Source of the DNA: Mangrovibacterium lignilyticum
GTDB taxonomy: Bacteria; Bacteroidota; Bacteroidia; Bacteroidales; Prolixibacteraceae
Direction: 5' to 3'
DNA: 64,000 nucleotides
Assembly (NCBI RefSeq): GCF_010882175.1
Contig: NZ_WKLH01000002.1
Coordinates: forward strand, 124,001 to 188,000
Below the pieces are notes generated by a model that ran no database searches, was not told where the DNA came from, and was given only the letters and a program-made list of their open reading frames with translations. Shown here in pieces: positions 1 to 64,000 of the stretch. The position numbers and the translations under genes were made by a program. The first letter of the stretch is position 1, and every line of letters begins with the position of its first letter.

Positions 1-1364
1 TTTTCAACCCGGTAATGGGCATTATAGCCGACCGCACCAGCACGCGCTGGGGAAAATTTCGTCCCTGGGTTTTATGGACTTCAATTCCCTTTGGCTTGTC
101 TGCGATTTTAGCTTTTGCAACGCCGAACTTTAGTCCAAACGGCAAAATCATTTATGCGCTTGGCACTTATGTCTTTTTGGTGTTGATGTATTCGGCCAAC
201 AACCTGCCGTACTCGTCGCTTAGCGGAGTGATGACCGGTAGCATGCAGCAACGCAACAGTATCTCGGCATACCGTTTTACAGCGGCCATGATTTCACAAT
301 TTATCATTCAGGTATTGTTGCTCCCTTTAGCGATCATTTTTGGCGATGGCGATAAAACAGTTGGTTTTGGGAAAGTGATGACGATGTTTGCCATCATTGG
401 CATCGTTTTTTTCATCATCACCTTTTTAACAACCAAAGAACGGATTGTGCCAGAGGCAGAACAGGAAGCAACCGTCAAACAAGACCTTTCAGACTTAAGT
501 AAAAACCGCCCGTGGTTGATGATGTTGGGTGTTATCATCTTTCTGTTTATCACCGTGTCGCTTAAAGGCGGCATGTATGTGTATTATTTTGAAGACTTTG
601 TTAACCGTGAAAAGCTGGGCTTGTTCCTCGAAAATATCGGCTTCAACGGTTTTATCGACGGCTTGAATTCAGCCTTTGTAAAGATTGGTTTGCATGGTTT
701 TCAGTGGCCTGAGGATATTGCGACTTCCGGTTTTAGTTTATTCAATGCATTAGCAACCATTTGCATGATCATCGGAATCATGTTCTCCAAGCGTTTGGCC
801 GATCGTATCGGTAAGCGCGAAGTGTTTAAATGGGGAATCGTCATATCAGCATCCTTTCAATTGTCATTCTTTTTCTTCGGCCCGGGGGCGGTAGGTGCGA
901 TTTTCCTGATTCAGATCATGCATGGTTTGTTCTACGGGCTCACCATTCCTATGCTCTGGGCTATGATTGCCGACGTTGCTGATTATTCAGAATGGAAAAA
1001 CAACCGTCGTGCGACCGCTATCATCTTTTCAGCGATGATTTTCGGATTGAAAGTGGGCTTGAGCGTTGGCGGTGCTTTAGTAGCCGGAATATTGGGCTGG
1101 TTTGGCTATGCAGAGCAGATTGCTGTCCAATCTGATCTGACGGTTCTGGGAATCAAACTGTCCATGAGTGTTTTCCCAACGATCACTTTTGCGGTATCTG
1201 TCATCTTCTTGCTTTTCTACGAGATCGATAAAAAGACCGAGGTTAAGATCGAAAAAGAGCTGGAGGAACGAAGACGAAATAAGAAAGAAAACAAGGTACA
1301 GCCTGTGCCGGTAGTAGCCGATTCCGCAGGCAGTAATCCAATATTGACCAAAATAGAACCATAG
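1..1364 (+). CDS. GPH-family sugar:cation symporter (5' end outside window)
   Basis: Inner-membrane transporter of the glycoside-pentoside-hexuronide:cation symporter family (MFS), which typically imports xylosides or hexuronides with a cation. The reading frame is open from the first bases; the first methionine at 15 is internal, because the residues before it (FNPV) align with the full-length paralogue at 8515-9969, and about 60 residues are missing. The family loop [14 protein letters not shown] is at the start, repeated hydrophobic helices follow, and the conserved [18 protein letters not shown] segment is near 960-1020. The last ~30 residues are charged and rich in Lys/Glu, then low complexity. 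It is followed after 33 bp by a dehydrogenase and heads the visible part of the xylan operon, so xylo-oligosaccharides are the inferred cargo. Family assignment is firm; substrate is inference. Confidence 0.9.
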   Translation, partial: FNPVMGIIADRTSTRWGKFRPWVLWTSIPFGLSAILAFATPNFSPNGKIIYALGTYVFLVLMYSANNLPYSSLSGVMTGSMQQRNSISAYRFTAAMISQFIIQVLLLPLAIIFGDGDKTVGFGKVMTMFAIIGIVFFIITFLTTKERIVPEAEQEATVKQDLSDLSKNRPWLMMLGVIIFLFITVSLKGGMYVYYFEDFVNREKLGLFLENIGFNGFIDGLNSAFVKIGLHGFQWPEDIATSGFSLFNALATICMIIGIMFSKRLADRIGKREVFKWGIVISASFQLSFFFFGPGAVGAIFLIQIMHGLFYGLTIPMLWAMIADVADYSEWKNNRRATAIIFSAMIFGLKVGLSVGGALVAGILGWFGYAEQIAVQSDLTVLGIKLSMSVFPTITFAVSVIFLLFYEIDKKTEVKIEKELEERRRNKKENKVQPVPVVADSAGSNPILTKIEP

Positions 1365-1397
1365 TAATAAAACGTTACCAACTTAAAATTAAAAGGA

Positions 1398-2429
1398 ATG
1401 AAAACAGCAATCATGACCGAACTGGAAAAAGTAGAGATTCAGGAAACAGCGATTCCGGTTCCAACAGCGAATGAAGTTTTAGTGAAAATAGAATATGTAG
1501 GCGTGTGTGGCTCCGATTTGCATTATTATGAGCATGGCCGCATCAGTAATTTCATTGTTGAAACACCTTTTGTGTTGGGACATGAGTGTGCCGGAACAGT
1601 GGAGAAAGTGGGCGAAAGCGTGAGCCATTTGAAAGTCGGCGATCGGGTAGCTTTGGAGCCGGGAAAAACCTGTGGCGTGTGTGAGCACTGCAAGTCGGGA
1701 AAATACAACCTGTGTCCGGATGTCATCTTCTTCGCGACACCACCGGTGCCTGGAACTTTTCAGGAATATGTAACCCACGAAGCCGGTTTATGTTTCAAGT
1801 TGCCGGATAATGTAAGTACGATGGAAGGTGCGTTAATTGAACCTTTGGCCGTTGGTTTCCATGCTGCCATTCAAGGTGGTGCATCGGTGGGGCAAACAGC
1901 GGTTGTTACCGGTGCCGGCGCAATTGGCTTGGTGAGCTTGTTGGCAATGAAAGCCATGGGCGTGTCGAAAGTGTACGTGGTAGATGTGTTGCCGAAACGC
2001 TTGGAAAAGGCGCTTGAATTGGGTGCGACTGGAGTGATCAACGGGATGGAAGAAGACGCGGTCGCAAAGATTATGGAACTGACAGAAGGCGAAGGAGTGG
2101 ATCTTTCGATTGAAACTGCCGGAACTGAAATTACCATGACACAGTTGCTGAAAATGGCCAAGAAAGGTTCGACGGTTGTGTTTGTCGGATACAGCGCAAA
2201 AGAAACAGTGAGCCTGCCGGTTAACCTGATCATGGATAAAGAATTGTCAATCCAGTCGGTTTTCCGTTACCGGAATATCTTCCCGCTGGCCATTGAAAGC
2301 GTTGCTGCCGGTATTGTGCCAATCAAAGACATTGTGTCGGACTCTTTTGACTTCGACGATATTCAAAATGGCCTGCAAAACTGTGTGAAGAATAAAGCCG
2401 ATATCGTGAAAGCGGTTATAAAACTTTGA
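1398..2429 (+). CDS. Zinc-dependent medium-chain dehydrogenase, xylitol/sorbitol dehydrogenase type
   Basis: Cytoplasmic NAD(P)-dependent polyol or sugar dehydrogenase of the MDR superfamily, 343 residues, the usual length. The N-terminal GroES-like domain shows the catalytic-zinc Cys of GVCGSD and the GHE motif (GHECAGTVEKVGE). The structural-zinc cysteines follow as C-x2-C-x2-C-x7-C (residues about 92-106). The Rossmann segment GAGAIGLVSLLAMKAMG binds the nucleotide. It lies between a GPH transporter and a GH43, only 3 bp ahead of the GH43 start, so it is co-transcribed with xylan genes. Xylitol (or L-arabinitol/L-iditol) oxidation to the ketopentose is the most natural role, but the substrate cannot be read from sequence. 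No xylose isomerase or xylulokinase is in the window. Confidence 0.85.
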   Translation: MKTAIMTELEKVEIQETAIPVPTANEVLVKIEYVGVCGSDLHYYEHGRISNFIVETPFVLGHECAGTVEKVGESVSHLKVGDRVALEPGKTCGVCEHCKSGKYNLCPDVIFFATPPVPGTFQEYVTHEAGLCFKLPDNVSTMEGALIEPLAVGFHAAIQGGASVGQTAVVTGAGAIGLVSLLAMKAMGVSKVYVVDVLPKRLEKALELGATGVINGMEEDAVAKIMELTEGEGVDLSIETAGTEITMTQLLKMAKKGSTVVFVGYSAKETVSLPVNLIMDKELSIQSVFRYRNIFPLAIESVAAGIVPIKDIVSDSFDFDDIQNGLQNCVKNKADIVKAVIKL

Positions 2430-2432
2430 TGT

Positions 2433-4013
2433 ATGGATCGTCAATATTTTGAAAATCCGATTCTGAGTGGCTTCTATCCCGACCCTTCCATCTGTCGGGT
2501 GGGCGACGATTACTACCTGGTAACGTCATCCTTTGTGTACTACCCCGGCTTGCCGATTTTCCACAGCAAGGACCTGGTCAACTGGCAACAAATCGGGCAT
2601 GGTATTCACCGCATCAATCAGCTTGACTATAAGAATTGTGAGACATCTTTAGGTTTGTGGGCACCTACCATCAGATATCACAAAGGGCGTTTTTATATTA
2701 TAAACACCTTTGTGTCTGAGGGTAGGGAAGCTCGCAGAGATAACTACATAATAACTGCAGAAAAACCGGAGGGCCCCTGGAGCGATCCGGTTTTTGTTGC
2801 GGGCGCCGACGGGATTGACTCGTCGCTGTTTTTCGATGACGACGGCCGCGTTTGGTATGCCGGTAATTGTATCATCCCCTACGACAAGCAAGAGTACGAG
2901 GGCCATCACGCAATTTATTTGTGTGAGCTGGATCCGGAGACTTTCCAAATCATCGGCGACAAGAAAATCGTCTGGAACGGGAATCGTACTACCAGCAAAT
3001 GGATTGAAGCACCGCATATCTATAAGAAGGGTGGTTTTTATTACATGATTGTGGCAGAGGGCGGTACGTTCACCAACCACAGTGTGATGATGGCGCGGGC
3101 TAAAGAGATTGATGGTCATTATGAGATTTGCCCTCGTAACCCGATTGTTTCGCACCGGCATGTGTCGCTGATGAACCCCATTTCGGTGGTTGGCCATGCC
3201 GACATTGTGGAAACACAAAACGGCGAATGGTGGATGGTTTTGCTAGGTGTGAGACCTTACGAAGGAATCAATTACAACCTTGGGCGCGAAACCTTTTTGG
3301 CTCCGATCATTTGGGATGAAGATGGCTGGATTCGACTGGACACGCCTTATGGGTTGATTCAGGAAAAAGAGCGTCGCCCGAATTTGCCGGAACATCCTTT
3401 CCATGTGAAGATGGTACGGGACGATTTTCATGGTGAAATCGACCTTGTTTGGAACACGGTCCATCCGTATTCAACCGGTTTTTTTAGCTTGAATGAACAC
3501 CCCGGGCACTTGCGTATTCATTTGCAGCCCGAAGTCATTCACGAAATCTGTACACCCGCTTTTGTGGGACGCAGACAGCAGCATAAGAATTTTGAGGCCA
3601 GTTGTTTAATGGCGTTCGATCCAAAGGCTGATAACGAAGAAGCAGGAATGGTTTTGTTGAGTGATCATCGGTTCAACTACGTTTTTGTTGCAGGCCGGCA
3701 AGGAGAAGAATATGTTATACGGCTATACAAGACTGAAAGCGGTAAAAATATTTTGATAAGCGAGGCGAAAGGGGTATTTTCAAAAACTGTCATATTAACA
3801 ATAAGTGCAACGGATTTGGAGTACAGCTTTTATTACCAGTTGCCGGGTGGCGAGAAAACGCTCTTTGTGGCCAATCAAAAAGCATCGCTGCTAAGTTCAA
3901 CGGTTAACGAAGGTTTCACCGGCACTTACATTGGAATGTATGCCAGTTCGAACAAGCAGCAATCGGGTAATTATGCCGATTTCGATTGGTTCGAGTATAA
4001 GGCGTTGACCTAA
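2433..4013 (+). CDS. Intracellular GH43 beta-xylosidase / arabinofuranosidase with C-terminal beta-sandwich
   Basis: Glycoside hydrolase family 43, 526 residues. The N-terminal five-bladed propeller has the three expected acids: general base Asp17 in FYPDPS, pKa-modulating Asp129 in GIDSSLFFDDDG and general acid Glu192 in IEAPHIY. From about residue 330 a concanavalin-like domain of the GH43 C-terminal type follows (AFVGRRQQHKNFEAS, then EEAGMVLLSD). There is no signal peptide, so the enzyme is probably cytoplasmic and acts on imported xylo-oligosaccharides. Start and upstream stop are 3 bp apart, and the GH115 gene follows after 14 bp: a tight operon. A secreted relative lies at 17763-19388. 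Xylosidase versus arabinofuranosidase activity is not decided by the visible motifs. Confidence 0.9.
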   Translation: MDRQYFENPILSGFYPDPSICRVGDDYYLVTSSFVYYPGLPIFHSKDLVNWQQIGHGIHRINQLDYKNCETSLGLWAPTIRYHKGRFYIINTFVSEGREARRDNYIITAEKPEGPWSDPVFVAGADGIDSSLFFDDDGRVWYAGNCIIPYDKQEYEGHHAIYLCELDPETFQIIGDKKIVWNGNRTTSKWIEAPHIYKKGGFYYMIVAEGGTFTNHSVMMARAKEIDGHYEICPRNPIVSHRHVSLMNPISVVGHADIVETQNGEWWMVLLGVRPYEGINYNLGRETFLAPIIWDEDGWIRLDTPYGLIQEKERRPNLPEHPFHVKMVRDDFHGEIDLVWNTVHPYSTGFFSLNEHPGHLRIHLQPEVIHEICTPAFVGRRQQHKNFEASCLMAFDPKADNEEAGMVLLSDHRFNYVFVAGRQGEEYVIRLYKTESGKNILISEAKGVFSKTVILTISATDLEYSFYYQLPGGEKTLFVANQKASLLSSTVNEGFTGTYIGMYASSNKQQSGNYADFDWFEYKALT

Positions 4014-4027
4014 CAGAACTAAAAACC

Positions 4028-6568
4028 ATGGCTAACAGATTTTCTTTACGGCTAATATTTGCCTCGGTATTTGTTTTCTTGTTGATTTCTACAGGAAAAC
4101 TGATGGCCGAAGGGGGAGATAAGCTGGTTTTGTTTGAAAAAAATGAAACTGGATTTGTCTTGTCTGACGAAGGTCGGACAGCGACCATCATTTTGGGAAG
4201 TGACGAATATAAAGGTGTCAAGTATGTAACCAATCTTTTTGTCGAGGATTTGAAGCGAATTGGCCTGGCTGAACCCAAGCTGGTTATTGGCGATGTTCCC
4301 GCCGAAACGAATATTGTGTTGATAGGAACAGTTGGGCAAAATCCCGTGCTCGATGAATTGGAGAAATCCGGGAAACTGGATTTATCAGAACTTCGCGGGC
4401 AGTGGGAGAAAAGCCTGGTTCAGGTTGTTGAAAATCCGTTTCCGGGAGTTGACAAAGCGCTGGTTTTGGCCGGTAGCGACAAGCGCGGAACTATTTATGC
4501 TATGCTGAATTTATCGCGTGCCATGGGTGTTTCACCTTGGTACTGGTGGGCCGATGTACCGGTTAATCAGCATTCGGTAGTTTCCATCAACCCTGGTCGT
4601 TTCGTGACCGACAGCCCGAAAGTGAACTATCGTGGGATTTTTCTGAATGATGAAGAACCGGCTTTGGGAGGCTGGGTACGAGATAATTTTGGCGACTTTA
4701 ATGGGAAATTTTACAGTCATGTGTTTGAGCTGATTCTTCGACTGCGGGGGAATTACCTTTGGCCGGCCATGTGGGGGAAAGCCTTTTTTGATGACGATCC
4801 GGAAAATGGTCGTTTGGCTGACGAGCTGGGTGTTGTGATCGGAACGTCGCACCACGAGCCGCTGGGCCGCGCACACGATGAATGGCGTCGCTACGGTTCA
4901 GGCCCCTGGGATTTTAGTAAAAATGCCAAAGTGCTCACCGACTTTTGGGCCAAAGGCATGGAGCGCATGAAAGACTACGAGACCATTGTGACGGTTGGTA
5001 TGCGTGGTGATGGCGACGAAGCGATGAGCGAAGGAACGAACATTGCTTTGCTGGAAAAAATCGTTCGCGACCAGCGGAAGATCATCAGCAAAGTAACCGG
5101 CAAGAAGGCCGAAGAAACACCGCAAATGTGGGCCTTGTACAAAGAAGTGCAGGACTATTACGATAGAGGCATGCGTGTGCCTGACGATGTGACCTTGTTG
5201 CTGTGCGACGACAACTGGGGCGATGTACGTAAACTGCCGAACATCAATCCTCCGGCTCATCCCGGAGGATATGGCATGTATTATCATTTCGATTATGTTG
5301 GCGGGCCACGAAACTATAAATGGACTAATGTGAGCCAAATTCAACGGGTTTGGGAGCAAATGAATTTGACATACAGTCATGGCGTCGATAAGGTTTGGAT
5401 TGTCAATGTTGGTGATTTGAAGCCGATGGAATACCCGATCAGTTTCTTTTTGGACATGGCCTGGAATCCCGATCAGTTCAATGCACAAAACTTGTTTCAG
5501 CATACAGTTAACTGGTGTGCTGAGCAGTTTGGCGAGAACTATGCCGAGGACGCTGCACGGGTCATCGACCTGTACACAAAATACAATCACCGGGTGACGC
5601 CTGAGCTGTTGGATGAAAACACTTTCAGTCTGGAAAATTACAACGAGTTCGAGCGCGTGCGTAACGATTATCGAGGTTTGGCGCTGGAGGCGCTGCGTTT
5701 GTATAACCTGATTCCGAATGCATCCAAGGACGCGTTTGACCAGCTCGTGCTGTTCCCGACAAATGCCTGTTCGAACCTTTACGAAATGTACTATGCCGTG
5801 GCAAGAAACCACCAGTTGGCGGCGGCGAATAATCCGGAAGCGAATGATTGGGCTGCTGAAGTGCAGCAGTGCTTTGATCGCGATTCCCTGTTGACGGTTC
5901 ATTACAACCAGCAAATCGCGGGCGGTAAATGGAATCATCAAATGGATCAGATCAGGATTGGCTACATCGATTGGCAACAGCCCGATGTGCGAAAGATGCC
6001 GGAGGTTTTCCGGGTTGAAGTGCCGGAAATTCCAAATTCGGAGAAAGTTTTCGTGGAGGAAGATGGCTATATCTCTATCCCGGCAGAGAACTTTCAGGAG
6101 GCAAAAGGAACCCGTAAAATTCACTGGGAAGTGATTCCAGAACTGGGAAAAACAGGCTCGGCCATAACTACTTTCCCGCAAAACGAATACCCGGCAGAGA
6201 CGGATTCTGTCTATCTGCAGTATGCCGTTCAGTTTAAGACAACCGGAAAATTCGATGTGCATGTGTTGGTTTCTCCCAGCTTGAATTTCAATGCTAACAA
6301 GGGATTGCGTTATGCGATTTCTGTTGATAATGGAGAAGAACAAATTGTCAACATGAATGGTGAGTATCGCGGAGAGCTGGGGCAATGGCAGGCCGACCGG
6401 ATTATTGAAAAGACGACGCAACACGAGATAAGTGCCCCCGGAGTACATCAGTTGCGGATTCGGGTGCTGGAGCCGGGAATCGTGCTTCAAAAAATACTAA
6501 TCGACTGCGGCGGGCTGAAACCGAGTTTCCTGGGAGCGCCGCAAAGTGAACTAATAAAGCCGGACTAA
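4028..6568 (+). CDS. GH115 xylan alpha-1,2-glucuronidase
   Basis: Exported enzyme of family GH115, which removes (4-O-methyl)-glucuronic acid from xylan. The 846-residue length is typical. A signal peptide is visible (hydrophobic residues 7-24, cleavage after KLMA). The conserved core includes RGIFLNDEEPAL, LRLRGNYLWPAMWGKAF, GTSHHEPLGRAHDEW, VTVGMRGDGDEAM and LLLCDDNWGDVRKLP, followed by HPGGYGMYYHFDYVGGPR. The last ~170 residues form the beta-rich C-terminal domain of this family. Its stop is directly followed by the ATG of the esterase gene. Presence of a GH115 says the target is glucurono(arabino)xylan. A 530-residue antisense open frame at 4898-6490 is a coding shadow. Confidence 0.95.
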   Translation: MANRFSLRLIFASVFVFLLISTGKLMAEGGDKLVLFEKNETGFVLSDEGRTATIILGSDEYKGVKYVTNLFVEDLKRIGLAEPKLVIGDVPAETNIVLIGTVGQNPVLDELEKSGKLDLSELRGQWEKSLVQVVENPFPGVDKALVLAGSDKRGTIYAMLNLSRAMGVSPWYWWADVPVNQHSVVSINPGRFVTDSPKVNYRGIFLNDEEPALGGWVRDNFGDFNGKFYSHVFELILRLRGNYLWPAMWGKAFFDDDPENGRLADELGVVIGTSHHEPLGRAHDEWRRYGSGPWDFSKNAKVLTDFWAKGMERMKDYETIVTVGMRGDGDEAMSEGTNIALLEKIVRDQRKIISKVTGKKAEETPQMWALYKEVQDYYDRGMRVPDDVTLLLCDDNWGDVRKLPNINPPAHPGGYGMYYHFDYVGGPRNYKWTNVSQIQRVWEQMNLTYSHGVDKVWIVNVGDLKPMEYPISFFLDMAWNPDQFNAQNLFQHTVNWCAEQFGENYAEDAARVIDLYTKYNHRVTPELLDENTFSLENYNEFERVRNDYRGLALEALRLYNLIPNASKDAFDQLVLFPTNACSNLYEMYYAVARNHQLAAANNPEANDWAAEVQQCFDRDSLLTVHYNQQIAGGKWNHQMDQIRIGYIDWQQPDVRKMPEVFRVEVPEIPNSEKVFVEEDGYISIPAENFQEAKGTRKIHWEVIPELGKTGSAITTFPQNEYPAETDSVYLQYAVQFKTTGKFDVHVLVSPSLNFNANKGLRYAISVDNGEEQIVNMNGEYRGELGQWQADRIIEKTTQHEISAPGVHQLRIRVLEPGIVLQKILIDCGGLKPSFLGAPQSELIKPD

Positions 6569-8488
6569 ATGAAATATAAAGGAAGTGAAATCTGGATTCT
6601 GCTGATTGTATTGCTTGGCCTGGGGGTGTCGACTCAGGCAGCTGTGAAACTGCCCCGTTTGGTGAGCAATGGCATGGTGTTACAGCGCGATGTGCCGATC
6701 AAAATCTGGGGGTGGGCAGATTCGGGCGAAAAAGTGAACGTTGAATTCAAGGGAGAAAACTATAACACGAAAGCGGACAAGAATGGAAACTGGGCGATAG
6801 ACCTGCCTGCAACAGCAGCCGGTGGACCTTACGCATTGAAAGTAAATGAAATTGAACTGACGGATATTTTGATTGGAGATGTGTGGTTGTGTTCGGGGCA
6901 GTCGAATATGGAATTGCCAATTCGCCGGGTGATGGATTTGTACAAAGATGAAATCAGGCAGGTGAATAACCCGCAAATTCGATTGTTTAAAGTGCCGATG
7001 CGCTATGTCTTTACCGATGCGAAAGCGGATTACGAAGGGGGCGATTGGAAGACAGCGACCGCCGAAAACAGACTGGATTTCTCTGCGGTTGCTTATTTCG
7101 TCGCTGCCGATTTGTATCAAAAATACCAGGTTCCGATTGGGCTGATTAGCTCCGCCGTTGGCGGCTCACCGGCTGAAGCCTGGCTGAGCGAGACGAGCTT
7201 GAAGAAATACCCGCACTATTGGGAGACTGCTCAACAATGCCGTTCTGCAGCTTTTGTTGACAGCGTAAAATCGGCCGATCAAAATCGAATCCGGGATTGG
7301 CATAATGAACTGAATCAAAAAGATTCCGGTGTGAATCGTTGGTCGACAGGTGATGCTGAAGTGTCTGACTGGCCCGGGATTTCCTTGCCCGGATACTGGA
7401 GCGAGCAAAATATCGCGTTCAAAAACGGTTCGGTTTGGTTTTGCAAAGAATTTGAGCTGACAGATGAATTGGCGGGAGAGGATGCCATTCTCCGCCTGGG
7501 GCGTATCATTGATGCGGATTCAGCCTTTGTGAACGGCACGTTCGTTGGCACCATTTCCTACCAATATCCACCGCGAATTTACAAGGTGCCCGCTTCTGTG
7601 TTGAAGACCGGTAAAAACCAGCTGATGGTTCGGGTGATTAGCCAAAGCGGCAGGGGAGGCTTTATGCCGGATAAACCTTATGCGCTGCGTTTTCCGTCGG
7701 ACACGATCGACTTGACCGGGCAATGGCATTACCGGATGGGTACTGAGATGCCCTCGTTGGATTCGCAGACCTTCTTTCAATATAAACCCGGCGGACTTTA
7801 CAGCGGGATGATTCATCCGGCGCTGAATTACACGCTGAAGGGAGTGATTTGGTACCAGGGCGAATCGAACACGGACCGGCCGGGAGAGTACCGACAGTTA
7901 TTCGGCGATCTGATTTTGGATTGGCGGACTCAGTTCCAACGTCTTGAGTTGCCCTTCCTGTTTGTGCAGTTAGCCAACCTGGGTGAGCCTCAGAAATTGC
8001 CGGCCGAAAGTAATTGGGCCGAATTGCGCGATGCGCAGCGCCGCACACTCGAACTTCCCAAAACCGGAATGGCCGTGATCTGCGACATCGGTGAATGGAA
8101 TGACATTCATCCTTTAAATAAAAAAGAAGTTGCCCGTCGCTTGTCATTGCAGGCACAGCATGTTGCCTATGACGATAGCACTGTCGTTTACAGTGGCCCA
8201 CTTTACAAAGCAATGGAAGTTAAAGCTGGCAGTATCATCGTGACTTTCGGCTCGGTGGGATCAGGGCTATTCACCAATAGCCTGCTTCAAGGTTTTCAGG
8301 TTGCCGGAGAGGATGGCCGGTTCGAATGGGCTCATGCAGTGGTCCTCCATAAAAATACAGTGAGAGTGTGGAGTGAGAATGTAGCAATCCCAACAACGGT
8401 TCGATATGGCTGGGCCGATAACCCGGCCGATGCGAACCTGAAAAATAAGGAAGGACTTCCGGCTTCTCCGTTTTCAACAAACAACTAA
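6569..8488 (+). CDS. Exported SASA-type (sialate O-acetylesterase-like) carbohydrate acetylesterase
   Basis: Probable acetyl-xylan esterase of the SGNH-like SASA/DUF303 family, 639 residues with a signal peptide (hydrophobic residues 8-25, cleavage near TQAA). The catalytic serine lies in LCSGQSNMELPI. Supporting motifs are GGSPAEAWLS, GVIWYQGESNT and the catalytic-His segment DIHPLNKKEVARRLS near the end. A beta-sandwich domain like the sugar-binding domain of GH2 is inserted at about residues 265-385 (VWFCKEFEL ... SAFVNGTFVG), as in many Bacteroidota homologues. It begins immediately after the GH115 stop without any gap, implying translational coupling. Deacetylation of xylan is inferred from context; the family also acts on sialic acids. 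Confidence 0.88.
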   Translation: MKYKGSEIWILLIVLLGLGVSTQAAVKLPRLVSNGMVLQRDVPIKIWGWADSGEKVNVEFKGENYNTKADKNGNWAIDLPATAAGGPYALKVNEIELTDILIGDVWLCSGQSNMELPIRRVMDLYKDEIRQVNNPQIRLFKVPMRYVFTDAKADYEGGDWKTATAENRLDFSAVAYFVAADLYQKYQVPIGLISSAVGGSPAEAWLSETSLKKYPHYWETAQQCRSAAFVDSVKSADQNRIRDWHNELNQKDSGVNRWSTGDAEVSDWPGISLPGYWSEQNIAFKNGSVWFCKEFELTDELAGEDAILRLGRIIDADSAFVNGTFVGTISYQYPPRIYKVPASVLKTGKNQLMVRVISQSGRGGFMPDKPYALRFPSDTIDLTGQWHYRMGTEMPSLDSQTFFQYKPGGLYSGMIHPALNYTLKGVIWYQGESNTDRPGEYRQLFGDLILDWRTQFQRLELPFLFVQLANLGEPQKLPAESNWAELRDAQRRTLELPKTGMAVICDIGEWNDIHPLNKKEVARRLSLQAQHVAYDDSTVVYSGPLYKAMEVKAGSIIVTFGSVGSGLFTNSLLQGFQVAGEDGRFEWAHAVVLHKNTVRVWSENVAIPTTVRYGWADNPADANLKNKEGLPASPFSTNN

Positions 8489-8514
8489 AACACGAACCCA
8501 ATAACACAGACCTA

Positions 8515-9969
8515 ATGACTACAAATTCTCAAAAAATCTCCATCGTGGAGAAGATCGGGTATAGCCTTGGAGACTTGGCTGCGAACCTGGTATTTCAAAC
8601 CTTAATTACCTATCTGGCCTTTTTCTATACCGATATTTACGGGTTGAAGAACAACGATGCTTCAATCATTATGTTGTCGGTCGGATTGGTAGCGGCTTTT
8701 CTTTTCAACCCGATTATTGGCGCTGTTGCCGACCGCACAAAATCGCGCTGGGGTAAATTCCGTCCCTGGATTTTATTTACGGCTGTTCCGCTTGGGGTGA
8801 TGGCCTTGCTGGCCTTTTCAACGCCTCATTTTGCCTACAAAGGAAAGCTGATTTATGCGGCGGCAACCTACAGCTTATTGTTGTTGCTTTACGCATCCAG
8901 CAACCTGCCTTATTCAGCTTTAAGCGGCGTGATAACCGGCGATATGAGCGATCGTAACAGTATCTCGTCCTATCGTTTTGCGGCAGTGATGTTTGCGCAG
9001 TTTTTTGTGCAGGTCTTTATGTTACCGATTATCGAATTTGCAGGTAAAGGTGACAAAGCAGCAGGCATGGAAACGGTGATGACCTGGCTGGCCATCGTTG
9101 GAACAGTGATGTTGCTGATTACCTTTTTCACGACCAGGGAGCGGATTGTGCCTACGGCGGAACAAGCGTCCAGTCTAAAAGAAGATCTTTCGGATTTAGT
9201 TAAAAACCGGCCCTGGCTGATCATGCTGACCGTTACAATTTTGATTTTTGTGACGCTGGCGATAAAAGGCGGGGCGCATGTGTTTTACTTCAACAATTAT
9301 GTCGATGCTGTTGCCCTCGAGAATTTTATCAGCCCCATATTGGCTGTCTTATCGGGCATTGGTTTAAACTTCTTTGGTAACGATCCTGTTTCTGCCGGCT
9401 TTGGTTTGTTTAATGCGGGAGGGATCATTTTCATGATGGTTGGCATTGCGTTGTCGAAGAGGCTGGCCGATAAATACGGAAAGCGCGACGTGTACATGTC
9501 GGGGCTTTTTATATCCACCTTATTCATTCTGATTTTTTATGTCTTCCCGCCCAAAAGTGTTCTGTTAATGTTCACTTCCCAGATGTTGTACGGGCTTTTT
9601 TATGGTGTTACCATACCGGTGCTGTGGGCGATGATTGCCGATGTTGCTGACTATTCGGAATGGAAGAACAACCGCCGCGCAACAGCGATCATTTTTTCGG
9701 CAATGATGGTTGGACTGAAAGCAGGTCTTTCAATAGGAGGGGCATTGGTTGCCTGGATCTTGGGCTTGTACGGTTACCTGCATCAGGATGCGGTAGCTGC
9801 CGGGCAGGAGCTCATTCAGCCTGAATCGGTTTCAGCCGGTGTTAAAATGCTGATGAGTGTGTACCCGGCGATTCCGTTTCTATTGGCTTTTGTGTTGCTT
9901 TTCTTCTATCTTATTAATAAAAAGATGGAAGTGCAGATTGAACAGGATTTGATTGACAGACGAAAATAA
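8515..9969 (+). CDS. GPH-family sugar:cation symporter (second copy)
   Basis: Full-length (484 residues) inner-membrane GPH symporter, clearly paralogous to the truncated one at 1-1364: both share [14 protein letters not shown]-type loop, the [10 protein letters not shown] segment and [20 protein letters not shown]. About twelve hydrophobic helices are visible, with the family N-terminus [13 protein letters not shown]. It begins 26 bp after the esterase and is followed after 10 bp by the GH10 gene, so it belongs to the same operon. Two GPH transporters in one xylan operon suggest different cargos, for example neutral versus glucuronic-acid-decorated oligosaccharides, but this is inference. 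Confidence 0.92.
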
Positions 9970-9979
9970 AAACAGAAAG

Positions 9980-11110
9980 ATGAGAGCATACATTCGAAAT
10001 ATATGCGTACTGGCTTGTGCATTTTATGCTGTAGCCTGTACTCCGGCAGAAAAGGTAGAAAAACCTTCGACCCTGAAAGATGCATTTGCCGGCAGGTTTT
10101 ATATCGGCGCGGCCTTAGACTCTGTTCAGATTAACGGGAAAGACACCGCAGCAATTCGCGTTGTGCAAGAGCAGTTCAATGCGATTGTGCCTGAGAACTG
10201 CATGAAAAGTGAGAACATTCAGCCTCAGGAAGGCATGTTCGACTTTGCACTTCCCGACAAATTTGTGGCGTTTGGTGAGCAGAACGATATGTTTGTTACC
10301 GGGCATACGTTGATCTGGCATTCGCAAACACCGCCTTGGTTTTTCGTTGACAGTCTGGGAAATGATGTGTCGCGCGAGGTGATGATCGAGCGGATGAAAA
10401 CGCATATTGAAACGGTTGTTGGCCGCTACAAAGGGCGCATAAAAGGTTGGGATGTGGTGAATGAGGCTGTGTTGGACGACGGCTCATTCCGTCAGAGTAA
10501 GTTCTTCCAACTTGTTGGCGACGATTTTATCCGCCTGGCTTTTGAGTTTGCGCATGAAGCCGATCCCGATGCTGAGCTGTATTACAACGATTACTCGATG
10601 GCTAATCCGGGTAAACGGGAAGGGGTGGTTGCCATGGTGAAGAAGTTGCAACAGGAAGGTGTTCGCATCGACGGAATTGGCATGCAGGCCCACATTGGAC
10701 TTGAACATCCGGATATTAATGAATTCGAAAAGAGCATTGAAGCATTCAGCGCGCTTGGTGTGAAGGTGATGATAACCGAGTTGGATTTAACGCTCTTGCC
10801 ATTCCCCGATATGAATGTTGGGGCAGAGGTTTCGGCCAGTTTCGAATACCAACAGCAAATGGATCCTTACAAAGAAGGTCTGCCTGATTCGGTCAATGTG
10901 CAATTTGAAAAGCGTTACCTCGACTTTTTCAACCTGTTTCTGAAGCATCAGGATGTGATTTCGCGGGTGACCCAGTGGGGGGTGAATGATGCCCAGAGCT
11001 GGCGGAACTACTGGCCAATCGATGGTCGTACCGATTATCCGCTGTTGTTTGATCGCGATAACAATCCCAAACCGGTGGTGGCGAAGATTATTGAGTTGGC
11101 AAACGACTAA
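9980..11110 (+). CDS. GH10 endo-1,4-beta-xylanase, lipoprotein
   Basis: Endo-xylanase of family GH10, which cuts the xylan backbone with retention. I choose the ATG at 9980 rather than the in-frame ATG at 9953 because it gives a proper lipoprotein signal (MRAYIRN, hydrophobic stretch, lipobox AVAC with Cys20) and avoids overlap with the transporter. The single catalytic (beta/alpha)8 domain spans about residues 30-375. Acid/base Glu162 is in WDVVNEAV, nucleophile Glu267 in ITELDL, with [11 protein letters not shown] upstream of both. No carbohydrate-binding module is inserted. As a lipoprotein it probably sits on the outer membrane or in the periplasm. Ten bp separate it from the transporter stop; it is the last gene of this operon. 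Confidence 0.95.
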
Positions 11111-11177
11111 TGAGGCTGCCTAAAAAGGCGGATTGAATAGATTTCAACTTATAAATTGAAGAGCGACCTTGAGATTT

Positions 11178-11236
11178 ACCCTACCAACCACCCTTGAAGG
11201 GTAGGCTAAAAGTCCCCTTCAAGGGATTTAGGGGTG
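11178..11236. repeat. REP-like inverted repeat between GH10 and GH43
   Basis: In the 180-bp gap after the GH10 gene, CCCTTGAAGGG (11191-11201) and CCCTTCAAGGG (11215-11225) are exact reverse complements and can form an 11-bp stem. Flanking CCTACC/GGTAGG and AGTCCCC/GGGGTG segments enlarge the dyad. No T-run follows, so it is not a standard terminator. The C/G-rich 'CCCTTCAAGGG' style is common for intergenic palindromic repeats of Bacteroidota. Only one copy is seen in this window. Confidence 0.6.
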
Positions 11237-11290
11237 ACGAAATCTTGGGCATCTAGATAGAGAAAAGAATAAATCAAAACATACAATACA

Positions 11291-12271
11291 ATGAAAAAAG
11301 CAAGATACCTCGTTCCGCATTTATACACGGCCGACCCGGCAGCCCACGTGTTTAACGGAAAATTGTACATTTACCCTTCGCACGATGTGGAGTCGGGCAT
11401 TCCCGAAAACGATAATGGCGATCACTTCGACATGCGCGATTACCACATTTTCTCGCTGGAGGACATTGAAGGAGAAGTGACGGATCACGGTGTGGGTTTG
11501 GCCGTGAAAGATATTCCCTGGGCAGGTCGTCAGTTGTGGGATTGCGATGCGGCTTACAAGGATGGCAAGTATTACCTCTATTTCCCGCTGAAGGATCAAA
11601 CCGATATTTTCCGCATTGGTGTGGCTACGAGCGACAAGCCGGAGGGACCTTTCGTGCCGGAAGAGGCGCCGATGAAGGGCAGTTACTCCATCGACCCCTG
11701 CGTGTTTTGCGACGACGATGGTTCGCACTACATGTATTTTGGAGGTTTGTGGGGAGGGCAGCTGCAACGATACCGCAACAATAAAGCGCTCGAATGTGCA
11801 GCCTTTCCTGCCGATGATGAGCCGGCTTTGCCTTCGCGCGCTGTCAGGTTGAGCGACGATATGATGGAATTCGGTGAAGAACCACGCGAACTGATTATTT
11901 TAGATGAAAACGGTGAAGCGATAAAAGCAGGAGATGCCGATCGCCGTTTCTTCGAAGCTTCGTGGATGCACAAATACCAGGGCAACTATTACTTCTCGTA
12001 CTCAACCGGCGATACGCACAAGTTGTGCTATGCTGTGGGCGATAATCCTTACGGCCCGTTCACCTACCAGGGAGTGATTCTGACTCCTGTTGTGGGTTGG
12101 ACCACGCATCACTGTATAGTTGAATTCAAAGGGAAATGGTATTTGTTCCATCACGACTGCGTGCCGTCGGGCGGAAAAACCTGGTTGCGTAGTTTGAAAG
12201 TTGTTGAGTTGGAATATGATGAAGACGGCACGATCAAAACCATTGAAGGTTTGGATGATGAAAGACCTTAA
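11291..12271 (+). CDS. Intracellular GH43 enzyme, single-domain (subfamily-1-like)
   Basis: GH43 enzyme of 326 residues made of the five-bladed propeller only. Probable catalytic residues are Asp15 in YTADPAAHV, Asp135 in SIDPCVFCDDDG and Glu222 in RRFFEASWMHK. There is no signal peptide, so it should act in the cytoplasm on imported xylo- or arabinoxylo-oligosaccharides. It resembles the short GH43_1-type enzymes found in Bacteroidota xylan loci, which include beta-xylosidases and arabinofuranosidases; the subfamily number is my recollection and not computed. It stands 180 bp after the GH10 operon behind a palindromic repeat, and precedes the sigma/anti-sigma pair. Confidence 0.88.
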   Translation: MKKARYLVPHLYTADPAAHVFNGKLYIYPSHDVESGIPENDNGDHFDMRDYHIFSLEDIEGEVTDHGVGLAVKDIPWAGRQLWDCDAAYKDGKYYLYFPLKDQTDIFRIGVATSDKPEGPFVPEEAPMKGSYSIDPCVFCDDDGSHYMYFGGLWGGQLQRYRNNKALECAAFPADDEPALPSRAVRLSDDMMEFGEEPRELIILDENGEAIKAGDADRRFFEASWMHKYQGNYYFSYSTGDTHKLCYAVGDNPYGPFTYQGVILTPVVGWTTHHCIVEFKGKWYLFHHDCVPSGGKTWLRSLKVVELEYDEDGTIKTIEGLDDERP

Positions 12272-12359
12272 GATGGGGATGGAAATAGCCCATGGTATGT
12301 GATGGAACCTGTTAAAAATGTTTTAGAATAGTTAAGGCTGTAGAATAGCTGTTCCAAAT

Positions 12360-12389
12360 TTTGGAATCATGGGCAAAATTCTATCTTTG
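12360..12389 (+). promoter_or_regulatory. Promoter of the ECF sigma gene
   Basis: A Bacteroidota-type promoter: TTTG at 12360-12363 (-33 element) and TATCTTTG at 12382-12389 (-7 element, consensus TAnnTTTG), 18 bp apart. Transcription would start near 12396, just ahead of the ATG at 12409. This supports 12409 as the true start rather than the TTG at 12361, which lies inside the promoter. Confidence 0.65.
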
Positions 12390-12408
12390 GTTGTGTAATA
12401 CCAAACGA

Positions 12409-12999
12409 ATGGCTAAACAGAGCGAGGATTTGCAACTGTGGAATGATTTCAGAAAGGGAGAGGAATATGCTCTTTCTGAAATCTATCGTCGCCATGCAGA
12501 TTCGCTTTACAGTTATGGTAAGAAATTTACGAGCAACAGCGAATTGGTCAAGGATACCATTCAAGACCTGTTTTTCAACCTCATTCGCACCCGGTCAAAG
12601 CTCGGAGTTACCGATAACATCTATTTTTATTTGTTGCGCTCGTATCGGCGGGCATTAACCCGAAATCTGAAGAAGACCGAGAATGCCAACGTATTTCAAC
12701 TAAATCCGGAGTTGCCGGTCATGGAGTTGAAGTATAGTTTGGAAGAAGAGTTGCTGCGAAAGGAAAAATTGGATAATCGGGAACGTATTATTCTGAATAG
12801 CCTGCAAATGCTTAGTCCCAAGCAAAGGGAGATCATCTATTACCGGTATACCTGCGATTTTGATTACGATCAGATTTGCGAGCTGATGACGCTGAAATAT
12901 GATTCGGCCCGCAAGTTGGTCTTTCGTGCGATTAAAGTTTTACGGGAGCAATTAGAGAATGACAAAAAGTTGATCTTGCTGTGCGTTAGTTTTCAGTGA
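12409..12999 (+). CDS. ECF RNA polymerase sigma factor (sigma-70 family)
   Basis: Extracytoplasmic-function sigma factor, 196 residues from the ATG at 12409. Region 2 is recognisable in LWNDFRKGEEYALSEIYRRH and the following helix with LVKDTIQDLFFNLIRTR; region 4 is the helix-turn-helix LSPKQREIIYYRYTCDFDYDQICELM. A FecR-family anti-sigma factor follows 87 bp downstream and then a TonB receptor with an STN domain, the standard FecI-FecR-FecA order. It probably recruits polymerase to the receptor promoter, and perhaps to the xylan genes, when the receptor binds its ligand. The promoter at 12360-12389 leaves only a very short leader. Confidence 0.9.
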   Translation: MAKQSEDLQLWNDFRKGEEYALSEIYRRHADSLYSYGKKFTSNSELVKDTIQDLFFNLIRTRSKLGVTDNIYFYLLRSYRRALTRNLKKTENANVFQLNPELPVMELKYSLEEELLRKEKLDNRERIILNSLQMLSPKQREIIYYRYTCDFDYDQICELMTLKYDSARKLVFRAIKVLREQLENDKKLILLCVSFQ

Positions 13000-13086
13000 A
13001 TTATATGTGTCGTTAAAAAAAATCTCAAATCCTGTCCACAAAATTTGCGGTTGAGTCTTTATCTTATTAAAAGCATAGAGGATACC

Positions 13087-14334
13087 GTGAAAAAAGAATA
13101 TCTACATTATAAAATTGAAGAATTAGTTGATAACAGCGATTTCATTGCCTGGGTTGTCAACGGAACGAATCAAGAGCTTTGGGAGCAGTTTATCAGCAAC
13201 CACCCGGATTTTGAGCCTTCGGTTAAAGAAGCTCGTCGCTTGATCGAATCATTACGTGATGAATCTGAACATTTAACATCCGAAGACTTTCATACGATCT
13301 GGCAAAACATAGAATCGTTTGATCGTTTGTACAAATCGGAACGAAGATTAAATCCAGCGAAGAAATTAATGCGTTACGCCGCGATTTTCATTGGCCTTGT
13401 CGCTGTTGGAACAGCCGTTTTTCATTATTCTCAGCAAAGCCAGCTGTCAAGCTATGTTTTCAATACCAGCCCTGAGGACGCCGATCAGCAGCAGTCGCAA
13501 ATTGTTTTGGCCGACGGAACCAAAGTACCTTTGGAAAATGAATCATCGAATATTACGATGACTGGCAATGAACAACTCATTATTGACAGCACCAGGGTCA
13601 TTGATATGACGCAGCTGGAAACGGCTGATCCGGCAAAGATGAACGAGGTGGTTATCCCTTATGGCAAACGGTCGCAGATTGTTTTAGCCGATGGAACACA
13701 TGTTTGGCTTAACGCCGGAAGTCGGTTGGCCTTTCCGAGTCAGTTTAATGGAAAACAACGGGAGATTTACCTGGAAGGGGAAGCCTATTTCGAGGTCGCT
13801 CATAACACGCAGCAACCGTTTATTGTGAATACGGATGTTATTGCTGTAAAAGTGCTGGGGACGAAGTTTAATTTATCGGCTTATGCCTCGGAGCCGGTTG
13901 CCGAGACTACGCTTTTGGAAGGAAAGGTTGCTATGGCGGATTTAACCAGGAAGCAACTTTTTAATCGGGAGACCATTCTGGCACCTAACCAAAAGGGAAC
14001 TTTTAATAAGGAACAGCGAGAGATTTCGGTGAAGGATGAACCGGATGCAGACTTGGCCATTGCGTGGATCGAAGGATGGCTGGAATTTCATCAGCAACCG
14101 CTGAGCAGTGTCATTGCGAAATTGGAACGTTACTACAATGTTCAATTTAAGGGTGTAGAAGGAAAAAATATCCTAGTAAACAGAGTCGAAGGAAAAGCAG
14201 GAAATGTGTTGATCTCCGGTAAACTTGATTTAAAAGACTCCCTGGAGCGGGTGCTCATGGTTTTGTCTGATGTGAGCGGGCTGCAGTACGAAATTCAGGG
14301 AAATCAAATTAACGTAAGCATGAAACCAAATTAA
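13087..14334 (+). CDS. FecR-family anti-sigma factor (FecR + DUF4974)
   Basis: Membrane-spanning regulator that holds the ECF sigma factor inactive until signalled by the receptor. The N-terminal ~90 residues form the cytoplasmic anti-sigma domain, one TM helix follows (RYAAIFIGLVAVGTAVF), then the periplasmic FecR domain (KRSQIVLADGTHVWLNAGS ... YLEGEAYFEVAHN) and a C-terminal DUF4974 domain (WLEFHQQPLSSVIAKLERYY). There is no convenient ATG: a GTG at 13087 gives a compact start (VKKEYLHYKIEELV), while a TTG at 13045 would add 14 residues. I prefer the GTG. The DUF4974 domain is the Bacteroidota-specific partner of STN domains on TonB receptors such as the one 90 bp downstream. Confidence 0.9.
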   Translation: MKKEYLHYKIEELVDNSDFIAWVVNGTNQELWEQFISNHPDFEPSVKEARRLIESLRDESEHLTSEDFHTIWQNIESFDRLYKSERRLNPAKKLMRYAAIFIGLVAVGTAVFHYSQQSQLSSYVFNTSPEDADQQQSQIVLADGTKVPLENESSNITMTGNEQLIIDSTRVIDMTQLETADPAKMNEVVIPYGKRSQIVLADGTHVWLNAGSRLAFPSQFNGKQREIYLEGEAYFEVAHNTQQPFIVNTDVIAVKVLGTKFNLSAYASEPVAETTLLEGKVAMADLTRKQLFNRETILAPNQKGTFNKEQREISVKDEPDADLAIAWIEGWLEFHQQPLSSVIAKLERYYNVQFKGVEGKNILVNRVEGKAGNVLISGKLDLKDSLERVLMVLSDVSGLQYEIQGNQINVSMKPN

Positions 14335-14352
14335 TAAAATGAAATAAAAAGC

Positions 14353-14397
14353 CGGTAAGTCTGCCAACTTACCGACTGACGTAGTTGAAAAACTACG
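14353..14397 (+). promoter_or_regulatory. Two tandem perfect hairpins in the receptor leader
   Basis: The 90-bp gap between the anti-sigma gene and the receptor holds two adjacent perfect hairpins: CGGTAAGT (14353-14360) with ACTTACCG (14367-14374), loop of 6; and CGTAGTT (14380-14386) with AACTACG (14391-14397), closed by a GAAA tetraloop. No T-tract follows either. They could be an RNA stability or attenuation element, or an operator, in the leader of the receptor gene 28 bp downstream. Confidence 0.6.
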
Positions 14398-14424
14398 GGT
14401 GTTTAATCTAAACAATTCAAAATT

Positions 14425-17400
14425 ATGAAAAAAAATCGAACAGGGAAGTACTTCTCCGCAAGAGGTATGTCCGAAATTTTGCTGAAAATGAAACTGCTAA
14501 CTCTATTCGTGTTAATATCGTTGGTCTCCTCGGCGGCCAGCAGCTATTCGCAACAAACGAAATTTAGTTTCAAACTAAAAAACGTTACGATCAGCGAGGT
14601 TTTTCAGGAAATTGAACAAAACAGCGAATTCATATTACTTTATAACGAAAGCCAACTCAACGTTAATCGGCAAGTTAGTGTAAATGTAGAAAACGGAAAT
14701 GTTGAAACCGTTTTGGAACAAGCGCTTCAGGGTAGTGGTACCACCTACAAGATTTACGATCGCCAGATCGTTATTACGCCCAAAGAAAACCCGGACCCAT
14801 CTGTTCTACCTGTCGAACAGAAAGAAGAGAAAGAAATTAAGGGAACTGTTAAAGACCAAAAAGGAAATGCAGTGCCCGGTGCCACGGTGATTGTTAAAGG
14901 CACAACCATTGGTACAATTACCGACCCGGATGGAAATTTTATACTGGATGTTCCGGTTGATGCGCAAACCCTATCGGTTTCCTTTGTTGGAATGGAAACA
15001 CTGGACATTCCTATCGGTGTGCAGACATCTTTTCAGGTGGTGATGCAAGAATCTACTCAAGGTGTTGATGAGGTGATCGTAACCGGTGTTTTTGACCCAC
15101 GCAGCCGCATGGAAGCTTCGGTGGCTATTACTGCTATAAAATCGCAACAGATCGAACAGCTTGCAGTAACCAGTGCCGGTGATCTGTTGAAAAATGTTCC
15201 GGGTGTTTTTGTGAATACATCGATGGGCGAAATTCGGAATACCGTTTATTCGCGTGGCGTTTCAGTAGGCTCTAATGATGGTGAATCTGGCTACTACTAT
15301 GTGTCGATGCAGGAAGATGGACTGCCTGTAACCAATGCGACCTTTGGAAATTATGGGCCTGACTACTATTTGCGTCCTGATGCTACATTGGGGCGTCTGG
15401 AAGCAGTTCGAGGAGGTACCGCTTCAATCTTAGGTAATAATGCTCCGGGTGGAATTTTCAATTACGTATCGAAAACCGGGGGTGAAAAACTTGAAGGCGA
15501 AGTGCGGGCCAAGTACGGGTTGGAAGGAAATGGAAGAAATCCGTATTACCGTGCCGATTTTGATTTAGGAGGATCGCTTGACCCCGAAAGGACTTTGCGC
15601 TATAATGTTGGCGGCTTTTACCGTCGTGCCGATGGAGCTCGTTATCCTGGTTATCCGATGAACGAAGGAGGCCAACTAAAAGCTAATCTTTTAAAAATTT
15701 ATGGTACAGGAAACATTAAGTTTTACGTGAAATATTTAAACGATAAGAATGCCTGGTTTGAATTTTTGCCTTCAGTTGATTTCGATAACCCACGGTTGGC
15801 CGATGGCGTTAAGCAACATTACTCGGTGTTGATTCCACCGGTTACAGCTGACTTCAGAGTCAATCAAACGGATAAGATCGTACATTTCGATTCTACAGAT
15901 AAAATTCATTCTATCGACAAATCATTCGGTATGAATTGGGATCAAAACTTCGGAGAAGGATGGAAAATTGAGAATAAAATGCGCTATTCCATGAAAAGTT
16001 CGATCTGGAATACGACTGCTGTAGCCTATCCAATAGCGGTTGATAATCTGATCTTCCATGCTATTGCCGGAACATTGGGCCATTTTGGAACATATTCATT
16101 CAACGATTTGAAAACCGGTAATTTGTTAGGTAAAGTATTGCAATCACCAAACATCATTGACGGGAATTTTGCCGGATTCAATTTTACGATGCTGGATAGT
16201 AACTTCCCGGGAGAGTCTATTCAGGCCAATTCGCTACTCATGAACCCAGTCGTATATCTTGAAAATGAAATGGATGAATTCATCGATCAGCTGACCATCT
16301 CGAAAAAGCTGGACAACATGAGTTTCACAGGTGGATTGTATTATGCCCATTCCAAGTTGGATCAGCTATCCGGTTTTGGTGCTGCAGAATCATTCTCACA
16401 AATGACTTCCCCCCGTCCCAGCCAAACTGAAATTACACTGGAAGGATTTGATGGACAAACTTATTACGTGACTAATCCGGATGGGATTATTGGAGGTACT
16501 GCCGCAAGTGCTCCTTTCGATTATATTACAGCAACGCAAAGTCAAACAGCATTTTTCTTTGGTCACAATTGGGAAATTACCGATGACTTGAACCTGGATT
16601 GGGGAATTCGTTATGAGAGAATAGCTATAAATGGAGAAAATCAATGGGCTGCTGAAACAGCTGTCGATGATGGTGGTGCTGATGGTAATGTTTACACGCT
16701 TTACGATAATTACGAATCGGATATTGCGGAAGTGTATTCCTATGATGATCAGGTCATGAATACATTCTCGTTTTCTGCAGGGGTGAACTACAAGCTTTCT
16801 GATGTTTCTGCAGTCTATGGTCGTTATTCGCAAGGTGAGAAAGCTCCGGATTTAAGCATCTTCGTTGCCATCGATAATCAATTTGCATTAGACAACCTTG
16901 ATCCGCAAAGTCAGAAAATTCAACAGTTGGAAGTAGGTTATAAAATGAATGGCCGTAAACACCATTTATTTGTGACACCATTTTTGAGTTTTTTGAGTAA
17001 TGTGCCGCAGCAAACTACAGCTAGTGAAGACGGCAGTGTTGACGGCATGTACTCTTTGCCAACACTGTACAATGAATATCGCACTGTTGGTGTTGAAATT
17101 GAAAGTATTTATGATATTACAGATCGGTTTAGCGTACGTACTGTTGCGACGTTCCAGGATGCTGTTGCGACAAAATTCCAAACCTGGGATGTGGGAGATA
17201 ATGGAAGCAGTGATGACGTGATTATAGATTTTTCAGGAAATAAAACAGACAATAGTGCTCATGCCATATTACGTATATCTCCGAGCTACAACACCGACAA
17301 GATGTTTGTTTCTGCCGACTTCTCATACATGGGAAAACGGTCAGCTAACGTGGCTAATGCTTTTGACTTGCCATCGTATAACCAGACAAATCTGAATTTT

Positions 17401-17619
17401 GGCTATAAACTGACCTCAAAATGGCAGCTTCAGCTAAACATCAACAATGTGTTTAATCAAAATGGTGTTATGGGCTGGTCCGCACCGGGCGGTTTCCCAA
17501 GTTCACTGGACCGGCAAGGATTTACGCAGGAAGATCTGGATGCCAATCCTGATGCCGTTTATTCGACTTTAAGCTTGCCCCCAAGAGCCTATTTCCTGAC
17601 ATTGAGTTATAAATTCTAA
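14425..17619 (+). CDS. TonB-dependent outer-membrane receptor with STN signalling domain (no SusD partner)
   Basis: Outer-membrane active transporter of 1064 residues. Order of domains: signal peptide to about residue 43; STN domain about 45-118 (KFSFKLKNVTISEVFQEIE); carboxypeptidase-D regulatory-like domain about 138-208 (IKGTVKDQKGNAVPGATVIV); TonB-box-like VDEVIVTG at 214-221; plug about 225-350 (LLKNVPGVFVNTSMGE, AVRGGTASILGNNAPGG); then a 22-strand-type barrel ending in the aromatic residue F. STN matches the upstream ECF/FecR pair, so it probably both imports and senses its ligand. It lacks the SusC/RagA signature and no SusD follows. The flanking xylanase and GH43 genes make a xylan-derived oligosaccharide the likely ligand, but a siderophore-type ligand cannot be excluded from sequence. 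Confidence 0.9.
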   Translation: MKKNRTGKYFSARGMSEILLKMKLLTLFVLISLVSSAASSYSQQTKFSFKLKNVTISEVFQEIEQNSEFILLYNESQLNVNRQVSVNVENGNVETVLEQALQGSGTTYKIYDRQIVITPKENPDPSVLPVEQKEEKEIKGTVKDQKGNAVPGATVIVKGTTIGTITDPDGNFILDVPVDAQTLSVSFVGMETLDIPIGVQTSFQVVMQESTQGVDEVIVTGVFDPRSRMEASVAITAIKSQQIEQLAVTSAGDLLKNVPGVFVNTSMGEIRNTVYSRGVSVGSNDGESGYYYVSMQEDGLPVTNATFGNYGPDYYLRPDATLGRLEAVRGGTASILGNNAPGGIFNYVSKTGGEKLEGEVRAKYGLEGNGRNPYYRADFDLGGSLDPERTLRYNVGGFYRRADGARYPGYPMNEGGQLKANLLKIYGTGNIKFYVKYLNDKNAWFEFLPSVDFDNPRLADGVKQHYSVLIPPVTADFRVNQTDKIVHFDSTDKIHSIDKSFGMNWDQNFGEGWKIENKMRYSMKSSIWNTTAVAYPIAVDNLIFHAIAGTLGHFGTYSFNDLKTGNLLGKVLQSPNIIDGNFAGFNFTMLDSNFPGESIQANSLLMNPVVYLENEMDEFIDQLTISKKLDNMSFTGGLYYAHSKLDQLSGFGAAESFSQMTSPRPSQTEITLEGFDGQTYYVTNPDGIIGGTAASAPFDYITATQSQTAFFFGHNWEITDDLNLDWGIRYERIAINGENQWAAETAVDDGGADGNVYTLYDNYESDIAEVYSYDDQVMNTFSFSAGVNYKLSDVSAVYGRYSQGEKAPDLSIFVAIDNQFALDNLDPQSQKIQQLEVGYKMNGRKHHLFVTPFLSFLSNVPQQTTASEDGSVDGMYSLPTLYNEYRTVGVEIESIYDITDRFSVRTVATFQDAVATKFQTWDVGDNGSSDDVIIDFSGNKTDNSAHAILRISPSYNTDKMFVSADFSYMGKRSANVANAFDLPSYNQTNLNFGYKLTSKWQLQLNINNVFNQNGVMGWSAPGGFPSSLDRQGFTQEDLDANPDAVYSTLSLPPRAYFLTLSYKF

Positions 17620-17636
17620 CCACATTGCGGGACATT

Positions 17637-17663
17637 AATCGGAAGGGATTTTCCTTTCCGATT
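17637..17663 (+). terminator. Hairpin after the TonB receptor, possible terminator
   Basis: Eleven base pairs between 17637-17647 and 17653-17663 (AATCGGAAGGG with CCTTTCCGATT, one G.U pair) enclose a 5-nt loop, 17 bp after the receptor stop. The downstream stretch is only mildly T-rich (ATTATTGCCC), so termination may be weak or the hairpin may protect the 3' end. Confidence 0.45.
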
Positions 17664-17762
17664 ATTGCCCTACTTTAAAAGAAATCAGTAAGTGCTTTGA
17701 CAGGCTATCTGTGATAACCCGAAAGTGTTATAACAGATGCACCCTTTTACAAAATATAGAAG

Positions 17763-19388
17763 ATGAAACAAATTATAGTCATTCTGCTGGTAATTATTTG
17801 CTATCCAATAAAAGGACAAGATGTTCCAATAAGCTTTAGTGAGTTGTCTGCCAGAAATCCATTTACCCCCTTGGAAAACAATGATGGGGCGGTTAGCTAC
17901 CAAAACCCGGTGATCCCGGGATTTTACTCCGACCCCAGCGTTTGCCGGGTGGGCGCCGACTATTATTTGATTACGAGTACTTTCGAGTACTTTCCTGCAG
18001 TTCCTGTCTTTCATAGCAAAGACCTAATTAATTGGGAGCAAATCGGACATTGTATCCACAGAAAAGATCAGTTGCCGGAAGGATTCAACTTGTTTGCAGC
18101 TACTTTACGCCATCATGATGGGGTTTTCTATATGATTACGACCAACCTTTTTGGTAAAGGAAATTTTTATGTGACTGCTACAAATCCGTCCGGACCATGG
18201 TCTGATCCAATTTGGGTGAACGCCAAAGGAATTGACCCGGATCTGTTTTTTGACGAAGATGGGAAAAGCTATATAATTACTTCAACCTTCGAACTATTTC
18301 AGATTGATTTGGATACAGGGAAACTATTAAGCGAAGGTCGAAAGGTTTGGCATGGCACCGGGGGTAGATATCCGGAAGGACCACATATCTACCTAAAAGA
18401 TGGTTTTTATTATCTGATGGCTGCAGAGGGAGGGACAGAGGAAGCGCATTGCGAAACCATTGCCCGAAGCAATTCAATCTGGGGGCCATATGCTAATAAT
18501 CCGGCTAATCCGATTTTGACCCATTGCAACGCAGCGGGTCAGGGAAAACCTATTCAAGGCGTGGGACATGCCGATATGGTAAAAGCTGAAGATGGATCTT
18601 GGTGGGTTGTGTTCCACGGTTACCGTTCTATTGCAAATAATCCGCAGCATACGCTTGGGCGCGAAACCTGCCTGGCACCAGTCAGCTGGCCTCAAAACGG
18701 ATGGCCCGTTGTGAATGGCAATGGTACCGTGAATGAAGAAATGAATTGTCCGACACTACCGTTGGTTCCGGTAAACATTGAAAGCGGAAGGCTGAACTTT
18801 GGCGAAGAGCAATTGGGGCTGGAATGGAATTACATTGGTGTTCCTGATTCACATCAATATTCCTTGACTGAGCGGAAAGGCTATTTGCGGTTGAGAGGAT
18901 CAGCCTCAAAAATTGCAGAACCCGACTCCCCAACTTTTGCAGGACGAAGATTACAGCATCTGTATTTCACAGCAACTACCAGTCTGGAGTTTGAACCTGA
19001 TAAGGATGGAGAAGAAGCAGGAATGATTCTGCTCAATAATGGTTCTTATTTCGACATGATGATTGGACGAGAAGCTGGACAGAAGTACCTGTCGGTTAAA
19101 CTGATGTTTGGCACTACTCTTTCTGAATCGGCGAGAATACCTTTGAGTTCAGGGCCAGTAACGTTAAGAATCACGGGCGAGAAATCAAGCTTTTCATTTT
19201 CATATGCACAAGATGAAGACAATTTCCAGGAAGTAGAGAAAGTAGATGCGAAGTTTTTAAGCTCTGAAACGGCTGGTGGTTTCACGGGGGTTTATGTTGG
19301 ACTGTATGCGACGGGAAATGGTGAAGCCTGCTCTTCAGATGCTGATTTTGATTGGTTTGAATATCTCCCAAAAGATAACAAACATTGA
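17763..19388 (+). CDS. Exported GH43 beta-xylosidase / arabinofuranosidase
   Basis: GH43 enzyme of 541 residues with an N-terminal signal peptide (MKQIIVILLVIICYPIKGQ, cleavage near residue 19). Catalytic acids are Asp57 in FYSDPS, Asp158 in GIDPDLFFDEDG and Glu205 in YPEGPHIY. The C-terminal ~200 residues form the same concanavalin-like domain as in the protein at 2433-4013 (FAGRRLQHLYFTAT, EEAGMILLNN), so the two are paralogues with different locations, one periplasmic or surface, one cytoplasmic. It lies 143 bp after the receptor and begins the second run of xylan genes. An imperfect dyad (17707-17735) lies in its upstream region. Confidence 0.9.
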   Translation: MKQIIVILLVIICYPIKGQDVPISFSELSARNPFTPLENNDGAVSYQNPVIPGFYSDPSVCRVGADYYLITSTFEYFPAVPVFHSKDLINWEQIGHCIHRKDQLPEGFNLFAATLRHHDGVFYMITTNLFGKGNFYVTATNPSGPWSDPIWVNAKGIDPDLFFDEDGKSYIITSTFELFQIDLDTGKLLSEGRKVWHGTGGRYPEGPHIYLKDGFYYLMAAEGGTEEAHCETIARSNSIWGPYANNPANPILTHCNAAGQGKPIQGVGHADMVKAEDGSWWVVFHGYRSIANNPQHTLGRETCLAPVSWPQNGWPVVNGNGTVNEEMNCPTLPLVPVNIESGRLNFGEEQLGLEWNYIGVPDSHQYSLTERKGYLRLRGSASKIAEPDSPTFAGRRLQHLYFTATTSLEFEPDKDGEEAGMILLNNGSYFDMMIGREAGQKYLSVKLMFGTTLSESARIPLSSGPVTLRITGEKSSFSFSYAQDEDNFQEVEKVDAKFLSSETAGGFTGVYVGLYATGNGEACSSDADFDWFEYLPKDNKH

Positions 19389-19458
19389 ATGCCAACAAAT
19401 TAAACTAAGCTTAATTGAATGATTTATGAGCTTGACTAAAACTAATAAGTTGAAGACT

Positions 19459-22400
19459 ATGAGAAAAAAACTCATCAAAACTGGACTATGGCTTTTCGCT
19501 TTGTCTGGAATGACGATCGGACTACTAAGTTGCGCGAATCAACAGAACGAATCGATAGACCAGTTATATGCGGAATTTCTAAACCCGCCTCAAAGTGCCA
19601 AGCCACGTGTTTGGTGGCACTGGATGAATGGCAATGTCACCCAGGACGGTATTCGAAAAGATCTGGCTTGGATGGATCGTGTTGGAATCGGTGGTTTCCA
19701 AAATTTCGATGCCGCGTTAATGACGCCGCAAATTGTGGAGAAACGGCTCACTTACATGACGCCCGAGTGGAAAGATGCTTTTCAGCTCACAGCTCATTTA
19801 GCTGACTCGTTGAAGCTGGAGATGGCGATTGCCGGATCTCCGGGATGGAGTGAATCGGGAGGTCCCTGGGTAGCACCCGAGGATGGAATGAAGAAACTGG
19901 TGTGGACGGAGACACGCGTAAAAGGCGGAACATCGGGCGTTCAGCTGCCGAAACCTTCCGACATAACCGGGCCGTTTCAAAATATCCAGAAACAGCCGGA
20001 ATTTGGAGTCCCCGTAGATATGGAGCGTTTACCGTCTTACTATAAGGATGTGGCAGTCGTGGCTTTTAAAGTACCGGAAGCTGATCTGTCGCTGAAAGAG
20101 CTGGGGGCGAAGGTAACTTCCAGTGGTGGTCATTTTACCATCGATCAGCTAACCGATGGCGACCTGGCAACGGCTGCTTTATTGCCGAATCATTCATCGG
20201 GTAAAGGCTGGATTCAGTTTGCCTTTCCGCAAGCTCAAACGATTAAGGCGATAACCATGGTTGGTGGCGGAGAACCCGGCATGTTTGGCAATGGAGCTAC
20301 GGCTCCCGATGCTCGTCAATTAGAAGCAAGTAACGACGGTGTCAACTTCGATTTCGTTTGCAATATTCCGGCAGGAGCAATTCTGCAACAAACCATTGCT
20401 ATTCCCGAGACTACAGCCAACTATTTCCGGGTGACGGTGAATAATCCGCCTCCAAAATTTAACCCGCTTGCTGCTGCAATTGGAATGGACGTGAAGCCTG
20501 AAATTTTACCAGGAACCGAAATTGCCGAGATCGTTTTGCATCCGGCTGATGTCATCAATTGCTTTGAAGAAAAGGCGGCTTTTGCTCCCGTGGACGATTT
20601 ATCAGAAAAATTAACGGCAAAGAGTGAGGATACCGTAGATGTGGCGAATGTTTTGGATTTAACAGCCCAAATGAATGCTGACGGAACATTGAATTGGGAA
20701 GCGCCGGAAGGCGAGTGGAAGATACTTCGTTTGGGATATTCGTTGATGGGAATAGAAAACCATCCGGCTTCTCCTGAAGCTACCGGACTGGAAGTTGACA
20801 AACTGGATCCCGATGCGATCAGACGATATTTCACCAACTACCTGGATCAGTATAAGGCGGCCACCGGTGGTTTGATGGGCGCTAACGGAGGCCTGCAATA
20901 CCTGGTTACCGATAGTTGGGAAGCTGGTGCCCAAAACTGGACAGCCAATTTGCCTGCTGAGTTTCAACAACGAAGAGGTTACAGTCTGATTCCGTGGATG
21001 CCGGTTTTGACCGGCGCTATTGTGAAAAGTGCCGAAGCCAGCGAACAGTTTTTGTTTGACTTCCGGGAAACCCTGAGTGAAATGGTTTCGGACTACCACT
21101 ACGATGGACTGACGGCAATTTTGAATGAATATGGCATGAAGCGTTATTCGGAATCGCACGAGAACGGTCGGGCGATGATTGCTGATGGGATGGAGGTGAA
21201 GCGTACCGCAGCGGTTCCAATGGCTGCCATGTGGACACCCGGCGGCATCAGCCCGGATCAGATCAGGCACGAAGCCGATATTCGCGAATCAGCATCGGTT
21301 GCGCACATTTACGGACAAAACCTGGTAGCAGCCGAGTCGCTCACCGCATTGGGAGTGCCCGAAGCTGCCTGGAAATATTGCCCGGAGAATTTGAAACCGA
21401 CAGCCGACCTGGAACTGGCCAGCGGATTGAATCGCTTTGTGATTCACTGCTCGGTACATCAACCGGTTGACGATAAAATACCCGGTCTGGGCCTTGGCCC
21501 TTTCGGGCAATGGTTTAACCGCCACGAAACCTGGGCAGAGCAGGCCCATGCCTGGTGCGACTATCTTTCCCGAAGCTCTTATCTGTTGCAGCAAGGACAC
21601 TTTGTTGCCGATGTGCTTTACCTGTATGGCGAAGATCGAAACATTACGGCGCTGTTTGCCAACAAACTGCCTGACATTCCGGAGGGATACAATTACGACT
21701 TCGTTAATGCGGATGCGTTAATCCATGTGATTGGTGTGGAAGATGGCAAACTGACCACTAAAACAGGGACCAAATACCGGTTGCTGGTGCTCGACGAAAG
21801 TTGTCAACAGATGACATTGCCGGTTTTGCAAAGGATCAACGAGCTGGTGCAGGCCGGCGCTACGGTAGTAGGTAACAGACCAAGCTCAGACTTGAGCTTA
21901 TCGGATGATCAAGCTGAATTCGCCCGTTTGTGTGACGAATTATTTGGAGCTGAAGGCCAGGCCAAAACGATTGGTAGTGGTACCGTGTATGCCGGAATGA
22001 CAGCCATTCAGGCATTAAATGCAATCGGTTTAACGCCCGACTTCGCTTACACGCAGCCGCAAGCCGATTCGGAATTGATGTTTGTCCACCGGGCGGTTGA
22101 CGACACTCAAATTTATTGGGTGAACAACCGAAAGGCACGAACCGAAAAAGTTGAATTGACTTTCCGGGTTGACGGAAAAACACCGGAATTGTGGAATCCC
22201 GAAACAGGCGAACAGTCTGCAGTACCCTATACAATCGCTGACGGTCAGACAACCATTCCCTTGACTTTGACGCCTGACGATGCTGTCTTTATTGTCTTTG
22301 GCCAAAAGGCGAAACAAAAGTCGCTGACATTGCCGCTGACACTTGAGTCGGTTGTTCAGGAGATTGACGGACCATGGGAGGTGAGCTTCCAAGCTGGAAG

Positions 22401-22833
22401 AGGCGCACCGGCTGAGAGTACTTTTGATAGCCTGACCAGCTGGACCGAAAAAGCAGATGCCGGGATTAAATACTTTTCGGGAACTGCCGGTTATAAGAAC
22501 AGTTTCAAACTCGAGGCTAAGCAGGAGGGGAGTCGGATTGTGCTGGATCTGGGAGATGTGAAGAACCTGGCCGAGGTATTTGTCAACGGTGTCAATTGTG
22601 GAATCGTTTGGAAAACACCATTCAAAGTTGATATTACCGATGCGGTGCAGACCGGCGAAAACCAATTGGAAGTACAGGTGACCAACCTTTGGGTGAACCG
22701 ACTGATTGGCGATATGCAAGCCGGCGTTACCGAAAAAATTACCTATACAACGATGCCTTTTTACAAAGCCGATTCGTCCTTGTTGCCATCAGGCTTGCTG
22801 GGGCCGGTAAAACTGATTCAAATTAAAAAATAG
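19459..22833 (+). CDS. GH106-like (alpha-L-rhamnosidase-related) glycoside hydrolase, lipoprotein
   Basis: Large exported protein of the GH106 alpha-L-rhamnosidase-like group, about 1124 residues. The ATG at 19459 gives a clean lipoprotein signal (MRKKLIKTG, hydrophobic core, lipobox LLSC); an in-frame ATG at 19426 would add 11 residues. The N-terminal signature is RVWWHWMNGNVTQDGIRKDL followed by MDRVGIGGFQNFD. Core segments include YLVTDSWEAGAQNW, MWTPGGISPDQIRHEADIRE and AAESLTALG; the last ~170 residues form a galactose-binding-like sandwich (VLDLGDVKNLAEVFVNGVN). The family name is secure only at superfamily level; the true substrate in a xylan locus could be a branch sugar of complex arabinoxylan. 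It lies 70 bp after the GH43 gene. Confidence 0.75.
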   Translation: MRKKLIKTGLWLFALSGMTIGLLSCANQQNESIDQLYAEFLNPPQSAKPRVWWHWMNGNVTQDGIRKDLAWMDRVGIGGFQNFDAALMTPQIVEKRLTYMTPEWKDAFQLTAHLADSLKLEMAIAGSPGWSESGGPWVAPEDGMKKLVWTETRVKGGTSGVQLPKPSDITGPFQNIQKQPEFGVPVDMERLPSYYKDVAVVAFKVPEADLSLKELGAKVTSSGGHFTIDQLTDGDLATAALLPNHSSGKGWIQFAFPQAQTIKAITMVGGGEPGMFGNGATAPDARQLEASNDGVNFDFVCNIPAGAILQQTIAIPETTANYFRVTVNNPPPKFNPLAAAIGMDVKPEILPGTEIAEIVLHPADVINCFEEKAAFAPVDDLSEKLTAKSEDTVDVANVLDLTAQMNADGTLNWEAPEGEWKILRLGYSLMGIENHPASPEATGLEVDKLDPDAIRRYFTNYLDQYKAATGGLMGANGGLQYLVTDSWEAGAQNWTANLPAEFQQRRGYSLIPWMPVLTGAIVKSAEASEQFLFDFRETLSEMVSDYHYDGLTAILNEYGMKRYSESHENGRAMIADGMEVKRTAAVPMAAMWTPGGISPDQIRHEADIRESASVAHIYGQNLVAAESLTALGVPEAAWKYCPENLKPTADLELASGLNRFVIHCSVHQPVDDKIPGLGLGPFGQWFNRHETWAEQAHAWCDYLSRSSYLLQQGHFVADVLYLYGEDRNITALFANKLPDIPEGYNYDFVNADALIHVIGVEDGKLTTKTGTKYRLLVLDESCQQMTLPVLQRINELVQAGATVVGNRPSSDLSLSDDQAEFARLCDELFGAEGQAKTIGSGTVYAGMTAIQALNAIGLTPDFAYTQPQADSELMFVHRAVDDTQIYWVNNRKARTEKVELTFRVDGKTPELWNPETGEQSAVPYTIADGQTTIPLTLTPDDAVFIVFGQKAKQKSLTLPLTLESVVQEIDGPWEVSFQAGRGAPAESTFDSLTSWTEKADAGIKYFSGTAGYKNSFKLEAKQEGSRIVLDLGDVKNLAEVFVNGVNCGIVWKTPFKVDITDAVQTGENQLEVQVTNLWVNRLIGDMQAGVTEKITYTTMPFYKADSSLLPSGLLGPVKLIQIKK

Positions 22834-22893
22834 GGGATGAATTGCTAGCCATTTCATCGTCCTGATCGCGAACAAACAAGAAAGAACTGAACT

Positions 22894-23529
22894 ATGAAAA
22901 AGTATATTCTGATTGTCTTTTTGACGATCAGCCTGGGAGCTTTTGCTCAAACTGAAAGGCCTCCTTCGCCTATTCCTGTTGAAGTAATGGCCGGGAACCA
23001 CTCCAATGTGTATCAACTGATCGTGAATAAACGCTTCGGCCCGGAAAGCCCGTTTAAGTTCTTCAACCTGATTAGTTATGAGATTGACGATAATGATTAT
23101 ACACCGGATGATTATATCATTCAAACCATCGGCTACTATGAGTTTTATAACGGATTTGATGCCGGGGTGGGAACCAACTTTAAGGCGTATGGCGGCTTTA
23201 AACCGGTGGTTTCAGTTGAATACACCAGGTTTTCACCAACCTGGGGAATCGTTGTTCAGCCGGTGTACGAAGTTGACAAAGACGGCGAGTTTAGCACCCT
23301 GGCTATTGTTGAATGGCACCCGATGAACGGGAAAAAGATTAAGCCGTATTTTAGGTTCCAGGGATTAACGGCCTGGGCCAGCGAACATGCCTTTAGCTAT
23401 CACCGCTGGCGAGTGGGAGCACAATACCATCATTTTCGCTTTGGTCCCGCACTGAATGTTCAGTATGCAGGCCCCGATAAACTAACAAGTTGGAATTGGG
23501 GCGCTTTTCTGAATGTCGAGATCTTCTAA
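22894..23529 (+). CDS. Small exported protein, probable outer-membrane beta-barrel
   Basis: Protein of 211 residues with a clear signal peptide (MKKYILIVFLTISLGAFAQ). The mature part is a series of short amphipathic, aromatic-rich strands (VYQLIVNKRFG, IIQTIGYYEFYNG, WGIVVQPVYEVD, WRVGAQYHHFRFGP) and ends in Phe, as outer-membrane barrels do. I do not recognise a named family. It lies 60 bp after the GH106-like gene and 70 bp before the GH1 gene, in the same direction, so it may be a small porin or accessory protein of the xylan locus. Function unknown. Confidence 0.7.
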   Translation: MKKYILIVFLTISLGAFAQTERPPSPIPVEVMAGNHSNVYQLIVNKRFGPESPFKFFNLISYEIDDNDYTPDDYIIQTIGYYEFYNGFDAGVGTNFKAYGGFKPVVSVEYTRFSPTWGIVVQPVYEVDKDGEFSTLAIVEWHPMNGKKIKPYFRFQGLTAWASEHAFSYHRWRVGAQYHHFRFGPALNVQYAGPDKLTSWNWGAFLNVEIF

Positions 23530-23599
23530 AAAGTTTTCCTTAACAGCCCCCAAACAGGGGGAATTTGAAAAATGATCAATCAAACAAAAACTGATACGA

Positions 23600-25057
23600 A
23601 TGAAAAAAATAGCTGTAACAATCGTTTTACTGGGCCTGTTGATCGGCAGTTCCCGTGCTCAAGGTCCGCAACCGGATAAAGCTGATTTCCCCGATGATTT
23701 TTTGTGGGGAGTTGCCAGTGCGGCCTACCAGGTAGAGGGCGCTTATCAAGCTGACGGTAAGGGTGAAAGTAAATGGGATTTCTTTGCTAATACAATCGGA
23801 GTAACTCAATTTACGATCGGAGAGAAGCAAACTGCGAATGTGGCCATAAACCAATACGATCGCGAACAATACCTGAAAGATATTCAACTCATGAAGGAGT
23901 TGGGCGTGAATACCTACCGGTTCTCTATTCCATGGAGTCGGATTATTCCCCATGGAGTGGGCGAGGTGAATCCTAAAGCAATAGCCCATTACCATTTGTT
24001 GATTCAGGATTTGAAGGCAGCCGGTATCGAGCCGCTAGTTACACTTTATCATTTCGATTTGCCCTTGGCGCTCTTGCAACAGGGAGGATGGTTGAACCGT
24101 GAATCTGTTCAGTGGTACAAGAACTACGCAAAGGTAATTTTCGAGAATTTCGGGAATGAAGTGAGTCATTTTATCACCTTCAATGAGCCATATATTGAGT
24201 TCTTTGTGGCCAACTTCCTGATAAATCCTTCGCAAAGTAAAGAGTCGGCAAACGTGCGCTATGCAAGTGAGATGAATAATGTGCATCACCAATTGTTGGC
24301 CAGTGCCGAAGCGATCCGCTTATATCACGAGATGAATTTGAACGGTAAGATCGGGATCACCTTCAACCTGTCTCCATGTTTGCCTTTCGACCCGAACAAT
24401 CCGGAAGACGTGGAGGCTGTTTCGTTGCAGGATGAATTGTTGAACCGCATTGTACTCGATCCGGTTTTTAAGGGGAAATATCCGGAAAAAGCGTTGGCTG
24501 CCATTCAGCAGTATAATCCCGGTTTTCAACCATCCAAACAGGATCTGCAGTTGATGTTGGATAATCAACCCGATATCCTGGGGATTAATTTTTATGCACC
24601 TGCCCAGGTTAAGAAAGACGATAATGCACCGCTTGGTGTTTCATGGATGGGCAATAATACCGATGCTGTTAAAATGGCTAACGGGCCTGTTCGGCCGGAA
24701 GAGCTATACAATTTGTTGATGCGGGTTAAAAACGAATACGGTGATCCGGAAATCATTATCACTGAGAATGGCGCCAGTTTCCACAACGATGAAGATACGC
24801 TGGTAGAGGAGAAGGTGGCTGATGCTTTACGCAAAGACTATATTCAGCGCCATATTGCAGCGGCTTTGCAGGCCAAAAAGGAAGGTGTGAAGCTCAAAGG
24901 CTATTTTGTTTGGAGTGGCTGGGACAACTTTGAATGGGTATTTGGCTACACGGAACGTTTCGGCCTCATCTATGTCGACTATGACACGCAGCAACGTTAT
25001 CCCAAGAGCAGCTATTATTGGTATCAGCATTTTCTGAACAACCGTGCGATGAAGTAA
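23600..25057 (+). CDS. Exported GH1 beta-glucosidase / beta-glycosidase
   Basis: Retaining beta-glycosidase of family GH1, 485 residues. The signal peptide (residues 1-20, cleavage near SRAQ) places it in the periplasm, which is unusual for GH1, most of which are cytoplasmic. Motifs: the N-terminal signature FLWGVASAAYQVEGAY, acid/base Glu196 in TFNEPY, nucleophile Glu389 in IITENG, and the aglycone-side WSGWDNFEW. The lack of visible phosphate-binding residues and the export argue for a beta-glucosidase or beta-xylosidase acting on free disaccharides. A strong terminator lies 24 bp after the stop, ending the xylan cluster. Confidence 0.93.
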   Translation: MKKIAVTIVLLGLLIGSSRAQGPQPDKADFPDDFLWGVASAAYQVEGAYQADGKGESKWDFFANTIGVTQFTIGEKQTANVAINQYDREQYLKDIQLMKELGVNTYRFSIPWSRIIPHGVGEVNPKAIAHYHLLIQDLKAAGIEPLVTLYHFDLPLALLQQGGWLNRESVQWYKNYAKVIFENFGNEVSHFITFNEPYIEFFVANFLINPSQSKESANVRYASEMNNVHHQLLASAEAIRLYHEMNLNGKIGITFNLSPCLPFDPNNPEDVEAVSLQDELLNRIVLDPVFKGKYPEKALAAIQQYNPGFQPSKQDLQLMLDNQPDILGINFYAPAQVKKDDNAPLGVSWMGNNTDAVKMANGPVRPEELYNLLMRVKNEYGDPEIIITENGASFHNDEDTLVEEKVADALRKDYIQRHIAAALQAKKEGVKLKGYFVWSGWDNFEWVFGYTERFGLIYVDYDTQQRYPKSSYYWYQHFLNNRAMK

Positions 25058-25080
25058 ACGCAACATAGATGTCACGGATG

Positions 25081-25118
25081 AATCCTGTTGCCCGGTCTGG
25101 GGTAGCAGGATTTTTTTT
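25081..25118 (+). terminator. Intrinsic terminator after the GH1 gene
   Basis: AATCCTGTTGCCC (25081-25093) pairs with GGGTAGCAGGATT (from about 25100 to 25112) in a 13-bp stem with two wobble pairs and a short loop, followed directly by a run of eight T's. It marks the right end of the xylan gene cluster and the left border of the accessory block. Confidence 0.85.
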
Positions 25119-25334
25119 GCAACCTGCTTCCGATAAACTCCTTGTTTGTTGTAAGGCAAAAAATCACTGTTCGGTAAAATGTGCTGAAGCCTGGTTGAAA
25201 CAACAGTCGGCTTTGCTTACAGCGCTTTTAAACACATCGCGCAATGTTCTAATTGGGACGTAAACGACTTATTCAGAGTATGACAGGGCTTAAACCCCCT
25301 GTTTTTGGCTGGTATATTTAGTATATTTTCGGCT

Positions 25335-25439
25335 TAGGATTGTATAGCCGCGTCCGGGTTTTGTACAAAACTGCCGGGGTTTTATACAAAACTCCCAGGG
25401 TTTTATGCAGCCGCGCCGGAGTTTTATGCTATTGTTCGG
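25335..25439. repeat. Tandem 21-bp repeat, five units
   Basis: Five consecutive 21-bp units start at about 25335, 25356, 25377, 25398 and 25419. The shared core is GGGTTTTATACAAAACT or GGGTTTTATGCAGCCGC; units 2 and 3 are the most alike, units 1 and 4 share GCCGCG. The core TTTTGTACAAAA/TTTTATACAAAA is itself near-palindromic. The period is a multiple of three and the - strand is open across it, giving a repeating heptapeptide of the CIKPWEF type, but no start context or known protein supports coding. Confidence 0.7.
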
Positions 25440-25474
25440 TCGTTTTTTAGGGATCAGAGGTTGGGGGAAAAGAT

Positions 25475-25508
25475 ACTTACCGGGTGACTCGAAAGTCACC
25501 CGGTAAGT
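25475..25508. repeat. Perfect 15-bp inverted repeat with 4-nt loop
   Basis: ACTTACCGGGTGACT (25475-25489) is followed by loop CGAA and its exact reverse complement (25494-25508). There is no T-run on either side. It lies 77 bp before the integrase remnant, between the terminator of the xylan cluster and the first cassette gene. It could be a recombination or insertion end, or a protein-binding dyad. Confidence 0.7.
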
Positions 25509-25584
25509 TGCAGCCGGCTGTTTAGAACAAAGCTAAATTGCGGTTTCGGATATAAGTATTTTGTAAAGTTTTGTAAATTGAAGA

Positions 25585-25869
25585 TTGAAACCAGTTAAGA
25601 GCCCGATGCCTGAACAGCGATCCATCAAACTAAGTTATGCTACACACCGGCAACAAGCTGTTGTGCGGATTGATTCGTTAGGGCATTCGTTTGCACCCCA
25701 TTTATTAGAGCAGGGAGTTGATCTTCGGTATATCCAAGAGCTTTTAGGGCATTCATCCTCTAAAACCACGGAGATTTACACCCATGTGAGCACCAGGTCT
25801 CTTGCAAAAATCAAAAGCCCATTAGACTTGATTTTAAAAGATAAAACGCAAAATAACAACGACTTATAG
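25585..25869 (+). pseudogene. Truncated tyrosine-recombinase (integrase) C-terminal fragment
   Basis: The last ~60 codons are plainly the C-terminal catalytic part of a XerC/XerD-like integrase: [23 protein letters not shown], then TTEIYTHV with the catalytic tyrosine, then the usual tail [13 protein letters not shown]. The N-terminal two thirds are absent and the first ~30 codons do not match any integrase. In the box that normally reads LRHSFATHLL the catalytic Arg is replaced by Gly ([10 protein letters not shown]), so even this remnant is inactive. It lies 78 bp before the DUF1963 gene, at the left border of the accessory block, and is a different subfamily from the integrase at 29816-30719. 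Confidence 0.85.
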
Positions 25870-25947
25870 CATGAGCCCTATAAGCGACATATAATACACC
25901 CGTCGAATACACAGATGTTGGTACCAATATAGGAGACAGACACAAAC

Positions 25948-26934
25948 ATGAAACATATGAGTACGATTTTATGGATTAGTTTAACAATTTTAGTTGTTTT
26001 CGGATTACTAAATAGAAATTCACTATTTAAAAAATCATCAAATAACCAGATAAATAATCAAGTTGCGATTGAGTCTGATACTAATGATATTTTGACTTCA
26101 GCTGAACTTAAAAATAGATTCGCAAAATTGGGATTAGGTGAGCATTGGGACAAATTTGAATCTTTGCTTAGAAATGAGATTAGGATAATAACATCTATAT
26201 CAGATTCTGAAAACCTTGAACTTGGACAATCAAAAATTGGTGGGCAACCTGATTTGCCGCTAGAAGTTGATTGGTTTAAAGAGAATAACGATAAACCTCT
26301 TTCATTTATCGCACAGATTAATTTGAGTGAGATTCACCCTTTCGATAAAGATAACTTACTGCCCGATAGAGGGATAATTTATTTCTTTTATTCTGCGGAG
26401 CAAGAGGCATGGGGATTTGACCCAAAAGACAAAGATAAGTTTAAGGTGTATTGTAGCACTGAGACTGATAACTTGACTAGACGTGAGTTTCCAAGTGATT
26501 TGCCTGACTATTCGAGATTTAATGAATGTAAACTGGATATTAAAACAACTGTTGGATTACCAAGCTGGGAGAATGAATTTGTGCAAAAGAATCTATCAGA
26601 AAAAGAAATTGACCAATATCTTAATTTGCCTCAGGATTATGCAATAAATAAAATGCTTGGATACTCAAATAATATCCAAAGTGAAATGGAACTTGAGTGT
26701 CAATTGGTGACAAATGGGTTATATTGTGGAGACCCATCAGGATACAATGACCCAAAAGCAAAAGGACTGGAAAAGGGTACTAAAGACTGGATTTTATTAT
26801 TACAAATAGATTCCGAAGATGAAAAAACAGGAATGATGTGGGGAGATGTTGGTCGTTTGTACTTTTGGATTAAAAAGGAGGATTTAAAGAATAAGGATTA
26901 TAGTAAAACTTGGATGATTTTACAATGTTCATAA
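25948..26934 (+). CDS. DUF1963 (YwqG-like) protein with N-terminal membrane anchor
   Basis: Protein of 328 residues. After an N-terminal TM segment (STILWISLTILVVFGLL) and a low-complexity Asn-rich linker comes a DUF1963 domain, recognisable from SKIGGQPDLPLEVDWF, LSFIAQINLSEI, GIIYFFYSAEQEAWGF, and the end segment GDVGRLYFWIKKEDL. DUF1963 proteins have no established biochemical role; some occur in toxin/immunity or SMI1-like neighbourhoods. The gene looks A+T-richer than the xylan genes to its left, sits alone between an integrase remnant and a long dyad-containing repeat, and therefore looks horizontally acquired. The ATG chosen follows a purine-rich stretch (AGGAGACAGAC). Confidence 0.8.
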   Translation: MKHMSTILWISLTILVVFGLLNRNSLFKKSSNNQINNQVAIESDTNDILTSAELKNRFAKLGLGEHWDKFESLLRNEIRIITSISDSENLELGQSKIGGQPDLPLEVDWFKENNDKPLSFIAQINLSEIHPFDKDNLLPDRGIIYFFYSAEQEAWGFDPKDKDKFKVYCSTETDNLTRREFPSDLPDYSRFNECKLDIKTTVGLPSWENEFVQKNLSEKEIDQYLNLPQDYAINKMLGYSNNIQSEMELECQLVTNGLYCGDPSGYNDPKAKGLEKGTKDWILLLQIDSEDEKTGMMWGDVGRLYFWIKKEDLKNKDYSKTWMILQCS

Positions 26935-26940
26935 AAATAC

Positions 26941-27125
26941 TGGCGCCAACACTAAACATAGGCAATAGCGGTTTCTGTGGGTATTCGGGCGGTAGTGGTT
27001 CTAATTAACTCCGCCAAATCTGCCGATTTGACTATTTAGCTAAGGTGCAGCTTTGGCTACTTGGTAACTTGATCCGAAACCGCTTTAAAGTCCGCTACAT
27101 GCTCATATTATTAACGTTGTGTACC
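26941..27125. repeat. Long dyad-containing intergenic element between single-gene modules
   Basis: This ~185-bp element begins 6 bp after the DUF1963 stop with GGCGCCAACACTAAACATAG and ends in ATTAACGTTGTGTACC, 35 bp before the next gene. It holds an outer inverted repeat (AGCGGTTTC near 26968 with GAAACCGCT near 27078) and an inner hairpin (CAAATC TGCC GATTTG). The end box GTTGTGTACCATATT resembles GTTGGTACCAATAT, which precedes the DUF1963 gene at about 25918. I recall similar long dyads between solitary genes in other Bacteroidota genomes, but cannot search for them here. Confidence 0.55.
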
Positions 27126-27159
27126 ATATTGAAATCAGACAACCAAACAATCTTGATAA

Positions 27160-27813
27160 ATGGAAAAAACCGAAATCAATATAAATCATTTACGACTCTT
27201 TTTTCAAATTGCAGTTATTATCAGTTTAACTTTTTTCTGCCATGTAAAATCAAAAGCTCAAATTGCATTTGTTGCCGGTGGAAACTATTCAAATATTCGA
27301 AGTAATGTATCCCTTGAAAATAAAAAACCAATACTTGGTTACAATTTTGGGGTGTCTGTTCAATACTACCCTTTCAAAAAATTTCAAAATATTTCCTTGC
27401 TCAACGAGCTGGAATTTGTTCAAAAAGGATATCAGCAAGATTTTACGGAGAATTATTCTTTCAGATTTAACTACTTGTCATTCCCCGTATTAATTAATTA
27501 TTCACTTTCTACTCAAATTTCAATCCAAGCAGGTATCGAACTGAGTACTTTAATCTCAACTAATATTGAACAAGGCACAAAAACATACAATAATTTCGAT
27601 ACAGGATTGGCATTGGGAATAATTTGTTTTGGAGAAAAAAGAATTAGTTGTTATTCAAGATTTACCTATGGATTACTTCCGATGCTTAACTATTATCAAA
27701 TTGATGAAATTGGAAATTTCAAAAACGAAATACACGATTTGAAAAACATCTGTTTATCTATTGGAATTAAAGTCAACCTATACAATGAAAAAATTCTACT
27801 TCATAAAAATTAG
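27160..27813 (+). CDS. PorT-like outer-membrane beta-barrel protein
   Basis: Protein of 217 residues with a signal peptide (hydrophobic residues 13-33, cleavage after KSKA). The mature part reads as an eight-stranded barrel of the PorT / outer-membrane beta-barrel type: IAFVAGGNYSNI, LGYNFGVSVQYYPF, ISLLNELEFVQKGY, FNYLSFPVLINYSL, IQAGIELSTL, SCYSRFTYGLLPML, LSIGIKVNLY. Such proteins are common in Bacteroidota and mostly uncharacterised. Its 3' end overlaps the next gene by 29 bp. It looks A+T-rich, unlike the xylan genes, and belongs to the accessory block. Confidence 0.78.
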   Translation: MEKTEININHLRLFFQIAVIISLTFFCHVKSKAQIAFVAGGNYSNIRSNVSLENKKPILGYNFGVSVQYYPFKKFQNISLLNELEFVQKGYQQDFTENYSFRFNYLSFPVLINYSLSTQISIQAGIELSTLISTNIEQGTKTYNNFDTGLALGIICFGEKRISCYSRFTYGLLPMLNYYQIDEIGNFKNEIHDLKNICLSIGIKVNLYNEKILLHKN

Positions 27814-28411
27814 AACGGTATTGGTAATTTTATTCCTCATTCTTAATGGATGTGATGGCATATTTGTACCTGACCCAATTGACCCACGAATTCCCAAATA
27901 TACAGAAGATGGAAATAACGTAGCGGGAGCATTTATAAATGATAATATTTGGAAATCAGTTGTTACGATAGGATTCCCTTATTCTTATAATCAACCATTT
28001 ATTAACGTATGGCAGGAAAATGACAGCCTTGTGTTAAGATTAAACGGAAATACTGCAGGCGAAAGCTCGTCTATTGAATTCCATCTAACAGGTTTGAAGA
28101 TTTCAAAAATTGAAGAGTTAGTAACTCTTGATGGTAATAAAATACAACTTGATGGAATTAAAAATATAGGTTTTTACATAGAGAACTACACTCCATCCAG
28201 TTATGACAACAAAGGAATTGGACAGATTTATTTTAAACATGTCGGTATTCAAGATTCAAATGTTAGTGTCGAAGGACAAACGTCTAAAATCGTAATAATC
28301 TCAGGAACATTTGGTTTCTCGATTAATGATTCGAATGGGGAAATTACAAAAGTTACTTCAGGACGATTTGATTATAGAATTACAGAAAGTACTAATTTCC
28401 AAACAGAATGA
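27785..28411 (+). CDS. Lipoprotein of unknown function
   Basis: Protein of 208 residues counted from the ATG at 27785, which gives a lipoprotein signal (MKKFYFIKIR, hydrophobic core VLVILFLILNGC, lipobox LNGC). A longer frame from a TTG at 27761 would hide the signal and is rejected. The mature part is beta-rich (GNNVAGAFINDNIWKSVVTIGF ... VLRLNGNTAGESSSIEFHLTGL), similar to lipoproteins that carry a single sandwich domain. No family is recognised. It overlaps the preceding barrel gene by 29 bp, so the two are co-translated and probably act together in the outer membrane. A structured repeat with a terminator follows 20 bp after its stop. Confidence 0.75.
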   Translation: MKKFYFIKIRTVLVILFLILNGCDGIFVPDPIDPRIPKYTEDGNNVAGAFINDNIWKSVVTIGFPYSYNQPFINVWQENDSLVLRLNGNTAGESSSIEFHLTGLKISKIEELVTLDGNKIQLDGIKNIGFYIENYTPSSYDNKGIGQIYFKHVGIQDSNVSVEGQTSKIVIISGTFGFSINDSNGEITKVTSGRFDYRITESTNFQTE

Positions 28412-28430
28412 AAAACGGCACACAATAATT

Positions 28431-28571
28431 AAGCGTTCGAGCCGCGCGCAGCGCAGCGCTTGAACGCGGTGTTGACGTAACCCGGGATTGATAGCCGAAA
28501 CAAGTATTATGGGTTTTCCGATGGAAAGTAAGATATGTAGCCTGACCACGATGGTCGGGCATTTTTGTTTT
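28431..28571 (+). repeat. Structured 3' repeat, copy 1 (with intrinsic terminator)
   Basis: First of four related elements. A 5' hairpin pairs GTTCGAGC (28435-28442) with GCTTGAAC (28458-28465); inside it GCGC-GCA-GCGC forms a second stem. The shared stretches GGTGTTGACGT, TTGATAGCCGAAACAAGTAT and ATGGGTTTT follow. It ends in a good intrinsic terminator: GCCTGACCA (28540-28548) pairs with TGGTCGGGC (28552-28560), then ATTTTTGTTTTT. Compared with copy 2 it lacks a 21-nt internal hairpin. It follows the lipoprotein gene and precedes the IS91-like element. Confidence 0.75.
28540..28571 (+). terminator. Intrinsic terminator at the end of repeat copy 1
   Basis: Nine-bp stem GCCTGACCA/TGGTCGGGC with loop CGA, then a T-rich tract. 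It would end transcription of the barrel-lipoprotein pair. Copy 2 of the repeat has the same hairpin at about 30931-30956 with changed but mostly pairing bases. Confidence 0.75.
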
Positions 28572-28694
28572 TGGCAGATACTGCTCCTGTTTTTAACTGT
28601 TTGAGCGAAGGATTTGCTTTCCGAATTTGTGTTTAGGAAACCGGTTTACGGGTTTTACTTCGCTACCGGGCAAAGCTCCGCCAGGCCCCGCCAG

Positions 28695-29819
28695 TCAGGG
28701 CTTTTTTACAAGATTTATCAAATAGTTTAGGATGTCCGTATTCGGAGGTGGCCCGCGTGAGTTAAAGCGCCAGATGGTGACCAGCTTTCCTTTGCGGCAG
28801 GCCGGACATTGCAGACGCATATCGGGGCGTTCGGGAAGTTTGATGCGTCCGAGTTCCTGTTGCAGCAGTTCTACGCAAACTTTTTTGAGCGTACTGCTCA
28901 GGATGCCGTAGTGACGAATGCGGGTAAAGCCGCGTGGCAGGATGTGCAGCGAAAAGCGCCGGATAAACTCTTCTACACTAAGGCTTAGCAGGTATTTGGC
29001 TCCGCCCCGGCGGTAATCTTTAGCCTGGAAAGTCACCTGTTCGTTTTCGATACTTCGGATACGGTGGTTGCTGATGGCAATTTTGTGGGTGTAACGTCCC
29101 AGGTATTCCACCACTTGTTTGGGGCCGAAGAATGGTTGCTTGCAGTACACCACCCAGGGCTTGGCAAACAGTGCTTTGTACAGCCCGGCATCATCGACCT
29201 TGGCAGCTCTTAAATTTTCAACATACTTAGCCCGGAACACTTTACTCATGGCCTTTACGGGGAACAGGAATTTATCCTTTCCCCGGGCTGCTTTCCACTT
29301 GCCGGAGGTGTTGATTCCGCCACCGGGAACAATGCAGTGCAGGTGCGGATGAAGCGAAAGGTTCTGCCCCCAGGTATGCAGTATGGCAATCATGCCCGGT
29401 GCGCCACCGATGAACTTCGGATTTGCAGCGAACGCTTTTACCACTTGCCAGGCAGTTTGAAACAACAAGCTATACACCAGTTTGGGGCGATGCAATGCCA
29501 GTCGGTTCAAGTCATCGGGCAAGGTAAATACCAGGTGATAGTATGAAGTTCGGAACAGTTCCTTTTCCCGGGCCTGCATCCACTGTTCGCGTTTGTGTCC
29601 CTGGCATTTGGGACAATGCCGGTTGCGGCAGCTGTTGTAACTGATATGCAGTTTCCGGCACTTGGTATTATCGCACACATCGACGTGCCCGCCCAAAGCA
29701 GCTGTGCGGCAAACCGACAAAGCCTGCAGAGTTCGCAGTTGCTAGCTACTGCGGCAAAGCTGCTCAAGCCGATGCGCTTGATTATGCAATACATCGGCCA
29801 CTTCAAAAGCCGGCTTCAT
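28695..29819 (-). pseudogene. IS91-family transposase, interrupted by an amber stop at codon 26
   Basis: Rolling-circle (HUH, Y2) transposase. Reading from the ATG at 29819-29817, the frame gives MKPAFEVADVLHNQAHRLEQ and then a TAG at 29744-29742; without that stop it would be about 374 residues. The frame continues intact to 28695. After the stop come the zinc-binding segment (CRTAALGGHVDVCDNTKC ... SYNSCRNRHCPKCQ), the HUH motif HPHLHC, the paired tyrosines of YLGRYTHK and a C-terminal CPACRKGK. A TTG at 29720 could restart translation and would keep all catalytic motifs. The ATG overlaps the stop of the recombinase gene (ATGA), which shows that 29819 was the original start. Either recently inactivated or N-terminally shortened. 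Confidence 0.85.
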
Positions 29820-30719
29820 GACTTGGGGTATAAGCGGTCGAGCGGGCTGAAAGCTTTATCGCGCCCCAGCTGCGCGATATGCAGGTACATCAGGGTGGTA
29901 TGGATGTCGACATGACCGAGCAGGTCTTTCAAAGTCATGATGTCCATGCCCATTTCCAGCAGATGGGTAGCGTAAGTGTGGCGAAGCGTGTGCGAAGTTA
30001 CCCGCTTCTGAATCCCGGCCCGTTTCACAGCCTGGGTAATGACCCACTGCACACCGGTTTCAGAAAATTGCTGTAGCTGTCCGGTATTAGTTTTTCCGTT
30101 AAAGAGCCACACATAAGGAGGCTCAGCCTGCAGATAGGCGCGCAGTCCACGCATCAAGTGCCCGCCAAGCGGCACATAACGGTCTTTTCGGCCTTTGCCT
30201 TCGCGAACATGCAACTGCGAACGGTCCAGGTCAACATCGGCCAGTTTGATGTTCAGCAGTTCGTGGCGACGTAGTCCGCAGCCATACAGCAGGCCCAGGA
30301 TCAACCGGTGCCGAAGCAAGGCCGGTGCTCTGAGCAGTCGCCTGACTTCCTGTTGACTCAATACAACGGGCAGCTTCTTCGGAAGCTTCATTTTTGGCAG
30401 GAACACCTGTTTTTGCGGCATCCCCATGGCCCGGTAAGCAAAACGAAGCCCGTAAACAGTGTGCTTAAAGTAGCTTTCGGAAGGTGTGCGGCTTTGCGTT
30501 TTGACCAGGTGGAGGTAGTCCAGCACCTGATCTTCCTCAAGATCCAGTGGATTGCATCGAAAGTGAAGGGCCATCGTGGCCAGGCAACGGGAATAGTTGT
30601 CAAGGGTACTCTTACTTTTGCCTAAAAGCTCAACATGGCGTTGCAGCTTTTCATAAACTTGCTTAAATTCAGGGAGTGAAAAACAAGCTTGCTCAATTAA
30701 CGTGGTGCTTTTTTTTCAT
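29816..30719 (-). CDS. Tyrosine recombinase of the IS91-type element, start out of frame at an A8 tract
   Basis: XerC/D-like site-specific recombinase. All catalytic positions are visible: Arg in GCGLRRHELL, Lys in GKGRKDRYVPL, H-x-x-R in HTLRHTYATHLL, His in LGHVDIHTT and Tyr in LMYLHI. The in-frame ATG at 30574 yields only 252 residues and cuts off half of the DNA-binding SAM-like domain. Upstream of it the same frame stays open to 30715 and reads a convincing N-terminus (FSLPEFKQVYEKLQRHVELL, then STLDNYSRCLATMALHF). The natural ATG at 30719-30717 is followed by eight A's; with seven A's it would join this frame and give exactly 300 residues. So translation needs slippage, or the gene is disabled by one base, or the run is a sequencing error. 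Confidence 0.8.
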
Positions 30720-30796
30720 AATCAACAGATTTTATTGATGAACACTAAAGGTACTGGAGCCTGAGCACTTTAGCTACCTTTAGGTTTCGTTCAACA

Positions 30797-30957
30797 ATTA
30801 AGTGTTCGGCCAGTGCGCAGCACAGTGGCTGAACCGGGTGTTGACGTCCTGTCCGGCGGCCAGACAGGAACCCTGGATTGATAGCTGAAACAAGTATGAT
30901 GGGTTTTTCAGATCGGAGATAAGCTGTTTTGTCTGACCATGCTGGTTTGGCTTTTTC
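30797..30957 (+). repeat. Structured 3' repeat, copy 2 (longest copy)
   Basis: Full-length copy. 5' hairpin: GTTCGGCCA (30804-30812) pairs with TGGCTGAAC (30826-30834), with inner stem GTGC-GCA-GCAC. Then GGTGTTGACGT, an added 21-nt hairpin (CCTGTC/GACAGG), TTGATAGCTGAAACAAGTAT, ATGGGTTTTT, and a terminal hairpin GTCTGACCA/TGGTTTGGC followed by CTTTTTC. The first ~80 bp are almost identical to copy 3 at 32786. Unlike the other copies it runs straight into the 3' end of a group II intron. No coding gene lies just upstream, only the IS91-type element. Confidence 0.75.
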
Positions 30958-30978
30958 ATAGAATGACCGATATTAGAT

Positions 30979-31050
30979 GAGCCGGATGACGGGAGACTGT
31001 CAAGTCCGGTTCTGTGAGAGGCTTGGGGGGAAATTCCCCTTGCCGACTCG
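30979..31050 (+). ncRNA. Group II intron 3' end (domains V and VI), intron otherwise missing
   Basis: GAGCCGGATGACGGGAGACT (30979-30998) followed by GTCAAGTCCGGTTC folds into the catalytic domain V hairpin of bacterial group II introns: GAGCCGGA pairs with TCCGGTTC, with the usual AGC-type base and a GAGA-like loop. Domain VI follows as GGCTTGGGGGG/TTCCCCTTGCC and the segment ends GACTC near 31050. No intron-encoded reverse transcriptase is present and no complete domain I can be assigned, so this is a truncated or ORF-less intron. Beyond it GTGCGTGACACAATG leads into the next gene. Confidence 0.75.
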
Positions 31051-31110
31051 ATGCCGAACCGTTCGCGGCAACCATGTGCGTGACACAATGAATATTATAA
31101 AATTAAACGC

Positions 31111-32766
31111 ATGAAAATTAACTTACTCCTTTTTATTTGTTCATTTTGGTTTCTTTCAAAAGCATATTCGCAAGAAGTAGTATCACTTCATCCACTTTTT
31201 ATAGAGCAGGACGCTGTGTTAATACCTGAAATCGAAGGTTCATGGTGCATTGAGGGGATAGACACGATTTCAATTCAAAAAGCTGGAGATAATTTCTATT
31301 TATTGAAATATGGTAGTGAAGCAAACCCATCAACATTTGAAGCCGTCTTTTTAAAAATCAAGGATCAAATATATCTGGACCTTAACGGTGTATTCCCGGA
31401 TACATTAGGGGATGAATATTATAGAAATACCTTCCTTTCGGTTCATTCGTTATACAAAATCGAAATTTGTAACGACACTTTGCAGCTTTTTGAACCCAGG
31501 TATGCCTGGTTTTATAATTATACGATGCAAAATGATTCACCGCTTAAATATGAATGGGTGAAAAATGGCATGTTGTTAACCTTCAAAACGGATGAATTAA
31601 AATCATTTTTTGCAGAACAGAACAATAACCAGGAGCTGTTTGACAATCCTACTTCATTTATAAATAGTCGTTCTGATAATAAGGGGAAAGAAAATAGTAT
31701 GCTAGATGGATCAACTGTTAAATCATCCAGCGGTATCTCCCAAACATGTATTCCTCAATTTCCTTTTAAAGATGGCTGGTTTGGTGGTGATGGTGATGTG
31801 TCTGTTCCAATAAATGCAACGACCACTTTATTTATTTTTAGTGATACTTGGGTAGGAACAAAAAATCAGCAGAGCAGAATGGAACCGGGTATGAAAATGG
31901 TCAACAATTCTGTCGCTGTTGAAACTTGTTTGCCAAATGGAGAAACCGATGTGAAATATTACTGGAGAAATAAATATTCTGAGCATCCAAAACCCATTTT
32001 TGAAAGCTTTACCAATCGATATATTTATTGGGTGCCACAGGCATTTATGATGAATGACAATCTCTATGTACTATTGGAAAAGGTTGGGCCCCGGTTAGCT
32101 GCACCTCCAAAGGCAACTTTTAATTTTTCCCTTTTAGGATACACGCTGGCAAAAATAAGCAATCCTGACGCTGCACCGGATAAATGGGAAATCGAGTATA
32201 CTCCTTTACCAGACTTTGGATATCCATCCAAGAGTATAGGAGCCTATGTAATATTGGATGGCTACTTCTATTTCTTCGTAAGCCGCCATGACAAGGCTCA
32301 GGTGCTGGTCAGGAAACGAGTCGATGTCTTTGATGATCCTCAAAAACCCTACGAATATTTTGCCTTGAACAAGAAATGGAACGAAGGTTTAAACACAAAT
32401 GATATGGATACGCTAATCAATGGATTTAGAACCACTACAGTTAACTATCATCCGGAAATGAAACAATGGGTAATGATTTGTGATATTAGACCTTGGGACA
32501 ATAAAATAAAAATGCGAACGGCACCTGAATTAACCGGTCCATGGTCGGATGAAATAGATATTTACGAAATCCCCGAAGTAACGCCTGGCAATCCTTCTTA
32601 TACCGAATCAAATTTTTGTTACCTGCCACGGGAATGCATACAAAACTATGATACTGCCCGCCATCAAATGCTCATTACATACGATATCAACAATCCGGAT
32701 TTTTCCATAATAAATGCAAATCCTAAAATTTATACTCCAAAGGTAATTACCATTCAATTAAAGTAG
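31111..32766 (+). CDS. Exported DUF4185-like five-bladed propeller protein of unknown function
   Basis: Protein of 551 residues with a signal peptide (MKINLLLFICSFWFLSKAYSQ). Residues about 25-175 form an unassigned beta-rich domain (EIEGSWCIEGIDTISIQKAG). From about residue 215 the sequence resembles DUF4185-type propellers related to the GH43/GH62/GH68 fold: DGWFGGDGDVSVPI, LFIFSDTWVG, NRYIYWVPQAFMMNDNLYVLLE, KSIGAYVILDGYFYFFVSRHD, VNYHPEMKQWVMICDIRP and ELTGPWSDEIDIYEIPE. Catalytic acids were not identified, so enzymatic activity is open. The gene is bracketed by two nearly identical ~90-bp direct repeats and looks like a single-gene mobile module. Base composition is A+T-richer than the hydrolase genes nearby. 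Confidence 0.7.
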   Translation: MKINLLLFICSFWFLSKAYSQEVVSLHPLFIEQDAVLIPEIEGSWCIEGIDTISIQKAGDNFYLLKYGSEANPSTFEAVFLKIKDQIYLDLNGVFPDTLGDEYYRNTFLSVHSLYKIEICNDTLQLFEPRYAWFYNYTMQNDSPLKYEWVKNGMLLTFKTDELKSFFAEQNNNQELFDNPTSFINSRSDNKGKENSMLDGSTVKSSSGISQTCIPQFPFKDGWFGGDGDVSVPINATTTLFIFSDTWVGTKNQQSRMEPGMKMVNNSVAVETCLPNGETDVKYYWRNKYSEHPKPIFESFTNRYIYWVPQAFMMNDNLYVLLEKVGPRLAAPPKATFNFSLLGYTLAKISNPDAAPDKWEIEYTPLPDFGYPSKSIGAYVILDGYFYFFVSRHDKAQVLVRKRVDVFDDPQKPYEYFALNKKWNEGLNTNDMDTLINGFRTTTVNYHPEMKQWVMICDIRPWDNKIKMRTAPELTGPWSDEIDIYEIPEVTPGNPSYTESNFCYLPRECIQNYDTARHQMLITYDINNPDFSIINANPKIYTPKVITIQLK

Positions 32767-32785
32767 AATGGTAGCCGCTAACAAA

Positions 32786-32877
32786 TAAGTGTTCGGCCAG
32801 TGCGCAGCACAGTGGCTGAACCAGGTGTTGACGTCCTGTCCGGCGGCCAGACAGGAACCCGCGATTGATAGCCGAAC
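32786..32877 (+). repeat. Structured 3' repeat, copy 3
   Basis: Starts 19 bp after the DUF4185-like gene. From TAAGTGTTCGG (32786) through the 21-nt CCTGTC/GACAGG hairpin to GATTGATAGC it matches copy 2 with only a handful of differences over ~90 bp, then diverges at about 32877; the terminal terminator hairpin is missing. The 32878-33069 stretch after it shows no feature. Confidence 0.75.
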
Positions 32878-33069
32878 CGTTATCTCGGAAAATTCAAGCT
32901 GTTGGAATTATTTCGTTTCTCAACACTTTCATTCTATCAGCATTTTAATAATTTTGGAACTCGCTTGCCCGTAAACAAGAAGGTACATTCGCATCCGGAC
33001 ACAAATAAGAGCGACATCGATACCTGTCTGTTCGATGAAAGGCTTCTATAATATTAAAATTTATACCCA

Positions 33070-35196
33070 ATGAAATTAGTGACACGATTACTTTGTTTGG
33101 CGATTTTTTCCATTAGTATTCTCAGTTGTCAGCAGCAAAAGGAACTGTTTGTTGATCTCGACGGTACGGTTCTCAGCAAGGCTGATGTCAGTGGCAGCGA
33201 TGCGCCCTATCTACAGATTCAGAACTCCAAATTATCCAAAGGAGTGCTTGTGTTGTATCCGGGCAGTGGCGCCGACAATGGATCTATGTCAACGGTATTT
33301 CAACAATTGGGTTTTTCGGTTGCCAGCTTGAAAGGTGACAGCCTGAAACCTGCCGATGCGATCAAAGCTTTTCGCTTGATCAAGTCAGGGGTAAATCTCA
33401 ATTTAAAAACAGATCACACGACTTTGGTTGGTTATTCCAACGGCGCAAAATTGGCCGCTTTAACGGAATACGAATTAGATGAAAACGAGCGTCCGGACGA
33501 TTTGATTTTGATTAACCCAGCCAATTTCGATGAGACAACACCGGGGATTGTCTTTCCGGTAGTTAATCCTCCGCTGACAACAAAAACAAAATTATTATGC
33601 ATTGCCGATACCTTGGTGCTGGATCAAACAGCGTTAAAAGCGGCAAGTGAATACACCAAAACATGGATTGGATACGACGGCGTGGCCTTCCGGCAGGCAA
33701 TTGGAGACGCGCAAGACGGAGCTTCCAGAAACAACGGGTTGATTGCTGTTTTGACTTCCTTTTTGAACGGAGAACTTGTTTTACCAACGGTAGCTGAAAA
33801 TCCAGCGGCTGTTCCGGTTGAAGGTTATTCGCCCAAACGCCATTCTGAGAAGGTCGCGCTGGTTAAAAATCACAAATACGATTTGCTGTTTGTCGGCAAC
33901 TCGATCACCAACAATTTTGAGAAACCGGCATATCAGCCAGTCTGGAACAAATACTATGGTTCTCGCAATGCTGTCAACCTGGGCTTTTCCGGTTATCGCA
34001 CCGAAAACATCATCTGGAATATTGAAAACGGGGAGCTGGAGAACCAGTCGCCGAAAGTGATTGTGCTGGAGATTGGCACCAACAATATCGATGAAAAGAA
34101 TTACCCGACACGCCATACGGCAGGGCAGTTGGCTGGAGGTATTGAAAAGATTGTGAGCCTGCTTCGTGAAAAATGTCCCGAGGCGAAAATCATCGTGCTT
34201 CGTTGCTTCCCGGGATGTTATGGCGGACCAAACCCAACATCGCATCGCCGGATATTGGAACGGGCTTCTGATTTGGTTTCTCATTTGGCGGATGGCAAGC
34301 ACGTTTTTTACTGCGATGTCAACCATGTTTTTCTGAATATGGATGGCTCGATCAATCACGACATGTTGGGTGATTGGTTACATCCCACGCCAGCTGGAGC
34401 CGAGGCCTGGGCCCAGGCGATGGAACCGCTGCTTTCGGAATTGATGGGAGACAAATCGCAAGACGATCAAAAACCCCGGAATACAGCGATCATTCCGGCT
34501 TCGAAACTCGAGCAGGACAGTTACGACTGGTGGGTGCGACACAACGATGTACTAGCGGTCAAAGATTCATTGAATCCGGAGATTGTTTTAATTGGAAACT
34601 CCATCACGCATTTCTGGGGAGGCCAGTATCCGCCGCTGAAATATGCCGACGGAACTTCACGGAAACCGAACGGCCCAAACTCGTGGAAAGCGACTTTTGG
34701 CGGTCATCGGGTGTTAAACCTGGGATTTGGATGGGACCGTACGCAGAACGTGTTGTGGCGACTGGATCATGGTGAGCTTGACGGGCTCGATCCCAAACTG
34801 GTTGTGATACACATTGGCACCAACAATACCAGCGATACAAAGAATGCACGCATAAACACGGCTCCAGAGATCGCAGAAGGCGTTAAAGCGGTTTGCATGC
34901 GTGTTCGGTCGAAAGTACCACGAGCCAAAATCGTTTTAATGCAAATTATGCCACGCGAAGAAATGCCCGATAACCCACGCCGGCTGATGATCAACGAGAC
35001 GAACAAAATTCTTCAGCAGTTTGCCAGCGAAAATGAGATCACCTTGCTGGATATTAGCTCACAAATGCTGACTCCGGAGGAAATTCTAACGAAGGAAGTT
35101 GCCGGCGATTTCTGCCATCCAACCGATGCGGGCTATCAAATCTGGGGAGACGCTTTGCGGTCCTACATCGACGGCAAAAGCCAACAAATTAAATAA
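33070..35196 (+). CDS. Triple hydrolase lipoprotein: alpha/beta-hydrolase + two SGNH (GDSL) esterase domains
   Basis: Lipoprotein of 708 residues (lipobox ILSC, Cys20) with three hydrolase-like domains. Residues ~45-240 are an alpha/beta-hydrolase with nucleophile elbow GYSNG (Ser123); no His occurs between 160 and 255, so this domain may be inactive. Residues ~265-460 are an SGNH esterase: GNSIT (Ser278), GTNN (336-339), DWLHPT (435-440). Residues ~485-700 repeat the same fold: GNSIT (Ser511), GTNN (583-586), DFCHPT (680-685). Both SGNH domains keep the Ser, Gly/Asn and Asp-His sites. Such domains serve as carbohydrate acetylesterases, so deacetylation of xylan or another hemicellulose is the likely job. 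It stands alone between accessory modules. Confidence 0.88.
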   Translation: MKLVTRLLCLAIFSISILSCQQQKELFVDLDGTVLSKADVSGSDAPYLQIQNSKLSKGVLVLYPGSGADNGSMSTVFQQLGFSVASLKGDSLKPADAIKAFRLIKSGVNLNLKTDHTTLVGYSNGAKLAALTEYELDENERPDDLILINPANFDETTPGIVFPVVNPPLTTKTKLLCIADTLVLDQTALKAASEYTKTWIGYDGVAFRQAIGDAQDGASRNNGLIAVLTSFLNGELVLPTVAENPAAVPVEGYSPKRHSEKVALVKNHKYDLLFVGNSITNNFEKPAYQPVWNKYYGSRNAVNLGFSGYRTENIIWNIENGELENQSPKVIVLEIGTNNIDEKNYPTRHTAGQLAGGIEKIVSLLREKCPEAKIIVLRCFPGCYGGPNPTSHRRILERASDLVSHLADGKHVFYCDVNHVFLNMDGSINHDMLGDWLHPTPAGAEAWAQAMEPLLSELMGDKSQDDQKPRNTAIIPASKLEQDSYDWWVRHNDVLAVKDSLNPEIVLIGNSITHFWGGQYPPLKYADGTSRKPNGPNSWKATFGGHRVLNLGFGWDRTQNVLWRLDHGELDGLDPKLVVIHIGTNNTSDTKNARINTAPEIAEGVKAVCMRVRSKVPRAKIVLMQIMPREEMPDNPRRLMINETNKILQQFASENEITLLDISSQMLTPEEILTKEVAGDFCHPTDAGYQIWGDALRSYIDGKSQQIK

Positions 35197-35581
35197 GCCC
35201 GGCCACCCATCTGCGAAGGGCCCCACTGGTATCGTGGTATCTTTGCGATTCCCGAGGCTCACTTCGTTCAGGGGCGAGTTTTCCGGCTCCTGGTTGCAAA
35301 TACGGATAATTATTCTTTTATATCCTTTAGCCGGACGGGCTGTTACTTTTTGCCTGCAGTCGCAGAAAAGCTTGTCAGGCTTTGACTGATAACCAAAGAA
35401 GACCGCGCTGCCTGAAAAATTAGCTAAAAACCAGGGTGAATCTAAAATCAAAAAACTCCTCCTTGTAGTCCGTCGTACCTATGGACTACCGTTCGTCAAA
35501 CAGTTTTTCAAGCAAGTAAAAGGGCCATTGAAATTTCACTAAAAAGCATTAATTTACTAAGTACATTAATGCCATTTCGCT
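35197..35581. other. Unassigned intergenic stretch
   Basis: No supported gene in 385 bp. Two opposing short open frames (about 35099-35389 + and 35086-35451 -) overlap the end of the esterase gene and resemble nothing known. A 7-bp inverted repeat (GTAGTCC near 35466, GGACTAC near 35484) is the only visible structure. The last 60 bp are A+T-rich and probably hold the promoter of the next gene, though no TAnnTTTG box is found. Confidence 0.4.
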
Positions 35582-36121
35582 ATGAAAAGGATACTTACTC
35601 AATTTTCGCTGAAAAAGCGTGTTCTGATGTTTGTAGTCGTTATGGTGCTGGGGGTTTCCGTTCTGCAGGGACAGCCCGCAAGCTACGGTGATATCGGTGT
35701 CGGTGCCGGATTAAGTTATGGTGGACTGGGAACACGGCTCACCTACAAGCCCATCGAACAATTGGGCCTGTTTGGTTCTCTTGGGTATAATTTCGATGCT
35801 CTGGGATATAACGTTGGGGCGCAGGTGCAGGTGCTAAGCCAAAAAAAGCTGAGCGCATACCTTACCGGTATGTACGGATACAATGGTGTATTGATTGTTG
35901 ACGCGATCGGGATGAAAACCAAAACAACTTATTTTGGTTTTTCGACCGGTGTTGGTGCCGCATTCAAACTAAAGGAAAAATCATTCCTGTGCGCCGAAAT
36001 ACTGGTGCCATTTCGTCCTCAGGTCTTCAACGACGCGGTAGATGATCTTAAGTTGATCGGTTACGATATTAAAGAGCCGCTGCCGATCGCCATTTGTATT
36101 GGTTATCATTTCAAATTTTAA
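35582..36121 (+). CDS. Small outer-membrane beta-barrel protein, unknown function
   Basis: Protein of 179 residues with a long N-region and hydrophobic signal (KKRVLMFVVVMVLGVSVLQGQ). The mature part consists of alternating, glycine- and aromatic-rich strands (DIGVGAGLSYGGLGTRLTYK, LGLFGSLGYNFD, AYLTGMYGYNG, YFGFSTGVGAAFKL) and ends IGYHFKF, typical of eight-stranded outer-membrane barrels. No specific family is recognised. Ten bp separate its stop from the start of the FISUMP lipoprotein gene, so the two form an operon. Confidence 0.75.
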   Translation: MKRILTQFSLKKRVLMFVVVMVLGVSVLQGQPASYGDIGVGAGLSYGGLGTRLTYKPIEQLGLFGSLGYNFDALGYNVGAQVQVLSQKKLSAYLTGMYGYNGVLIVDAIGMKTKTTYFGFSTGVGAAFKLKEKSFLCAEILVPFRPQVFNDAVDDLKLIGYDIKEPLPIAICIGYHFKF

Positions 36122-36131
36122 ATTGAAGAAA

Positions 36132-37712
36132 ATGAATCCAAGACTGAACCGCAATAAAAGCAGACTTAATCAAGGACTTGTGGTGCTTGTGCTGCTTTGC
36201 CAAAGTGTTTTGCTGAATTCCTGTTTCGAGAATCCGACCCCGCCGGAACTCACAACCCGGCCAATAACGGTTGTTGATCTCTATACGATAACGAGCGGCG
36301 GAACGATAACCGACGACGGAGGCTCGGAGATTTTCCAGAAAGGGATTTGCGTAAGTCTCGACAATACGCCAACAATACAGGATTTTTTCTACTCGATTGA
36401 TGGTGTTGGCAATGCTGATTTCGTATCGACTGTAGCGCTGGAGCCGAACACCACTTTTTACATTTGTGCTTACGCTGTTAATGGCGCGGGCATCGGCTAC
36501 GGAAACATTTTATCCTTCACACAGTCTTATGTTGAAGTCGTTATCATGGATTTTGGTGATATTACCGGCAATGAAGCCTTTATGCGCGGGCGACTGGCAA
36601 CGAGTCAAACCGTTACGTCACGGGGAGCCTGCTGGGGCACTTCACCCAATCCGACCATCAACGACAGTAAGACCGAAGCAGGCAGTGGCTCCGGAATTTT
36701 CGAAACTACCCTTACCGGACTAGAACCTGGAACCAGGTATTATACGCGCGCATATGCCGTTGCGAACTCCGAGGTTTTTTACAGCGACAACTACGAATTC
36801 ACAACGCTGGGATATCCGCTACTGACAACCAAAGAAATCAGCAACGCAGGCACGTTCATCATTTCAACCGGCGGCGATATTCTTTCACAGGGGCTCATTC
36901 TAAATGCCGGGGTTTGCTGGAGCACTTCACCTTGGCCAACCATTGCTGACAGCAAAACCGACGACCAACTCGTTCTGAACTCATCCACCGGCAATTATAA
37001 TACATTCAACAGCGACCCATACGGACTGTTACCGGCTACTACGTACTATATAAGAAGTTACGCCACCAATATTGCCGGTACCGGATATGGAAACGAAATT
37101 GCCATTACGATGCCCGATGCAACGGTTTACGATTTGGACGGGAATCCCTACTCGGCTGTAACGATTGGCACACAGACCTGGCTGGTCGAAAATCTCAGGA
37201 CCACCAAATATGCCAATGGCGATCAGATCCCCAATGTGGTGAATACGAATGAATGGCAGAATGCCACATCCGGTGCCTGGTGCTACTATGAAAATCTGGC
37301 CGATTATGCCGTTCCATACGGCAAACTGTATAACTGGTATGCTGTAACCGACGCCCGTAATGTTTGTCCCGCAGGATGGCATGTTCCGACCGACGCAGAA
37401 TGGCAAACACTCATTACTTTCGTGGGCGGCAGTGATGTTGCCGGCAATGCCTTGAAGGAAACAGGAACTGCACACTGGCATCCCAATGATTTGGCAACGA
37501 ACAGCAGCGGGTTCACGGCATTGCCCGGAGGAGCTCAAAGTGCATTTATCGGAACCGGATATCCCGCAAACAGCCTGGGAATGTTTTGGACTGCAACACC
37601 TGTTGATGGCGAAAATGCTTACGGTTATTATTTATTCGATGGCTATCAATCCATCAATCAGCAGGGCTATGTGAAACAAACAGGGCTTTCGGTGCGATGT
37701 GTCAAAGATTAA
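36132..37712 (+). CDS. FISUMP-domain surface lipoprotein with fibronectin-III-like repeats
   Basis: Lipoprotein of 526 residues from the ATG at 36132 (lipobox LLNSC); an earlier TTG at 36099 would overlap the previous gene and bury the signal. About residues 30-325 contain three ~90-residue fibronectin-III-like repeats, each ending in a T-x-Y-x-x-x-Y-A-x-N signature (TFYICAYAVNGAG, TRYYTRAYAVANS, TYYIRSYATNIAG). The C-terminal ~200 residues are a FISUMP (Fibrobacter succinogenes major paralogous) domain: VTIGTQTWLVENLRTTKY, WCYYEN, GKLYNWYAV, VCPAGWHVPTDAEW, GFTALPGG and LSVRCVKD. FISUMP proteins are cell-surface proteins without proven function, frequent in fibre degraders. Operon partner of the barrel gene upstream. 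Confidence 0.88.
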   Translation: MNPRLNRNKSRLNQGLVVLVLLCQSVLLNSCFENPTPPELTTRPITVVDLYTITSGGTITDDGGSEIFQKGICVSLDNTPTIQDFFYSIDGVGNADFVSTVALEPNTTFYICAYAVNGAGIGYGNILSFTQSYVEVVIMDFGDITGNEAFMRGRLATSQTVTSRGACWGTSPNPTINDSKTEAGSGSGIFETTLTGLEPGTRYYTRAYAVANSEVFYSDNYEFTTLGYPLLTTKEISNAGTFIISTGGDILSQGLILNAGVCWSTSPWPTIADSKTDDQLVLNSSTGNYNTFNSDPYGLLPATTYYIRSYATNIAGTGYGNEIAITMPDATVYDLDGNPYSAVTIGTQTWLVENLRTTKYANGDQIPNVVNTNEWQNATSGAWCYYENLADYAVPYGKLYNWYAVTDARNVCPAGWHVPTDAEWQTLITFVGGSDVAGNALKETGTAHWHPNDLATNSSGFTALPGGAQSAFIGTGYPANSLGMFWTATPVDGENAYGYYLFDGYQSINQQGYVKQTGLSVRCVKD

Positions 37713-38295
37713 CAGTCGATATACACCGGATTGCCTGCGCCAATAAGCCATTCGCGAGGGGAGACCTGTCTGCATGAACCTGACGAATGACAAACGAAGT
37801 CCCAAACTTACCGCAAATTTGCCCCTTACCGCGTTTTGCCCACCGGCAATTGGTTCCCCGGCGGCTGGGGAGAGCATTGCTCATCGGCAATTGGTTGCCC
37901 GACGGATGGGGAGGGCATTGCTCACGGGCCAAGGACCCGGCAAAACCAATCGCCCCGAATCAACCATTTGTTGCTTTCGACCTGACAGCCAATGGGCTGC
38001 GCGGACATTTGTTGAACCTTTATTAATAAGTTAAATGCAGCAATCGCCTGCTGTTTGGGTTGAATATGCTAAATTGACCGTCGAAATAAAAACCGCTAAC
38101 CAAGCCCCCAGGCCCGGATGAACAGTAATTCATTTCAGGCAGGAAGTCAGTCCTTGAAATTGTTGAGAAATCCGATGAAACGACCGATTGTAAAGGCTTT
38201 CGGGGTTTGGTGATATAAGGGAAATAAGCGGCGGGTGTTATATACATAGCGGTTGAACGTTAGCACACATATGGTAACAACAAACATTTTTACCA
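37713..38295. other. Intergenic stretch with tandem repeat and cassette-type leader
   Basis: No supported gene in 583 bp. It holds the 41-bp tandem repeat at 37844-37925; overlapping open frames on both strands across the repeat are low-complexity artefacts. Near the right end, GCGGTTGAACGTTAGCACAC (from about 38248) resembles the AACGTTGTGTACC box that precedes the barrel gene at 27160 and leads into the single gene at 38296. Confidence 0.45.
37844..37925. repeat. Tandem 41-bp repeat, two units
   Basis: Two imperfect units begin at 37844 and 37885, each CGGCAATTGGTT, then a C/G-rich stretch with GGATGGGGAG or GGCTGGGGAG, then GCATTGCTCA. GCCCGACGG and CCCCGGCGG mark the difference. It is neither coding nor terminator-like and its role is unknown. 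Confidence 0.65.
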
Positions 38296-38760
38296 ATGAA
38301 TAAAGAAATATCAAATGTATTATTTAGCGTATTGACAGAGTGCCGAAACGATGGATTTGTAGTTCTAACCAAGGATTCTCCAGTTGAGCTAAGAGAAGCA
38401 ATCAATGAAGCAAAAGCAAGAAATTGGATTTGTAGTAAAAATCCATATAGCTACGAATTGACGCCAACGGGAATAGATATTCTTGACTTTAGTTCTCTTG
38501 ATGAGTATTTGGAACATCAGAGAATTATACACGAATCAAAGAAAGTAATACAACAGCCAGTAATAAATGCTGTGAATGTTTTGTATGGAGAAAATCATGG
38601 GACTATTAACCAATCATCATCCCATGATAAAATCACAAAAATAAATTCAGTAAAAAGACATCGGAATAAACTTTTTAAAATACTGAAGACGATTATTATA
38701 GGGATTATTATATGGTTGATTACCCAGTATATTCTTATGCCATTTTTTTCAGGAAATTAA
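38296..38760 (+). CDS. Hypothetical protein: winged-helix-like N-terminus and C-terminal membrane anchor
   Basis: Protein of 154 residues, A+T-rich gene, no recognised family. Residues 1-65 look like a small winged-helix fold (REAINEAKARNWICSKNPYSYELTPTGIDIL, the last part being a typical wing and helix). Residues ~85-115 contain INAVNVLYGENHGTINQSSS, a Gly/Asn-rich stretch reminiscent of short beta-repeat spacers seen in small membrane-anchored stress or defence proteins. One TM helix ends the protein (IIIGIIIWLITQYILMPFF). It stands alone between a cassette-like leader and structured repeat copy 4, so it looks like another single-gene accessory module. Function not known. Confidence 0.7.
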   Translation: MNKEISNVLFSVLTECRNDGFVVLTKDSPVELREAINEAKARNWICSKNPYSYELTPTGIDILDFSSLDEYLEHQRIIHESKKVIQQPVINAVNVLYGENHGTINQSSSHDKITKINSVKRHRNKLFKILKTIIIGIIIWLITQYILMPFFSGN

Positions 38761-38775
38761 AAAAACAACCGCAAC

Positions 38776-38825
38776 TAAGCGTTCGGCTAGTGCGCAGCAC
38801 AATGGCTGAACCCGGGACTGATAGC
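38776..38825 (+). repeat. Structured 3' repeat, copy 4 (shortest)
   Basis: Starts 15 bp after the hypothetical gene. TAAGCGTTCGG, then a hairpin GTTCGGCTA (38781-38789) with TGGCTGAAC (38803-38811) and inner stem GTGC-GCA-GCAC. Position 9 of the left arm is changed so that a G.T wobble replaces a G-C pair, keeping the fold. Then CCCGGGACTGATAGC; the GGTGTTGACGT segment and the rest are missing. Confidence 0.7.
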
Positions 38826-38944
38826 TTCTCCGGCTTCAGGCAGGGGAGCGCCGGGTGCATGTTAAAGATGACTGTGAAAAAATAAAATTACTACTCAATA
38901 TCGCCTGAAACTACAAAGGGCAATTCTAACTAAACTATCAAAAA

Positions 38945-41900
38945 ATGATCTTATTCGAATTTAAAAACCGGCTTCGTTATTCATTGTTGCTTTGCGTTCT
39001 TTTGTTTGTAAGCCAGCAAACGACTTACGCGCAGGCTACCCGCCAAACCTATAACTTCAACGCCGGCTGGAAATTGTATGTTGGCGATCCGGAGGGGGGC
39101 GAGCAGGCAAACTACGACGACTCAAAATGGAAAAGTGTGACGCTTCCGTATGCCTGGAACGAGCAGGAAGCTTTTCAGAAAGATATCCGGGAGCTTTCAA
39201 CGGGCATCGCCTGGTATCGAAAAACGTTTGTATTGCCCGAAAACGACCGTCATCCGAAAATATTTCTCGAGTTTGAAGGAGTCCGCCAGACCGGCGAATT
39301 CTATGTGAATGGCACCATGGTTGGTTTACACGAAAATGGGGTCATGGCGGTTGGACTTGATATTTCACAGCTGGTAAAACCTTACCCGGCAATAAATGTC
39401 GTCGCCGTTCGCACAGATAATGATTGGGAGTACCACGAGCGTTTTTTCAAGCAGAAATATCAGTGGTCTGACAAGAATTTCAATGCCAATTACGGAGGCC
39501 TTCCAAAGAATGTTTACCTGCACACGGCGGCTGATGTCTATCAAACGCTTCCGCTTTACTCAACCCTGGGAACTACCGGTGTGTATGTTTATGGCACCGA
39601 TTATAACATTCCCGAAAAATCAGCCACCATTCATGTTGAATCGGAAGTGAAAAATGAAAGCTCCAAAGCCGTTGTGGCCGGTTTGGAAATAACCGTCAAC
39701 GACCGCGATGGCCGGGAGATTGCGAATTTTAAGGGCACCCCCCGGATGATTTCACCGAATGGGATTCAAACCCTGTCGGCTTCGGAAGCGGTCAGCGGAC
39801 TCGAGTTCTGGAGCTGGGGATACGGTTACCTCTACCAGGTTACATCGAAGGTGGTGGTTGACGGAGCAACCATTGACGAGGTTCCTGTTACAACCGGTTT
39901 TCGGAAAACAGCTTTCCAAAACGGGATGGTTTACCTGAACGACCGCGTCATCATGATGAAAGGTTATGCGCAGCGTACCAGCAACGAATGGCCGGCGGTG
40001 GGCATGTCGGTCCCCGCCTGGTTAAGCGATTACAGTAATCACCTGATGGTTGAGTCGAACGGTAATTTTGTGCGCTGGATGCATATTACGCCCTGGAAAC
40101 AGGATGTGGAATCGTGCGACCGGGTGGGCTTAATCCAGGTAATGCCGGCGGGTGATGCCGAACGCGATGTTACCGGTCGTCGCTGGGACCAACGCTGCGA
40201 GGTCATGCGGGATGCGATCATTTACAACCGGAACAACCCGAGTATTCTTTTCTATGAGGGCGGAAATGAAAACATCAGCGAGGAGCATATGGCTGCGTTA
40301 AAGCGCATCCGCGACACCTACGACCCCAATGGCGGGCGTGCAATCGGCAGCCGCGAAATGCTCGATAGTAAGGTCGCCGAATATGGTGGGGAAATGCTCT
40401 ACATCAACAAGAGTGCCGGAAAGCCTTTATTTGCTACCGAATACTCGCGCGACGAAGGGCTGCGTAAATATTGGGATGCGTATACGCCTCCTTATCACAA
40501 AAACGGAGAGGGTGGTACGTTTGCTCATAACGTCAATGGCAGCAAAGTCACCGATGCGAGCGCTTACAACCATAACCAGGATTCGCATGCCATTGAGAAT
40601 GTTATTCGTTGGTACGACTATTATATCCAGCGTCCCGGCACAGGAACGCGGGTTAGCAGCGGTGGGGCAAATATTATTTTCTCCGACACCAATACGCATT
40701 ATCGCGGAGCTGAAAATTACCGCAGGAGCGGCGAGGTTGATCCGATGCGTCTTCCGAAAGATAACTTTTTCGCCCATCAGGTGATGTGGGCCGGCTGGGT
40801 CGATCTTGAAAAGCAATTAACGCATCTAATCGGACACTGGAACTACGAACCGGGAACCGTTAAACCAATTTATGTGGTGTCGGGCGGCGACAAGGTCGAA
40901 TTGTTTATTAACGGCAAATCGCAGGGTCTGGGCGAAAATTCATACCGCTATCTGTACACTTTCCCGGCCGTCAAATGGGAAGCAGGGGAGATCAAAGCGA
41001 TTTCCTACAATGAAGCCGGCGAAGCGGTTTCCGAAGATGTGATCAACACAGCCGGCGAGCCTGTTGCGCTTAAGCTAACAAGTGTGCAGTCGCCGGTTGG
41101 TTTTAAAGCTAATGGTGCCGATTTAGCGCTGATTCAGGTTGAAGTGGTCGACAAAGACGGGCAACGTTGCCCAACAGCGCTTAACCCGATCAAGTTCGAT
41201 TTATCCGGAGAAGGAGAGTGGCTGGGCGGTATTGCCAAAGGTCCTGATAACTATGTCGGCGCGACAACTTTTCCTGTGGAATGCGGCGTGAACCGGGCAT
41301 TGATTCGCTCAACAACGAAGGCCGGTAAGATTAAGGTCAAAGCGTCTGCTGCCGGGCTCGAGTCTGCCAGCATTGGACTGGAAACGATCCCGTTTGCCGG
41401 AAAAAACGGTTTGACGACCGAGCTGCCTTCAGCTGGATTGAAAGGGAATTTGTCGAAAGGGCCAACTCCTTCGACGCCATCATACCGGGTTTCCCGCGAA
41501 ACAATTGCGATTACAGCTGTTAAAGCCGGGGTCAACCAGGAAACAGCGCTGAATAGCATCGATGATAATGAGATGACAGAGTGGACGAATGATGGTAAAA
41601 TGTCAACGGGGTGGATTACTTACGAGTTTGCGAAGGAAGAACAGATTGATGCGGTCTCGCTGAAGATGACAGGATGGCGAAGAACCTCATATCCGATCGA
41701 TATTTTGGTGGATGGCAAGAAAGTTTGGGAAGGCGAAACAGCGCGCAGTTTGGGCTATATTCTAATTCCGGTTTCACGTACTGTTGGGAAAACAGTAACC
41801 ATCAGACTTACGGGAGCCGGAAGGGATGAAGACGCTTTTCAAAATATGATTGAGCTGAGCGGAAACAAAGAGCTTGACGGATTTAAAGATCCGGAGGGCA

Positions 41901-41959
41901 TGGATACCAAGGGCCAATTGCGTATTGTTGAAGCTGAAATATTCAAAAAAGTTGAATAA
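38945..41959 (+). CDS. Exported GH2 family glycoside hydrolase with C-terminal discoidin-like domain
   Basis: Protein of 1004 residues with a signal peptide (hydrophobic residues 12-27, cleavage near TYAQ). Order: GH2 sugar-binding sandwich (FNAGWKLYVGDPEGGEQANYDDSKW ... EFYVNGTMVG), immunoglobulin-like domain, TIM barrel with acid/base Glu in the segment NPSILFYEGGNEN and a probable nucleophile Glu in PLFATEYSRDEG, a DUF4982-like domain (DKVELFINGKSQGLG), an invasin-like segment (PVGFKANGADLALIQVEVVD), then a discoidin/CBM32-like domain (SIDDNEMTEWTNDGKMSTGWITYEF). Activity (beta-galactosidase, beta-glucuronidase or arabinopyranosidase) cannot be fixed. It is monocistronic, ending in a strong bidirectional terminator. 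Confidence 0.88.
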   Translation: MILFEFKNRLRYSLLLCVLLFVSQQTTYAQATRQTYNFNAGWKLYVGDPEGGEQANYDDSKWKSVTLPYAWNEQEAFQKDIRELSTGIAWYRKTFVLPENDRHPKIFLEFEGVRQTGEFYVNGTMVGLHENGVMAVGLDISQLVKPYPAINVVAVRTDNDWEYHERFFKQKYQWSDKNFNANYGGLPKNVYLHTAADVYQTLPLYSTLGTTGVYVYGTDYNIPEKSATIHVESEVKNESSKAVVAGLEITVNDRDGREIANFKGTPRMISPNGIQTLSASEAVSGLEFWSWGYGYLYQVTSKVVVDGATIDEVPVTTGFRKTAFQNGMVYLNDRVIMMKGYAQRTSNEWPAVGMSVPAWLSDYSNHLMVESNGNFVRWMHITPWKQDVESCDRVGLIQVMPAGDAERDVTGRRWDQRCEVMRDAIIYNRNNPSILFYEGGNENISEEHMAALKRIRDTYDPNGGRAIGSREMLDSKVAEYGGEMLYINKSAGKPLFATEYSRDEGLRKYWDAYTPPYHKNGEGGTFAHNVNGSKVTDASAYNHNQDSHAIENVIRWYDYYIQRPGTGTRVSSGGANIIFSDTNTHYRGAENYRRSGEVDPMRLPKDNFFAHQVMWAGWVDLEKQLTHLIGHWNYEPGTVKPIYVVSGGDKVELFINGKSQGLGENSYRYLYTFPAVKWEAGEIKAISYNEAGEAVSEDVINTAGEPVALKLTSVQSPVGFKANGADLALIQVEVVDKDGQRCPTALNPIKFDLSGEGEWLGGIAKGPDNYVGATTFPVECGVNRALIRSTTKAGKIKVKASAAGLESASIGLETIPFAGKNGLTTELPSAGLKGNLSKGPTPSTPSYRVSRETIAITAVKAGVNQETALNSIDDNEMTEWTNDGKMSTGWITYEFAKEEQIDAVSLKMTGWRRTSYPIDILVDGKKVWEGETARSLGYILIPVSRTVGKTVTIRLTGAGRDEDAFQNMIELSGNKELDGFKDPEGMDTKGQLRIVEAEIFKKVE

Positions 41960-41965
41960 TAAAAA

Positions 41966-42004
41966 CGGGCAGTTCCGGAATAATTCGGCTGCCCGCTTTT
42001 TATC
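41966..42004. terminator. Bidirectional intrinsic terminator between GH2 and the ketose operon
   Basis: CGGGCAG (41966-41972) and CTGCCCG (41989-41995) form the stem, followed on the + strand by CTTTTTATCC and on the - strand by TTTTTATTATTC. It therefore serves both the GH2 gene and the convergent epimerase operon. Between 42005 and 42202 no further feature is seen. Confidence 0.85.
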
Positions 42005-42202
42005 CTTTTTTAGCAATCTGTACTTTAATGAGGTGGAATTGAAGGCGCTATAGCAATACCCGGTAAGGTATAACAACGTTTTGCGGAAAATTGAATCGTC
42101 AAATGCTACGCTGCCAATTGGTATCTCGGTGTGTGATCTTTTCGTCTGTCGTTCTTGCTTGCCCTTTGGCGGTTCTTGATTGCCGGCGTAACATCAGCTA
42201 TA

Positions 42203-43045
42203 TTAATACCATTTTTCAACCATGTCCTTCAGGAACGCCAGGCTTCCTTTGGCCAGGTCTTCCGAGTTATATGTCGATGGTCTCCATAGCGAGGTCGGTC
42301 CAATTAACGCCTTTATTTCCGATGAGAAATTTTCCAGAACTAACGGTCCCTGGTAGTTAATCTCTGCCAAAGCCTTAAAAAAATCATCCCAATGCACATT
42401 TCCTTCACCGGTCATGCCCCGGTTGCTTTCCGTAATGTGGATGTGTTTCAGACGGTCGCCACACCAAATAACCGGATCGTAAAAATTGTCTTCTTCAATG
42501 TTCATGTGGAAGGTATCTAAATGAACTCCGATGTTCGTAGCCTTTGTTTCATCAATTAAATTCAGCACCTCTCCGGCGCTTGTGAAAACATAGCTTTCGT
42601 AACGATTGATGGGTTCCGGTGCAAGCGTGATTCCGCGTTCGGCTGCATAAACCGACAGTTCGGTAAAGACCTCGTTGATAATTTTCCGTTCCCCGGCAGT
42701 ACAGGGTTTCCCGGTAAACTTGCCAATAGCCGAATGCAGCACACCTCCCAGAAAATCACCTTCCATTTCGGCAACAAGATCAAGCGCGCTTTTTATCAAA
42801 CGCAAAGCCTTTTCGGGATAAGCGGGCAGGTGGCAACTCTGCGGAATATTTAACGTTAACCGACATTCGATACCGGCTTCCGTCAGTTGTTTTTTCACTG
42901 TCTGAACATCAAAGTCTAACAATGAAGGCAGACAGATCTCAAGCATATCGAATCCATATTCTGCAGATTTCTGTATGGCATATTTGCCACCTTCGGGAGA
43001 CCATGATGGAATAAACGATAAGTATGAAGTTCCAAACGTTGGCAT
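42203..43045 (-). CDS. Ketose 3-epimerase (D-tagatose/D-psicose 3-epimerase family)
   Basis: Cytoplasmic TIM-barrel sugar epimerase of 280 residues that interconverts ketohexoses at C3 (for example D-allulose and D-fructose). The metal and substrate residues of Agrobacterium D-psicose 3-epimerase (E150, E156, D183, H186, H209, R215, E244) are all present with a constant offset of six: Glu144 and Glu150 in APEPINRYE, Asp177 and His180 in GVHLDTFHMN, His203 and Arg209 in HIHITESNRG, Glu238 in LVLENF. It is the last gene of a LacI-controlled operon with a PfkB kinase, an FHS symporter and a LamB-like porin, 25 bp after the porin gene. This supports conversion of a rare ketose into fructose. Confidence 0.85.
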   Translation of the reverse strand: MPTFGTSYLSFIPSWSPEGGKYAIQKSAEYGFDMLEICLPSLLDFDVQTVKKQLTEAGIECRLTLNIPQSCHLPAYPEKALRLIKSALDLVAEMEGDFLGGVLHSAIGKFTGKPCTAGERKIINEVFTELSVYAAERGITLAPEPINRYESYVFTSAGEVLNLIDETKATNIGVHLDTFHMNIEEDNFYDPVIWCGDRLKHIHITESNRGMTGEGNVHWDDFFKALAEINYQGPLVLENFSSEIKALIGPTSLWRPSTYNSEDLAKGSLAFLKDMVEKWY

Positions 43046-43070
43046 AATTGTGAGTTTATTTGGTGAAAAA

Positions 43071-44456
43071 TTAGAATAACCACATTTCAGTTTTAATCCC
43101 GATGTAAGTTCCCCATCGCTGGTGATTCAGTTGCAGGTATGGGGAGTATTGGTTGTCACCGGCAAAATCGTTGTAACGTGCAGCAGAAAATACAAGACGA
43201 ATATGAGGGCGGCACCATGGATTCTTTTTCCCCAACGGGACAATGGAAGGAGCGAAGGAAAATTTCAACATGGCAGCAGTTGGATTATCGCCGTCTTTGC
43301 GCGTTGCATAATGCGCTTCATTAATCAAGTGTAACCAGTCGGTGGCATAATAAAGTGAACGAAAACCAAGTACAAAATCCGTTTTTTGGTTATAGATCTC
43401 GTTACCGTCAAAGAATAGTGCTTTGTCGGTACTTGAAGCACCGCCTTTACTCCGGGTAAAAACACCATATCCGTTTAAACTAAACCTTTTATGCAGGTTT
43501 AATAGAAAGTGCTCAACCAGGGTAAACGAATATGCACCGGCATATTTGCCGTTGGTGTCCGGGGCGCCATAAGTAGCCCAGGTCCAGGTATTCCCGTTAT
43601 CGCCACCATTGGCAATTCCGGCACCATAGCGAACGGCGATCTGGTTAAACGATCCGGGCATCGTCGTTTTTAAAAGGGAATTAAATTTAACTCCTGCTAC
43701 CCAACCTTTATCTGACGGATATGAATAATTTGCATCTGCGGAATTCGCCGCCACACTGTGATATTCACCCAACAGCTTAAGCGAGTTGCCATTCTTAAAA
43801 TGCAAGCTGTGTTCTCCAACAAAAACCAAACGCTGGCGAATAACGGGATTGGTCGCTCCTTTTACGGTAATTTCGTAGTTGTAAGGATAAACACCCGCCG
43901 AATCGGACGACGAGGGCATATAAACGGCCAGTTCGGTGTTCTTATAACTAAATCCTGCCCCCTGAGCCGAGTGATCATCGAAATAGAAATAGTCGCAAAT
44001 ATGGATGTCATCATAACGTCTGAAGCGAACACCTGCCCAGGCCGACCAGTCACTTCCCATGATATTCCGTGCTTCGATGTATGCTTCGGGCAGGATAAAC
44101 GTTAGTCCCTCGGGAGAACGCGAACTAACATTTCCCATAAACTGGCCATTCGCCGAATACATTCCCAAACGCACCTGAAGCGTAACATCCGTCGTGTCTT
44201 TATTATAGGTCTGCGGCGTAAAGTGTATGGCAGGTAGTAAGTCGATATAATCGTATTGTTCCATTCTGCCAGCCAACGAACCCTGCCCTGACAGGTTTAA
44301 TGGTTTCCATTGATTTCCCTCTCCGTTGGGCGAAAGTCCGATACCAATACGTCCGGTTGTTCCCATCGAGAAATTTGTATTGGTAATCACAACCTGCGCT
44401 TCCGCTGAGAGACAAAAAGTGATCATCAAGACGATAAGTTGGATTTTGTGTTTCAT
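43071..44456 (-). CDS. LamB-like carbohydrate porin
   Basis: Outer-membrane sugar porin of 461 residues resembling maltoporin LamB. It has a signal peptide (MKHKIQLIVLMITFCLSAEA). LamB-like features: the first strand FSMGTTGRIGIGLSPNGEG, the segment WSAWAGVRFRRYDDIHICDYFYFDDH (LamB has DVHMIDFYYWD), NTWTWATYGAPD, and the C-terminal strand GTYIGIKTEMWLF ending in Phe. It stands between the FHS symporter and the ketose epimerase, so it probably passes the ketose or its disaccharide through the outer membrane. A perfect 36-bp palindrome containing the LacI operator lies 80-115 bp upstream of its start, so it can be regulated separately from the symporter gene. Confidence 0.8.
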   Translation of the reverse strand: MKHKIQLIVLMITFCLSAEAQVVITNTNFSMGTTGRIGIGLSPNGEGNQWKPLNLSGQGSLAGRMEQYDYIDLLPAIHFTPQTYNKDTTDVTLQVRLGMYSANGQFMGNVSSRSPEGLTFILPEAYIEARNIMGSDWSAWAGVRFRRYDDIHICDYFYFDDHSAQGAGFSYKNTELAVYMPSSSDSAGVYPYNYEITVKGATNPVIRQRLVFVGEHSLHFKNGNSLKLLGEYHSVAANSADANYSYPSDKGWVAGVKFNSLLKTTMPGSFNQIAVRYGAGIANGGDNGNTWTWATYGAPDTNGKYAGAYSFTLVEHFLLNLHKRFSLNGYGVFTRSKGGASSTDKALFFDGNEIYNQKTDFVLGFRSLYYATDWLHLINEAHYATRKDGDNPTAAMLKFSFAPSIVPLGKKNPWCRPHIRLVFSAARYNDFAGDNQYSPYLQLNHQRWGTYIGIKTEMWLF

Positions 44457-44535
44457 GATTAGGTTTTTTTTACAGCCAAAACGGAGTGAGATTTTGACCG
44501 GATATATGATTGCTTTAAAAGTTTCAGTGAATAGA

Positions 44536-44571
44536 TTGGCTGAATGTTTAAACGTTTAAACATTCAGCCAA
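44536..44571. promoter_or_regulatory. Perfect 36-bp palindrome with LacI operator core
   Basis: Positions 44536-44571 form a perfect palindrome with no spacer, centred on the CG at 44553/44554. Its core TTTAAACGTTTAAA (44547-44560) matches the operators at 46866-46879 and 47953-47966. It lies in the 123-bp gap between the symporter and the porin gene. No T-run follows on the transcribed (-) strand, so it is better read as a repressor site than as a terminator. Confidence 0.8.
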
Positions 44572-44579
44572 AATAAAAA

Positions 44580-45890
44580 TCAGGCAAGAACCTCTTCTTC
44601 CGTTTTTTCTTTGTACCCAACCATACCATAATAGGCTATAAATGCAAAGCAGATCAGCGGGATTACAATGGCATTGCCGATACCGAAATACACCGATACT
44701 AATCCCATAACGGGAGTCAACAAAGCACCGCCAATGATTGCCATCACCAAAACCGATGAAGCCAACTTGGTGTGCTCACCGAGTCCACGAATACCTAATG
44801 AGAAGATTGTCGGATACATAATCGACATGAAGAAACTGGTAGCAACCAAGGCCCAAAGTCCAATTGTTCCGGGGAATGCTAAAGCAACTGCAATTAGCGT
44901 AACATTTAAGGCGGCATAAAGCCAAAGTAAATTGTGCCCTTTAATTCGTTTTAACAAGGCCGTTCCGATAAAACGTCCTGCTGTAAAGACAACCAACGAG
45001 ATTGTCAGGAAATTAGCGGCGTCTTTTTCCGATGTGCCTGGAATTGTTTCCTGGATGTAACGAATCAGGTAGCTCCAAATACAAACCTGGGCACCAATAT
45101 AGAAGAACTGCGCAATTACGGCCATTCGGTAGTGTCGCTTGCTAAGTATAAATTTCAAGGTTTGGCGGGTCGAAACTGACGATTGTGTTTCTTCGTCGCG
45201 CACGACCGGAAATTTTGTTAGGAAAATCACCAGTGCAGCGACTACGATTGTCAAACCAATAATCAGATAAGGCATTTGTACGGTGTGAGCTTCAGCCGTG
45301 TAATAAGCTTGGACGGCCGCATGCGACATGCTTGCCAATTCTTCTTTGCTATGCTCAACACCGGTTAAAATGAAATGCTGACCGATTAAAATACCGGTAA
45401 CACAACCAATCGGATTGAATGCCTGGGCCAGGTTTAGCCGAAAAGTGGCGGTTGCCGGGTCTCCCAAAGCTGCCACATAGGGATTTCCTGCAGTTTCAAG
45501 AAATGTCAGTCCGGAAGCGATAATAAACAAGGCAAACAGAAAAAAGGCATAAGACTCTAACTGCGCCGCCGGATAAAAAAGAAAAGCACCGGCCGCAAAT
45601 AGGAACAATCCCGTCACAATGCCAGTCTTGTAATTAAACTTTTTCATGACAAGCGACGCCGGAATGGCAAAAAGAAAATACCCCAGGTAAAAAGCGGACT
45701 GAACTAAACCGGACTCAAAATCGGTCAATTCAAATGTCTTTTTGAACTGCTTAATCAGGATGTCGTTTATACTACTTCCCATTCCCCACATAAAGAACAG
45801 GCTGACAATAAGAATAAGTGGCAAAATGTAGCTATTTGCCTTGGATTTGGATGGCGCAGCGGATTTTGCGCTAAGACTAAATGTTGTCAT
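44580..45890 (-). CDS. FHS-family sugar:H+ symporter (FucP/GluP-like)
   Basis: Inner-membrane symporter of 436 residues with twelve helices, of the fucose-galactose-glucose:H+ symporter family (MFS). Signatures: the first helix LILIVSLFFMWGMGSSINDILI, GLVQSAFYLGYFLFAIPAS, and GLTFLETAGNPYVAALGDP, all typical of FucP/GluP. Members carry fucose, glucose, galactose, fructose or mannose. With a PfkB kinase upstream and an epimerase downstream in the same operon, a ketohexose is the likely cargo. The gene follows the kinase by 25 bp. Confidence 0.9.
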   Translation of the reverse strand: MTTFSLSAKSAAPSKSKANSYILPLILIVSLFFMWGMGSSINDILIKQFKKTFELTDFESGLVQSAFYLGYFLFAIPASLVMKKFNYKTGIVTGLFLFAAGAFLFYPAAQLESYAFFLFALFIIASGLTFLETAGNPYVAALGDPATATFRLNLAQAFNPIGCVTGILIGQHFILTGVEHSKEELASMSHAAVQAYYTAEAHTVQMPYLIIGLTIVVAALVIFLTKFPVVRDEETQSSVSTRQTLKFILSKRHYRMAVIAQFFYIGAQVCIWSYLIRYIQETIPGTSEKDAANFLTISLVVFTAGRFIGTALLKRIKGHNLLWLYAALNVTLIAVALAFPGTIGLWALVATSFFMSIMYPTIFSLGIRGLGEHTKLASSVLVMAIIGGALLTPVMGLVSVYFGIGNAIVIPLICFAFIAYYGMVGYKEKTEEEVLA

Positions 45891-45915
45891 TATTGATTTG
45901 TTTAGTTAGTTGATT

Positions 45916-46836
45916 TTAGACAGAAATACTCGTGCTCAGGTTGGCAAATTGCTCCAATTCATCAATGGAATAGGAAGGGCAGGCTCCCTCATTCGAAGCA
46001 ACAAATGCCCCCAGGGCTGTCGCATAAGACATGCTTGTGTCAATGCTTTCATTTTGAATTTTGTTAGCCAGAAAAGCGGCCAGAAAAGAATCTCCGCTTC
46101 CAACTGTGTCTTTTACATCGACTTTGAAAGCCGGGAAATTGTAGGTATTGTTGCTATCGTAATAGGTCGCTCCACAACTTCCTTTTGTCACAATGACTTC
46201 CCCAATGCCAAATCTTTTCTGTAGGAACCGGACAGAAGTTGCTTCGTCGGGCAGATCGTTCTTGTACCAAGAAAGGATCAGGTCAAGTTCCGAGTCGTTT
46301 AATTTCAGAAGATTACACTGCTGCAATAAATATTCAATAACCTCTTTCGAGTAGAAAGGTGGGCGCAGATTGATATCGAACACTTTATAAGATGCTTTCT
46401 CCAGTAGTTTATAAAGTGTATTTCGGGAGGCTTGGCTGCGGGTAACAAGCGTTCCGAATACAAAAGCATCCGATTTTTCAACCATTTCACCAGATTGATT
46501 GCATGGCTTAATTTGGTCCCAGGCAACATCGGGGTGGATCACATAGGTCATTTCATGATCATCTCCGGAAATGGCTTCGACAAAGCCTGTCCGGTACTGT
46601 TCGTCAACCTGACAATTTTCAGTCGGAATTTTCCATTCTTCAAGTAGATCCAAAAGAGCTTTACCTAAAGCGTCAGCACCAACACGACTAATCATCCGGC
46701 TATCAATGCCGAATTTTTTCAAGTGGTAAGCAACATTCATTGGAGCACCTCCCGGTTTCGAACCGTCGGGGAAGATATCCCAAAGTACTTCTCCGTAACA
46801 TACAATCGTTTTGACGTTTGATTTTTTTGATTTCAT
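45916..46836 (-). CDS. PfkB-family sugar kinase, probable fructokinase
   Basis: Cytoplasmic ATP-dependent carbohydrate kinase of 306 residues. The N-terminal CYGEVLWDIFPDGSKPGGAPMN matches fructokinases (GEVLWD, GGAPxNVA). The C-terminal PfkB signature DTVGSGDSFLAAFLA holds the catalytic Asp and the anion hole. It is the second gene of the LacI operon, 25 bp before the FHS symporter; an operator-like site lies 30-43 bp upstream of its start. It should phosphorylate the ketose delivered by the symporter or formed by the epimerase, giving fructose 6-phosphate. Confidence 0.88.
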   Translation of the reverse strand: MKSKKSNVKTIVCYGEVLWDIFPDGSKPGGAPMNVAYHLKKFGIDSRMISRVGADALGKALLDLLEEWKIPTENCQVDEQYRTGFVEAISGDDHEMTYVIHPDVAWDQIKPCNQSGEMVEKSDAFVFGTLVTRSQASRNTLYKLLEKASYKVFDINLRPPFYSKEVIEYLLQQCNLLKLNDSELDLILSWYKNDLPDEATSVRFLQKRFGIGEVIVTKGSCGATYYDSNNTYNFPAFKVDVKDTVGSGDSFLAAFLANKIQNESIDTSMSYATALGAFVASNEGACPSYSIDELEQFANLSTSISV

Positions 46837-46865
46837 AATTGATGGATATTTAAGTGCATAATCAG

Positions 46866-46879
46866 TTTAATCGTTTAAG
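46866..46879 (-). promoter_or_regulatory. LacI-type operator upstream of the sugar kinase gene
   Basis: TTTAATCGTTTAAG at 46866-46879 is a slightly degenerate version of the TTTAAACGTTTAAA core, centred on CG, and lies in the 62-bp gap between lacI-type gene and kinase. CAGT/ACTG flanks enlarge the symmetry. Confidence 0.65.
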
Positions 46880-46898
46880 CAACTGGTGAAAAAAAATA

Positions 46899-47894
46899 TT
46901 AGCCTGTTGTTGAATGCTGAATGACCAGTTCTGTTTGTAAATTAACAGTAGTCTCAGTTGGAACACCGGATATCGCTTGCTGAACAAGCTTTACGGCTTC
47001 AACTCCCATTGCATTCATCGGTTGATTGACGTAGGTAATCGTAGTGTAAAACAGATCGAACGCGTCGGTTTTGTCGAAAGCGATGACAGCTAATTGATCG
47101 GGAATCGTAACCTGAAGTTTATTCAGATATTTCAAACCGGAAATCGCCAATAAATTGGAGAGGAAGAAAATAGCTTCGACCTTATTTTCAGGGTTTAAAA
47201 ACGCCGTAATTGCAGCCTCTACATCTTCCTCAATATTTCCCAAACGAACTTTCCCAACTGTGGCATTTCCGTTGCAACTTTCCAGGGCACCCCGCAAACG
47301 TTCTTCTAAGTGGAATAAGGATGTTTCGTAAGTAACAATGCCAATTCGCGCGATGTTATTTTCTTGTAAGTGCTTTATTGCAGCCTCTGCCGCTGAATAA
47401 TTATCGATAGTAACCGAATTGGTCGAAATTTCAGGAAAATAACGGTCCAGTAATACAAAAGGGATTCCTTTTTCCTTTAAATCGGAAACAATCTCTTCCG
47501 AGTTTTCAGGGAGCGATAAGATTAGTCCATCGACCTGCCGGTTTAAAAATAATTGGATTAAGCTTTTCGATTTTTCAACCTGTTCATCGGAGCTTCCGAT
47601 GATAACAGTATATCCGAGTTTATTGGCTTCGTTTTCAATAATCCGGGCTATTTGAGACGAAAAGGGGTTAGCAATATCGGCCAATAGCAAACCAAGAGTA
47701 TGCGTTCTGTTGGTCTTTAAACTTTTTGCAATTTGGTTTGGGCGGTAGTTTAACTCTTCTGCTACAGCTTTGATCTGTGCTGCAACCTCTTTACTGATTC
47801 TACCTTCCATTTTACCATTAAGGACATAGGAAACCAGTGCTGTAGAAACCCCAACTTTTTCGGCAATGTCTTTTAGTGATACATTCTTTTTCAT
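46899..47894 (-). CDS. LacI-family transcriptional regulator of the ketose operon
   Basis: Repressor of 331 residues. N-terminal helix-turn-helix with hinge: SLKDIAEKVGVSTALVSYVLNGK and YRPNQIAKSLKTN. The sugar-binding periplasmic-binding-like domain follows (HTLGLLLADIANPFSSQIARII ... QVDGLILSL). It is the first gene of the - strand operon and an operator matching those at the other two sites overlaps its own promoter, so it probably autoregulates and responds to a ketose or its phosphate. Confidence 0.93.
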   Translation of the reverse strand: MKKNVSLKDIAEKVGVSTALVSYVLNGKMEGRISKEVAAQIKAVAEELNYRPNQIAKSLKTNRTHTLGLLLADIANPFSSQIARIIENEANKLGYTVIIGSSDEQVEKSKSLIQLFLNRQVDGLILSLPENSEEIVSDLKEKGIPFVLLDRYFPEISTNSVTIDNYSAAEAAIKHLQENNIARIGIVTYETSLFHLEERLRGALESCNGNATVGKVRLGNIEEDVEAAITAFLNPENKVEAIFFLSNLLAISGLKYLNKLQVTIPDQLAVIAFDKTDAFDLFYTTITYVNQPMNAMGVEAVKLVQQAISGVPTETTVNLQTELVIQHSTTG

Positions 47895-47941
47895 ACAGGT
47901 AGAATTCAGAGATCAAATTGGCTTTTATTAATTTGTCACTA

Positions 47942-47975
47942 CAAAGCTATTGTTTAAACGTTTAAGCTCGACAAA
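47942..47975 (-). promoter_or_regulatory. Promoter of the LacI-type gene with operator inside
   Basis: On the - strand, TAGCTTTG (47949-47942) fits the -7 consensus TAnnTTTG and TTTG (47975-47972) the -33 element, 22 bp apart. The operator TTTAAACGTTTAAG (47953-47966) lies between the two, where a bound repressor would block polymerase. Confidence 0.65.
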
Positions 47976-48397
47976 ATATGCTCCAAAACACATCGTGTGA
48001 TTCGGTATATCGTGAGTCAGCTCGAATGATTCACAATGGAAAGACGTGGAGACAGTCGATATTTAGCATTTCAACGGAGTTTCTCTGTTTTATGTCTCAG
48101 AAATTCATTCGACGATCGTACTTCCATCGATTCCATGAGTGCCTGTGTTTTTCTCCCTTTATGCCTCCCGGTTTTCTATGATCTAACTTTTTATTCCGAA
48201 GCCCATTCTTTTATTGATGGATCAAACTGGTCGGTGAATTCATTAATTTACATCAGTTTACTTATAGCATAGAACTCTGGTGGAGCAATTTCCCCCGCTT
48301 ATTTGGCAGAGAAAGAACAAAGAATATTCATCCAAGACGCACGAGTTATCAATAAAATTCTATTTTTGACGGAATTAATACTTAAGAGAATCACATT
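47976..48397. other. Intergenic stretch without recognised gene
   Basis: Two short overlapping open frames (47978-48181, 48036-48272, +) resemble nothing and lack start context. The only assigned element is TATTTTTG at 48361-48368, a good -7 box for the small gene starting at 48398; a -33 element is not evident. Confidence 0.4.
48361..48368 (+). promoter_or_regulatory. -7 promoter box of the histone H1-like gene
   Basis: TATTTTTG fits TAnnTTTG and lies 30 bp before the ATG at 48398. No clear TTTG is present at the -33 distance. Confidence 0.5.
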
Positions 48398-48574
48398 ATG
48401 AAAGAACTTTTAGAAAAGATTAACGCAGAGATTGCTTTGTTTCAAGAGAATGCCGGATCACAATCAGAAAACGGCAACAAAGCGGCAGGCACTCGTGCAC
48501 GTAAATCAAGTTTGGAATTGACAAAGCTTTTGAAGGAGTTCCGTCAAGTTTCACTGGAAGAGTCTAAAAAGTAA
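48398..48574 (+). CDS. Histone H1-like DNA-binding protein (Hc1 type), 58 residues
   Basis: A small gene (ATG 48398, TAA 48572-48574). The product starts MKELLEKINAEIALFQENA, has the basic centre GNKAAGTRARKSSLEL and ends KLLKEFRQVSLEESKK. This is the layout of the small histone H1-like (Hc1-related) proteins found throughout Bacteroidota: two short helices with a Lys/Arg-rich GTRARK turn. It probably coats DNA as a nucleoid protein. Monocistronic, with a -7 box 30 bp upstream. A hairpin (CTCTGCTC near 48585 with GAGCAGGGA near 48603) follows but lacks a good T-run. Confidence 0.85.
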   Translation: MKELLEKINAEIALFQENAGSQSENGNKAAGTRARKSSLELTKLLKEFRQVSLEESKK

Positions 48575-48912
48575 ATCCCATTCCTCTCTGCTCATTCCTT
48601 TTGAGCAGGGAGAATTCTTTCTCCCGCTCTGGGTGAATCGGACTCTCAAATTTCCGAAATTTAAATTAGAACAATACAGGCACTTATCCAGAAGTGGTTA
48701 AAGATGAGTTTTGGACTAACGACCTGGAAACTGATCGACAGAGATGTTCGTTTTGGCTTTTCTTTTGTTTAGGCGGTTTGGACTCACCAAACACGCAGCC
48801 TTTTGAGATTGATTAGCAAAATCGATTGAATTATTTCTTTTACTTTTAGCTGATGTTAGGCTAGTAATTCCCATTTTTAACAGCTACAATTTAGCAAACG
48901 AGAGAAAACGTT
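48575..48912. other. Intergenic stretch before the SDR gene
   Basis: Contains the weak hairpin after the H1-like gene (about 48585-48613) and otherwise nothing recognised. The region 48820-48900 is A+T-rich and should hold the promoter of the SDR gene; TACTTTTA near 48840 is one base off the TAnnTTTG box. Confidence 0.4.
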
Positions 48913-49710
48913 ATGATACAGGATTTATTTGACTTGAAAGGAAAAGTGGCCTTAGTAACCGGTGGCGGTCATGGCATAGGGATGGCTATCGGGAAAGTAT
49001 TGGCACAGGCCGGGGCAAAAGTATGTATCAACGGAACTTCAGCGGAAAAATTGGTAAAATCGAAGGCTGAATTTGCAGAGGCCGGAATTGATGTGTTCAC
49101 CGTTGCTTTTGATGTCTCCAATGAGCAAAGTGTCGATGAAGGCATTTCTCAGATTGAGCAGGAGGTAGGACAGGTCGATATCCTGGTAAACAATGCCGGG
49201 ATTATTAAGCGGGTGCCGATTCTTGATATGCCGGTGGACGACTTTAAACAAGTACTGGATATTGATCTGGTTGGACCACTGATTGTCTCGAAGCGTGTTG
49301 CTCCGGGCATGATTGCGAAACGTGCCGGTAAGATTATCAATATTTGCTCGCTGATGAGTATTTACGGCCGCACGTCGGTGTCGGCTTATGCGGCAGCCAA
49401 AGGTGGCTTGAAGCTGCTGACCGCTAACATGGCTAGCGAGTGGGCAAAATACAACATTCAGATCAACGGTATCGGTCCGGGTTACATTGCGACTGCTCAA
49501 ACGGCTCCAATCCGCGAGGGGGGACATCCGTTCAATGACCTGGTGATGGCCCGAACACCGGCCGGACGCTGGGGTACTCCGGAAGATATTGGCTATGCAG
49601 CCCTTTTCCTATCAGCAAAAGCGAGTGAATTTGTCAATGGTCAATTGCTCTTTGTTGACGGTGGCATTACAGCCAATTTTGGCTATGTGAAGGGTGAAAA
49701 CGACTTGTAA
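48913..49710 (+). CDS. SDR-family dehydrogenase, gluconate 5-dehydrogenase-like
   Basis: Classical short-chain dehydrogenase of 265 residues. NAD(P) motif TGGGHGIGMAIG (residues 16-27), NNAG at 93-96, catalytic triad Ser146 (NICSLMS), Tyr159 and Lys163 (YAAAK). The C-terminal VNGQLLFVDGGITA is the usual end. Overall it looks like gluconate 5-dehydrogenases and 2-deoxygluconate dehydrogenases (start LFDLKGKVALVTGG). It stands alone between the H1-like gene and a GH106-like gene, so a role in hexuronate or gluconate metabolism is plausible, not proven. Confidence 0.85.
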   Translation: MIQDLFDLKGKVALVTGGGHGIGMAIGKVLAQAGAKVCINGTSAEKLVKSKAEFAEAGIDVFTVAFDVSNEQSVDEGISQIEQEVGQVDILVNNAGIIKRVPILDMPVDDFKQVLDIDLVGPLIVSKRVAPGMIAKRAGKIINICSLMSIYGRTSVSAYAAAKGGLKLLTANMASEWAKYNIQINGIGPGYIATAQTAPIREGGHPFNDLVMARTPAGRWGTPEDIGYAALFLSAKASEFVNGQLLFVDGGITANFGYVKGENDL

Positions 49711-50107
49711 TTAATGGAGTAGGAGTTCCTCTGCTCTTTGATCCGTTATTTCTATTATTCGCTGTTGAGGGGAGTTATTCTCCTTCTGATGTTTGAAATA
49801 GCACAGTGAAGCATTCCTTCATGAATTGCGGCTCCCGGATCTGACACAATAACCCGCGGAAACTTTCCTTTTCAGAATGACCGCTAAATTCGGTTCGTTT
49901 GTTAGGAGTTACGCGAACCGATTCCTTGAAATCCATCCTCTTTTGATTTTTCAGTTTCTGGTTTCTTTTCACCGGAAAAGTCAGGGCTAAAGCATGATTC
50001 CGTTTCGGTTTAAGGGAATTTTTGCCGTTAAAATTTGTATTTTTGGTGACGTTTTTAACTACTCAATTCATCTATGTTTCTGCGAATAGAAACAAAAACT
50101 ACTAATT
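49711..50107. other. Intergenic stretch before the second GH106-like gene
   Basis: A 65-codon open frame on the - strand (49775-49972) matches nothing I know and is not called. TATTTTTG at 50038-50045 is a good -7 promoter box for the GH106-like gene, giving a leader of about 55 nt; a -33 TTTG at the right distance is missing. Confidence 0.45.
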
Positions 50108-52846
50108 ATGAACCGTTTAAACCGTTACCTACTTATTCTCCTTTTTGGGGGATTATCATTTACCGGAAATTCTCAATCCAATAGCAAACAAAATTCGTAC
50201 TGGCCTGAAATTAAGCAGGAAGCTAAACCGTGGACCCGTTGGTGGTGGTTGGGAAGTGCAGTCGATCAGCAAAATCTTGACCGATTGATTAAAGAATATG
50301 CCGACAAAGGTATAGGTGGTGTTGAGATTACGCCAATTTATGGTGTAAAAGGGGAAGAAGCAAATAATATCGATTTTCTGTCACCCAAATGGATAAGCAT
50401 GCTCAAAGAGACTGTAGATACCGGACAGGCGAATGATTTGGGAGTTGATATGAATACCGGAACCGGTTGGCCCTTTGGCGGCCCTTTAGTGACCGATGAA
50501 TTTGCAGCCAAAAAGATGCTCTTCCATCAACTTGGAAGTCTTTCTCAGGATGAAGTAAACCAATTTGTCGATTCTATAAAAAGCTCAACTGAGGAAGAAT
50601 TGATCGCTTTGTCTGCTTTTAATCAGGAAAATCAACGGATAAATTTATTCGCCGAAGGAAGCTCAGTGAATGATATTGATGACGACAACACATTGGTCAT
50701 CGCAGTGACCGAGTCTAATACAGGGCAAAAAGTGAAACGCGCAGCTCCCGGTGGCGAAGGCTTGGTTTTTAATCATTTCTCGAAACGTTCAACCTTGCAA
50801 TATTTGGATCGGTTTGATAAAGCTTTTCATGGAAATCCAGGCGTCCGTTGCTTTTTTAACGATAGTTACGAGCTGGAGAGCGCCAGTGCTGCAAGAGAAC
50901 TTTTTGGAACCTTTAAAAAATTGAAAGGCTACGATCTGGCGCTTTATACCAGGGAAATGAGCGGAGAAGGAAACGCGGACACAATTGCTCGTGTGAAAGC
51001 CGACTACCGCGATGTCTTGGGTGATATGCTACTTCATAATTTCACCCAAACATGGACGAACTGGGCCAACACTTATGGTGCTGTTACCCGCAACCAGGCG
51101 CATGGTTCACCGGGCAATTTGATCGATTTGTATGCCGCGGTGGGTATTCCTGAAATGGAAACTTTTCATGCGACAAACTTTCCGTTTTTACAGGATTTTA
51201 TTGATCGTAGTGATGCTAAACATACCGAAAGCAACAAACTGTTCAAAAAGTTTTCATCGTCTGCAGCCCATATGAAAGGCGAGAATCTTGTTTCTTGCGA
51301 AAGTTTCACATGGTTGAACGAACATTTCAAAACACCTCTTTATCAGTGCAAAGCCGAGCTTGACGAGCTGTTTGTGAAAGGCGTAACCCACCTGTTTTTT
51401 CACGGAACAGCCTATTCGCCAGAGCGTGCCGGGTGGCCGGGATGGTGTTTCTATGCTTCAACACACATGGATCCGAATAATCCGCAATGGGCCCATATCG
51501 ATGCGATGAACAGTTATATTGCTCGTTGCCAGTCGGTTTTGCAAGCAGGTCAGCATACCAACAATTTTCTTGTATTTTGGTCACCGGACGACTACAATTA
51601 CGATGCTAACGGTCTCGAAAAAAAGCTGACGTTACATAACTCAGAAAACTGGGTCAATATGCCGGAAATTGAGGATTTGCTTGATGAAGGTTATTTGTTC
51701 GATTTCACAACCGATCGCATTATCGCGGACATGAAAGTTGAAGGGAAAGATGTTGTTACGGTTGACCGTGTTCCGTACAAAGCAATTTTGTTGCCAAAGA
51801 TTCATCGAATCAAATTGGCTACTTTTACAAAGCTTCTGACATTGGCCGATGAAGGCGCGACGATTATTTTTAGCAATATACCCAAGCAGGTTTCCGGCTT
51901 CAATAATTATCAGGAAAAAGAAGCAGAACTGGCAGAACTGGTTCGTAAACTGCAGTTTTCCGATAAAGATGATTTTCAGTTTGCTGAAAAAGGGAAAGGG
52001 GCAATTTATGTCGGAAACGCCGAGGCTGCGCTAAAAGATTATGGCATCCAACGAGAAAGCCTGAATGATTACCACATCAAAAGCATTTCGCGTAAAACCG
52101 ATTCCGGCTACTATTATTTTATTGCCAATCACGAAAAGGAAGATGTTGATGCGTGGCTGCCCTTCAAGTATTTTGCGAAGAATGCTTTGTTGATGAATCC
52201 GATGAACGGAGATATGGCTGTAGCCGAAACCGATCAGAATAAAGTTAAAATTGCTTTGAAGTCGGGTGAGTCGATAATTGTTTATTTCACAGATGATGAT
52301 TTATCGGGTGTTGAAAAGTACCAGCCAATGGCGGAAGGAAACGCGTTGGTTCTTGAAAACGGGTGGAAGCTGAAAGCTTTGAACGGTGGTCCGGAGTTGT
52401 TCTCAGAGGTTACATTGCCTGAATTGAAATTCTGGACTGAATTGGATGGTGACATTTACCAAAATTTCGCCGGAACGGCTCAATATACGACGACATTTAA
52501 AATGAAAAGGCCTCAGGCAAGCGGTTATTTGCTGCGTCTGGACAAAGTAGAGGCTTCCGTGAAAGTGTTTGTGAACGATCAGGAAGTGGCGACACTTTGG
52601 AGTTTTCCGTTTGAGGTTGAAGTTGGTAAATATCTGACGAAAGGGGAAAATACGCTCCGCCTCGAGGTTTGCAACCTGGCAGCCAATCGGATCCGTTACA
52701 TGGATCAAGAAGGCATTGAATGGAAGAAATTTGAAAATATCAATATTGTCGATCTTGATTACAAACCACTGGATGCTTCCAAATGGGAAGTATTGCCATC
52801 AGGAATCAGTGGAAACGTTGAGTTGATCGAACAGATCGTAAAATAG
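50108..52846 (+). CDS. GH106-like (alpha-L-rhamnosidase-related) glycoside hydrolase, exported
   Basis: Protein of 912 residues with a signal peptide (MNRLNRYLLILLFGGLSFTGNSQ). It belongs to the same broad group as the product of 19459-22833: N-terminal signature KPWTRWWWLGSAVDQQNLDRLI and KGIGGVEITPIYGV, then WISMLKETVDTG and DMNTGTGWPFGGP. Middle segments RNQAHGSPGNLIDLYAAVGIP, AHMKGENLVSCESFTWL and THLFFHGTAYSP follow, and a galactose-binding-like sandwich ends the protein (YLLRLDKVEASVKVFVNDQEV). The substrate is unknown; family members cleave rhamnosides or related pectic links. It is monocistronic, with its own promoter box and a strong terminator. Confidence 0.75.
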   Translation: MNRLNRYLLILLFGGLSFTGNSQSNSKQNSYWPEIKQEAKPWTRWWWLGSAVDQQNLDRLIKEYADKGIGGVEITPIYGVKGEEANNIDFLSPKWISMLKETVDTGQANDLGVDMNTGTGWPFGGPLVTDEFAAKKMLFHQLGSLSQDEVNQFVDSIKSSTEEELIALSAFNQENQRINLFAEGSSVNDIDDDNTLVIAVTESNTGQKVKRAAPGGEGLVFNHFSKRSTLQYLDRFDKAFHGNPGVRCFFNDSYELESASAARELFGTFKKLKGYDLALYTREMSGEGNADTIARVKADYRDVLGDMLLHNFTQTWTNWANTYGAVTRNQAHGSPGNLIDLYAAVGIPEMETFHATNFPFLQDFIDRSDAKHTESNKLFKKFSSSAAHMKGENLVSCESFTWLNEHFKTPLYQCKAELDELFVKGVTHLFFHGTAYSPERAGWPGWCFYASTHMDPNNPQWAHIDAMNSYIARCQSVLQAGQHTNNFLVFWSPDDYNYDANGLEKKLTLHNSENWVNMPEIEDLLDEGYLFDFTTDRIIADMKVEGKDVVTVDRVPYKAILLPKIHRIKLATFTKLLTLADEGATIIFSNIPKQVSGFNNYQEKEAELAELVRKLQFSDKDDFQFAEKGKGAIYVGNAEAALKDYGIQRESLNDYHIKSISRKTDSGYYYFIANHEKEDVDAWLPFKYFAKNALLMNPMNGDMAVAETDQNKVKIALKSGESIIVYFTDDDLSGVEKYQPMAEGNALVLENGWKLKALNGGPELFSEVTLPELKFWTELDGDIYQNFAGTAQYTTTFKMKRPQASGYLLRLDKVEASVKVFVNDQEVATLWSFPFEVEVGKYLTKGENTLRLEVCNLAANRIRYMDQEGIEWKKFENINIVDLDYKPLDASKWEVLPSGISGNVELIEQIVK

Positions 52847-52878
52847 ATCCAGAATATCACATGACTGGACCAAAGAAG

Positions 52879-52914
52879 AGTCCTCGTGAACGGTTGTTTA
52901 CGAGGACTTTTTTT
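52879..52914 (+). terminator. Strong intrinsic terminator after the GH106-like gene
   Basis: GTCCTCGT (52880-52887) and ACGAGGAC (52900-52907) form a perfect 8-bp stem (9 with the flanking A-T), followed by seven T's. Confidence 0.92.
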
Positions 52915-52986
52915 ATGTCTTTTTTTAATTAAAAGACAGCTTTTGCGAATTACTGTTAGCCGTGATTTCTTAGCTGATCAATAATT

Positions 52987-53032
52987 TATTTTTGATATAA
53001 ATGGATACTAATATCCCAATTATTGGGGATTG
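52987..53032 (+). promoter_or_regulatory. Promoter box and 19-bp motif upstream of the di-heme gene
   Basis: TATTTTTG (52987-52994) fits the TAnnTTTG -7 element. Twenty bases further, TCCCAATTATTGGGGATTG (53014-53032) contains the palindrome CCCAAT-T-ATTGGG. The same motif with two changes recurs at 54509-54527 before the porin gene. It lies just after the probable transcription start, where a repressor or RNA-level regulator could act. Confidence 0.6.
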
Positions 53033-53085
53033 CCGGTAGAAATGGGTACTGGTACTTTTGAAGCAGAATAATAACCTGTTTCGCC

Positions 53086-54465
53086 ATGAAAAAACTTGAT
53101 GCAAGGATCTGCCTTGCTTTACTATTACTTTTTGTATGCTCTTGTACTAGTCAGAACGATGATAACTTACCCTCAAAACTGGACGGTGAGGCTGCAGGAG
53201 GCGACATGACTGTTTACCTGAGTACCAGTCAGGCTTTTGGTACACCTGCTCCAAACTTAAGCGCTGAAAACCTTATTTTTCATCAGAATGGTGATGTTGC
53301 ATTCGAAGCAACATTTGTCTCTAACCCTTCACCTAAGAACGGCGGTTTGGGGCCTGTTTTTAACAACAATGCGTGCAATTCATGCCATCCTGCTGATGGT
53401 CGCGCTTCTTTTCCGTCAAACGTGAACGCCATGAGTGGCTTTTTCTTTCGCATCAGTGTTCCCGGAACCGACGAGCATGGAGGTCCAAAACCAGTACCCG
53501 GTTTCGGCACCCAGTTGCAACATCAGGCGCTTTACGGCTACGAACCGGAAGGGAAGTTGCAGGTATTTTATAGTGAGCGGGTTGTCCAATTAGCTGATGG
53601 AACAGCAGTAAGCCTGCAAGTTCCGGAATACGAAATTATCAATCCATACATGGAGTTGCCGGCTGATGTGCAGATATCACCAAGAATCGGGATGCCTGTT
53701 TTTGGGTTAGGCTTATTGGACGCCATTCCGGATGAATCAATCCTGGCCAACGCTGATCCGGATGATTTGGATGAGGATGGTATATCGGGAAAGGCGAACT
53801 ATGTGTGGGATGTTGTCAGCCAGTCGATGCAACTGGGACGATTTGGATGGAAAGCAGGAACGGCCAGTATTTTGGCCCAGTCGGTTGGTGCATACAGTGG
53901 CGATATGGGCTTAACAACTTACTTGCACCCTGTACCGGATACTTACGGGCAGACCAATGGCGACACGGCCATAACTTCGGTTGAAGTTAGTCGCGAAGAG
54001 GTGGAAAAAGTTGTTTTCTATGGACAAACGTTGGGAGTTCCGGCTGCCCGAAACCTGGATGATGTTCAGGTAATCAAAGGCCGCCAGGTTTTCGATAAAC
54101 TGAACTGCAAAGCTTGTCACATTCCTTCATTCACCACAGGAGCCGATTATTCACTGGCGGAAGCCCGCAATCAGAAAATTTACCCTTATACGGACATGCT
54201 ATTGCACGATATGGGAGATGATCTGGCTGACAATCGCGATGAATTTGCAGCTAACGGAAAAGAATGGAAAACCCGCCCGCTTTGGGGAATTGGATTGACA
54301 AAACTGACCAGCGGCCATACCAGCTTTTTGCACGACGGACGTGCTCGTAATCTGACCGAAGCCATTTTGTGGCATGGAGGTGAAGCTGAAGAATCACGGG
54401 ATGGTTTTATCAATCTATCAACTGCTGATCGGGAAGCTTTGTTGGTTTTTTTGAATGCCCTCTAA
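53086..54465 (+). CDS. Di-heme oxidoreductase (DHOR/DUF1111, 'thiol oxidoreductase'), lipoprotein
   Basis: Periplasmic c-type cytochrome of 459 residues related to di-heme peroxidases. Two heme sites are visible: CNSCH (Cys97, Cys100, His101) and CKACH (Cys341, Cys344, His345). The N-terminus is a lipoprotein signal (ALLLLFVCSC). Conserved DHOR parts are GLGPVFNNNACNSCHPADGR, GMPVFGLGLLDAIP, GRFGWKAGTASI, and RPLWGIGLTKL with SFLHDGRARNLTEAI. In many bacteria DHOR genes accompany imelysins in iron-regulated operons, and an imelysin gene follows here after a porin gene. Its redox substrate is unknown. Confidence 0.9.
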   Translation: MKKLDARICLALLLLFVCSCTSQNDDNLPSKLDGEAAGGDMTVYLSTSQAFGTPAPNLSAENLIFHQNGDVAFEATFVSNPSPKNGGLGPVFNNNACNSCHPADGRASFPSNVNAMSGFFFRISVPGTDEHGGPKPVPGFGTQLQHQALYGYEPEGKLQVFYSERVVQLADGTAVSLQVPEYEIINPYMELPADVQISPRIGMPVFGLGLLDAIPDESILANADPDDLDEDGISGKANYVWDVVSQSMQLGRFGWKAGTASILAQSVGAYSGDMGLTTYLHPVPDTYGQTNGDTAITSVEVSREEVEKVVFYGQTLGVPAARNLDDVQVIKGRQVFDKLNCKACHIPSFTTGADYSLAEARNQKIYPYTDMLLHDMGDDLADNRDEFAANGKEWKTRPLWGIGLTKLTSGHTSFLHDGRARNLTEAILWHGGEAEESRDGFINLSTADREALLVFLNAL

Positions 54466-54508
54466 GGTATTAATCTAATCAAATGAATATTTAGTATAAA
54501 TATGAAAT

Positions 54509-54527
54509 TCCCAACTATTAGGGATTG
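54509..54527 (+). promoter_or_regulatory. Second copy of the TCCCAAYTATTRGGGATTG motif
   Basis: TCCCAACTATTAGGGATTG lies 59 bp before the ATG of the porin gene and matches the motif at 53014-53032 in 17 of 19 positions. It falls in a region that an upstream in-frame ATG (54502) would make coding, which argues for the later start at 54586. Confidence 0.6.
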
Positions 54528-54585
54528 TAGTACTCCTGATAAGAGTGTTGCTTTGCATAAATTAAATTCTTACAGATCTTTTAGT

Positions 54586-55860
54586 ATGAAAAAGCTTATT
54601 TTGCCCTTATGGGTAATTATATTCCTGATTGCGACAACAAATGCAAAAGCTCAGAATCAGGATTCGACCTACTCCGTTGGTGCCGGTTTTAGTAAATACC
54701 GCTTCGGAGGATACGGTGAAATTCTTTACCAGCATATGGACTATGGCGCCGACCGCTACAATGATCCTAGTGGTGCGCCGAGTGAAAATCGTGCATCAAT
54801 GACGATACCACGAGTGGTGTTTACTTTCGATTACAAGTTTACTCCCGACATTACTTTTTCTTCGGAAGTTGAGTTCGAATATGGCGGAACAGGTTCTGCA
54901 CTGGAACTGGAATACGAGGAGTTTGGAGAGTACGAAATGGAAGTAGAGAAAGCAGGCGAGGTGGTTCTGGAACAAATACATTTAACCAAGTTTTTCAGTC
55001 CCTACTTTAGTGTTCGGGTGGGACACATGATTATCCCGGTTGGTCAAACCAATAACCGCCACGAATCAATTTTGTACTACGGAACAGTTCGCCCGGAAAG
55101 TGAAAGCAGTATTATTCCGCTGACCTGGCACGAAACCGGTCTTTCGATTTTGGGGCGATACAGGGCGTGGTCCTATCAGATTTTCGTGGTAAACGGACTG
55201 GATGCCAACGGTTTTTCATCGGCTTACTGGGTTCGTGACGGGAAACAGGGCATTTTTGAAAATGTAAAAATGACTGACCCCGCATTTGCCTGGCGGATTG
55301 AAAATACGCGGATACGTGGGTTACGACTGGCCTCATCCGGCTACTGGGGAAACAGTACCGGAAATACTCAAAAACCTGCAAAGATGGCTCATTTGGACGG
55401 AAGAGTGGCAATCGTCTCGGGTGAGTTTGAATATACTTCCCGCCGCCTGACTGCCCGTGGAAATGTGATCTACGGCGACCTGACTGATTCTCGTGAGATC
55501 TCGACGATTAACCAGAGTATTTCTTCAAACATTCAGTATCAACGAACACCTGTTGCTAAAAATGCATTGGCTTATGGCGGTGAGTTCGGTTATAACCTTT
55601 ACCTGAAACAGCCGGGGTCAAAGTTGACTCCTTTTGTTCGCTACGAGTACTATAACTCAATGGAGAACACAGACGGAGACCAATTGGCAGACAAACGCTA
55701 CCAGCGCGATATTTTAACCTGTGGTGTAAACTATTCTCTGAATCAGGCGATTGCGCTGAAAGCGGATTACAGCCTTCGTCGCATTGGATTGGGCGACTAC
55801 AACAACGAAAACACTTTTGGACTGGCTTTGGTGTATACCGGCTGGTTCATGTCGAAATAA
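54586..55860 (+). CDS. Outer-membrane porin-like protein (phosphate-selective porin O/P type)
   Basis: Protein of 424 residues from the ATG at 54586, which opens a clean signal peptide (MKKLILPLWVIIFLIATTNAKA); an in-frame ATG at 54502 would add 28 residues before it and is rejected. The mature part is a series of barrel strands (FGGYGEILYQHMDYG, VVFTFDYKFTPDITFSSEVEFEYGG, YFSVRVGHMIIPVGQTNNRHE, LSILGRYRAWSYQIFVVNG, ALKADYSLRRIGLG) and resembles OprO/OprP-like porins of Bacteroidota. It lies between a di-heme oxidoreductase and an imelysin. It may serve uptake of an iron complex or anion; substrate unknown. Confidence 0.78.
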   Translation: MKKLILPLWVIIFLIATTNAKAQNQDSTYSVGAGFSKYRFGGYGEILYQHMDYGADRYNDPSGAPSENRASMTIPRVVFTFDYKFTPDITFSSEVEFEYGGTGSALELEYEEFGEYEMEVEKAGEVVLEQIHLTKFFSPYFSVRVGHMIIPVGQTNNRHESILYYGTVRPESESSIIPLTWHETGLSILGRYRAWSYQIFVVNGLDANGFSSAYWVRDGKQGIFENVKMTDPAFAWRIENTRIRGLRLASSGYWGNSTGNTQKPAKMAHLDGRVAIVSGEFEYTSRRLTARGNVIYGDLTDSREISTINQSISSNIQYQRTPVAKNALAYGGEFGYNLYLKQPGSKLTPFVRYEYYNSMENTDGDQLADKRYQRDILTCGVNYSLNQAIALKADYSLRRIGLGDYNNENTFGLALVYTGWFMSK

Positions 55861-55886
55861 TTTTGAAACCACTTTAATCTTATAGC

Positions 55887-56993
55887 ATGAAACAAATTGG
55901 AATTTTTATACTTACCCTTTGCTTGTTAAACAGCTGTTCGAAGTCAGACGATCTGGTCGACAGCGAAGAAAGCTACGATTACTCAGCCATTTTAGAGGCT
56001 TTTGTGACGAATACCGCCATCCCGACTTATGCGGATATGAAAAACAATTCGATTGAGTTGTTAAGCTCGGTTGACGCTTTTGTTGAAACAGGAGCACAAA
56101 CCGATTTGGATCAGGCTTGCCTGGACTGGAAAGCGACACGTAAAGCCTGGGAGTCAAGCGAAGCATTTTTGTTTGGTCCGGCAGACTATAATAACCTGGA
56201 TCCGCTATTGGACTCATGGCCATTGGACCAGGCGCAGCTGGACCAGGTTTTGGCTGGCGAACAGGAATTAACAGCTGACTTTGTGCGCGACGGACTAGGC
56301 GCTTTGCTGCGCGGTTTCCATACGATCGAATACTTGTTATTCCGCGATGGAGCAGCGCGTACCGCTGCTGATGTAACCGACCGCGAAAAAGAATACCTGG
56401 CTGCCGTAGCGGAAGTGCTACGCGACGATTGTATCACTCTTTGGGCACTTTGGGCCGGTGTTGATGATGGAACTACAGAGGCTCAAATTATGGAAGATTT
56501 GGGTATTGATGTAAGCAGTCCCTTTGGTGCGCAACTGAAAAATGCCGGTCAGGCCGGAAGCAGTTACTTGTCGCAGGTAAATGCCGTTGAAGAAATTATC
56601 GAAGGGATGATTGCCATTGCCGACGAGGTTGCAAACGGAAAAATTGCAGAGCCTGTAGGTAGCGGAAATGTGTTGGATGTGGAATCATGGTTCAGCTGGA
56701 ACTCATTGACAGACTTCAAAAACAACATTCGAAGTGTCCAAAACAGCTACATCAATGGCTATGACGGAAGTACGCCGGGAGCGAGCCTTTCGGCCTATGT
56801 AGCAGAGCTCGATGCGTCGGTTGATGCGTCGATGAAAGCTAAACTTCAGGCTTCACTTGACGCCTTGGATGCTATTCCGGAGCCTTTCCGCAATAACCTG
56901 GGTGACGAAGAAAAAACGACGGCAGCGATCAATGCGATCAACGCGTTGGCGACAGCATTGCAAAACGAGGTAAAACCCTTAGTTGTAGAATAA
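55887..56993 (+). CDS. Imelysin-family (peptidase M75-like) lipoprotein
   Basis: Lipoprotein of 368 residues (MKQIGIFILTLCLLNSC, lipobox LLNSC) with an all-helical imelysin domain. The GxHxxE motif is present as GFHTIEYLLF. Other typical parts are the N-terminal ACLDWKATRKAWESSEAFLFGP and RDGLGALLRG. Imelysins (IrpA, EfeO/EfeM relatives) are linked to iron uptake; peptidase activity is not established for most. It follows the porin gene by 26 bp and shares an operon with it and probably with the DHOR gene, a combination seen in iron-regulated loci. Confidence 0.9.
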   Translation: MKQIGIFILTLCLLNSCSKSDDLVDSEESYDYSAILEAFVTNTAIPTYADMKNNSIELLSSVDAFVETGAQTDLDQACLDWKATRKAWESSEAFLFGPADYNNLDPLLDSWPLDQAQLDQVLAGEQELTADFVRDGLGALLRGFHTIEYLLFRDGAARTAADVTDREKEYLAAVAEVLRDDCITLWALWAGVDDGTTEAQIMEDLGIDVSSPFGAQLKNAGQAGSSYLSQVNAVEEIIEGMIAIADEVANGKIAEPVGSGNVLDVESWFSWNSLTDFKNNIRSVQNSYINGYDGSTPGASLSAYVAELDASVDASMKAKLQASLDALDAIPEPFRNNLGDEEKTTAAINAINALATALQNEVKPLVVE

Positions 56994-57033
56994 CGACTGA
57001 CCTTCGGATCACGATTCTACATTTATTTGAAAT

Positions 57034-57077
57034 ACTCTTTCCAAGGCGTTTATCGCGCCTGGAAAGAGTGATTTTTA
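57034..57077 (+). terminator. Intrinsic terminator after the imelysin gene
   Basis: ACTCTTTCC plus AGGCG (from 57034) pairs with CGCCT plus GGAAAGAGT (to 57069), with one bulged A, followed by GATTTTTAG. It closes the di-heme/porin/imelysin unit. Confidence 0.8.
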
Positions 57078-57101
57078 GTTTCAGACGATATCGGTTCAAC
57101 G

Positions 57102-58013
57102 ATGAAAGTTAAATTCAATATGCCGTTTATAAAACCATTTTTGTCCATTCTAATAGGGGGGATGGTGCTTGCTTTTATGGCCTTTAGGCCCTCTGCCGCC
57201 AAAGAGCTAACTGCTGAATTGTATAGTTATGATACCGGATCGGGAAAAACGGAATTCTACCAGGTGAAAAATGCAGAAGGGTTACCGCTCTATTACTACC
57301 GGGATATCGATCAATATCCATGTGACGATTCGGTTTGTGCGAAGATGGTGTTGCGGATTTACTGGGATATTTGGGGGAATTTCCTGAAAATTGCCCTGGC
57401 CGATAGCCAGCAGCTGACTAAGATTGGACATCAGCCCTTTTCCCAAAAGGATTACGAGCGACTGCATCGCTTGTTAAATGATCCCAAATGCAACCTGCAG
57501 TATTACAAAATGGATGATCTGACCGATAAGGAATCGGAGCATGCTTATTACAATGTCGATGCCGTTTCGGCCGCAACGGTCGTCAATTTCACTTTCGACT
57601 CGGTGAAAGGTGCAGTCAAGACCTGTTACACCCTTTGGAAAATTGTACACGGAGATATGGTCTCACAGATTTGCCAAACAACCACTGCCGAATTGGATCA
57701 GTGGACGGTCCGAGAAGACGACAAAAGATTGGTCGAATTCGTCAATAGTGACTCGGTTGGTCAGAAAACGATCGATTCCTTGAATGCGAGTTTCAAGCCG
57801 GATAATTCGTTGGTATTTTTCAGCCTGATTGAGTTAAATCGCAAAAAATCGGCAGCCTCGAAAAAAACGATGGAGCAATTGAGTTTAACTTTAATTCAAT
57901 CCGGATCAGTAGAAGAAGTCGCGACCTACAACTTTCTGCTGTTGGAGAAATATATGAAAAAGCTGGTTCGTGATTACGAATTATCATTGGACTATTTTCA
58001 AGATATCCGATAA
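57102..58013 (+). CDS. Exported or membrane-anchored protein of unknown function
   Basis: Protein of 303 residues. An N-terminal hydrophobic stretch (FLSILIGGMVLAFMAF) acts as signal or anchor. The middle contains LPLYYYRDIDQYPCDDSVCAKMVLRIYWDIWGNFLKI, with a Cys-x4-Cys, and VDAVSAATVVNFTFDSVKGAVKTCYTLWKIVHG, which resembles the D-x-V-S-x-A-T box of FMN-binding domains, though the match is too weak to call. The C-terminal third is helical. It follows the imelysin terminator and stands alone. Function not known; a role beside the redox/iron genes upstream is only possible. Confidence 0.65.
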   Translation: MKVKFNMPFIKPFLSILIGGMVLAFMAFRPSAAKELTAELYSYDTGSGKTEFYQVKNAEGLPLYYYRDIDQYPCDDSVCAKMVLRIYWDIWGNFLKIALADSQQLTKIGHQPFSQKDYERLHRLLNDPKCNLQYYKMDDLTDKESEHAYYNVDAVSAATVVNFTFDSVKGAVKTCYTLWKIVHGDMVSQICQTTTAELDQWTVREDDKRLVEFVNSDSVGQKTIDSLNASFKPDNSLVFFSLIELNRKKSAASKKTMEQLSLTLIQSGSVEEVATYNFLLLEKYMKKLVRDYELSLDYFQDIR

Positions 58014-58081
58014 ATATGCTCTTCAATTTTTCGAATTCGACCTCTTGCATAAAATGATTTTCTTGTTGTATCTTTCAGTCT

Positions 58082-58963
58082 ATGATTGACAATATTATTA
58101 ACTATTTGGAAGAAGAGCTGGTTGAAACGTTGGGTTCTGGTTTTCAAGTCCAGCGAAAAGAGGCAGTTGGTGGAGGCTGCATCAGTCATACTTATCGGTT
58201 GTACACAACGAAGGGGGTATTTTTTCTGAAGTGGAACTATTCCTGTGCCGATGATTTATTTGTTCGCGAAGCTGAATGTTTAACTGAATTGCGGAAACTG
58301 GCGGGAACCCAATTGGTTGTTCCTGAGGTGATTTTGGCACAGGAGGCCGGAGAGATGAGCGGATTCATTTTGATGGAAAATCTGGAAAGCGGACGCGTTT
58401 CAAATCAGGATGAAAAGTTGGGAAGGGGACTGGCACATTTGCACCGGGTTCAACAAAAAGATTACGGCTTTGGAAACGACAACTATTGCGGAGCAACGCC
58501 GCAACTCAATAATTGGAACGAATCGTGGATCGACTTTTTTGCTGAAAACCGCTTGGGATGGATGATCCGTTTAATTCGCAATAACCGCGATTTGTCGGGC
58601 GCAGAACTGACCGTTTATGAAGATTTGATTGACCGTCTTCCGCAATTGATTCCCGACAATCCCGGCGCATCACTCATTCACGGTGATTTATGGTCGGGAA
58701 ATTATCTGTACACGTCGAATGGGCCGGCGATAATAGATCCGGCGTCTTACTACGCTCATCGTGAAATGGAATTGTCTATCATGCAGATGTTTGGTGGTTT
58801 TTCTCCTAAATGTTGGGCTGCTTACCAGGAGGCATTCCCGCTAAATGATGGATGGGAAGAGCGTGTTCAGCTTTACCAGCTGTACCACATTCTGAATCAT
58901 TATTACCTTTTTGGCGGAAGTTACGGACAGCAAGCGCTGTCGGTGGCCAAAAGGTTTATCTGA
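58082..58963 (+). CDS. Fructosamine kinase family protein
   Basis: Cytoplasmic kinase-like protein of 293 residues of the fructosamine kinase / ketosamine-3-kinase family (APH-like fold). Visible: nucleotide-loop region VGGGCISHTYRL with lysine in FFLKWN, GRGLAHLHRVQQKDYGFGNDNYCGATPQ, the catalytic loop LIHGDLWSGNYLY (His-Gly-Asp) and IIDPASYYAHREMELSIMQMFGGF. Bacterial members phosphorylate protein-bound or free ketosamines, a step in deglycation, or ribulosamines. A near-consensus -7 box (TATCTTTC) lies just before the ATG. It converges with the response-regulator gene, 23 bp apart. Confidence 0.9.
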   Translation: MIDNIINYLEEELVETLGSGFQVQRKEAVGGGCISHTYRLYTTKGVFFLKWNYSCADDLFVREAECLTELRKLAGTQLVVPEVILAQEAGEMSGFILMENLESGRVSNQDEKLGRGLAHLHRVQQKDYGFGNDNYCGATPQLNNWNESWIDFFAENRLGWMIRLIRNNRDLSGAELTVYEDLIDRLPQLIPDNPGASLIHGDLWSGNYLYTSNGPAIIDPASYYAHREMELSIMQMFGGFSPKCWAAYQEAFPLNDGWEERVQLYQLYHILNHYYLFGGSYGQQALSVAKRFI

Positions 58964-58986
58964 TCGAAGGGATGACGTCGACGATT

Positions 58987-59637
58987 TTAAATTTCTACCA
59001 ACTGATTTTTGATGGCGTACATGACTAGTTGAGCGGTGTTTTTACATTCGCTTTTTTCAAGAATGTTTGCCCGGTGCTTGTCTACAGTTCGTTTCGAAAT
59101 AAACAGCTGATCCGCGATTTCCTGGTTTGAGAATCCTTGGCAGATCAAAATCAAAATTTCAATCTCCCGATCTGATAAGCCCGATTGAGGCTCCTGATTT
59201 TGATTGCTACTGCGCAGACTGTTCACCAAGGTCTGCAGGAGCTCGCTCGAAAAATAGTTTCCTCCTTCCAACACGGTGTCAATCGCTGTTTTCACCTCGT
59301 TCATGTCCGAGTTTTTCAGCAAAAAGCCTTTTACCCCGGCATCTACCATCTTGTAATAATAGTCCTCTTCACCATACATCGACAAGGTGATTATTTTAAG
59401 ATTCGGGTATTTATCCATCGCTAATTTGGCTGCAGTAATCCCGTCCATAACCGGCATGTCAATGTCCAGTAAAACAATGTCCGGAGTCATTTCTTCCAAT
59501 AAATCCAGAAATTCCTGTCCGTTTGAAGCTTCTCCGGCTACCTGGTACTTTTGAATGGTATTCAGTAAAATACGCAGTCCGTTGCGGAACAAGGTATGGT
59601 CGTCAACCAAAACTATTTTAAAAATCGAATCATTCAT
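58987..59637 (-). CDS. Two-component response regulator, NarL/FixJ (LuxR) type
   Basis: DNA-binding response regulator of 216 residues. The receiver domain begins FKIVLVDDHTLFRNGLRILL, with the phosphoacceptor Asp in DIVLLDIDMPVMDG and the Lys of GFLLKNSD. The C-terminal LuxR helix-turn-helix is GLSDREIEILILICQGFSNQEIADQLFISKRTVDKHR. I use the ATG at 59637; a TTG at 59649 would lengthen it by 4 residues. It overlaps the end of the kinase gene by 8 bp, so the pair is translationally coupled. Target genes are not visible from sequence. Confidence 0.92.
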   Translation of the reverse strand: MNDSIFKIVLVDDHTLFRNGLRILLNTIQKYQVAGEASNGQEFLDLLEEMTPDIVLLDIDMPVMDGITAAKLAMDKYPNLKIITLSMYGEEDYYYKMVDAGVKGFLLKNSDMNEVKTAIDTVLEGGNYFSSELLQTLVNSLRSSNQNQEPQSGLSDREIEILILICQGFSNQEIADQLFISKRTVDKHRANILEKSECKNTAQLVMYAIKNQLVEI

Positions 59638-60589
59638 TCTCAATTCCAACTTTTATTAGTACATGTGTTCCCTTTCCGGGCTGACTATCAACATGAATTT
59701 CGCCCTTCAGAGAGTTTATCCGGGAGAAGATATTGGAAAAGCCCATTCCACTGTTACTGGGGCGGTCAAGCAACCGTTCCTTGTGAAAGCCTTTGCCGTT
59801 ATCCTGATACACAATGGTAAGATTTTTTTCTTCTTTGGTCAAACTGATCTCTATTTTTTTTGCTTTGGCATGTTTGATTGTATTATTGATCAATTCGCAC
59901 ACCACACGGTACAAGACCACTTCAATATTATTGTCGAATCGCTCCGAGCCTAAATTCGATTTTAACGTAATGTGCAAGGCCTTTGTCGCGTTGATTTTAT
60001 TGATGAAGTTTCGGATAGCTCTTGCCAGTCCAAAGTTGTCAAGCACGTGTGGACTGAGGTTGTCCGAGATTTCTTTCAGCGACTTTATCGCTTCGTTAAT
60101 CACCATCTCCGTATTTTTAACAATCTCCATGGAGCTTTTATCGTGTTCCAGTTGCTCCAGACTGGAAATGGACATTTTTACGGTTGATAACAAGGGGCCG
60201 AGTCCGTCGTGCAAATCTTTGGCAAAACGTTTGCGCTCCTTTTCTTCTGTTTGAATAATCGCATTCAAGAACATTTTTTCCGTCAGCCGCCGCGAATCTT
60301 CCACCCGTTTCATATACTTGAAAATCTTCTGAATCATGAAAACACCGATGGCAAAGGTGAGTGACATGGCAACACCCGACCACACCATAAATTCACCCAA
60401 TTCCTGCGACTGAAATTTGCTGATATAGGGGAGCAGTTCCACCAACAGGCGAACGGCCATCACCAGAAACCCAATAGTAAGCAAAATCCATGAGAAGTTA
60501 TATTTGGTTTCTTTCGTGAGCTTGATGGCTACGGCCACAGCAAAAAACTGAAGGATGATAGCAATTACCAGAAGAAATTGAAGAATCAT
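59630..60589 (-). CDS. Sensor histidine kinase (HisKA_3 type)
   Basis: Membrane sensor kinase of 319 residues from the ATG at 60589; a frame reaching back to 60643 adds 18 unlikely residues. Three hydrophobic segments occupy residues 1-95 (MILQFLLVIAIILQFFAVAVAI; WILLTIGFLVMAVRLLVELL; MVWSGVAMSLTFAIGVFMI). The dimerisation/phosphorylation box is KRFAKDLHDGLGPLLSTVKMS with the phosphoacceptor His. The HATPase_c domain follows: ELINNTIKHAKAKKIEIS, DNGKGF, GMGFSNIFSRI and GKGTHVLIKV. There is no periplasmic ligand domain, so it senses a membrane or cytoplasmic signal. Partner: the response regulator that overlaps its end. Confidence 0.9.
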   Translation of the reverse strand: MILQFLLVIAIILQFFAVAVAIKLTKETKYNFSWILLTIGFLVMAVRLLVELLPYISKFQSQELGEFMVWSGVAMSLTFAIGVFMIQKIFKYMKRVEDSRRLTEKMFLNAIIQTEEKERKRFAKDLHDGLGPLLSTVKMSISSLEQLEHDKSSMEIVKNTEMVINEAIKSLKEISDNLSPHVLDNFGLARAIRNFINKINATKALHITLKSNLGSERFDNNIEVVLYRVVCELINNTIKHAKAKKIEISLTKEEKNLTIVYQDNGKGFHKERLLDRPSNSGMGFSNIFSRINSLKGEIHVDSQPGKGTHVLIKVGIENE

Positions 60590-60706
60590 TGCGTTGTATT
60601 TTAGCGATTGCTTTGTGCAAGTTCCTGAGTTTGGGCAGGTCATGCGTTGGCAATTCCGGTGAACTACAAATGTACAAACTCTTGGGCCTTTTCATAATCC
60701 TAATTT

Positions 60707-60740
60707 GCCCGGAAAATGTGATTAACCGTGCCCGGAAAAT
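60707..60740. repeat. Two 11-bp direct repeats in a divergent promoter region
   Basis: GCCCGGAAAAT occurs at 60707-60717 and again at 60730-60740, 23 bp apart (about two helical turns), between the histidine kinase gene and the helicase-nuclease gene. The spacing suits a dimeric regulator bound on one DNA face, such as the NarL-type regulator encoded next door; this is inference. Confidence 0.5.
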
Positions 60741-60808
60741 TGTACTTTTAGCTACAAATTACAAGCACAGCAGCTCAAAAAGGATTGCGTTGCTAAAATC
60801 AACCCTGC

Positions 60809-63800
60809 ATGTCTCAACTTCAAATCTATAAAGCTTCTGCCGGATCGGGAAAAACCTTTCGTCTGGCAGTTGAATACCTGAAAATTGCGCTTTCCGGTGA
60901 GTTCAACTACAAAAACATCCTGGCGGTGACTTTCACCAATAAAGCAACCACCGAGATGAAAGAGCGAGTTATTGAGGAACTGTATGAGCTGGGACAGGGC
61001 AAAAAGACGGCTTACCTTGATGTGCTGAAAGAAGAGATGAACTTGTCGGAACCGGAGCTGGTATTGCGTGCACAAAACGCCTTGAAGAACCTCTTGCACG
61101 ACTATTCCCGCTTTTCAATCAGTACGATTGATAGTTTTTTTCAGCGGGTAATCAAAGCCTTTAACCGCGAATTGGGAATCAATACGGCGTACCAGGTTGA
61201 TCTGGAAGATGACCGGATTTTGGATGAAGCGGTTGATCAGTTGTTGCTTTCTATCGACGATGATCCGGAGTTACTGTCGTGGTTGAAACAGTTTGCGGAG
61301 GACAAAATCCGGGAAGGAGATGGCTGGAACCTGAAGGGTGATATTCTGTCGCTGGGCCGCCAGATCTACAATGAAACATTCCGCCAGTTAAGCCCGGTTT
61401 TGAATGAAAAGCTGAGCGACAAAAAATTCATTCGGAAGTATCGTGCCGAGTTGCGCCGAATTATTGTCAATTTTGAGACTGAATTGAAGAATCTGGGTGA
61501 AAAAGGGTTGGGAATCATGCGTCAGGGTGGTGTGACGGTCGATGATTTTAAATATAAGAAAGCTGGTGCCGCTTCAGCCTTCGATAAACTGGCCAGGAAC
61601 GATTTTGCACCTTCGACCAGAGTTCTGGATGTGGTAAGTGATGTGGCTGTTTTTCACGATAAAAAGGCTTCAGCCCATGTCATTAATCTGGCGAATCAGC
61701 TGCAGCCTGTTTTGGTTGAAGCAGTAGATTTTCACCGCGAAAACATTTCAAATTACAATACCGCCCGACTCATTGTCAACCAACTGTACACGTTGGGTAT
61801 TTTGGTCGATTTACAGGAAACGGTTCGCAAGTTGACCCGCGAAAAAGGGGTGATTCTGATTTCCGAATCGGGAAACCTGCTTAAGCAGATTATCGATGAT
61901 TCGGACACGCCATTCATTTATGAAAAAACGGGGGTGTATTACAAGCACTTCATGATTGATGAGTTTCAGGATACCTCCGGTTTGCAGTGGGGTAATTTCA
62001 GGCCGTTGGTCGGAAATTCGTTGGCCGAGAATAATCTGGGGATGTTGGTGGGCGATGTGAAACAGGCAATTTACCGCTGGCGAAATGGCGATTGGAACCT
62101 GCTGGCCAACGAAGTGTCGCAAGCTTTTCCGGCCAATGGGGCGGAGGAGAAGCAGCTGAGCCAAAACTGGCGGAGTTCGGGGACGGTGATCCGTTTCAAT
62201 AACCGGATTTTCCAGGTTGTGCCACAGCTTATTCAGCAACATTTCTCGGCTGAGATTGCCGAGGCAGGCTTACCTGATAATTTGTTTGGCGATGCGATTT
62301 TGGGAATTTATCAAGAAGCTTTGCAGGAAATCGGGCGAACGGAGACCAAAGATGCCGGATACATTCACATGCGTTTTCTGGAGAAGAAACGGAGTGACGA
62401 TGAAGCCAGCAATGAGGAGTTAATTTTGGGAGAATTGGTCGAGTCGATTCGAACGGCACAGAATAAGGGGGTGAAAGCCAGCGACATGGCGATCCTGGTT
62501 CGCACCAAAGCTGAAGCAAAAGTGATCGCCGATTGCTTGCTTACTGAAAAAGCTGCCGGTGACGAAACATACAATTTCAACGTTTTGTCGGGCGAGAGTT
62601 TGTATGTCAAGAATGCCGATTCGGTGTCGTTTCTTATTTCCATGCTTCGCCTGTTGAAAGATCCGGATGATGATCTGGCGTTGACCTTCGCCAATTACGA
62701 GTTTTACGGGACAATTGAGCCCGCATTGGCTGCAATGGACAAACAAGTTGATTGGGTGGTGGAACCCGGTGCAGGACAATTGCAAATGGATTTTACGCCG
62801 CCTTATGATCCAGATCTGGCAGAACGTTTTGAAGATTATAAAAAGGATGAAAATAAACTGTTTGAGTTTTTGAAGAGCAGCTATTTCAATCATCAATTGG
62901 CCGCTCAAAATTTACAGGAGGTAATTTTCACCCTCAGTAATCGGTTCTTTTTATTTGACTTTCAGGACGAATTGGCTTACCTCCAGGCGTTCATCGATCA
63001 TGTGTCAAACTACATGAAAAACAGAAGTGCTGATTTATCCGGGTTCCTTGCCTGGTGGGACGAGCAGGGACAAAAGAAAACCATTTCGGTTTCCGAGGAA
63101 CTGGATGCTATTCGCATTCAAACCATCCACAAAGCCAAAGGGCTTGAGTACGCTTGCGTGTTTATTCCTTTTTGCGACTGGTCGTTGGGAATTTCGGCCC
63201 AACATGCGCCGGTAATTTGGTGCCAGCCCGCAGTGGCGCCTTTTAACCAATTGGAGCTGGTGCCGGTCAAATACAACAAATCCATGGGATTGTCGCATTT
63301 CTTTCATGAATATTTTAGCGAAATCCGAGCCAACTATATCGATAACCTGAATATGCTGTATGTCGCTTTTACGCGTGCAAAGACAGCGCTGTACACTTGG
63401 TCGGAATACGGAAAGAAGCTTTCTTCGGTCGGTGACTTACTGAAAATGAGTGTGAATACCGAAGAAGGATTTCCGTTTAACGGGCGGGAAGATATCTGTA
63501 CCAAATTAACCGGTAATTACGACGAAAAAAAGCAATTAATGGAGATCGGCACGTTGAGCGCTTCGCCGGTAAAGGAAGTGCAAGCAAACGGAGCGCTGGC
63601 CTTAGATCGGTTTCAGTTTAAAGATTTCAGCGCTTACCTACGTTTGCGGAAGAACCACGAAAATTTCTTCGAACCGGGTGAATCGTACGAGAAGAAAATC
63701 AACCGGGGGCGACTGGTTCACGAGGTGCTGGCTCAGATTGAAACAGCGGATCAGCTGGAACAGGCTTGTGACGAATTGATTTTTAAGGGCATGATGACCG

Positions 63801-64000
63801 AAGATGAAGCCGCTGAAATCCGGCCGCAGTTGGAAGAGTTGATTGCTGACCCAGAGGTTGCCTCCTGGTTTGACGGATCGTACAGGGTACTGAACGAGCA
63901 CAATATTATTACCGGTTATGCCGGGGTGAAGCGCCCCGATCGCATTATGCTGTCGGATGATGAAGTGATAGTCGTGGACTATAAATCGGGCGAGCACGAA
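60809..64000 (+). CDS. UvrD/RecB-type helicase-nuclease (AddA-like), 3' end outside window
   Basis: ATP-dependent DNA helicase/exonuclease for double-strand break repair, open from the ATG at 60809 to the right edge (1064 codons, no stop). Helicase motifs in order: Walker A YKASAGSGKTFRLA, Ia AVTFTNKATTEMKER, motif II MIDEFQDTS, III GMLVGDVKQAIYRWR, IV LSQNWRSSG, V IQTIHKAKGLEYA, VI NMLYVAFTRAK. The C-terminal PD-(D/E)XK nuclease begins at about residue 960: GRLVHEVL, KRPDRIML and IVVDYKSG. This order matches AddA/RecB-like proteins of Bacteroidota. It diverges from the histidine kinase gene, with two 11-bp direct repeats in between. An AddB-like partner may lie beyond the edge. Confidence 0.93.
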   Translation, partial: MSQLQIYKASAGSGKTFRLAVEYLKIALSGEFNYKNILAVTFTNKATTEMKERVIEELYELGQGKKTAYLDVLKEEMNLSEPELVLRAQNALKNLLHDYSRFSISTIDSFFQRVIKAFNRELGINTAYQVDLEDDRILDEAVDQLLLSIDDDPELLSWLKQFAEDKIREGDGWNLKGDILSLGRQIYNETFRQLSPVLNEKLSDKKFIRKYRAELRRIIVNFETELKNLGEKGLGIMRQGGVTVDDFKYKKAGAASAFDKLARNDFAPSTRVLDVVSDVAVFHDKKASAHVINLANQLQPVLVEAVDFHRENISNYNTARLIVNQLYTLGILVDLQETVRKLTREKGVILISESGNLLKQIIDDSDTPFIYEKTGVYYKHFMIDEFQDTSGLQWGNFRPLVGNSLAENNLGMLVGDVKQAIYRWRNGDWNLLANEVSQAFPANGAEEKQLSQNWRSSGTVIRFNNRIFQVVPQLIQQHFSAEIAEAGLPDNLFGDAILGIYQEALQEIGRTETKDAGYIHMRFLEKKRSDDEASNEELILGELVESIRTAQNKGVKASDMAILVRTKAEAKVIADCLLTEKAAGDETYNFNVLSGESLYVKNADSVSFLISMLRLLKDPDDDLALTFANYEFYGTIEPALAAMDKQVDWVVEPGAGQLQMDFTPPYDPDLAERFEDYKKDENKLFEFLKSSYFNHQLAAQNLQEVIFTLSNRFFLFDFQDELAYLQAFIDHVSNYMKNRSADLSGFLAWWDEQGQKKTISVSEELDAIRIQTIHKAKGLEYACVFIPFCDWSLGISAQHAPVIWCQPAVAPFNQLELVPVKYNKSMGLSHFFHEYFSEIRANYIDNLNMLYVAFTRAKTALYTWSEYGKKLSSVGDLLKMSVNTEEGFPFNGREDICTKLTGNYDEKKQLMEIGTLSASPVKEVQANGALALDRFQFKDFSAYLRLRKNHENFFEPGESYEKKINRGRLVHEVLAQIETADQLEQACDELIFKGMMTEDEAAEIRPQLEELIADPEVASWFDGSYRVLNEHNIITGYAGVKRPDRIMLSDDEVIVVDYKSGEHE

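What the first reader, a model, noticed from the sequence alone, without database searches (positions are those of the whole stretch)
28431..38825. Four-copy structured repeat with compensatory base changes
Copies at 28431, 30797, 32786 and 38776 share a hairpin GTTCGGC...GCTGAAC with an inner GTGC-GCA-GCAC stem. Copy 1 changes the inner stem to GCGC-GCA-GCGC and the outer arms to GTTCGAGC/GCTTGAAC, keeping pairing, and copy 4 uses wobble pairs. Copies 1 and 2 also both end in a terminator-like hairpin with different but mostly pairing bases. Such covariation indicates selection on RNA or single-stranded DNA structure. Copies 2 and 3 carry an extra 21-nt hairpin absent from copy 1.
Basis: seen in the sequence. 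Interest (0 to 1): 0.7.

Follow-up and report, generated by a model that had tools for sequence, protein, structure and literature searches.

The report
Transposon ends parked in hidden integrons
The repeated hairpin is the end of a jumping gene that lands in the recombination sites of a gene-collecting system (an integron), and following it showed that such integrons, with an unusual integrase, look widespread in Bacteroidota bacteria, where they had been reported as rare.

Summary
The four hairpins are real and covary (8 of 12 pairs changed on both sides). They are best read not as a free-standing RNA but as the transposase-3'-side terminus of an IS91-like transposon (HUH transposase plus tyrosine recombinase). 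Copy 1 sits on a 2,369-bp element (28427-30795); copies 2-4 are solitary ends, copy 2 fused to domains V-VI of a group II intron. In 49 of 53 distinct sites the end abuts AA[CT], here the R'' box of attC-like sites. The window is a decayed cassette array: in the genome, cassettes carry private complementary R'/R'' boxes (145 of 175 positions; shuffled maximum 101), and a deleted integrase gene heads the window's array. Relatives show integrase, attI-like junction and arrays of up to 12 cassettes with covarying attC-like sites of about 118 nt. A model of these sites hits 130 of 140 genomes of the family and 75 of 198 of the phylum. The integrase lacks the additional domain that defines IntI (77 of 77 measured), which may explain why surveys missed it. 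Activity of integrase and transposase is inferred, not shown.

The parts
25453..25846 (+). Remnant of the integron integrase gene: its 5' part (25453-25675) and 3' end (25719-25846) with the middle deleted
   Evidence: blastn to L208:12822-13042 (89.7%) and 14010-14141 (72.8%); ORF 25585-25869 matches Phage_integrase C-terminus
25917..26950 (+). Cassette 1: R' box 25917-25926, DUF1963 gene 25948-26934, R'' box 26941-26950
   Evidence: boxes 5 of 7 variable positions; gene
26951..27115 (+). attC-like site without insert
   Evidence: read from sequence between R'' and next R'
27116..28426 (+). Cassette 2: R' box 27116-27125, genes 27160-27813 and 27761-28411, R'' box 28417-28426
   Evidence: boxes 6 of 7; ORFs
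28427..30795 (-). IS91-like element, 2,369 bp; its genes are on the minus strand
   Evidence: left end by comparison with L204, L179, L219, L226; right end ..GTTCAAC as in L179, L219, L086; spacing 2369
28427..28471 (+). Repeat copy 1: transposon left-end hairpin (presumed oriIS) with subterminal TGTTGAC
28695..29720 (-). IS91-family transposase; the open frame lacks the first part of the zinc-binding domain
   Evidence: NF033538 401 bits (cut-off 125), PF04986, PF14319 from profile position 27
29816..30715 (-). Tyrosine recombinase of the element
   Evidence: PF00589 132 bits; TIGR02249 179.7 and NF040815 188.7, both below cut-off
30796..30840 (+). Repeat copy 2: solitary left end abutting the right end of the element
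30977..31052 (+). Group II intron domains V-VI fused behind copy 2
   Evidence: RF00029, 62.4 bits
31061..32782 (+). Cassette 4: R' box 31061-31070, gene 31111-32766, R'' box 32773-32782
   Evidence: boxes 5 of 7; ORF
32783..32827 (+). Repeat copy 3: solitary left end
38773..38817 (+). Repeat copy 4: solitary, shortened left end; flank does not end in AA[CT]; the boxes around its gene (38259, 38766) do not match
   Evidence: (0 of 7)

Best explanation
The four repeats are terminal hairpins (presumed oriIS) of an IS91-like rolling-circle transposon that inserts between the R'' box and the rest of attC-like sites in a Bacteroidota integron. Shown by sequence: the hairpin is contiguous with the 3' side of related transposases, it covaries, it abuts AA[CT] at cassette ends, the cassettes carry private R'/R'' pairs, a deleted integrase heads the window's array, and relatives have integrase, attI-like junction and array. 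Inferred: the HUH transposase recognises the folded single-stranded terminus; subterminal TGTTGA(C) pairs with the target AA[CT]A and with the other end TTCAACA; solitary ends come from truncated transposition or deletion; copy 2 arose by deletion between an element end and a group II intron in the same site; the integrase recombines these attC sites.
For: Hairpin next to related transposases in L204 (69% over 59 aa), L179 and L219 (61 and 59%), L226 (67%, with the recombinase). Covariation. Flank AA[CT] in 49 of 53 distinct sites. Right end followed directly by an attC-like remainder in L086; solitary end between an R''-like box and an attC-like remainder in L169. R'/R'' pairing 145 of 175, shuffled mean 63.5, maximum 101 in 100,000. 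Integrase remnant. Integrase, junction and arrays in relatives. attC-like sites covary, 11 of 11 pairs.
Against: No empty site compared; no transposition or recombination shown. Four of 53 flanks lack AA[CT], copy 4 among them; strict RYYYAA[CT] holds in only 6 of 53. The far ends of solitary copies are unexplained, and W ends with the same kind of junction to intron D5-D6 stand before different attC 3' ends. Right flank of L179 lies inside a gene, not in an attC site. Five of 20 integrase loci and 6 of 25 gave no first R' with partner.
Confidence: 0.85

Rival explanations
1. The hairpin is itself a short attC type (R'', arms GTTCGGC/GCTGAAC as L boxes, TGTT as start of R') that spread with cassette formation; the IS91-like gene is only a cassette beside it.
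For: It stands exactly where attC starts, behind private R'' boxes; AACA of the flank can pair with TGTT behind the hairpin; copy 3 ends in ..GCCGAACCGTT like a complete site.
Against: The sequence after the hairpin is constant (TGTTGAC..) over several families instead of changing with the next cassette; it runs into IS91 genes in several genomes; the ordinary attC-like sites of these genomes are another, about 118-nt, structure; L169 shows it between an R''-like box and an attC-like remainder.
Confidence: 0.1
2. The repeats are only relics of group II introns.
For: 8 of 12 RF00029 hits in the genome lie behind a hairpin copy; copy 2 is one of them.
Against: The other 4 lie at contig ends or behind the reverse transcriptase; the full intron of this genome begins GTGTGCCGAGAAGC in other attC types; copies 1, 3 and 4 have no D5 hit; the hairpin occurs with IS91 genes and no intron elsewhere.
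Confidence: 0.02
3. A structured RNA (terminator or regulatory element) of unrelated genes, kept for transcription.
For: Terminator-like hairpin with T-run in copies 1 and 2; covariation does not tell RNA from DNA.
Against: Only RF00029 passes Rfam's threshold in the window; the hairpin follows the transposase across genomes and abuts AA[CT].
Confidence: 0.03

Closest known systems
IS91 / ISCR rolling-circle transposons (members with an extra tyrosine recombinase are recalled, from no call)
   Same: IS91-family transposase with zinc and Y2_Tnp domains, a hairpin at one end, a short target motif at that end (target rule of IS91 recalled)
   Different: Target AA[CT]|A at R'' boxes of attC-like sites; strong covariation of the end hairpin; element stands inside cassette arrays
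Integrons with IntI and attC arrays, such as the Vibrio superintegron (VCR length recalled)
   Same: Integrase, attI-like junction, single-gene cassettes, private R'/R'' pairing, attC-like sites of about 118 nt with covarying L arms
   Different: Integrase without the IntI additional domain and with an N-terminal extension of about 100 residues; integrase and cassettes in the same direction; R boxes conserve little beyond GTT[AG]
Group IIC-attC introns (passages of PMC7923331)
   Same: Group II introns that sit in attC sites
   Different: Here they run in the direction of the genes and leave 7-9 nt before GTT (9 of 12 loci examined), not in the bottom strand at TTGT/T; the paper mentions one same-direction exception
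IS1111-attC elements (recalled; one search gave listings only)
   Same: An insertion sequence that uses attC as target
   Different: Another type of transposase (DEDD, per the abstract listing of PMC11187229)

Membership tests
IS91 family | IS91 transposase with zinc-binding and HUH (Y2_Tnp) domains | tested here: met
   NF033538 401 bits over cut-off 125; PF04986 197 bits; PF14319 partial
IS91 family | Defined ends with a hairpin and a short target motif at one end | tested here: met
   Left hairpin, right end ..GTTCAAC|A, flank AA[CT] in 49 of 53; the motif differs from the recalled GTTC/CTTG rule
IS91 family | Rolling-circle, one-ended transposition | not testable with these tools
   Solitary ends of varied length are compatible with it
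Integron | Array of cassettes with attC: R boxes that pair within a cassette and covarying L arms | tested here: met
   145 of 175; 11 of 11 pairs with two-sided changes
Integron | R box consensus RYYYAAC / GTTRRRY | tested here: not met
   Strict RYYYAA[CT] in 6 of 53 W flanks; mostly GTT[AG] and [CT]AA[CT] are kept
Integron | Integrase gene with attI next to the array | tested here: met
   First R' with partner 80-125 nt behind the integrase in 15 of 20 (shuffles 62 of 400); 19 of 25 phylum loci, 60-130 nt (16 of 250)
Integron (canonical IntI) | IntI additional domain | tested here: not met
   24 residues where IntI 2a3v has 66; spacing 91-92 in 77 of 77 measured loci against 134 counted in 2a3v; TIGR02249 190 bits under cut-off 265
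Integron | Recombination of the attC bottom strand by the integrase | not testable with these tools
   needs an assay
Integron | Pc promoter | not tested
   no promoter scan was run
Group IIC-attC intron | Insertion opposite to cassette direction at TTGT/T | tested here: not met
   Same direction, exon 2 of 7-9 nt before GTT in 9 of 12 loci

The most novel reading that the evidence does not exclude
Bacteroidota carry a phylum-wide second class of integrons whose integrase acquired attC recombination without the IntI additional domain, using an attI like TATAAAC[AG]A|GTT. The class has its own parasites: group II introns on the top strand and IS91-like elements that target attC. Because a cassette's R'' (..AAC|A) resembles the element's far end (TTCAAC|A), the transposase may also carry off whole cassettes as one-ended units.
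Probability: 0.6. Interest if true: 0.92.

Novelty: new variant of a known kind. Interest (0 to 1): 0.77.

Why it matters
IntegronFinder 2 reports integrons in Bacteroidetes as almost absent (one complete integron, in Salinibacter ruber; passages of PMC9024848), and an intI survey that selects for the IntI additional domain (passage of PMC2426708) would not see these. If they work, a large phylum has an overlooked gene-shuffling system, and the question whether the additional domain is needed to recombine attC becomes directly testable. The covarying transposon end gives a handle on how IS91-like elements read folded single-stranded DNA and choose targets.

Tried and rejected
Intron-only reading: dropped when the hairpin was found with IS91 genes and no intron. 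attC-only reading: lowered because the follow-on sequence is constant. Free R-box chain searches were noisy: in the own genome no chain exceeded the longest of its 100 shuffles, and with wide gaps chains overlapped the shuffles in many loci. With a gap of 110-130 nt downstream chains were 4,3,4,5,2,3,4,5,2,3,1,2,3,1,12,7,1,1,3,2 and upstream 2,1,1,1,2,1,1,1,1,2,1,2,1,1,1,2,3,1,1,1; 200 shuffles reached 3 at most; so 7 of 20 loci exceed every control.

Rows dropped: of 50 attC-like sites listed, 44 were aligned; left out as chain artefacts, out of register or short were L281:9666, L286:8890, L286:13053, L287:8961, L295:10198, L044:654. The structure tested was predicted on the same alignment. 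The R-box test used 25 cassettes picked by eye from attC junctions, misfits kept; the IS-bearing unit and the first cassette of L010 were left out. One search used 53 sites: the 58 hits minus 4 duplicates, 3 partial and 2 weak hits, plus 4 window copies. One search scored 25 of 29 phylum loci and 16 of 29 family loci (the rest had too little downstream DNA or no hit); 4 of those 16 (L254, L256, L265, L274) repeat loci; three phylum positives (L312, L323, L328) look like chance. The 79 loci include some loci twice.

Papers: searches listed nothing that describes integrons of this kind in Bacteroidota or an IS91 element that targets attC; most subscription journals are not in that library. Structure prediction and fold searches were not used.

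Full report
Observation. The four copies exist at the given places and the model finds no others in the window. The own genome has 14, in several arrays: start of contig C9 (L009), C10 (L010), two places on C8 (L011, L012) and the window. I call them W ends.

What they are attached to. Between copies 1 and 2 lie, on the minus strand, an IS91-family transposase (28695-29720) and a tyrosine recombinase (29816-30715). In other genomes the same hairpin, changed in sequence but not in fold, stands at the 3' side of related transposases: L204 (69% over a 59-aa end), L179 and L219 (61 and 59%), L226 (67%, with the recombinase). L179, L219, L086 and the window share the other end..GTTCAAC|A. The window element therefore runs 28427-30795, equal to the 2,369-nt spacing of copies 1 and 2. 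Copies 2-4 are solitary left ends.

Covariation. On 32 hairpins (26 distinct, 13 genomes, taking L086 as G126) 96.4% of pair cells are standard pairs, 8 of 12 pairs have two-sided changes, and the score is 0.408 against 0.185 shuffled (0 of 500); slid controls pair at 37.4% or less. The fold was first read on these sequences, so the slid control leans in its favour.

Where they insert. Of 53 distinct W ends 49 follow AA[CT]; strict RYYYAA[CT] is met by 6. By eye they usually stand shortly behind a stop codon (not counted). Subterminal TGTTGAC is complementary to ..AACA and, with one T.G pair, to ..AATA, and nearly so to the far end ..TTCAACA; a guide role is inference. In L086 the far end is followed directly by an attC-like remainder, and in L169 a solitary W end stands between an R''-like box and an attC-like remainder. 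Against this, the right flank of L179 lies inside a gene.

Cassettes. In the own genome gene units begin with GTT.. and end with the reverse complement of their own start. For 25 units 145 of 175 variable positions match; 100,000 shuffles gave mean 63.5 and maximum 101. Two units score 0 and 1 of 7; the 0 is the unit of copy 4. The units were picked by eye. Some sites are plain attC-like sites, some hold the start of a full group II intron, some a W end, and some a W end fused to intron D5-D6: 8 of the 12 RF00029 hits of the genome lie behind a W end. How the fused form came to stand before different attC 3' ends is not explained.

Integrase. At the end of contig C12 a 386-aa tyrosine recombinase is followed by GTTAACGGTT, a gene, AACCGTTAAC, an attC-like site and the start of the intron. 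The window carries the same gene with its middle deleted, 48 nt before the first R'. In 20 relatives fetched (L281-L300) a first R' with partner lies 80-125 nt behind the integrase in 15 (shuffles 62 of 400). Chains with a 110-130-nt gap reach 12 cassettes in L295 and 7 in L296; 7 of 20 downstream stretches exceed the maximum of 3 seen upstream and in 200 shuffles, 13 do not. Two more loci, L292 and L294, show the junction without a partner. Over the phylum 19 of 25 loci show a first R' with partner 60-130 nt behind the integrase (shuffles 16 of 250), often in the form TATAAAC[AG]A|GTT; three of the 19 look like chance. Of 16 family loci 6 do (12 of 160), 4 of the 16 being loci seen before.

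attC-like sites. The structure was predicted on this same alignment. The model hits 130 of 140 family genomes at E up to 1e-3, at most 23 candidates scored per genome, with none in the 4 genomes of genus g9, and 75 of 198 phylum genomes at E up to 1e-6, at most 16 scored. E-values are rough and weak hits may be chance; no search left the phylum.

Not a canonical IntI. Against V. cholerae IntI (2a3v) the enzyme aligns on both sides of a stretch where it has 24 residues and IntI 66; against XerA- and XerC-like chains the catalytic part aligns in one piece. The spacing from the GLR block to HxLRH is 91-92 in the 77 of 79 loci where it was found, and 134 in 2a3v by counting. TIGR02249 and NF040815 stay below cut-off. 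The integrase or shorter relatives occur in 89 of 140 family genomes at E up to 1e-40 and in 56 of 395 phylum genomes at E up to 1e-60.

Introns. In 9 of 12 loci examined the intron begins GTGTGCC in an attC-like site and ends 7-9 nt before GTT, in the direction of the genes.

Known work, seen as passages only: IIC-attC introns go into the attC bottom strand opposite to the genes, with one exception reported (PMC7923331, outline and passages); Bacteroidetes integrons almost absent (PMC9024848); an intI survey selects for the additional domain (PMC2426708); Bacteroidota is named among phyla with integrons (PMC8618304).

Conclusion. The repeat is a transposon end used as a signpost: an IS91-like element that parks in attC-like sites. 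Its setting is a decayed member of what looks like a widespread class of Bacteroidota integrons. The function of both is inferred.

Noticed in passing
L074, L075, L077, L079, L080, L082, L083, L085, L087: Full group II introns in attC-like sites, in the direction of the genes, leaving 7-9 nt before GTT; relatives of the intron of this genome.
   Followed up: partly
window 30850-30870, 32836-32857; L009 and L010 W copies: Different short palindromes (CCTGTCCGGCGGCCAGACAGG, TCCCGATAGCTATCGGGA) stand just behind the hairpin in different W copies.
   Followed up: no
L215, L297 (G039); G114:C1:437762-460604: IS91-like transposases in tandem, 2,477 nt apart in G039 and about 2,500 in G114, downstream of the integrase, as if cassettes had multiplied.
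   Followed up: partly
L175:1497-1538: A W hairpin shared by two convergent genes, with AATTAAG at both sides and an R''-like box on either side.
   Followed up: no
L010:5980-6720 and L011 (minus) 10500-10020: Homologous non-coding stretch with short repeats upstream of two cassette arrays that lack an integrase.
   Followed up: no
window 37836-37917: Two tandem copies of a 41-nt unit.
   Followed up: no
L009:3644-3676: Sub-threshold match to the DUF805b RNA motif (32.1 bits, gathering 35.6) just before a cassette gene.
   Followed up: no
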